Source: a virus. From it: 20,209 nucleotides of DNA. The position numbers were made by a program, and so were the translations under genes. Below are positions 1 through 20,209 of the stretch, piece by piece; positions within the stretch are counted from its first letter, which is position 1; each line of letters starts with the position of its first letter. The stretch covers positions 1 to 20,209 of IMG/VR virus record IMGVR_UViG_3300023174_000764. One strand, 5' to 3'. The notes beneath the pieces are model-generated. The model did not search any database and was not told where the DNA came from. It worked only from the letters and a program-made list of their open reading frames with translations.

Positions 1-553
1 GTTTGATGTTTTTCAACTGGTCATTTGCAAGTTGCGGAATATTTTCTGCCTCTACAGAAGATCCATTCATGCGAACACGAAAGAGTGGGCGATTCCCACC
101 ACTAGCTCCATAAAGATACTGCCCATGCTTAACTATGCGTACATTTTCAGCTGACCCAATATTAATAGGTGAGCCTGTCCATCTATCATTTAATGCAACA
201 GGTTGATTGGCTGTAGTCAAAGGAGTATTAAGGTATGCCGATGTGTCATAACTAAAAACTCCAGTACCGCTTGCAAAAACTAATCTACTTGCTTGACCAC
301 TATCTTTAAGCACAGATAACTCACGTATTGGATTAGATGTAGTGTAGTTAAAGTTTGGCCCAGATGGGTTCATCCATACAGAAAGCCATCCGTTACGTGG
401 ACGTAGAGTATTGCCATAGACAAATAGATTTTGTAAAGACTGAAAGTAGTTTTGTTGAAGTTCGTTGGGCTGGTTGTAAGTGTCAATACCAGTAAACGCA
501 CGGTCACCAATGGTAAAAGCTTGTTGATTGTTTGATACTTGTCGCAATGCCAT
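1..553 (-). CDS. Tail hub/nozzle-like structural protein, partial (C-terminus beyond window)
   Basis: An open frame runs from ATG at 553 to the left window edge, giving 184 codons without a stop, so the 3' end is missing. The start overlaps the stop of the upstream gene as TAATG, like several neighbours. The protein begins MALRQVSNNQQAF and continues with GIDTYNQPNELQQNYF and a TLRPRNGW segment. It is rich in short beta-strand-like stretches and Asn/Gly turns and has no signal peptide or membrane segment. An early 'x-RP-x-GW' turn followed by repeated strands is often seen in phage tail proteins with a propeller-like fold, including podoviral nozzle or hub proteins. That assignment is an inference from style and from its place at the end of the fibre genes. 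It could instead be another fibre or receptor-binding subunit. That it is coding is well supported; the function is not. Confidence 0.6.
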   Translation of the reverse strand, partial: MALRQVSNNQQAFTIGDRAFTGIDTYNQPNELQQNYFQSLQNLFVYGNTLRPRNGWLSVWMNPSGPNFNYTTSNPIRELSVLKDSGQASRLVFASGTGVFSYDTSAYLNTPLTTANQPVALNDRWTGSPINIGSAENVRIVKHGQYLYGASGGNRPLFRVRMNGSSVEAENIPQLANDQLKNIK

Positions 554-810
554 TATTCGCAAGCCTTTCGTTGCCATGCATTTGTAAGCGTAGCAGACTG
601 AGTATACGATTCAGTTTCTGGAGTAAACACATATAACCTAAATATAGGTAACGTATATGGTAAAGATGAATAACCAACATCGCAAGATTGAGATATCCAT
701 TGATTAATAACACTACCATCACGCTTATAGGTAGGACACTCACATCCAGTAGATGGAGTAGATAATCCTCCTAGCCATCGAAATGCATATGACCTATATC
801 CTGCCGCCAT
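553..810 (-). CDS. Small tail-associated protein, 85 aa, function unknown
   Basis: This is an 85-residue protein starting MAAGYRSYAFRWLGG. It has four cysteines (two in CECP, then SCDVG and the penultimate residue) and a short hydrophobic beta-rich middle. Its ATG at 810 overlaps the stop of the BppU-like gene (TAATG), and its own stop overlaps the ATG of the following tail gene in the same way, so it is coupled on both sides. The opening 'AGYR...F.WLGG' pattern resembles small proteins I associate with phage fibre clusters, but I know no function for it. The position suggests a virion tail component or a fibre chaperone. The double overlap makes it very likely to be a real gene. Confidence 0.68.
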   Translation of the reverse strand: MAAGYRSYAFRWLGGLSTPSTGCECPTYKRDGSVINQWISQSCDVGYSSLPYTLPIFRLYVFTPETESYTQSATLTNAWQRKACE

Positions 811-1718
811 TATGGGTCGATTCCTGTAACTGGGTCAGCAGACGCACTAGATGCAACAGCGGCAGTCCACGATAAAGCATCAACTGCATCGTATACGCTA
901 AGTGTAGCACCTACAATTTCAGACTTATTACGCAATGCATACAATGCTTCTTTGACTAGCCGTCCACTGTTCGAGCCGCCACCCACGTTGCGATTAAGTA
1001 GTGCATCCGCAATAGATTCAACATATAGCGTTCCTGCTATAGTGTTTGTATCCGAGACTATTGCTTGACTATTTACCCCAGCCTCATACAGCCAGTATCC
1101 AGATGTACCAGAAGCAAAGCCTACTTGTGGGTCACGTGTCCAAACCGCAGTAACAATTTCTGTAACAGCATCGGTTGCTAGTGCGTCTGCGTCAATAGCA
1201 TCCGTAGCAATAGCCGAGGCGGTTATTGTATTGTTTTGCATCTGATGAACGTTTGCCGCAATATGATTGCTTGCATTTATGCTTACTTCATTGGTTGTTG
1301 ATGCTGTTGCACTACGCACTAATCGTGCGCCAAAGGTATTGGCTGTTGTATATGACGCAAGCAACGCATTGTATACATTGGCGGCAGTAAGCCCTAGTGT
1401 AAACCTACCAACACAAGAACCAACAACGCTAACTGAATCAACCGTACCAGTCGTAATCACACACTCAAACTCGCCACCATTAGCGTAAAATGTGCCATCT
1501 GTTGCTGTCGTTATATTGACGTTATGCAGACCTGTTCTACTATCAAAGTCAACTGATAGCGTTACACCAGCGATTGATTCCGTGACGCTATTATCTTTAT
1601 ATACGGAAACAACTGGACTGCCAGCAAGCGTAAATGGCGCACCCGTAGAGGGACGGTAAGTTGTGAACTTAAAGTCTATTACATCACCAGCAGTAAAGTC
1701 ACCTAGATACTTACTCAT
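810..1718 (-). CDS. BppU-like fibre/baseplate protein with C-terminal repeat-tag module
   Basis: A 302-residue structural protein. Residues 1-108 form an immunoglobulin-like beta domain with the signature GDVIDFKF near the start and GAPFTLAGSPVVSVYKD at 26-42, a pattern seen in BppU-type N-terminal modules of phage fibres and baseplates. Residues 110-235 are Ala/Thr/Asn-rich with short repeated elements (AIATDAIDADALATDAVTE) that look like a trimeric stalk. Residues 237-302 match the C-terminus of the spike protein at 3071-4735: both have ADA-I/L-LNR, then R-x2-ALxALRNK or ALRAMRNK, then a T-x-SVY strand and a W-T strand. The start ATG at 1718 overlaps the upstream stop (ATGA), with GGGG eight bases upstream. 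It is probably part of the host-contacting tail apparatus. The exact role is inferred. Confidence 0.75.
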   Translation of the reverse strand: MSKYLGDFTAGDVIDFKFTTYRPSTGAPFTLAGSPVVSVYKDNSVTESIAGVTLSVDFDSRTGLHNVNITTATDGTFYANGGEFECVITTGTVDSVSVVGSCVGRFTLGLTAANVYNALLASYTTANTFGARLVRSATASTTNEVSINASNHIAANVHQMQNNTITASAIATDAIDADALATDAVTEIVTAVWTRDPQVGFASGTSGYWLYEAGVNSQAIVSDTNTIAGTLYVESIADALLNRNVGGGSNSGRLVKEALYALRNKSEIVGATLSVYDAVDALSWTAAVASSASADPVTGIDP

Positions 1719-2815
1719 CTGACATACCCCGCTAACGGATTAGCCGCTAAACCACCACCACCGGTTGACGAAGTCAAATCATCGATAATTAACTGCATTG
1801 GCATCCACGTTGTTGTCGTATCCGTCCACGCTCCAGTGCCAGTACGAGTAGTCGCATGATAAGTTCCACCCGGTATAAAAGCACTACTACAGTCTGTCGC
1901 ACCGCTAAATTCAATATATGTCATACACCCTAGAGTAGCACTCGTTGCTTGAACTGCAATTCTATAATCCGTATTTGGTGACAAGGCGGTTAACGTTGAC
2001 TCATCAAAGTAGTAGTCACGCAATAAAAGCGTAGCAGCATTGTAGGCTTCTTGATTAGTGAATGACCGACTCTGCAACACAGTATTAGAGGAGTCATATA
2101 GGTTCAAGTCCCACGTCGATGCACTGTTAGTTGGTCCAACATTCATTCGTACGCCAGCGATTTTGTACGACGTTACGGTTGACGCTGGTAGGCTAAACTT
2201 CATGCCACGCTGATTAGGTGTAGCCCCAGAGTTCCACGAACTGATACTGGCTGGCTTGTGAGCGATGCGATACTGCGTTGTTGATGAACCACATCCAATA
2301 GTTGGCAGGATTTGAGTTGACGTTTTAGACCCAGAAACAGTATTCAGAACGGTCTGTATATAAGGGAATACGGCAAGAGAAGAACCCACACCAGTACCAC
2401 TAGTGCCAAACATTGTGAGGTTATCGCTTCCTGTATTCCACGTCCCAGACAATGCCTGTATGACGATTGCGTAGTATTGACCACGAGTAATCGTAGCGTT
2501 TGTAGACAGCGTCCATTCTTTGATTCCATTGGCTGGAAAGTTTGTAGCATCTGTTGTCAGGTCAACGTAGCCTAGCCACGTACCAGTGGCTAATCCTGTT
2601 GTCGCACCTACTGTTTGAATGCCAACACGAGTTGTACCCGGTGTGCCACCACGGGTATTGACCCAACCAGTCACTCTAGTAATGGTTGCATCTTCTTCCG
2701 CCTGACATATGAGTGAAATGTAATCACTGATTGCAGACAGCGTATAAGTGGTTGGTCCAGAAACAGAAGAAAGCATAGGCATCTCTGTTGGTATGAATGC
2801 ACGTACTTTAGCCAT
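1715..2815 (-). CDS. Tandem beta-sandwich fibre/receptor-binding-like protein
   Basis: A 366-residue, Thr/Ser/Gly-rich, all-beta protein. It appears to contain two related sandwich domains of about 150 residues. The first (about 25-175) has ITRVTGWVNTRGG, a TRVGIQTVG strand and YYAIVIQAL. The second (about 200-345) has YKIAGVRMNVGP, a WDLNLYDSSN strand and DYRIAVQATS, in the same order. Such jelly-roll domains are common in carbohydrate-binding and fibre proteins. A Gly-rich TGGGG linker leads to a short C-terminal tail. The start lies eight bases inside the end of the small gene at 2808-3059 and has no good Shine-Dalgarno, so coupled translation is likely. Receptor binding is inferred from fold style and neighbours; no catalytic motif is visible. 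Confidence 0.7.
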   Translation of the reverse strand: MAKVRAFIPTEMPMLSSVSGPTTYTLSAISDYISLICQAEEDATITRVTGWVNTRGGTPGTTRVGIQTVGATTGLATGTWLGYVDLTTDATNFPANGIKEWTLSTNATITRGQYYAIVIQALSGTWNTGSDNLTMFGTSGTGVGSSLAVFPYIQTVLNTVSGSKTSTQILPTIGCGSSTTQYRIAHKPASISSWNSGATPNQRGMKFSLPASTVTSYKIAGVRMNVGPTNSASTWDLNLYDSSNTVLQSRSFTNQEAYNAATLLLRDYYFDESTLTALSPNTDYRIAVQATSATLGCMTYIEFSGATDCSSAFIPGGTYHATTRTGTGAWTDTTTTWMPMQLIIDDLTSSTGGGGLAANPLAGYVR

Positions 2816-3059
2816 TGATAGTCACTATCTGCCCATTCGGCGCATTAGAGTCAAGAGTTGCACTTATCGGTAATCGGTTTGCTTTCATATACTCAATCAT
2901 CAACAACGAACGCAAAAGCCTACCGGCTATCGCTTCTAGTTCCTCTTCAGAATATGCAAGCAACTCAGCCAATGTGGTTGTTGCAAACTGCTTGTCTGCA
3001 AACCTAATGGTGAAGTCACCGTGTTCTAAAATTTCCGTAAGTGTGATTGTGCGTTGCAT
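2808..3059 (-). CDS. Small protein between spike and fibre genes, 83 aa
   Basis: An 83-residue protein starting MQRTITLTEILEHGDF. The first half is strand-like (TIRFADKQFATTT) and the middle is a long predicted helix with an acidic face (LAELLAYSEEELEAIAGRLL). An AAGG motif lies nine bases upstream of the ATG, and the preceding spike gene stops 11 bases away. The last eight bases overlap the start of the fibre gene at 2815. No family is recognised. Small helical proteins in such positions are sometimes fibre assembly chaperones or joints between fibre segments, but nothing in the sequence proves this. The coding call is supported by position, start signal and overlap. Confidence 0.65.
   Translation of the reverse strand: MQRTITLTEILEHGDFTIRFADKQFATTTLAELLAYSEEELEAIAGRLLRSLLMIEYMKANRLPISATLDSNAPNGQIVTING
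2817..2829. repeat. Short inverted repeat abutting the start of the fibre gene
   Basis: GATAGTCACTATC is a perfect inverted repeat (six-base arms, one-base centre) one base upstream of the ATG at 2815. On the mRNA it could form a five-base stem with a three-base loop where a Shine-Dalgarno would normally sit. It lies inside the last codons of the 83-residue gene and may be chance. Confidence 0.3.
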
Positions 3060-3070
3060 TGATATATACC

Positions 3071-4735
3071 TTACGCTGGGTCTACCGTTACGTCAGCAGT
3101 GTTAGACAACGAGCCTGTCCACGCTATCGCCGAGTCATCCTCTTTGTATACACTCATTGTGCCTGTACCTACAGATACCTTATTACGCATTGCTCGCAAT
3201 GCACTACGAACGGTACGTTCGTTCAGCGTGTCTGTACCGTCACCTGTACTGTCCAACTTACGGTTGAGAATAGCGTCTGCTGTCTGTGCTGCTGTAAGAC
3301 CACCACTCGAAAGTTTGATAGTCATGACCGCACCGTTAGTACCGCTTGCACCTCTAACCACTATCGTGACATCGTCAGCACCAGCCGCAAGCGCAGCATC
3401 AGGCACGTCCAATCTGTAGACTCCCGGCATATTGGTTGCGTCAACCTCGGCAAAGCCACCAGCAGTCCACGCCTGAGCGATTGTACGGGCTACTAGAGGG
3501 ATAGATACAGATGCAGTCCTTGTGCGGTTGTATCGGGCTGTGAGACCGCTCGTAGAGGCTGTAAGACCTGTAGCACCGAGGTACAGTTCGATGGATTGTG
3601 ATGTGGACGCTGGAGCGATTGTGATGGCGGAAGCGTTGCGCTCGATGCCACCACTGTAGCCAATATTTGTAGGGTTGCTTGTAATTACTCTGTATGTGCC
3701 AGACCCTGCATCCGGGCTAGTACCAGTCCACGTTACGCCATACATATCAGTAGCAGGTGCGCCGCTTGCTGTACCAAATGATGCATTTGAGCTGACAAGA
3801 GTACTTGTAAACGGCTGTAGGTTATTGATGCCGGTTAGTAACGAATCGAATAGGTCAACCCCGGAAAGTCCGCCAGTGGTTGAGTTCGTATTCACAGACA
3901 CGTTGTTAAGGCTCGCAGTGGTCAATCTGTTGTTGTTGGATACAACTTTGTTCGCAGTCGTATCACTGTAGAGTGCGACACCAAAGAATAAAAATAAAGA
4001 GTTTGATACAACTAATGGATTACTGGTACTGTATGCCCCAACCCAACTTACGCCGTAATCTCCACCGAAGAATGTACAGTTTCGTATATTTCCGCCACCA
4101 GCATTGGCATTGCCAGTCGCCATTTCAATGCATCTAATAACGCCACTGGTCAACAATGGAAATATCAAGCAGTCCTCAATAACAAATGGATTGTTATAAG
4201 CACTAGTATGCGAACCAAATTCCATTTGAATGATTGGTCTGCCAGCAATCATTACACATTTTGACCACGTATGAGATAACGGTTTAGTTGGTCCGTTACC
4301 GTTACATCCAATGCTTCCAATAAATACACACTTTGTAAACGTAATGTATGTACACCCTGAAATCGTCAACAATGTTGACTTAGCAGATGCATTCTCAAAT
4401 ACGATATTGGAAAAGTTTATGTAATCTTTGTTTGTAATCGTAAGGACATTGTTTGTTGTACCGGTCGCTATATTTGCAACTGGGGTTATTCTGACCGGCC
4501 CTGCTGTACTTGATGTATACGTGCCAGTCGGGTCGCCGATAAAATTAATCTGATTACCAGATGTCCCTGTTGCTCCCGTATAGGTCAAATTACTTGCACT
4601 CAGGTAGTTTCCGGGAGCAAGATAAACCGTATCTCCAGCCGCTGCATTTGCTAACGCTAACGCTAGAGTAGTTGGTGAGCCAATCGTGCCGGGATACCCT
4701 GCGGAACCAGTACTAGACACATACGCCGTTGCCAT
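3071..4735 (-). CDS. Tail spike with N-terminal right-handed beta-helix and C-terminal BppU-like and tag modules
   Basis: A 554-residue virion protein with three regions. Residues 1-365 look like a right-handed parallel beta-helix: a pectate-lyase-type entry (ALALANAAAGDTVYLAPGNY at 25-44) followed by regular rungs such as YINFSNIVFENAS and ITFTKCVFIG, and repeated 'NC.F' or 'S.C' turns. This architecture is typical of phage tail spikes that bind or cut surface polysaccharide. No catalytic pair can be named from sequence alone. Residues about 370-475 form a beta-sandwich with GGFAEVDATNMPGVYRLDVP and DDVTIVVRGA, a module often found in modular phage fibres. Residues 486-554 form the tag also present at the end of the protein at 810-1718. 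The ATG at 4735 overlaps the upstream stop (TAATG). Confidence 0.8.
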   Translation of the reverse strand: MATAYVSSTGSAGYPGTIGSPTTLALALANAAAGDTVYLAPGNYLSASNLTYTGATGTSGNQINFIGDPTGTYTSSTAGPVRITPVANIATGTTNNVLTITNKDYINFSNIVFENASAKSTLLTISGCTYITFTKCVFIGSIGCNGNGPTKPLSHTWSKCVMIAGRPIIQMEFGSHTSAYNNPFVIEDCLIFPLLTSGVIRCIEMATGNANAGGGNIRNCTFFGGDYGVSWVGAYSTSNPLVVSNSLFLFFGVALYSDTTANKVVSNNNRLTTASLNNVSVNTNSTTGGLSGVDLFDSLLTGINNLQPFTSTLVSSNASFGTASGAPATDMYGVTWTGTSPDAGSGTYRVITSNPTNIGYSGGIERNASAITIAPASTSQSIELYLGATGLTASTSGLTARYNRTRTASVSIPLVARTIAQAWTAGGFAEVDATNMPGVYRLDVPDAALAAGADDVTIVVRGASGTNGAVMTIKLSSGGLTAAQTADAILNRKLDSTGDGTDTLNERTVRSALRAMRNKVSVGTGTMSVYKEDDSAIAWTGSLSNTADVTVDPA

Positions 4736-4962
4736 TATTCAGCCGCCCCTGTCACGATTTGATTTGCCATAATGCTTGCGAACTGTTGCACGATGCTGTA
4801 CTGAAATTGTTCATCCTGCATTACCCACCAGGTATTAACGCTGGTTCCATCAACACCAAACGTGCCTAAGATATTCCCGGCATCGTCTTCGATATCACCA
4901 AATACACGCCAGTCGGTAGACGGTGCTGGTTCCTTTTGGATGTAGAAGTTTTGCAGGTTCAT
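4735..4962 (-). CDS. Small acidic structural-type protein, 75 aa
   Basis: A 75-residue protein, MNLQNFYIQKEPAPST at the start, followed by WRVFGDIEDDAGNILGTFG (strand-turn-strand), then an amphipathic helix ending in VQQFASIMANQIVTGAAE. There is no signal peptide or membrane segment. A good AAGGTG motif lies five bases upstream of the ATG. The start overlaps the stop of the 44-residue gene (ATGA), and its stop overlaps the start of the spike gene (TAATG). Being coupled directly to the spike suggests a small tail component or assembly factor, but I recognise no family and infer this only from context. Confidence 0.68.
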   Translation of the reverse strand: MNLQNFYIQKEPAPSTDWRVFGDIEDDAGNILGTFGVDGTSVNTWWVMQDEQFQYSIVQQFASIMANQIVTGAAE

Positions 4963-5093
4963 TTGCCCACCTTCAAACTGTTCGGCTGCACACCCTTGAA
5001 CGGCATCGTCAAGAACGCCAGCACACTAGAGACCGCAGCGGAGACACCAGCCGCTACCGCCTTGCTCCCGTACAGTGCCATCACTGCGCCCAT
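4959..5093 (-). CDS. Very small hydrophobic protein, 44 aa, coupled on both sides
   Basis: A short gene that fills the space between 5093 and 4962. The ATG at 5093 overlaps the upstream stop as ATGA, and its own TGA overlaps the next ATG in the same way. An AAGG/GAAG-type ribosome site (GGAAGGTGAAGAAGTG) precedes the start. The protein is MGAVMALYGSK followed by an Ala/Val-rich hydrophobic stretch (about residues 12-32, ending AFLTMPF) and a short tail with two lysines (SLKVGK). One membrane-spanning or membrane-associated helix is plausible. Together with the holin-like gene two positions upstream it may belong to a lysis or membrane set, but this is inference. The exact fit of both ends is the main evidence that it is coding. 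Confidence 0.62.
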   Translation of the reverse strand: MGAVMALYGSKAVAAGVSAAVSSVLAFLTMPFKGVQPNSLKVGK

Positions 5094-5275
5094 CACTTCT
5101 TCACCTTCCTATTCGCAATAGCAACCAACGTAAGATCACGTAGCATCTCAAGATCTGATGTACTCATAAAGTCTAAGTTGTCAGCAATCTGACGCAATAC
5201 CAAAGCCTCACCAAAAGGCACTTTGACCTCAGGGATGTTAGCGATCTTCTTTACAAATTTGCTTAGCCAAGACAT
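5093..5275 (-). CDS. Small helical protein, 60 aa, after the holin-like gene
   Basis: A 60-residue protein from ATG at 5275 (MSWLSKFVKKIANIPEVKV). A GTG at 5284 would add three residues (MNN) and is the alternative; its AAGG is only three bases away, while for the ATG it is 12 bases away, so the start is undecided. The N-terminus is a basic amphipathic helix, the centre is neutral (FGEALVLRQIADNLDF) and the C-terminus is basic (IANRKVKK). Its stop overlaps the ATG of the 44-residue gene (ATGA), and the upstream holin-like gene ends one base before the ATG. The family is unknown. A role at the membrane beside the holin-like protein is possible but unproven. Confidence 0.6.
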   Translation of the reverse strand: MSWLSKFVKKIANIPEVKVPFGEALVLRQIADNLDFMSTSDLEMLRDLTLVAIANRKVKK

Positions 5276-5276
5276 G

Positions 5277-5561
5277 TTATTCACTTACCTTTTTTAAAGA
5301 CTTCTCAATGATTAGGTTAAAAGCTTGTACCGTGCGAAGACCAAGAGTACCAAGTAAGAACGACAGCCCAATCATCTGATGTGGCTGCTCCCAGCCTAGT
5401 TGATGAGCCATGATAGGAGTAAGGTAGATAGCGGACGCAGTGCCAGACAAAACTGTGATGGCTCCTTGGATCACATTCTTGATATTCTTCCAATCAGTGC
5501 CAATAAGAGCACCGACAAAGCCAGCAAGTAGCGTATTTAAGTCAATCTGAAACTTATCCAT
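5277..5561 (-). CDS. Putative holin-like small membrane protein
   Basis: A 94-residue protein with the layout of a small phage holin. Weakly hydrophobic residues 9-21 (NTLLAGFVGALIG) are followed by two clear hydrophobic segments, about 30-51 (IQGAITVLSGTASAIYLTPI) and 63-84 (MIGLSFLLGTLGLRTVQAFN), and a charged C-terminus (EKSLKKVSE). AGGA lies six bases before the ATG at 5561. Holins make membrane lesions that let an endolysin reach the cell wall. No endolysin or clear spanin is present in this window, so lysis is inferred only from size and topology. It could instead be another small phage membrane protein. It sits among virion genes between the adaptor and spike regions, not in a compact lysis cassette. 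Confidence 0.6.
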   Translation of the reverse strand: MDKFQIDLNTLLAGFVGALIGTDWKNIKNVIQGAITVLSGTASAIYLTPIMAHQLGWEQPHQMIGLSFLLGTLGLRTVQAFNLIIEKSLKKVSE

Positions 5562-5573
5562 TGTCGGTCCTCA

Positions 5574-6266
5574 TTATTTACCTGATGGTGCTATCGGGGG
5601 TATTGCAAACAATGCACCGGGTGTTTTATAAGATGTGTCTAACTGTGCCCACAAGGTCATGCGAGACATGTCGTACCAATCTTTCCAAAATGCACGTCCC
5701 ACTAAAGATGGATCGTCATAGTTCTTCATTGCTATTTTAGCAGCTGCGTATGCTGGCAGAGCTTTTAATAAAATGTCATCAGGTGCAAATGAAAATGTTC
5801 CAGATCCAGCTAAAATTGGCGTAGCACTAATTGCTCCAGTTACATCAACTGTTACAGCAGTAGCAGGTTTTGGATATAGACCTAATTGGTACGGGCCATT
5901 TCGATACCAATACTGTGGTGCGCCAGTGGTATTTAAATAATTGTAGTTAAATGCTTGTAACTCTTGCTCGCCACAGTGAGTTAACACACTTGACGAAATA
6001 ATAACAACTTGTGGATACCATAAGGCTGTGTTTGCAAATGAGTTTACACGAGCAGTGGTTGTTACAATTTGTATAGTTCCCTGTTCATAACAACAGGTGC
6101 GCGTCATTTCTTCAGCGCCTTCATTTAAATAATCTAATATTGTGTCGTTAGACGACACAGTTGCAGCGCCACCGACACCAGTGGCTAATTCACCAACGAC
6201 ACTAGCATTAGTCTCATTAAGTAATTTAAGTACTTCATTTCGTAATACAGTAAAGCCGAGAGCCAT
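5574..6266 (-). CDS. Head-tail adaptor-like protein (second copy)
   Basis: A 230-residue protein. A helical N-terminal part (VLRNEVLKLLNE; ILDYLNEGAEEMTR at 43-56) is followed by strands and then by the conserved-looking APQYWYRNG...LGLYPKP (116-134) and a C-terminal helical block with APDDILLKALPAYAAAKIAM at 161-180 and WKDWYDMSRM. This helix, strand, 'PQY' and 'Y/LPxP' pattern, ending in a helix that lists monomers, fits the adaptor family that joins portal to tail in podovirus-like phages. The upstream gene at 6266-6913 shows the same pattern, suggesting an old duplication. The ATG overlaps the upstream stop (TAATG). The function is inferred from pattern and position after the capsid genes. 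Confidence 0.65.
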   Translation of the reverse strand: MALGFTVLRNEVLKLLNETNASVVGELATGVGGAATVSSNDTILDYLNEGAEEMTRTCCYEQGTIQIVTTTARVNSFANTALWYPQVVIISSSVLTHCGEQELQAFNYNYLNTTGAPQYWYRNGPYQLGLYPKPATAVTVDVTGAISATPILAGSGTFSFAPDDILLKALPAYAAAKIAMKNYDDPSLVGRAFWKDWYDMSRMTLWAQLDTSYKTPGALFAIPPIAPSGK

Positions 6267-6913
6267 TACACAGATCTCCGTATATACATGGCAGCATTTG
6301 ACTCTATATGGCCCAACCTGTCAAGGTATTCACTCTTGTAAATTGTCATACCATCTATATCACGCAACTGCATAGCGCGTAAATATAACACGTTATAAAC
6401 AAGGCAGTCGTGAGACATTTCAGGTAAGGGACATGGAGTAGCATCTGTGTTTGCTAAAGGACTGCCAGCTGAATTGTATTGCCAGTTATCACCCGGTTGT
6501 GCGTATCCTTCTATTAGTAGTCCATTAGTAACGCTAACACTAGGAGGTGGTAATAATACAATTTTGTTCATACCGTGAATGGCACAGTATTGAGGAACAT
6601 ATTCAGCTGGTTGATTTCTGTAGTCATCAAGAATCTGATCACTAAAGCTTGCAAGTTTGATTTCATTGTAATCTCCAGTTTCATCTTTGATCCGGATTAC
6701 TCTAATTTTGTAGACGTCAGGGGAACAATAATCACTTGTTCCCCCGACTGTAGAAAGATATCGCCTTCCAACAAAACAATCTGTTTTACGGGCAATATCG
6801 TTAGCTGCCTCAATAATAATGTAATCTAGGCCAAACGGATCTCGATCATGCTCGCCGCCAAAATAGTGACGACCAATCATGCGAACCTTTTGTTTAATTT
6901 GACCTAGATTCAT
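6266..6913 (-). CDS. Head-tail adaptor-like protein (first copy)
   Basis: A 215-residue protein with an N-terminal helix (QIKQKVRMIGRHYFGG), a second helix (YIIIEAANDIARKTDCF at 31-47), a beta section (YKIRVIRIKDETGDYNEI), the segment VPQYCAIHGMNKIVLLPPPS at 106-125, and C-terminal helices (MSHDCLVYNVLYLRAMQLRD). This matches the layout of phage adaptor proteins bound beneath the portal. AAGGA lies seven bases upstream of the ATG at 6913. The gene follows the decoration-like gene by 10 bases and overlaps the second adaptor-like gene by one base. Two such genes side by side would fit a two-layer neck. The role is inferred; no enzymatic motif is present. Confidence 0.67.
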   Translation of the reverse strand: MNLGQIKQKVRMIGRHYFGGEHDRDPFGLDYIIIEAANDIARKTDCFVGRRYLSTVGGTSDYCSPDVYKIRVIRIKDETGDYNEIKLASFSDQILDDYRNQPAEYVPQYCAIHGMNKIVLLPPPSVSVTNGLLIEGYAQPGDNWQYNSAGSPLANTDATPCPLPEMSHDCLVYNVLYLRAMQLRDIDGMTIYKSEYLDRLGHIESNAAMYIRRSV

Positions 6914-6923
6914 TACTTATTCC

Positions 6924-7775
6924 TTAAACAACTGCACCAACACGGGAGTTAGCAATGTAAGCATCACGGACTAAGATGATGCCACCAGCTGAACCATTAC
7001 TGGTACACACCAATCGCAAATACGGACGGGCCGTAGGTGCAATTGGAATCACAAACTGTCGTCCAAGATCCGACGTACGCACTTTAGTAAACTGCATAGT
7101 TGCAGTTCCGTTAGATGCAAAGGTGCCAGATACTAATTGTGAGTTATTCAAAATTGGTAAAGGCTGACCACTATATGGACGCAATGTAAATGTTGTTGTA
7201 GTTGGAACCGAAGCAACCTCTACAATTTGTCCAACAACAGGAGCAAGGAGGTAGTTAGCAGGACCATACGTACCAGTACCGATGTTGTTAACATACAAGA
7301 TGTCACCAACAGCAAAACTATGCGTACCACTAGTAAATACACCAGCTGTTGTAGCCGCCGATGTCGTTACAGCAGAACCAGCAGACACAGTAGTTGTTGG
7401 CACGTTAGTGTCAGCACTTCCAACTGTAACCCAGTTAGATAAGTCACTGGAAGCCTGAACACTAAATGTTTGCGATGTTACTGTAACGCAAACAGTTGCA
7501 TCTACAATAGCAAACAAATCATTACGACTGCTTTGTCCCGGAAGGACAATACCACCAACATCAGGTGTATCCTCAGCATACTGAGGACGACCAACAATTG
7601 ATGTTTTGCTCCAACCACCATACGCCAATGGGCACGACACGACGGAAGTAGCTGATGCACCCGGAGTAAATCCACCGTAATAAGAAGTTACTGAAGAACC
7701 CGGCGCACCAGCAATAGTAGATGCACCTAACGTACCCGCTCCAAAAAGGAACGATAATTTCATATCTCTAGCCAT
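6924..7775 (-). CDS. Capsid decoration-like (Bbp16-type) protein with inserted domain
   Basis: A 283-residue protein beginning MARDMKLSFLFGAG. The ATG at 7775 has AAGGGGG at a good distance and lies 11 bases after the capsid stop; a longer in-frame start at 7853 would run far into the capsid gene and is not favoured. Residues about 70-118 (LFAIVDATVCVTVTSQTFSVQ) and 225-283 (ending RPYLRLVCTSNGSAG and VRDAYI) resemble the strand order of Bbp16-like decoration proteins found just after the major capsid gene. Between them, residues about 122-200 form a likely inserted domain with HSFAVGDILYVNNIGTG and TTTTFTLRP, a pattern seen in modular phage structural proteins. It probably stabilises the capsid. 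Family resemblance is from memory and moderate. Confidence 0.68.
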   Translation of the reverse strand: MARDMKLSFLFGAGTLGASTIAGAPGSSVTSYYGGFTPGASATSVVSCPLAYGGWSKTSIVGRPQYAEDTPDVGGIVLPGQSSRNDLFAIVDATVCVTVTSQTFSVQASSDLSNWVTVGSADTNVPTTTVSAGSAVTTSAATTAGVFTSGTHSFAVGDILYVNNIGTGTYGPANYLLAPVVGQIVEVASVPTTTTFTLRPYSGQPLPILNNSQLVSGTFASNGTATMQFTKVRTSDLGRQFVIPIAPTARPYLRLVCTSNGSAGGIILVRDAYIANSRVGAVV

Positions 7776-7786
7776 AGTAATCCCCC

Positions 7787-8857
7787 TTATGCGATCTGTA
7801 CCGCAAGACGGCCAATAGAGCGAGTGTTCTGTGCCATAAGACCACAACCCCACTCAAACAGGACATTGTGCATGACACCATTTTCCTGCGACTTACCAAG
7901 GTATTCAGGCTTTAATGGCTTAGGCTGCCAGCCTTCAAGGTATCCCTTGCCGTAACGAACTGCATAAATTGTAGTTGCGTCAGCTACAGATACAGTAGAA
8001 CCAGCAGCGTTTAGCCACTGAACTGTGTTACCTGAACCACTTGGAATGACGGCAGTAGTACCATCAGACTTACGTCCAACAACACGAATCTTTGCACTCT
8101 TAAACATTTCAACTGGTCGGTCAAAGTTATCTTGAGTTACATCAAAACCAGAACCAAGACCCATAACACGAATAGCCATTTCAAAATGGCGCTTCGTCTG
8201 CTCGTTCATGTAAAGGACAATGCCGTCACCATCAGGTGAAGACATGTTGTCAAACAAGTTTTGAATATCATGCATTAAACGGTTTGCAGCACCAGAACCG
8301 GCAGTAGCAGAAGAAGCAGCTAAGATGTTTGAAAATGACAAGTTTGCCGTAGAAGCAATGTTCATGTCTGCTGCAATATCAAACTGCTGCCAGTTGTCAA
8401 GGCGATACTTTAGTCCGGGGAAACAGTCAGACGAGTTGCCAGCAACTAACGACGTTGGGTCGTTATTAACGAACTTGTCGTTAAAGTCGTAGCTGAAACC
8501 CTCCATAAACATTTGAACCTGAGCATCAACAGGATCAATAATTGCATCAGGCTGGTCAAGCAAAACATGGTCAACGGTAATCATGTTACGCATGATGAAC
8601 AACTGTTCTTCATACGACTTTGGCTTACCCTTAATTGCTTGTGGCTGTGCATTAATACCAGTCCACGTAGGAAGTGGAATACCGGAGTTGGTATAACGCA
8701 AACCAATCTGACGTAAGGATGGGGAAGTATAGAAAGGAATATCCTTTACTGCGTTCCACGTTTGATGAAGAGATTTTGTGATCTCCTTGACCATTGGATC
8801 ATTCGATAAAATCGCCTGATCAGCAAGAGTCAAAGCACCATTAAAGTCAATAGCCAT
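7787..8857 (-). CDS. Major capsid protein
   Basis: A 356-residue protein placed after portal and scaffold, where tailed phages encode the major capsid protein. It starts MAIDFNGALTLADQAILSND and contains a helical segment followed by PLPTWTGINAQPQAIKGKP, then a long helix region (LFIMRNMITVDHVLL) and later GDGIVLYMNEQTKRHFEMAI, which resembles the spine-to-A-domain region of HK97-fold proteins. The C-terminal part has AVRYGKGYLEGWQPKP. An AAGGAGG Shine-Dalgarno six bases before the ATG is the strongest in the window and fits the high expression expected of a coat protein. The HK97 fold is inferred from size, context and general look; I did not align it. Confidence 0.87.
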   Translation of the reverse strand: MAIDFNGALTLADQAILSNDPMVKEITKSLHQTWNAVKDIPFYTSPSLRQIGLRYTNSGIPLPTWTGINAQPQAIKGKPKSYEEQLFIMRNMITVDHVLLDQPDAIIDPVDAQVQMFMEGFSYDFNDKFVNNDPTSLVAGNSSDCFPGLKYRLDNWQQFDIAADMNIASTANLSFSNILAASSATAGSGAANRLMHDIQNLFDNMSSPDGDGIVLYMNEQTKRHFEMAIRVMGLGSGFDVTQDNFDRPVEMFKSAKIRVVGRKSDGTTAVIPSGSGNTVQWLNAAGSTVSVADATTIYAVRYGKGYLEGWQPKPLKPEYLGKSQENGVMHNVLFEWGCGLMAQNTRSIGRLAVQIA

Positions 8858-8869
8858 TTATGGCCTCCT

Positions 8870-9751
8870 TTACCGAATACCTAACATTCTTGAGAATATG
8901 CCACTTGAACTCTGGCGGACAGGTTCAGATTGGCGAACTACGGGAAGAGCTGAATCAGCTGTACTAATTGGAGTGGGAGCGCGTCGTTGTTTAGCAACCA
9001 TTTCTGCTAACTCTGGCACCATGCTTTCAATTAGGCCTTCGACTTGGCTATGAACTTGTTCGGCTGCCTCACGTGGTGACATACCTGCATTCATCAAGTT
9101 GTCAACCATTTGAGTAGCTCTTCGAGCGTATGGGAATTCTGTAAATGCAGCATTGCGTTGTTGCTGCTGCAGTACTCCATTTACTTGCTGATTTAGTTTG
9201 TCGTACCTATATTTTGTAATTTCAGCTTCGGCTTGCACTTCAGCTAAATGTGGATCAAGGTACTGATCAGTTTGAGCAGTTAACCATTTGTCGCGGATTT
9301 GTTGTTCGTACTGTTGTTCTTGTTGAGACTCAAGTGCTCTACGTACATCATCAGCTGAGTTAAAACCATTTTCCTCAAACTGCTTGATAACATCAGCCCA
9401 TTGGTCAAACTTAGATTGAACTTCGCGTCCAACTTTGGCTTGCTCGTTGACTTCCCTGAATCTTTCGTATGGAACAGCTTCAGGCTCAGCCCTACCTAAA
9501 TTATCTAATAGTCGCTGACGAACTTCTTCTTCGGCACTATATAGATCTAAAGCAGCAGACCACTCTTCGTCATAACCGTCATCACCATCGGCTTCTGTAG
9601 CTGTGTCATTTTCAGAATCGTTTAACGCCCAGTTCTGATTATCGTCAGTGGCGGCCTGACGTACATGATCAACAATTGCAGAACCAATACCTGTTTCGCC
9701 CGGTGCCGCTGCTGGTGAGTCAGCGGTTCGCATCACCATCTCTTCGGACAT
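8870..9751 (-). CDS. Capsid scaffolding protein
   Basis: A 293-residue, highly charged and helical protein between portal and major capsid genes. Residues 30-75 are strongly acidic (TEADGDDGYDEEW). Residues 93-104 carry VPYERFREVNEQ, a motif type common in phage scaffolds ahead of the coiled coil. Residues 105-255 are a Gln/Glu-rich coiled coil (LESQQEQQYEQQIRDKWL). The end is Pro/Ser-rich and finishes in SSGIFSRMLGIR, a small basic-hydrophobic helix of the kind scaffolds use to dock on coat protein. The protein guides procapsid assembly and is then removed. The ATG at 9751 directly abuts the portal stop (TAA ATG). No protease domain is visible. Confidence 0.82.
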   Translation of the reverse strand: MSEEMVMRTADSPAAAPGETGIGSAIVDHVRQAATDDNQNWALNDSENDTATEADGDDGYDEEWSAALDLYSAEEEVRQRLLDNLGRAEPEAVPYERFREVNEQAKVGREVQSKFDQWADVIKQFEENGFNSADDVRRALESQQEQQYEQQIRDKWLTAQTDQYLDPHLAEVQAEAEITKYRYDKLNQQVNGVLQQQQRNAAFTEFPYARRATQMVDNLMNAGMSPREAAEQVHSQVEGLIESMVPELAEMVAKQRRAPTPISTADSALPVVRQSEPVRQSSSGIFSRMLGIR

Positions 9752-12118
9752 TTACAATATACCCTCATCTTGTTGCATTGTGCCAACGTCTTGCATTGGC
9801 ATCGATTCTTCCATAGGCATAGAGCCACCCTGTTGCCGTTGCATAATTGCTTGGCGAGCACTTTCTGGATTAAACATTTCCTCTTCAGGTTGTTCTTCTT
9901 CCATAGGTGGCATAGGTGGCCGTAACTGTGATTCCATCTCGCCCATCATCCCACTCGTGCTATCTAAACCAGATGGCATGCCACCTAATTCATCTTGCGA
10001 TTCAAGACCAGCCTTTGCTGTCAACAGTGTAATATCTGCCTCTAGCTTTGCCTGTATCTCTGCACGTTTCTTCGCAATATCTATTTCAGCCTTTGCTTGC
10101 TCAGCTTCCATATTAAATGTTGGCTGTTGTTGCTGTTGAGCCTGTGCTTGCATTTGCATCTGCGCTTGCATCATTTCTTGTTGTTGAACTTGAGCTTGTT
10201 TAATTTTGTTCTGCTGTTGTTCAAGGTGGTCAAGAATCTTAGATGACTCAGGCATATTCACCAACTCAATAAACAACTTGTTGGTGTCAGGATCAGCCGG
10301 GTCTCCAAAAATACCCATCTGTCGTAATGTTGCATACTTTTGCAATCGTGCTTCTGGCCCATCATCCATTGCAGATCCGGGAACATACACAATGCGATAC
10401 TGCCCACCACTGCGGATTGCATCAAATCGCATTACCCCTTGTTTCTGTTGATCCTTTGGAGCATTGTCTTCTTGCATATTTCCTACAAACGGAACAATAG
10501 CAAACTGCTGGACTAACGAAACTTCCCACTCTTTAATTTTGTAGTTACTAATTTCAATGTCTGCACGTACGTAGCTATGTTGTGTATTGTCAGCCTTTTG
10601 CAATAAACGTACAGCTTCAGCTGGTGTACCCGCTTGTGCCATACCTTGACTTACGTCATGCAGGCCTGCTACATCTGCCATATCTTTTTCAATAAATTGA
10701 AGTACTGGAAAGATGTCACTACCAACACCGGGCGCTCGCACAATTTGCGGAGGTTGCGATCCGCGATCATAGTAGATCTTTCGGTAAATACGATTGACAT
10801 CATCAATTGTGTCACTCTTATTGTCAAATGCATCAGCGCCAATTTTACTTAGGCGCTCAACCATAATGTAGTCTTTTTGACCCTCAAACTGCTCAAGTAA
10901 CTTGGACCAAAGGCGGTTATACATCAACTGCAGCTGAGTTAAGTCAAACCCAAGGCTATAGCCATAAGGGGTTCCCGCACGAGGCTGCCATCGCAAGGGA
11001 ATAAACGGAAACGCATCACGCTTCTCGTATGGCCAGATACCAGCATAAAGAAGTTGTGAGTTTGTAGAAACTATGTAACGACCCTTTGGATAAAGAGCAC
11101 TAGGCTTTTCCCAATACTCGTACACAGTTGCAGCATGTTTTCTTGCATCGTAACTTGATTGTCTGGCTGGTGTTGGATTGGTGTATCCGAATCCGCTTCC
11201 TGCCGCGCCATCAAGATAATTGTCCACATAACTAGCATTGTTTCCGGTGAGTGCATCTGCTTTTACTCGCTTTCCGATCTCGCCGTATGAGTCAACAAAC
11301 CAACTCAAAGGCTTAACCATTGCATGTATCAACCAGCGCACGTCATCGTCTTGCTTAGCTGTAGGATCTAAATAAACATCAAAGGCAGGAAGGATTTGCT
11401 CAACAACATCACCAGCTTCAAATTGCTTGTGACCAACAACGTCCTTACCAGAAGAATCATAGAGTGGAACAACCTGACTCTTATTACTGTCCCAAAATAC
11501 TTTTAAATAGCTTGTACCGCAAACGCATGCCCATCTAACACGTTCTTTGAGTTGCGTTTCTCGACCAAACTTTTTGGCATAATGCTTAATAATATAATTT
11601 GCTTCATCTGCTGCTTGGCGATCACGATCATTTTCAGATAATGGAACAGCACTTGCGTCTGGACTACCTTGAGTTAACTTACCAACCACTCCATCAATTA
11701 ATGGCCTCATCTTATTTACAACTACATATCGAGTAGGCTCTTTATGGTTCTGTAACTTCACTAAATTACGAGCATTGCTGTTAATGCGAAACCACTGTCG
11801 TCCTTCAAAAAACGCGACAGATAGCGCCCACTCAGTTTCCATTTCTTGCCTAGCTCGCTGTGCAGTTTCAAATTGATTTTTTACAAAATCACAAACCTTC
11901 ATTGCTTCTGCAGGAGTTTCAGACGGTAGTACTTCCCAGTCTTTTTCTTCTTGATCTAAATTTAAATTTTCTGATTCATTTAATTTTGGATTTGTAAGTT
12001 TTTGAGCACCAAGTGTTCCTTCATGTTCCGGAACTTGAAATGCAGTCATCTGTGGTTTTTGCCCACCACCGCGTAACATGTTTGCCAGTTTGCTTGGATC
12101 AATAAGTGATTTCCTCAT
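9752..12118 (-). CDS. Portal protein, P22-type long portal
   Basis: A 788-residue portal, the dodecameric gate for DNA entry at one capsid vertex. The first part after residue 70 has a helix followed by EWALSVAFFEGRQWFRI, VVVNKMRPLIDGVVGKL and NDRDRQAADEANYIIKH, all typical of P22-type portals. A stem/clip region includes LQLMYNRLWSKLLEQFEGQ. The C-terminal 150 residues are a Gln/Met-rich coiled coil (QVQQQEMMQAQMQMQAQAQQ) followed by an acidic, Met/Pro-rich tail likely to be disordered or barrel-like. I choose ATG at 12118 because GGAG sits seven bases upstream and the ATG overlaps the preceding small gene as ATGA; a TTG at 12124 would be only a few bases from the GGAG. Length agrees with long P22-like portals. 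Confidence 0.88.
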   Translation of the reverse strand: MRKSLIDPSKLANMLRGGGQKPQMTAFQVPEHEGTLGAQKLTNPKLNESENLNLDQEEKDWEVLPSETPAEAMKVCDFVKNQFETAQRARQEMETEWALSVAFFEGRQWFRINSNARNLVKLQNHKEPTRYVVVNKMRPLIDGVVGKLTQGSPDASAVPLSENDRDRQAADEANYIIKHYAKKFGRETQLKERVRWACVCGTSYLKVFWDSNKSQVVPLYDSSGKDVVGHKQFEAGDVVEQILPAFDVYLDPTAKQDDDVRWLIHAMVKPLSWFVDSYGEIGKRVKADALTGNNASYVDNYLDGAAGSGFGYTNPTPARQSSYDARKHAATVYEYWEKPSALYPKGRYIVSTNSQLLYAGIWPYEKRDAFPFIPLRWQPRAGTPYGYSLGFDLTQLQLMYNRLWSKLLEQFEGQKDYIMVERLSKIGADAFDNKSDTIDDVNRIYRKIYYDRGSQPPQIVRAPGVGSDIFPVLQFIEKDMADVAGLHDVSQGMAQAGTPAEAVRLLQKADNTQHSYVRADIEISNYKIKEWEVSLVQQFAIVPFVGNMQEDNAPKDQQKQGVMRFDAIRSGGQYRIVYVPGSAMDDGPEARLQKYATLRQMGIFGDPADPDTNKLFIELVNMPESSKILDHLEQQQNKIKQAQVQQQEMMQAQMQMQAQAQQQQQPTFNMEAEQAKAEIDIAKKRAEIQAKLEADITLLTAKAGLESQDELGGMPSGLDSTSGMMGEMESQLRPPMPPMEEEQPEEEMFNPESARQAIMQRQQGGSMPMEESMPMQDVGTMQQDEGIL

Positions 12119-12252
12119 AACCAATCTCCAGTCTTGTTAATTTCCTTGATTATTTTTTCCACTCGTTGATCTTTCAATTCTTTAAGCACTTCATACATCC
12201 ATACCAATGTAAGAATTCCAAATAAAGCCTCAACAACGTCACGGACTTGCAT
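12115..12252 (-). CDS. Small membrane-type protein between terminase and portal, 45 aa
   Basis: A short gene that exactly fills the gap between large terminase and portal. Its ATG at 12252 overlaps the terminase stop (TAATG) and its TGA overlaps the portal ATG (ATGA). The protein is MQVRDVVEALFGILTLVWMYEVLKE and then a charged helix with QRVEKIIKEINKTGDWL. Residues about 6-20 are hydrophobic and the rest is amphipathic and charged, so it may sit on the membrane with one short N-terminal helix, or it may be a small helical assembly factor. No family is recognised. The double overlap, the fit to the spacing and a frame open across the whole gap support coding. Confidence 0.63.
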   Translation of the reverse strand: MQVRDVVEALFGILTLVWMYEVLKELKDQRVEKIIKEINKTGDWL

Positions 12253-13991
12253 TAGATCCAATCCTTTTGCGCGTTATTACTCATCCAGCTTGGCAGATTT
12301 TCCTGATTGCGAATTCGTTCCGATCTAATCTCAGGACATTCTACTGGATATTTCCTCCACATTGCCCCATACCTCATGCTGTCAATGGCGTGATCATGTT
12401 TTGTGCCATTGTCAATTTCATCTGGATCACGTGGAGATGCCATTGTTTTTTCTAACTGTTTGATAATATTTGGGCATTTGTTTCTAACTATTTGGAGTTT
12501 AGATCTACGTTTCCCTGCAACAAATTCAGACGCATCAAGTAATTCTTTCATTTGTGCCCAGCCAGCTTTTCTGTCTTTAACTGCACGGACACATGGTAGT
12601 CCCATGTTCCACCAAATCTCGACTGGGTATTCACCAATTCGTTCTTCAATTTTTGCAGGAGGAAAAGTGTTTGCCCAGTCAAAAGCAATAGCTTCTAGTT
12701 TTGTTGCCCATTGATTGCGCTCTTTTGAAACACACTTTGCTAGTTCAAACTGCTCTAACATCTTTGCAACATTAGTTGCTTGACTTGAACTAACGTGACC
12801 TGCCTCATACCATTCAGATAACAAATACACATTCTCGCGTTCGTCAGATGCAAACAGTATCGTACAAGCTGGAGCACCCGTACCGTAGTCATGACTTGCC
12901 CAGAATCTCCACCAAGGTTGAATTTCAACATGGTCAACCACATGCCATGGGTTACCCTCATTATCATATTCTCGAAATTGTGGAAAGAATCTACCGCCAA
13001 CGCCAACATCATGCTGACATTCTCGTAAAAACGATGTTAATCCAAACGTATCAATTTCATCTTGGCAGACCTCAATATTTTTGTGCTTCCAAGCTGGCGT
13101 CCCACCTGTAATTTTGTAACCAACACGACCATTGTCTCGTTCACATGGCGTATATGTAAGATCCCAGATAGCTGGAACTTTAGGTGATTGAATACGATTT
13201 TGTAGCATATCAATCTCACCTGATAAGGTTCTAGTCATAACGCTATTACTATGAATGGCATTTTGTACAAAAATAACTGCGCAGTCAATACTTCTGGCTG
13301 GAAGAATTGTAGCAGTCATTGTTTTTATTTTTTTCTCCACGCGATCAACAGAGTCATCAAGCTCATCAATGTCGTCAAAAATAATGATGTCAGGACGTAA
13401 GTGGTCAAGCTTAACACCACGAGCACCAGTGTCCAAACCGAACGCAAGAACATTAAAGCCATTGGAGGTGCGTAACTTACTTGCACTCCATCCCTTTGAA
13501 AATCCATATTGGTTTACCGCTCGCTCAATACCACATTTTTCCATTGCACTTGCAATATCGTTTACGTGCCTATTTGCTGCATCTTGTGTGTGGCAAACAT
13601 ATAAAGCAAAGCGCCTTGTAGCCTTAACTGCTAATCGTGAAATGATAAGTTCAACGGTAGTTGATTTACCACCACCTCGAAACCAACATTCAATCAACGC
13701 TGGCGCGGATGCACCGGGGGTTAACTTTTCAGCCCATTCCCATGCTCGTATGTGATGTTCTGCTAAATCTGCATTAGCGGAATGCCTTGCATAAGACTTT
13801 AACCAGTGCTTGTAATCTAGTTCGGCTCCGGCTATAGGAATAGCTTTACCGCTATCAAAGTCACCTAGTTGTAATGTAGTTCCTAATTCATCTTCAAGTG
13901 CTTGTAATAAGCTAACTGATAATGACTTACCGCTTTGCATAAAAGGCTTTAACTTACGTGGAGTTAGTGATTTACCAATATTAGTTTTCAT
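12252..13991 (-). CDS. terL: Terminase large subunit (ATPase-nuclease)
   Basis: A 579-residue packaging motor. The ATPase domain carries a Walker A-like RGGGKST at about 105-111 and a Walker B with IIIFDDIDE at about 203-210. The adenine-binding and coupling region lies between (YVCHTQDAANRHVNDI). The C-terminal RNase H-like nuclease domain begins near 365, with the first acidic residue in ASHDYGTGAP, a second in AIAFDWAN (about 438) and a third in KHDHAIDSMRYG (about 531-541), the usual metal-binding trio. It cuts concatemers and drives DNA into the procapsid through the portal. The ATG at 13991 is preceded by GAGG at six to seven bases; a TTG one codon upstream is possible. It overlaps the small terminase-like gene by 11 bases. 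Confidence 0.92.
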   Translation of the reverse strand: MKTNIGKSLTPRKLKPFMQSGKSLSVSLLQALEDELGTTLQLGDFDSGKAIPIAGAELDYKHWLKSYARHSANADLAEHHIRAWEWAEKLTPGASAPALIECWFRGGGKSTTVELIISRLAVKATRRFALYVCHTQDAANRHVNDIASAMEKCGIERAVNQYGFSKGWSASKLRTSNGFNVLAFGLDTGARGVKLDHLRPDIIIFDDIDELDDSVDRVEKKIKTMTATILPARSIDCAVIFVQNAIHSNSVMTRTLSGEIDMLQNRIQSPKVPAIWDLTYTPCERDNGRVGYKITGGTPAWKHKNIEVCQDEIDTFGLTSFLRECQHDVGVGGRFFPQFREYDNEGNPWHVVDHVEIQPWWRFWASHDYGTGAPACTILFASDERENVYLLSEWYEAGHVSSSQATNVAKMLEQFELAKCVSKERNQWATKLEAIAFDWANTFPPAKIEERIGEYPVEIWWNMGLPCVRAVKDRKAGWAQMKELLDASEFVAGKRRSKLQIVRNKCPNIIKQLEKTMASPRDPDEIDNGTKHDHAIDSMRYGAMWRKYPVECPEIRSERIRNQENLPSWMSNNAQKDWI

Positions 13992-14697
13992 CAACTACCT
14001 CAGCATCTATAACGTCATCTTCTTGATATTGACGTAGCAACTGTCCAATTCCTGTTTTGATTGCGCTCATCTCTTCCGCGTCTTTAACACTTTTTTTGAT
14101 TACACCTAAAACCTGCATAATCAAACTGTAGGCTTGATCAACTTCTAAGATATAGGATTTACTTTGCAGCATTTTTTGTTCAGTCTCTACAATAAATGCT
14201 CGTTGCCGAATCAAATCAATCAAAGAATCAGATGCTGCTGTTGCATCTGCTCCATCACGAACAGATGTATCTAAATGATCAATGAGCTTGGTCACCTCAT
14301 CAAAATTTGAGCTTTTCCATTCGGCTTTTAATGCTTTAACTAAACCTTTAATTTCAATGTAGTGTTCAGTTGTTATGCCTTCTGTAATTGCCTCTGCCCG
14401 TACGTCAAGTAAAGCAGTGATATAAGCAGCATCATCTTTCAGTGACCACAACTCTGGGTCATCACGTAGTTCTCGAATACGTGTTAATAATTTTGGTGCT
14501 ACTGAAGCAAACCTTTCGCGGTTCATTCCAGACAGCCCAGTTTTAAATGTAGGTGAATTTATATTTCGTGTTGCTTTTGATACGTGAAAACCACATAAGG
14601 TATGCCCGTCCATTGCATTTCTCTTACACTGGCTCTTTTCGCCATGTCTGGTAAAAGTAGCAACGCACCTTTGATTTACCTTCTGTAATTCATTCAT
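13981..14697 (-). CDS. Terminase small subunit-like protein with N-terminal Cys/His motif
   Basis: A 238-residue protein directly upstream of and overlapping the large terminase. The N-terminus has C11, C24, C35 and H38 in RCVATFTRHG..SQCKRNAMDGHTLCGFH, a zinc-ribbon-like 'C..G..CKR..G..C..H' pattern seen at the start of many phage small terminases and related proteins. The rest is helical (PKLLTRIRELRDD, ALLDVRAEAITEG, a region near 150-190 with QRAFIVETEQKML) with an acidic C-terminal tail (DDVIDAEVVDEN). The small subunit recognises phage DNA and regulates the motor. Assignment rests on the motif plus gene order. The ATG at 14697 has no Shine-Dalgarno; instead a 13-base box lies nine bases upstream, shared with the regulator gene at 19985. 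Confidence 0.75.
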   Translation of the reverse strand: MNELQKVNQRCVATFTRHGEKSQCKRNAMDGHTLCGFHVSKATRNINSPTFKTGLSGMNRERFASVAPKLLTRIRELRDDPELWSLKDDAAYITALLDVRAEAITEGITTEHYIEIKGLVKALKAEWKSSNFDEVTKLIDHLDTSVRDGADATAASDSLIDLIRQRAFIVETEQKMLQSKSYILEVDQAYSLIMQVLGVIKKSVKDAEEMSAIKTGIGQLLRQYQEDDVIDAEVVDEN

Positions 14698-14706
14698 ACT
14701 TTAGCA

Positions 14707-14719
14707 TACTGTAAGTAAT
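14707..14719 (-). promoter_or_regulatory. Putative operator/promoter box upstream of small terminase gene
   Basis: Read on the minus strand, ATTACTTACAGTA begins at the last base of the upstream stop codon and ends nine bases before the ATG at 14697. The same 13 bases stand nine bases before the ATG at 19985. The core TACT-TAC-AGTA is an inverted repeat. It almost fills the 21-base gap, the largest inside the operon, and TACAGT could also serve as a -10 element. Function is inferred from the repeat and spacing only. Confidence 0.5.
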
Positions 14720-15297
14720 TACTTTTTAATAGGTTGTTTTTTTAGAGGCATTTTATTTTGTTGTGGTTTACCAGTAAATAAATCAGCTAATGCCTGTATG
14801 GTTGGCGTTGCATATTTGACTGGAGTGTTTATGACGTCTCCAACTTTGGAGATACCAGTCATTCCTTTTTCATACATAGGATTTTCTATTATCTGCTTTG
14901 CAATAGGCTTTAACAGTGGGCCATACATTTTTAACCACATTGCTCGATTTACTGCATCAGGATTGTTATTTACTATTGATTCATCATCTTCAATTTGTTT
15001 TTTTAATTCGTAATCACCGAACATATTGTATGCACTGTCAATACCAAGATTAACATATGGAGCAGCTCCACCACTTAGTTGCGCAGTTAAATAATCTTGC
15101 AGCGCATTTCCACCTATTTGCGACAAACCATATGTAACTGCTTTTTCTCTTTCTGCATCATCATCTGATGCTAATCCACGCAATGTTGCATCAACACCAC
15201 CAACATAAGGCATCACCCCCATTAGATTTGCTGCTAATGGGAGTGTTTTTCTTACCGTTTTGCCTAGAGGTGATTTACTTTTTTGCTGCATTTCCAT
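14719..15297 (-). CDS. Glycine/alanine-rich helical protein, 192 aa, partner of the giant protein
   Basis: A 192-residue protein of unknown family. Residues 18-40 (TLPLAANLMGVMPYVGG) and 56-92 (GLSQIGGNALQDYL, GGAAPYVNLGIDSAYNMFG) are Gly/Ala-rich and mildly hydrophobic, the middle is acidic (QIEDDESIVNNN), and the C-terminus is basic (KQPIKK). The gene overlaps the end of the giant gene by about 20 bases, so the two are coupled. The start is ATG at 15297 or at 15291 (two codons shorter); GAGAG lies directly before the first. Amphipathic small proteins next to a giant virion protein are sometimes ejection or internal capsid proteins. I make that only a hypothesis. The next gene is the small terminase-like gene, 21 bases away. 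Confidence 0.65.
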   Translation of the reverse strand: MEMQQKSKSPLGKTVRKTLPLAANLMGVMPYVGGVDATLRGLASDDDAEREKAVTYGLSQIGGNALQDYLTAQLSGGAAPYVNLGIDSAYNMFGDYELKKQIEDDESIVNNNPDAVNRAMWLKMYGPLLKPIAKQIIENPMYEKGMTGISKVGDVINTPVKYATPTIQALADLFTGKPQQNKMPLKKQPIKK

Positions 15298-18200
15298 CTC
15301 TCACTTGTTGCGATAGATTACTTCTAACTCGATCACCAAATACACCTGCTGCTGCCGGAACTAACATCATGCCGGGTTTTTTAAGTCTGGCTAGTAATCC
15401 CTTACCCTTTGCCTTCTGAGCCTGATCTCCAAGCGTAACGCCCTTTGTACGCGCAGGAGCTGGCATAGCAGGTGTTGCACCCGCAATCATTGATGAGGCG
15501 CCGACTTTACTTAAGTCAAACTTACTACCAGCTTCAAACCTTAAGAATGCAAGCGCTGTGTTTAAGTCATCTCTATTTGTTGAAAAACGAGGACTTCTTG
15601 TCAATTGATCAATTGTTCTACCCGATGCTAATTCTTCAGCTACAAACTTAATGTCTTTAGCTTCATTTGTAGTAACTTGATCTGGCTTACGTGCACTCGT
15701 GTTCCATCGATCAATATCTTTGTTGACTTTCTCAATCCATTCTTCTGGCTTAAGCTCACCCATAAATTGTTGTGGTACATAATTTGACCCAACGGTTTCA
15801 CCAGTTTTTACTTGAAAACCCTTGCCAGTTGGACCCTTTACTCCTGTTGGTGTACCCTTTGGAGGAGCTTCACCAGTTTGTTCTTGGCGCTCGACATTTT
15901 TAATAGCAAGGTCTGCAGTTGGATTTTGACGACCACGATTTTTAGCTGGTGGTCTAGGGATACTTCGTTCAAGTGCTACTGAAACAGCCCTTTGCAATGA
16001 AGTTACTTTAGTTATTGCCTCTTCCGGTGATTTAGAATTTGCAATGATTGACAGCAATCCTCGTTGTCGATTTGGATCTTTTAAGAAATCGCTTAATGCT
16101 TCGGCTTGCAATGCTGCTTTAACTTCACCAGAAACATCGCGCTTTTCAATAGCATCATATTTCTTTTTAAAATCTGGATTCCAAAATTGAAATTCTTTAC
16201 TGGCTGGGCCTAAACGTTCAGCCATTACATTAATAGCTTGATAGGCTACATCAAACAATGCAGGTGCTTCTATTACTTGTGAACGAGCAACACCTTGTGA
16301 ACCAGATAGCTGTCTAGGTAAAACGTTACCTTCTCGTAATCCTTTTAAAATTCCATCTATACCAGCAACTAATCCGTCCGTCTTACCTTTAGTAGATATG
16401 CCATCTCCAAGTAATTTTTTTGATTGCTCAGGAATAGCACGTAGGATTTTAATTAATGCTTGAAAATTTACATCCTTATCTGCTTTGCCATACTCAATCA
16501 TTCCTGCTACGCGATTAACACCAAGACCTTGAATTGCAGTCCGTACAGACGTCCCAAGTAAACCTTCAGTTAGTTGTTTGCGGCTATATGCAACGGACAA
16601 TCTTCCAGCGTCTTTAACATATTGATTCCATGCATCTGGATTTGCATTAATTTTTTCAATTAATCCGTCTGGTGCATATCCAGTAGGTGTTCTTCCGTCT
16701 GGGCCAATTACATATGGTGATATTCCAAATGTTTTATATCCACGAACAAAACTTAAAACAGTTTCAGGAACATCTACATTAAGCTCTGTACGCTTTGCTT
16801 CTTTTATTAATTCTCCCTGTACATCAAGAAGCGCCCTGCGTTGCTTTAATCTTTCCGGTAGGTTTTTATCACTTACAATTACAGTATCGTCAGAAACTTT
16901 CCCTCCACGCATATTTTTAAATACTGTTAGTAGTTGCGAATCTTTTGGGGCTAAACCCATAAGATCACCCCAGAATTTTGGAGTTGCTACTCCTTGATTA
17001 GAAGCAATAGCTAATAATTTTGCGTTAAAGTCATAGGGAGACTTTTTATTAGCAACTGCAAGTTCAGGATTTTCAGAAACTAAAGTTTTAAATCTGTTAT
17101 TAATCAACTCTTCTACTTTAGGAGTTTTAAGTTGGCTGATGGCATCATTAAGTAAAAATTCACCTTCAATGCCCTTTCCCTTAATTTGAATATCTCCATC
17201 TTTAGTAGTAGTAACTTGTGCGCGGGTTAATCGTGCTAAATTACGAACTAATGTTTCTTGCAGTATTCCAACTTTTCCGTAATCACGTGGGATTGGTTTA
17301 CCTGCTGCATCTACGTCTAATGGCCTATATGGACTACGAGCTAATGTCTTACTTACACTATTAGGTAGCATAAGTTTTAACTGTTCTGGCGTAGCATATG
17401 GTGAAATCTTTTTTGCAAACATTCCCCAGTCAGGTGGATTCTGAAGTAATGCTGTTGTTGCTTGCTTAACCCTAGCTTCAAATGCACGAGCAGATGCAGA
17501 ATTAGGGTTTTGATCTGTACCTGAACCAAACCAGTCAAGTTTAGTAATTTGTTCTACGGCATTTGTGACATCAAGTCTTTGAGCAGCAGAAACAGCTGGA
17601 CCAGATACAGGTTTACCACTAAGAGGATCAATAAGTGCTCCAGCTTTTCCAACCTGTGCACCTGTTTTCATTGCCTCCATTAATTTGACAGCACTTTGGT
17701 TTCCGGAACCAAGTGTCTGAGATAGCAATCCTCGTTCTGCTAATTCGGCAACATTTGCATTAAGTTGTGCCATAAATGGAGATTTAGCTTTAAATAATGC
17801 TTCAACTAAACCAAGAACAGCTTGTTGCTTTCCACCTATTGCAGTACCGGCATATTTTTTATCAAAATCCTCGCCAATTCGTTTTACTGTAATAGCTCTG
17901 GCTGCACCCATAACCTGTTCTGTAAATTGCCTAGTAACATCTTTGACTGTAACTCGACCTTCTTCAGCCCATGGCTCTAGATCTTTATTGGCAACCTTTA
18001 AATCTTTCCATTCATCATATGTATTACCTGCTTGTAACCAACCGGGCAATCCAAGTCTAGAAAGGTTAGCTAAAGTGTCTTGACCTTTTAATTTTGATGA
18101 AAGTTGCTTACCTGCACCAAATTGTCCTGCTTCTCGCAAAACACCATCAAACATATCTTGCGCCTTGGCAAGAGTTTCGTTTTTAATATTTTCTGGTACA

Positions 18201-19354
18201 CCATTAGCCGGGTCAGAAAGCAATCCATTAAGTGTAACAAGATTGCCAAATCCTTCAGCAATAGCAGTTCTATTTGCTCCAGAAGAACTTGAATAAACCC
18301 TAGCTACACCCTCAAGGTACTTATTTGCATCTGACGCAATTGTTGTGTCAAACTTAGATCCACCAAGGTCAGTTGCTGTTCTTGTTATTACATTCATGCG
18401 ATCAATAGCAGGTTTTTCTACAAATGACCGCAAAAATGAACCCGGAGCTTGATTGCCAATAGATCTTGTAATGATGCCAAGTAATGCAGGGCTAGTTTTT
18501 GGAATACTTTCAACATCTAAATTAGATTGAAATGTTTTTGCCGCACCAACAGTACCTGCATCTTCTACGCCTACTGTTGATTCCTTGTAACGAGAGATTG
18601 TTTCATCTAGTAATTTGTCGTAAGCCGCAGAAGCCTTAAGTGGGGCTTCACGGGATTGCTCAATACGTGTTTTGATGTCGTCTTGAATAACTTGAATTGG
18701 GCGACCAGTGCGCTTAGCAATGCTTTCAATTTCAGGAGTAGCTCGCTCAAGGAATGCATCCATATCCATTGAGCCTGAAAAAGATGATGTACCTCCAACC
18801 GCAGGACGTGTATTACCACCAGCTTTTCCGCTAGTGCGTACCTTTTGTATTGGCTTGTACACATTAGGAGATACTGTTTCACCAGTTGCACCTAATCCAC
18901 GAGTAACTAGTTCTTCAGTATCAATCTGCCCGATTTGACTAGCTTCTAGCTTATCGCCCTGTAACTCAGCTTTAAATTCACGAGGTCCGGGTTGTGACGG
19001 AGTAGTTGCTTTTAAGAAGTCAAATGGATCAACAACTGTAGTTGCAAATTTTGCAATACCAAGCCGTTCAAAAATAGGACGAGCAACGTTATTAACTTCG
19101 TCCTTTGATGCTCCTGAAGTAATTAAACGACGCAGAGATTCTTCGTCATCTGGATTTTTTGCCAGAATGTTAGTAATTCGCGCTTTTACTAGACGCGGTA
19201 CGCCACTTGTATCTTCAGCAGGTGGACCGGGAGCAGGAATTGCAGGTGGAGCTACAGGCTTTATTGGTGCTCCCTGACCAGCCATAGCTTGATCAACTTT
19301 TTGTTTATCAGTATCTGCTGGATTGCCTAGTAAAAGAGAACGAAAAGATGCCAT
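15275..19354 (-). CDS. Giant protein of unknown function, 1359 aa, candidate internal virion/ejection protein
   Basis: The largest gene here. GGAG six bases upstream supports the ATG at 19354. The N-terminus is Pro/Ala-rich (KPVAPPAIPAPGPPAEDTSG at 32-51) and probably disordered. The body is mostly helical and soluble, with many Lys/Asp-containing helices and no Walker, protease, transglycosylase or polymerase motif that I can see. Near the end there is a linker (PPKGTPTGVKGPTGKGFQ), then further helices, a basic stretch (KGKGLLARLKKPG) and a short hydrophobic stretch (MMLVPAAAGVFGD), which looks membrane-active. Length, helix content and the coupled 192-residue partner fit an internal or DNA-ejection protein, although those usually follow the tail genes and this one precedes the terminase. 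It could also be an unrelated enzyme. Function unknown. Confidence 0.75.
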   Translation of the reverse strand: MASFRSLLLGNPADTDKQKVDQAMAGQGAPIKPVAPPAIPAPGPPAEDTSGVPRLVKARITNILAKNPDDEESLRRLITSGASKDEVNNVARPIFERLGIAKFATTVVDPFDFLKATTPSQPGPREFKAELQGDKLEASQIGQIDTEELVTRGLGATGETVSPNVYKPIQKVRTSGKAGGNTRPAVGGTSSFSGSMDMDAFLERATPEIESIAKRTGRPIQVIQDDIKTRIEQSREAPLKASAAYDKLLDETISRYKESTVGVEDAGTVGAAKTFQSNLDVESIPKTSPALLGIITRSIGNQAPGSFLRSFVEKPAIDRMNVITRTATDLGGSKFDTTIASDANKYLEGVARVYSSSSGANRTAIAEGFGNLVTLNGLLSDPANGVPENIKNETLAKAQDMFDGVLREAGQFGAGKQLSSKLKGQDTLANLSRLGLPGWLQAGNTYDEWKDLKVANKDLEPWAEEGRVTVKDVTRQFTEQVMGAARAITVKRIGEDFDKKYAGTAIGGKQQAVLGLVEALFKAKSPFMAQLNANVAELAERGLLSQTLGSGNQSAVKLMEAMKTGAQVGKAGALIDPLSGKPVSGPAVSAAQRLDVTNAVEQITKLDWFGSGTDQNPNSASARAFEARVKQATTALLQNPPDWGMFAKKISPYATPEQLKLMLPNSVSKTLARSPYRPLDVDAAGKPIPRDYGKVGILQETLVRNLARLTRAQVTTTKDGDIQIKGKGIEGEFLLNDAISQLKTPKVEELINNRFKTLVSENPELAVANKKSPYDFNAKLLAIASNQGVATPKFWGDLMGLAPKDSQLLTVFKNMRGGKVSDDTVIVSDKNLPERLKQRRALLDVQGELIKEAKRTELNVDVPETVLSFVRGYKTFGISPYVIGPDGRTPTGYAPDGLIEKINANPDAWNQYVKDAGRLSVAYSRKQLTEGLLGTSVRTAIQGLGVNRVAGMIEYGKADKDVNFQALIKILRAIPEQSKKLLGDGISTKGKTDGLVAGIDGILKGLREGNVLPRQLSGSQGVARSQVIEAPALFDVAYQAINVMAERLGPASKEFQFWNPDFKKKYDAIEKRDVSGEVKAALQAEALSDFLKDPNRQRGLLSIIANSKSPEEAITKVTSLQRAVSVALERSIPRPPAKNRGRQNPTADLAIKNVERQEQTGEAPPKGTPTGVKGPTGKGFQVKTGETVGSNYVPQQFMGELKPEEWIEKVNKDIDRWNTSARKPDQVTTNEAKDIKFVAEELASGRTIDQLTRSPRFSTNRDDLNTALAFLRFEAGSKFDLSKVGASSMIAGATPAMPAPARTKGVTLGDQAQKAKGKGLLARLKKPGMMLVPAAAGVFGDRVRSNLSQQVRDGNAAKK

Positions 19355-19368
19355 GAGTTACTCCACTA

Positions 19369-19641
19369 CTACTTCTTTTTAATGCCAAGCATTTTACTCA
19401 TTGACGCTGGCTTTGTATTCATCATTGGTTTACGGCCAGACATAAGTTCGCGAGGAACACGATCGCCAGTCTTTAATCCAATTGCTCGTGCGCCAGTTGT
19501 TGGTTCGGATGTAGATGGTGCTGGCTTTGCCTTTGGGCCGTAACCCATCTCACCATAAGGAACCTTATCGCCGGTCTTCATGCCAAGCGCAGCAGCACCA
19601 GTTGTTGGATCAGAAAGCTTACCGCTTTTACTTTTTTGCAT
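19369..19641 (-). CDS. Small basic protein with two tandem repeats, 90 aa
   Basis: A 90-residue, Gly/Lys/Pro-rich protein. Residues 11-29 (DPTTGAAALGMKTGDKVPY) and 46-64 (EPTTGARAIGLKTGDRVPR) are clear repeats, joined by a Pro/Lys linker. It ends SMSKMLGIKKK, close to the scaffold end SRMLGIR. It is likely to be intrinsically disordered and has no membrane segment. GGAGG lies six bases before the ATG at 19641. The gene is separated by 12-14 bases from both neighbours. No function is known; repeats and a basic tail would fit a capsid-internal or DNA/capsid-binding peptide, but this is inference. Confidence 0.7.
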   Translation of the reverse strand: MQKSKSGKLSDPTTGAAALGMKTGDKVPYGEMGYGPKAKPAPSTSEPTTGARAIGLKTGDRVPRELMSGRKPMMNTKPASMSKMLGIKKK

Positions 19642-19653
19642 AACGTACCTCCA

Positions 19654-19911
19654 CTAACAATCCCAAGCCCGTAACGATTTATTAATTCTACTATTTGGAT
19701 CATTAGCAGTTTTAGCAGATGTTCTAGTTTTTTTCATGCCTTCCATTCTGGCACAAAACGACTTACGCCTAGACGCATCCTTATCTGTCTTAGGATTTGG
19801 GGCTGGAGGCTTGAGTTTAGACCCAGTAGTGCGATTAAAATGAGCACGACCGGCAGCATTTAAGCCGCCACTTGGGTTTTGGTACTTTTTAATAACTCCC
19901 ATAGTAGACAC
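19654..19911 (-). CDS. DUF6321-like small protein, 85 aa
   Basis: An 85-residue basic protein with the marks of a small phage-associated domain I recall as DUF6321: an N-terminal NPSGGLNAAGRAHFNRTTGS, then RRKSFCARMEGMKK (49-62), and an ending SAKTANDPNSRINKSLRAWDC. The Cys in KSFCARM and the C-terminal WDC/WKC are typical of that group, which is found in many uncultured and cyanophage genomes, without known function. The frame starts with GTG at 19911, preceded by TAAGG five bases away; the ATG at 19902 (82 residues) is the alternative but its AAGG is 14 bases away. It is the first gene of the leftward operon, next to the divergent regulator. Confidence 0.75.
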   Translation of the reverse strand: MSTMGVIKKYQNPSGGLNAAGRAHFNRTTGSKLKPPAPNPKTDKDASRRKSFCARMEGMKKTRTSAKTANDPNSRINKSLRAWDC

Positions 19912-19919
19912 TGTTACCT

Positions 19920-19930
19920 TACTTGAAGTA
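19920..19930. promoter_or_regulatory. TACT-N3-AGTA palindrome near the start of the leftward operon
   Basis: TACTTGAAGTA is a perfect inverted repeat with a central G. It lies eight bases before the GTG at 19911 on the minus strand and matches the TACT-N3-AGTA core of the boxes at 14707-14717 and 19965-19975. It is a candidate binding site for the neighbouring LuxR-type protein; this is inferred. Confidence 0.45.
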
Positions 19931-19962
19931 CTTGCATCATACTATAGATAAAAAGTCCATAC

Positions 19963-19975
19963 ATTACTTACAGTA
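19963..19975 (+). promoter_or_regulatory. Putative operator/promoter box upstream of the regulator gene
   Basis: ATTACTTACAGTA lies exactly nine bases before the ATG at 19985 and is identical to the box before the small terminase gene. It sits where a Shine-Dalgarno would be, and the regulator has none, so binding here, or initiation at TACAGT giving a nearly leaderless mRNA, are both possible. Confidence 0.5.
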
Positions 19976-19984
19976 CAATGTAAT

Positions 19985-20191
19985 ATGCATAAACTGACAC
20001 CAAGAGAAAAAGAGGTCATCATTGCAATTGGCAATAAGATGACCTCTAAGCAAATAGCTACTTTGCTATCATTAAGTCCACGGACAATTCACGCATACCT
20101 AGAAAACATTTACTGGAAACTAGATGTGAGTGGCCCAAAGGCTAGACTTGACGCATACAACGTAGCACTACAAAACAACCTTCTTGATTAA
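19985..20191 (+). CDS. Stand-alone LuxR/GerE-type HTH transcriptional regulator, 68 aa
   Basis: A 68-residue protein that is essentially only a GerE/LuxR-type DNA-binding domain: LTPREKEVIIAIGNKMTSKQ at 4-23, then IATLLSLSPRTIHAYLENIY (24-43) with the recognition helix around 32-44, and WKLDVSG. The LTPRE start and the SKQIA...SPRTIHAYL helix-turn-helix are family hallmarks. No receiver or ligand domain precedes it; the ATG at 19985 is the only good start, since the ATG at 19978 is followed at once by a stop. It is the only plus-strand gene and faces away from the structural operon. Family members act as dimers on inverted repeats, and such repeats flank this gene. It is likely to be a transcription switch for phage genes, perhaps autoregulated. 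Confidence 0.85.
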   Translation: MHKLTPREKEVIIAIGNKMTSKQIATLLSLSPRTIHAYLENIYWKLDVSGPKARLDAYNVALQNNLLD

Positions 20192-20209
20192 TCGGCAAAT
20201 GGATCATCA
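20188..20209 (-). CDS. Possible C-terminal end of a minus-strand gene (partial)
   Basis: Minus-strand codons from 20208 read DDPFAD and then TAA, whose bases overlap the stop of the plus-strand regulator at TTAA. Acidic 'DDPF'-like ends occur in single-stranded DNA-binding and other replication proteins, and tight stop-to-stop packing is common in phages. Only six codons are visible, so this is a suggestion. Confidence 0.3.

Follow-up and report, generated by a model that had tools for sequence, protein, structure and literature searches.

The 13-base element ATTACTTACAGTA, which stands before two genes on opposite strands of the window (a complete IMG/VR record, 20,209 bases long), is, judged from its conservation in related phages, the core, or 5' part, of a conserved phage-family promoter-operator with the consensus ATTACYTRCRG-TANNNT, in which the final two bases of the box open the predicted -10 hexamer. 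We estimate at roughly 0.65 the probability that this phage promoter-operator is read by a 68-aa LuxR/GerE-type protein, the most likely candidate, which would recognize the dyad TACY-N3-RGTA. The conservation of the element, its strict phasing with the -10 hexamer, the set of genes that it precedes and its co-occurrence with the LuxR-type gene are observed, and it is from these that we infer binding, transcript starts and the sign of regulation. The element provides a promoter map that can be read from sequence and predicts transcript starts as well as leaderless translation of the regulator and of a packaging gene; it also names a candidate protein. A phage regulon box with its cognate regulator is a known kind of system, of which the form fused to the -10 represents a new variant; no published description of gene control was found for this uncultured phage group.

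The two copies of the box are exact and are located at 14707..14719 on the minus strand and 19963..19975 on the plus strand, each with the dyad TACTTACAGTA (14707-14717 and 19965-19975, respectively) and each nine bases before an ATG (TGCTAAAGT-ATG, 14697 (-); CAATGTAAT-ATG, 19985 (+)), precisely as the original prediction had described them. No further copy with fewer than two mismatches is present in the window. The bare repeat is poor evidence, since 19 different 13-mers occur more than once in the window; what is non-random is the extended form, ATTACYTRCRGTANNNT, which matches the window only at the two box sites and not once in 100 shuffles, and the inner dyad TACTN3AGTA, with four matches in the window versus 0.38 expected. 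The box is, moreover, strongly conserved in relatives. A chance repeat of 13 bases, with which the recurrence of so many other 13-mers would agree, is already contradicted by the conservation and phasing of the box across relatives, and its probability is negligible. The description of both copies as intergenic needs correction, as the first base of the minus-strand copy (14719) is the final base of the stop codon of the upstream gene, and the gap that this copy occupies is not the largest in the operon, being 21 bases long compared with 127 at 12125-12251 and 130 at 4963-5092.

The minus-strand structural operon of the window encodes a P22-type portal, a GP7-type major capsid protein, an SU10-type adaptor and TerL (12252-13994, phrog_38). 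The gene in the TerS position (13981..14697 (-), 238 aa), predicted to be expressed leaderless from the first box, overlaps the TerL gene and has an in-frame TAA two codons 5' of its ATG; upstream of it lies a 1359-aa open reading frame (15275-19354). The TerS-position protein is Cys/His-rich at its start (QRCVATFTRHGEKSQCKRNAMDGHTLCGFH) and matches no family clearly. At the right end of the window, the 68-aa candidate reader (19985..20191 (+)) matches the Pfam GerE family over residues 3-49 with an E-value of 7.1e-12 and 45.2 bits, well above the cut-off of 23.5, which places it in that family. Its matches include 42 PDB sequences of the LuxR/NarL type, the best solved relative being GerE itself (1fse, 6.4e-10).

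The original prediction had proposed that the box be sought in related phages, with lack of conservation as a refutation, and this refutation failed. Nine relatives of 60-67 kb contain 29 occurrences of the exact consensus, where a first-order model predicts 0.33; of the 29, 28 lie directly upstream of a gene on the same strand and one lies within a gene. The T at hexamer position 6, which is outside the box, is present at all 28 gene-upstream sites and absent from the intragenic one, 28/28 being the unbiased count (sites for the alignment were gathered with a pattern that demanded the final T). In close relatives the box precedes both the LuxR-type and the TerS-like gene at equal distance, which bears out the proposal of an element common to the two genes. 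The TerS-side copy is conserved in six close relatives (L015-L020) and has two mismatches, outside the dyad, in L009; in L015 and L009 it persists despite replacement of the end of the gene that precedes TerS. The sequence ATTACYTRCRGTA stands before the gene at all 29 loci that encode LuxR-type orthologues, the most distant at 53% identity, and every distinct version of the LuxR/GerE-type gene (19/19) is preceded by the intact consensus; across these 19 distinct promoter sequences, the box columns carry 1-2 bits versus about 0.5 in the flanks. Among the orthologous genes of nine diverged relatives, the box is found before the LuxR gene in 9/9, before a small gene designated E in 9/9 and before the SSB gene in 4/9, the other 5/9 having the dyad variant TACYGTA-W-TACRGTA at SSB. 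This variant, a near-perfect 15-bp dyad, lies directly before the SSB -10 in place of the usual box in G016, G017, G018, G029 and G030, and is seen also in the SSB promoters of L111, L113, L114 and L133. The box at the TerS-like gene is confined to the clade of the window and is missing from G003, G015-G018, G029 and G030; the suggestion that the packaging-capsid-tail unit truly begins there does not hold in general. In 85,000 prokaryote genomes (257 Gb) the motif occurs at chance level, and a host-wide promoter class was rejected because the 14 matches share no common context. In IMG/VR, 28 of the 31 motif-bearing stretches were assigned to the phage family of the window, as judged from their contexts. 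Motif matches in L079-L086, which all fall in a single conserved coding sequence belonging to other phages, were attributed to chance, and those in L055, L063 and L075 likewise.

The promoter classes that carry the box include those of the LuxR gene, SSB, tRNA-Leu (with ThyX next to it), E (a small unknown gene with a VRR-NUC-like gene and DnaB after it in the same orientation, a replication operon), the TerS-like gene and MNLIKPG, as well as a class with the form TTGACA-N17-TAGTAT. The phasing is identical in all of them: the box spans -23 to -11, and TA is common to the box and the -10. A TANNNT at a fixed place next to the box, as expected of a sigma-70 -10, is found at 28/28 gene-upstream sites, and at the tRNA gene the predicted TATAAT is followed shortly by the start of the gene. 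A -35 element is absent from seven of the eight classes, TTGACA at a distance of 16-18 being found only in the TTGACA-N17-TAGTAT class, where the box fills the spacer, a natural position for a repressor. That class scores 6.0 of 6 for its best -35 match and the TerS promoter 3.4, with six classes at or below the background of 2.5; a standard sigma-70 scan does not call the box sites, because they have no -35. The original reading of the box as an operator or phage promoter stands as far as an operator/promoter element is concerned, although it is not a free-standing operator and most probably not a phage-polymerase promoter, its fusion to the -10 being consistent with use by host RNA polymerase. 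In the window, the predicted -10 of the TerS-position gene is TATGCT (14703..14708 (-); TATTCT in sister phages), which has its TA in common with the box, and that of the LuxR-type gene is TACAAT (19974..19979 (+)), each of them five bases from the ATG. Since this distance is 5-9 bases at LuxR genes and 5 at TerS, the corresponding mRNAs are predicted to be leaderless or nearly so, which would explain why neither gene has a Shine-Dalgarno sequence; at SSB the distance is 17-19 and a Shine-Dalgarno sequence is present. Leaderless genes next to a TANNNT have been described in other bacteria, and both the LuxR and the TerS-like gene show the corresponding signature, with a -10 about 5-9 bases ahead of the start codon and a Shine-Dalgarno sequence lacking.

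On the opposite strand next to the LuxR box, a TATNAT hexamer is found in 19/19 distinct versions, at a gap of 21 (11 versions) or 22 bases (8 versions), and in 0/37 sites of the other promoter classes. In the window, this predicted -10 of the structural operon, TATGAT (19936..19941 (-)), is 21 bases from the second box. One box thus touches two divergent promoters, given that the conserved opposite -10 lies only 21-22 bases away, and the centre of the dyad falls near -41 or -42 relative to the divergent -10 (near -41 in the window). Class II activators usually sit near -41/-42. The first gene of the divergent structural operon encodes a DUF6321 protein (19654..19911 (-); PF19846, 1.5e-24) and adjoins the LuxR gene in relatives also. 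On the basis of these alignments, the predicted divergent promoter beside the LuxR gene is where the structural operon starts throughout the family. Another dyad of this form, TACTTGAAGTA, lies at 19920..19930, 3' of the divergent -10; it is kept in L104, L107 and L109 and missing from L105 and L108.

The connection of the box with the LuxR-type gene was examined in 15 relatives fetched by means of TerL. Both relatives with a full LuxR-type gene carry boxes (2/2), and 12 of the 13 without one have no box, a co-occurrence that is confounded by the shared ancestry of the relatives; diverged LuxR-like matches were found in three of the 12. The exception, G031, bears boxes without a LuxR gene as the result of a recent deletion. 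G031 (L300, L288) and G043 (L287) are identical at 3191 of 3192 aligned bases (99.97% over 3.2 kb) apart from a 195-bp deletion in G031, which has removed nearly all of the LuxR gene together with its -10, with the break inside the box, and has left the divergent promoter. The 66-kb contig of G031 retains intact boxes at SSB, E and MNL, so that either the LuxR gene is not strictly essential or G031 represents a transient mutant or an assembly artefact. A second group of LuxR-like HTH proteins of phages (L134-L164) has 36-43% identity, an N-terminal extension and no box upstream. A covariation between the recognition helix and box position -16 (HA.. with TAC, HF/HS.. with TGC), seen by eye, was set aside because it tracks phylogeny and fails at other promoters of the same genomes.

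Where relatives lack the LuxR gene, a different dyad, ATGTAWTACWT, is found at the corresponding tRNA, SSB and E promoters, and those of tRNA and SSB have a TGn extended -10, which the box promoters do not have; some of the SSB promoters in this group have ATTAC at the same position. Operator and regulator appear, as far as these comparisons reach, to have turned over together. A more far-reaching proposal, which we put forward as speculative, is that a GerE-type HTH of only 68 aa might control a large family of uncultured phages as its master switch, with an operator that shares the -10 and with leaderless mRNAs, and that sister phages might have swapped both regulator and operator (ATGTAWTACWT for ATTACYTRCRG). 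Under this proposal, the swap at the same promoters would mean that the regulon was rewired wholesale while gene content remained unchanged. The near-isogenic pair G031/G043 and the sister phages with a different operator offer a ready comparison for the study of regulon rewiring by phages. The ATGTAWTACWT dyad is also found before an early gene, and its distance to the -10 varies (L290, L293, L295, L309, L310, L316, L318, L324, L327 and L330).

For the mode of action, we tentatively prefer a timing switch of the kind represented by GerE or phi29 p4, in which the same protein would have a dual role. Host RNA polymerase would use the box promoters to express the regulator, SSB, tRNA/ThyX, the replication genes and, in the clade of the window, TerS, with the LuxR and TerS-like transcripts beginning at the ATG or a few bases from it and thus yielding leaderless mRNAs devoid of a Shine-Dalgarno sequence. 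As the LuxR-like protein accumulated, it would cover the edge of the -10 and limit the box promoters, that of its own gene included, and, acting through this same box, whose centre lies at about -41 for the divergent promoter, it would favour the structural operon. By analogy with GerE and p4, a dual role would be the best fit to the divergent arrangement. In phi29, too, the regulator site lies between divergent promoters, one of which serves structural genes, and the fixed spacing of 21-22 bp in 19/19 versions fits such an arrangement of one site and two promoters; p4 sites overlap -35 elements whereas the box overlaps the -10, and repression and activation are here predictions. To our knowledge, p4 is unrelated to the 68-aa protein. 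The p4 protein represses the early promoters A2b/A2c and activates late A3 (PMC3100819). GerE of Bacillus, an HTH-only regulator of the LuxR/NarL family, activates and represses within one temporal class (PMC517825); the 68-aa protein resembles it in size and in being a GerE-type HTH that stands alone, but is phage-encoded, would have different sites and is not accompanied by a sporulation sigma factor, its regulatory effect being predicted. Repression is favoured by the overlap with the -10, the position of the box in the TTGACA spacer, the survival of the LuxR deletion and the variable operator distance in sister phages. Against the proposed switch, late repression of the TerS copy would be odd for a packaging gene.

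Activation at all sites is rather unlikely, in our view, even though strict phasing with the -10 and the missing -35 and TGn fit a repressor site no better than a positive element. The LuxR-like protein would in this case be a middle or late activator that replaces the missing -35, binding -23 to -13 and recruiting or remodelling host RNA polymerase at every box, including those of TerS and of its own gene (positive feedback). Such a role would accord with the lack of a -35 in seven of eight classes, the lack at box promoters of the TGn seen at the SSB and tRNA promoters of LuxR-less phages, the weak -10 hexamers at LuxR and TerS, the uniform phasing and a set of targets (replication, SSB and nucleotide genes) reminiscent of T4 middle genes. 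It is opposed by the overlap of the site with the -10 itself, by the TTGACA-N17-TAGTAT class, which needs no help, and by the existence of the LuxR deletion G031 as a 66-kb contig. The T4 middle promoters (MotA/AsiA) resemble the box promoters in their use of host polymerase, a good -10, no -35, a phage-specific box and replication-type genes. They differ in that the MotA box lies near -30 and MotA is not known as a GerE-type HTH, whereas the box described here spans -23 to -11 and has bases in common with the -10. T4 middle promoters require both MotA and AsiA.

It is improbable that the box has a different reader, for instance a host polymerase in modified or alternative form, a host factor or some other protein of the phage, with the LuxR-like gene a mere member of the regulon. 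The persistence of boxes in G031 and the ATTAC at the same position in some LuxR-less SSB promoters would be compatible with another reader, but the motif is not enriched in prokaryote genomes, no sigma-70 region 2 exceeded the cut-off in nine relatives (with a working control), box and LuxR gene are otherwise present or absent together, and the dyad form suits a dimeric HTH. NarL sites consist of heptamers in a 7-2-7 arrangement; the usual box is a shorter 11-bp dyad, TACY-N3-RGTA, and only the SSB variant of one lineage, TACYGTA-W-TACRGTA, resembles two inverted heptamers, arranged 7-1-7. The likeness extends to the HTH family and to the TACY half-site, as NarL-type HTHs bind TACYYMT heptamers (PMC4886647).

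Hardly credible is a promoter for a phage-encoded RNA polymerase (T7- or N4-like), to which the phage specificity of the motif and a giant protein of 3733-3759 aa in relatives, the size of the N4 virion polymerase, might point. For the giant open reading frame (L087 194-11395 (-), L088 277-11556 (+), L089 2048-13273 (-)), Pfam, PHROGs and PDB sequences yielded no match to a polymerase and only weak, sub-threshold matches to an OB-fold (E 0.0015, below its cut-off) and to an M78 peptidase. No RNA_pol match was obtained in nine relatives, with an uninformative control, and the conserved TANNNT is a -10 of the sigma-70 type. A hairpin promoter for an N4-like virion polymerase, which the three-base centre of the dyad and the 3.7-kaa reading frame had brought to mind, was rejected because the giant protein has no polymerase match and TANNNT points to sigma-70.

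A loading site of the Q or AlpA kind, from which a spacer-bound protein would ride with polymerase through terminators, is very unlikely. The AlpA binding element lies between -35 and -10 (PMC7969949), and the box resembles it as an element inside the promoter, 5' of the -10, with a conserved terminator-like hairpin within about 60 bases downstream at the E promoter. Other classes, including SSB, LuxR and TerS, have no terminator between box and gene, the candidate reader is a GerE-type HTH, and no Q/AlpA homologue was identified by profile search. The hairpin in the E leader (TTGTGGAGYCTRAA..TTYAGGCTCCACAA; L053, L057, L058, L062, L064, L066, L068 and others) is followed in most sequences by a T-run and then by a Shine-Dalgarno sequence and ATG, and is possibly an attenuator, an antitermination site or a small RNA. 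A known RNA element was rejected, since Rfam returned tRNAs only, in overlapping pieces of two genomes with the TTGACA-class leader. That leader, downstream of the TTGACA-class box promoter, contains two strong hairpins (about -31 kcal/mol for 75 nt; L076 near 14603 (-), L052 near 2036 (+)).

Follow-up and report, generated by a model that had tools for sequence, protein, structure and literature searches.

Which function could a phage assign to a single giant gene placed just ahead of its terminase? The viral DNA analysed here, a stretch of 20,209 nt called the window below, carries an open reading frame of 1359 aa at 15275–19354 on the minus strand, which we named BIG. The original prediction described its product as a giant protein without recognisable domain, possibly a new kind of internal protein ejected with the DNA or an effector carried in the virion.

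BIG is a genuine gene under purifying selection

BIG formed a single unbroken frame from its ATG to a stop codon, and the plus strand across the same interval was full of stops and closed. The gene takes up 4080 of the 20,209 bases, about a fifth of the window as had been stated. Its ATG lies 14 nt past the end of the upstream gene, as in a tight operon, and its 3′ end overlaps the next gene (14719–15297) by 23 nt. Promoter and terminator scans gave nothing informative.

Relatives of BIG were found in 13 IMG/VR contigs besides the window, and the window and 12 of these contigs were analysed jointly, the fragment on L029 being left out. The family fell into three classes that are only 20–46% identical to one another. 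Class A (L001, L002, and L007–L010, with identical proteins in L008 and L010) is 59–74% identical to the BIG of the window, and class B (L027/L032, L014, and L033) 41–46%. Class C (L028, L034, and L035) is 23% identical, encodes 1353 aa in the same place, and was joined to the family by profile–profile comparison (probability 97.5%, E = 6.6e-12). An apparent second BIG piece at L001:2–124 duplicates some 40 codons of the BIG on the same contig and is probably an assembly artefact of the contig end.

The dN/dS values of BIG within classes were 0.077 (L008–L009), 0.053 (L034–L035), 0.120 (L001–L002), and 0.148 (window–L010); in the last pair, the large terminase subunit (TermL) and the portal gave 0.025 and 0.050. 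Between classes (window–L032), the value was 0.412, with synonymous sites near saturation. BIG is therefore under purifying selection. The lengths of its full-length relatives (1353–1405 aa), together with dN/dS values of 0.05–0.15 in four within-class pairs, show that it is no chance reading frame. Searches of 50,697 phage records returned no relatives, and the 85 stretches of genome contigs that matched the search pattern contained none. Weak relatives (E below 1, under 60 bits) were likewise absent among the reading frames of the collected loci. BIG thus represents a real, conserved family without known relatives.

No known domain or fold was found in BIG

PHROGs and NCBIfam gave no match for BIG. 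The single Pfam match, to DUF4142, stayed below the cut-off (14.3 bits against 27; 12.9 bits for the L008 copy). In PADLOC, an oligonucleotide-cyclase model matched residues 822–918 of the window copy (16.3 bits, E = 0.0012); this match was missing in two other family members scanned and was judged a chance result. Profile searches of the PDB gave no match with the BIG alignment A3 and five weak matches with alignment A6, the best to an enoyl reductase (E = 0.016 over 88 positions), which were also judged to be chance. Domains of T7-like single-subunit RNA polymerases were not found in Pfam, in the PDB, or by comparison with the N4 polymerase, and no enzymatic or effector domain exceeded any curated cut-off in PHROGs, Pfam, NCBIfam, or PADLOC. 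When the BIG profile was compared with single known ejection proteins, the best probability was 3.8%, with a sensitivity limited by single-sequence targets.

AlphaFold models of the two halves of BIG were poor (mean pLDDT 57.4 and 64.1; pTM 0.29 and 0.43), and Foldseek searches of the PDB with them returned nothing below E = 0.4. The claim of no recognisable domain was thus borne out in the libraries searched (Pfam, PHROGs, NCBIfam, PADLOC, and PDB), where no convincing match to a non-virion enzyme, the counter-evidence named with the original prediction, appeared either. The models are helical, as had been proposed for the long body of the protein, albeit at low confidence.

The proline-rich start was confirmed, with 8 Pro in residues 30–45. 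The tail described as basic and hydrophobic is basic, the last 59 residues carrying a net charge of +10, but its hydrophobicity is weak, with a best 19-residue Kyte–Doolittle mean of 0.96 near the C-terminus. Strong transmembrane segments were absent from BIG and from the product of the next gene, p192 (best window means 1.17 and 1.13). The window copy of BIG contains neither Cys nor His, so that catalysis depending on either residue and zinc sites of the usual kind are excluded for this copy.

BIG lies in the virion gene block of a probable short-tailed phage

All assigned genes of the virion block are on the minus strand. The block begins with p85 (19654–19911), which matches DUF6321 (E = 1.5e-24) and is 84–99% identical wherever it was detected in the relatives; p85 also resembles the C-terminal ends of several larger PHROGs. 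It is followed by p90 (19369–19641; 90 aa, no Cys or His), BIG, p192 (14719–15297; 192 aa, no Cys or His), and p238 (13981–14697), a putative small terminase subunit by position, for which no profile match above cut-off was obtained. The N-terminal stretch of p238 contains its three Cys and several His and has the look of a zinc site, with a weak WRC match below cut-off. Next come TermL (12252–13994; phrog_38, E = 3.6e-27), a P22-like portal (9752–12124; PF16510, E = 8.3e-31), a putative scaffold of 293 aa (8870–9751; placed by position, no profile match), and the major capsid protein (7787–8857; phrog_212, E = 3.7e-27). After the capsid gene are a gene for 309 aa, two adjoining genes like the SU10 adaptor (6266–6913 and 5574–6266; PF24175, E = 4.4e-14 and 3.4e-12), a holin gene, and further tail genes. 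A dual tubeA arrangement appears in the description of Sulfitobacter phage phiGT1 (PMC10386132).

BIG is thus located ahead of TermL as reported, with two genes (192 and 238 aa) in between. It is encoded within the virion gene block and not after the tail-tube genes, the usual place of ejection genes, although that place does not define them; in none of the eight reference podoviruses did ejection genes occupy the place in front of TermL. Seven phage records contained a TermL similar over 34–43% of the protein at 24–29% identity: three Rhizobium phages, Roseobacter CRP-212 and CRP-235, Pelagibacter HTVC033P, and one unannotated record. In CRP-212, RHph_N3_13, and HTVC033P, the hypothetical proteins encoded past the portal were considered as BIG homologues and received no profile support.

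The P22-like portal and the SU10-type adaptors suggest a short-tailed phage, known here from its genes alone. A long, Cys-free protein with helical low-confidence models might also be the tape-measure protein of a long-tailed phage, like lambda H. This is highly improbable, since portal and adaptors point to a short tail and BIG stands before TermL, not among tail genes.

Relatives carry a putative conventional ejection set in addition to BIG

Four long contigs of relatives (G001–G004, 60.8–66.5 kb) include the region after the tail genes, a place before which the window ends. There, they encode proteins of 268–285, 591–643, and 3733–4232 aa with 0, 0, and 0–3 Cys, respectively (277, 617, and 3741 aa in G001). 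From position and composition, we take this trio, which is arranged much like the ejection genes of N4, to be the conventional ejection set. No profile named any of these proteins. The giant gene lies at 19047–30272 in G001 (L036, L037) and at 9639–22337 in G003, on the minus strand in both and after the tail genes, as in G002 and G004. The searched pieces of the giants of 3733–4232 aa gave only weak matches to Peptidase_M78 and RepB below cut-off, and profile searches gave no support for the 3741-aa protein as an N4-like RNA polymerase. An endolysin-like gene with CHAP and Cu_amine_oxidN1 matches (L036:18265–19047, minus strand) adjoins the 3741-aa gene.

The BIG slot of G001–G004 encodes 1405, 1372, 2178, and 1353 aa, all Cys-free. 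In a profile comparison, the 2178-aa protein of G003 had no detectable relationship to BIG. Two small genes upstream of it, G003 encodes another Cys-free protein, of 510 aa (L040:12520–14052), with a match to the 3D domain family PF06725 (E = 1.2e-10) and a PDB match to YuiC (E = 6e-8). Proteins with 3D domains of the YuiC kind cleave peptidoglycan. Ejection modules often do so too, an example given in the account of SU10 being gp20 (PMC9509320). Among the 29 reading frames of at least 500 aa in G001–G004, 11 were Cys-free, and these belonged to the conventional set, the BIG slot, and the 510-aa protein.

BIG as a replacement of the conventional ejection set therefore fails for G001–G004. Since relatives have this set as well, BIG looks like an extra module and not like a displaced ejection protein, so that the original idea of an ejection protein in an unusual place needs this amendment.

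BIG and p192 are exchanged as a unit

Comparison of the window with L027/L032 showed 97–99% identity for p85, p90, p238, and TermL, whereas BIG (last 320 codons) and p192 were 46% identical each. At the DNA level (150-bp bins, window against L032), identity dropped near 19,400 and recovered near 14,720, with 46–75% inside this interval and 86–100% in the flanking bins. This confinement of low identity indicates that BIG and p192 (about 14720–19400) were replaced together, the crossovers lying at the ends of this unit or close to them; p90 is outside the unit. Between L027 and L014, BIG was 76%, p192 74%, TermL 90%, and p238 76% identical.

Between G001 and G002, identities were 95% for TermL, 91% for the portal, 89% for the capsid, and 87% for the scaffold, compared with 56% for BIG and 81% for p192. 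The conventional set gave 68% (277 aa), 64% (3741 aa), and 41% (617 aa), the second adaptor and the DnaB helicase 75–76%, and the tail-fibre genes were less alike still. By these identities, BIG diverges like the presumed ejection-type set and faster than capsid, portal, and terminase. As tail-fibre genes diverge fast too, fast divergence alone does not single out an ejection set.

BIG shares the absence of cysteine with most reference ejection proteins

All 13 BIG family members examined, with 15,301 aa in three classes, lack Cys. They contain 30 His in total, so that only the absence of Cys is general in the family. The 19 other window reading frames examined contain 0.99% Cys and 1.13% His; in a simple binomial estimate, the chance of zero in 1359 aa is about 1.3e-6 for Cys and 1.9e-7 for His. 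The p192 slot was Cys-free in 10 of 10 copies examined and the p90 slot in 9 of 9 (proteins of two kinds). Cys was present in p85 (3/3 examined), p238 (4/4 examined), and TermL.

As a control, 60 reading frames of at least 500 aa from nine reference phages (SU10 and N4 in part) were inspected. Of those labelled ejected or tape-measure, 14 of 17 were Cys-free, compared with none of the other 43. N4 gp51, three epsilon15 proteins, two LUZ24 proteins, and lambda H, whose label as ejected or tape-measure proteins came from position or customary assignment, were Cys-free in 4 of 7 cases; the exceptions were the epsilon15 proteins, with 1, 1, and 2 Cys. Where the label came from a record (N4 gp50, T7 gp15 and gp16, P22 gp16, phiGT1 gp18 and gp19, Syn5 gp44 and gp45) or from passages of a paper (SU10 gp23 and gp24; PMC9509320), 10 of 10 were Cys-free. 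Without a size limit, 13 of the 14 ejection proteins of SU10, N4, T7, and P22 lacked Cys, T7 gp14 having one, and the other genes examined in these phages, mostly virion genes, had 0.73–1.07% Cys. Three further partial records contained 17 reading frames of at least 500 aa, two of them Cys-free: RHph_N3_13 gp103 and HTVC033P gp66. The latter (L004:15000–16931, 643 aa) is annotated as a putative tail fibre and counts against the rule; it may be an exception or a misnamed gene. Low Cys is thus a feature that correlated with ejection proteins in this analysis and does not define them.

For N4-like virion RNA polymerases, the absence of Cys and its explanation are already in print: the literature on N4-like phages that treats injection of this polymerase links the missing Cys to passage through tail and periplasm in the passages concerned (PMC3715699, PMC3915230), and a passage of PMC4837373 notes the absence too. 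A limited literature search found no statement of a general rule for ejection proteins; the review PMC8954989 and the N4 paper PMC12633501 never use the word cysteine.

Cys-free proteins also include the T7 and P22 scaffolds, the putative scaffold of the window, and some other proteins under 500 aa. Considering this and the place of BIG in the head gene block, it could serve inside the head as a structural or scaffold-like protein without being ejected. We regard this as improbable, because non-ejected Cys-free proteins in SU10, N4, T7, and P22 had 401 or 405 aa at most, and head genes diverge slowly (87–95% identity between G001 and G002), which BIG does not. A non-virion protein of the infected cell, with Cys missing by coincidence or bias, would accord with the PADLOC cyclase match and with a phage known from genes alone. 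Besides the failure of that match in the two other members scanned, Cys is absent in three divergent classes and in an unrelated protein of the same slot, while p85, p238, and TermL contain it, which makes this explanation quite improbable.

Proposed role of BIG

Cysteine freedom, divergence rate, and module context make an internal protein ejected with the DNA the best-supported reading, as originally proposed; against it stands that none of the ejection proteins tried matched BIG in sequence or fold. BIG probably belongs to the ejection type and to an additional, exchangeable module located ahead of the terminase.

Known systems resemble BIG in part. Kuravirus SU10 has related adaptor genes and, according to the description of gp20–gp24 in PMC9509320, Cys-free proteins that leave the head and reach 1473 aa in length; these have no sequence similarity to BIG, and their genes follow the tail genes. 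N4 ejects a giant Cys-free protein, the virion RNA polymerase gp50 (3500 aa), with the smaller Cys-free partners gp51 and gp52, in a layout similar to the 3741/617/277-aa set of the relatives. However, BIG is not similar to gp50–gp52, lies elsewhere, and has no polymerase match. The internal proteins T7 gp14–gp16 and P22 gp7, gp20, and gp16 are Cys-free in 5 of 6 cases but differ from BIG in sequence and gene position.

We propose that BIG would be packaged in the head with the DNA and ejected with it into the cell. A protein without Cys would escape disulfide bonds, which would otherwise arise in the periplasm or obstruct its way through the tail; this is how the absence of Cys in N4-like polymerases has been explained. 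The co-exchange and gene overlap of BIG and p192 suggest that the two act together. It appears likely that they are part of, or accessory to, a channel through the envelope and are matched to the present host. Given the lack of strong transmembrane segments in both, they would have to assemble in order to insert into a membrane.

Alternatively, a packaged and ejected BIG might counter host defences or help to take over the host from within the cytoplasm, as an effector comparable to P1 DarB and other large polyvalent proteins, and the exchange of BIG with p192 would reflect an arms race with host immunity. BIG shares with these proteins its size and its place beside virion genes, typically near late genes in the polyvalent proteins described in PMC5512222, which are presumably packaged; exchange as a unit would also fit. 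However, no library searched revealed an enzymatic domain in BIG, whereas the class needs at least two, and DarB has 9 Cys in 2255 aa, in a single comparison. The missing enzymatic signature and the Cys of DarB lead us to favour the channel-associated role and to consider an effector rather doubtful. Since the Cys-free N4 polymerase acts in the cytoplasm, the absence of Cys cannot discriminate between these roles, and this preference is weak.

The C-terminus of p90 provides a further lead. The putative scaffold ends in FSRMLGIR and p90 in SKMLGIKKK, which, after the scaffold itself, is the best match to the scaffold end among 19,851 octamers of G001 and 19,116 of G002. This likeness was noticed post hoc. 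In G004, the best octamer was the C-terminus of another Cys-free protein, of 142 aa, and in G003 it was internal to the giant protein, so that a tag on p90 fails there. The N-terminal FRSLLLGN of BIG, considered as a similar tag, did not rank in the top 14 octamers of either G001 or G002. As a lead only, p90 is a possible loading factor for BIG. Tentatively, and with more doubt than confidence, one may picture a second swappable ejection module before the terminase, formed by p90, BIG, and p192 or by unrelated replacements (510 aa with the 3D domain, 2178 aa, and 309 aa), in which the scaffold-like tag of p90 would bring the cargo into the procapsid and BIG with its partner would be swapped between phages by recombination as a host-adapting cartridge.

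The low sequence similarity among ejection proteins makes them difficult to recognise. If the test for missing Cys in long phage proteins holds, many unannotated giant phage reading frames could be sorted, and ejection modules outside the usual place would become visible. A swappable second ejection module, if true, would mean that phages exchange their entry machinery much like tail fibres.
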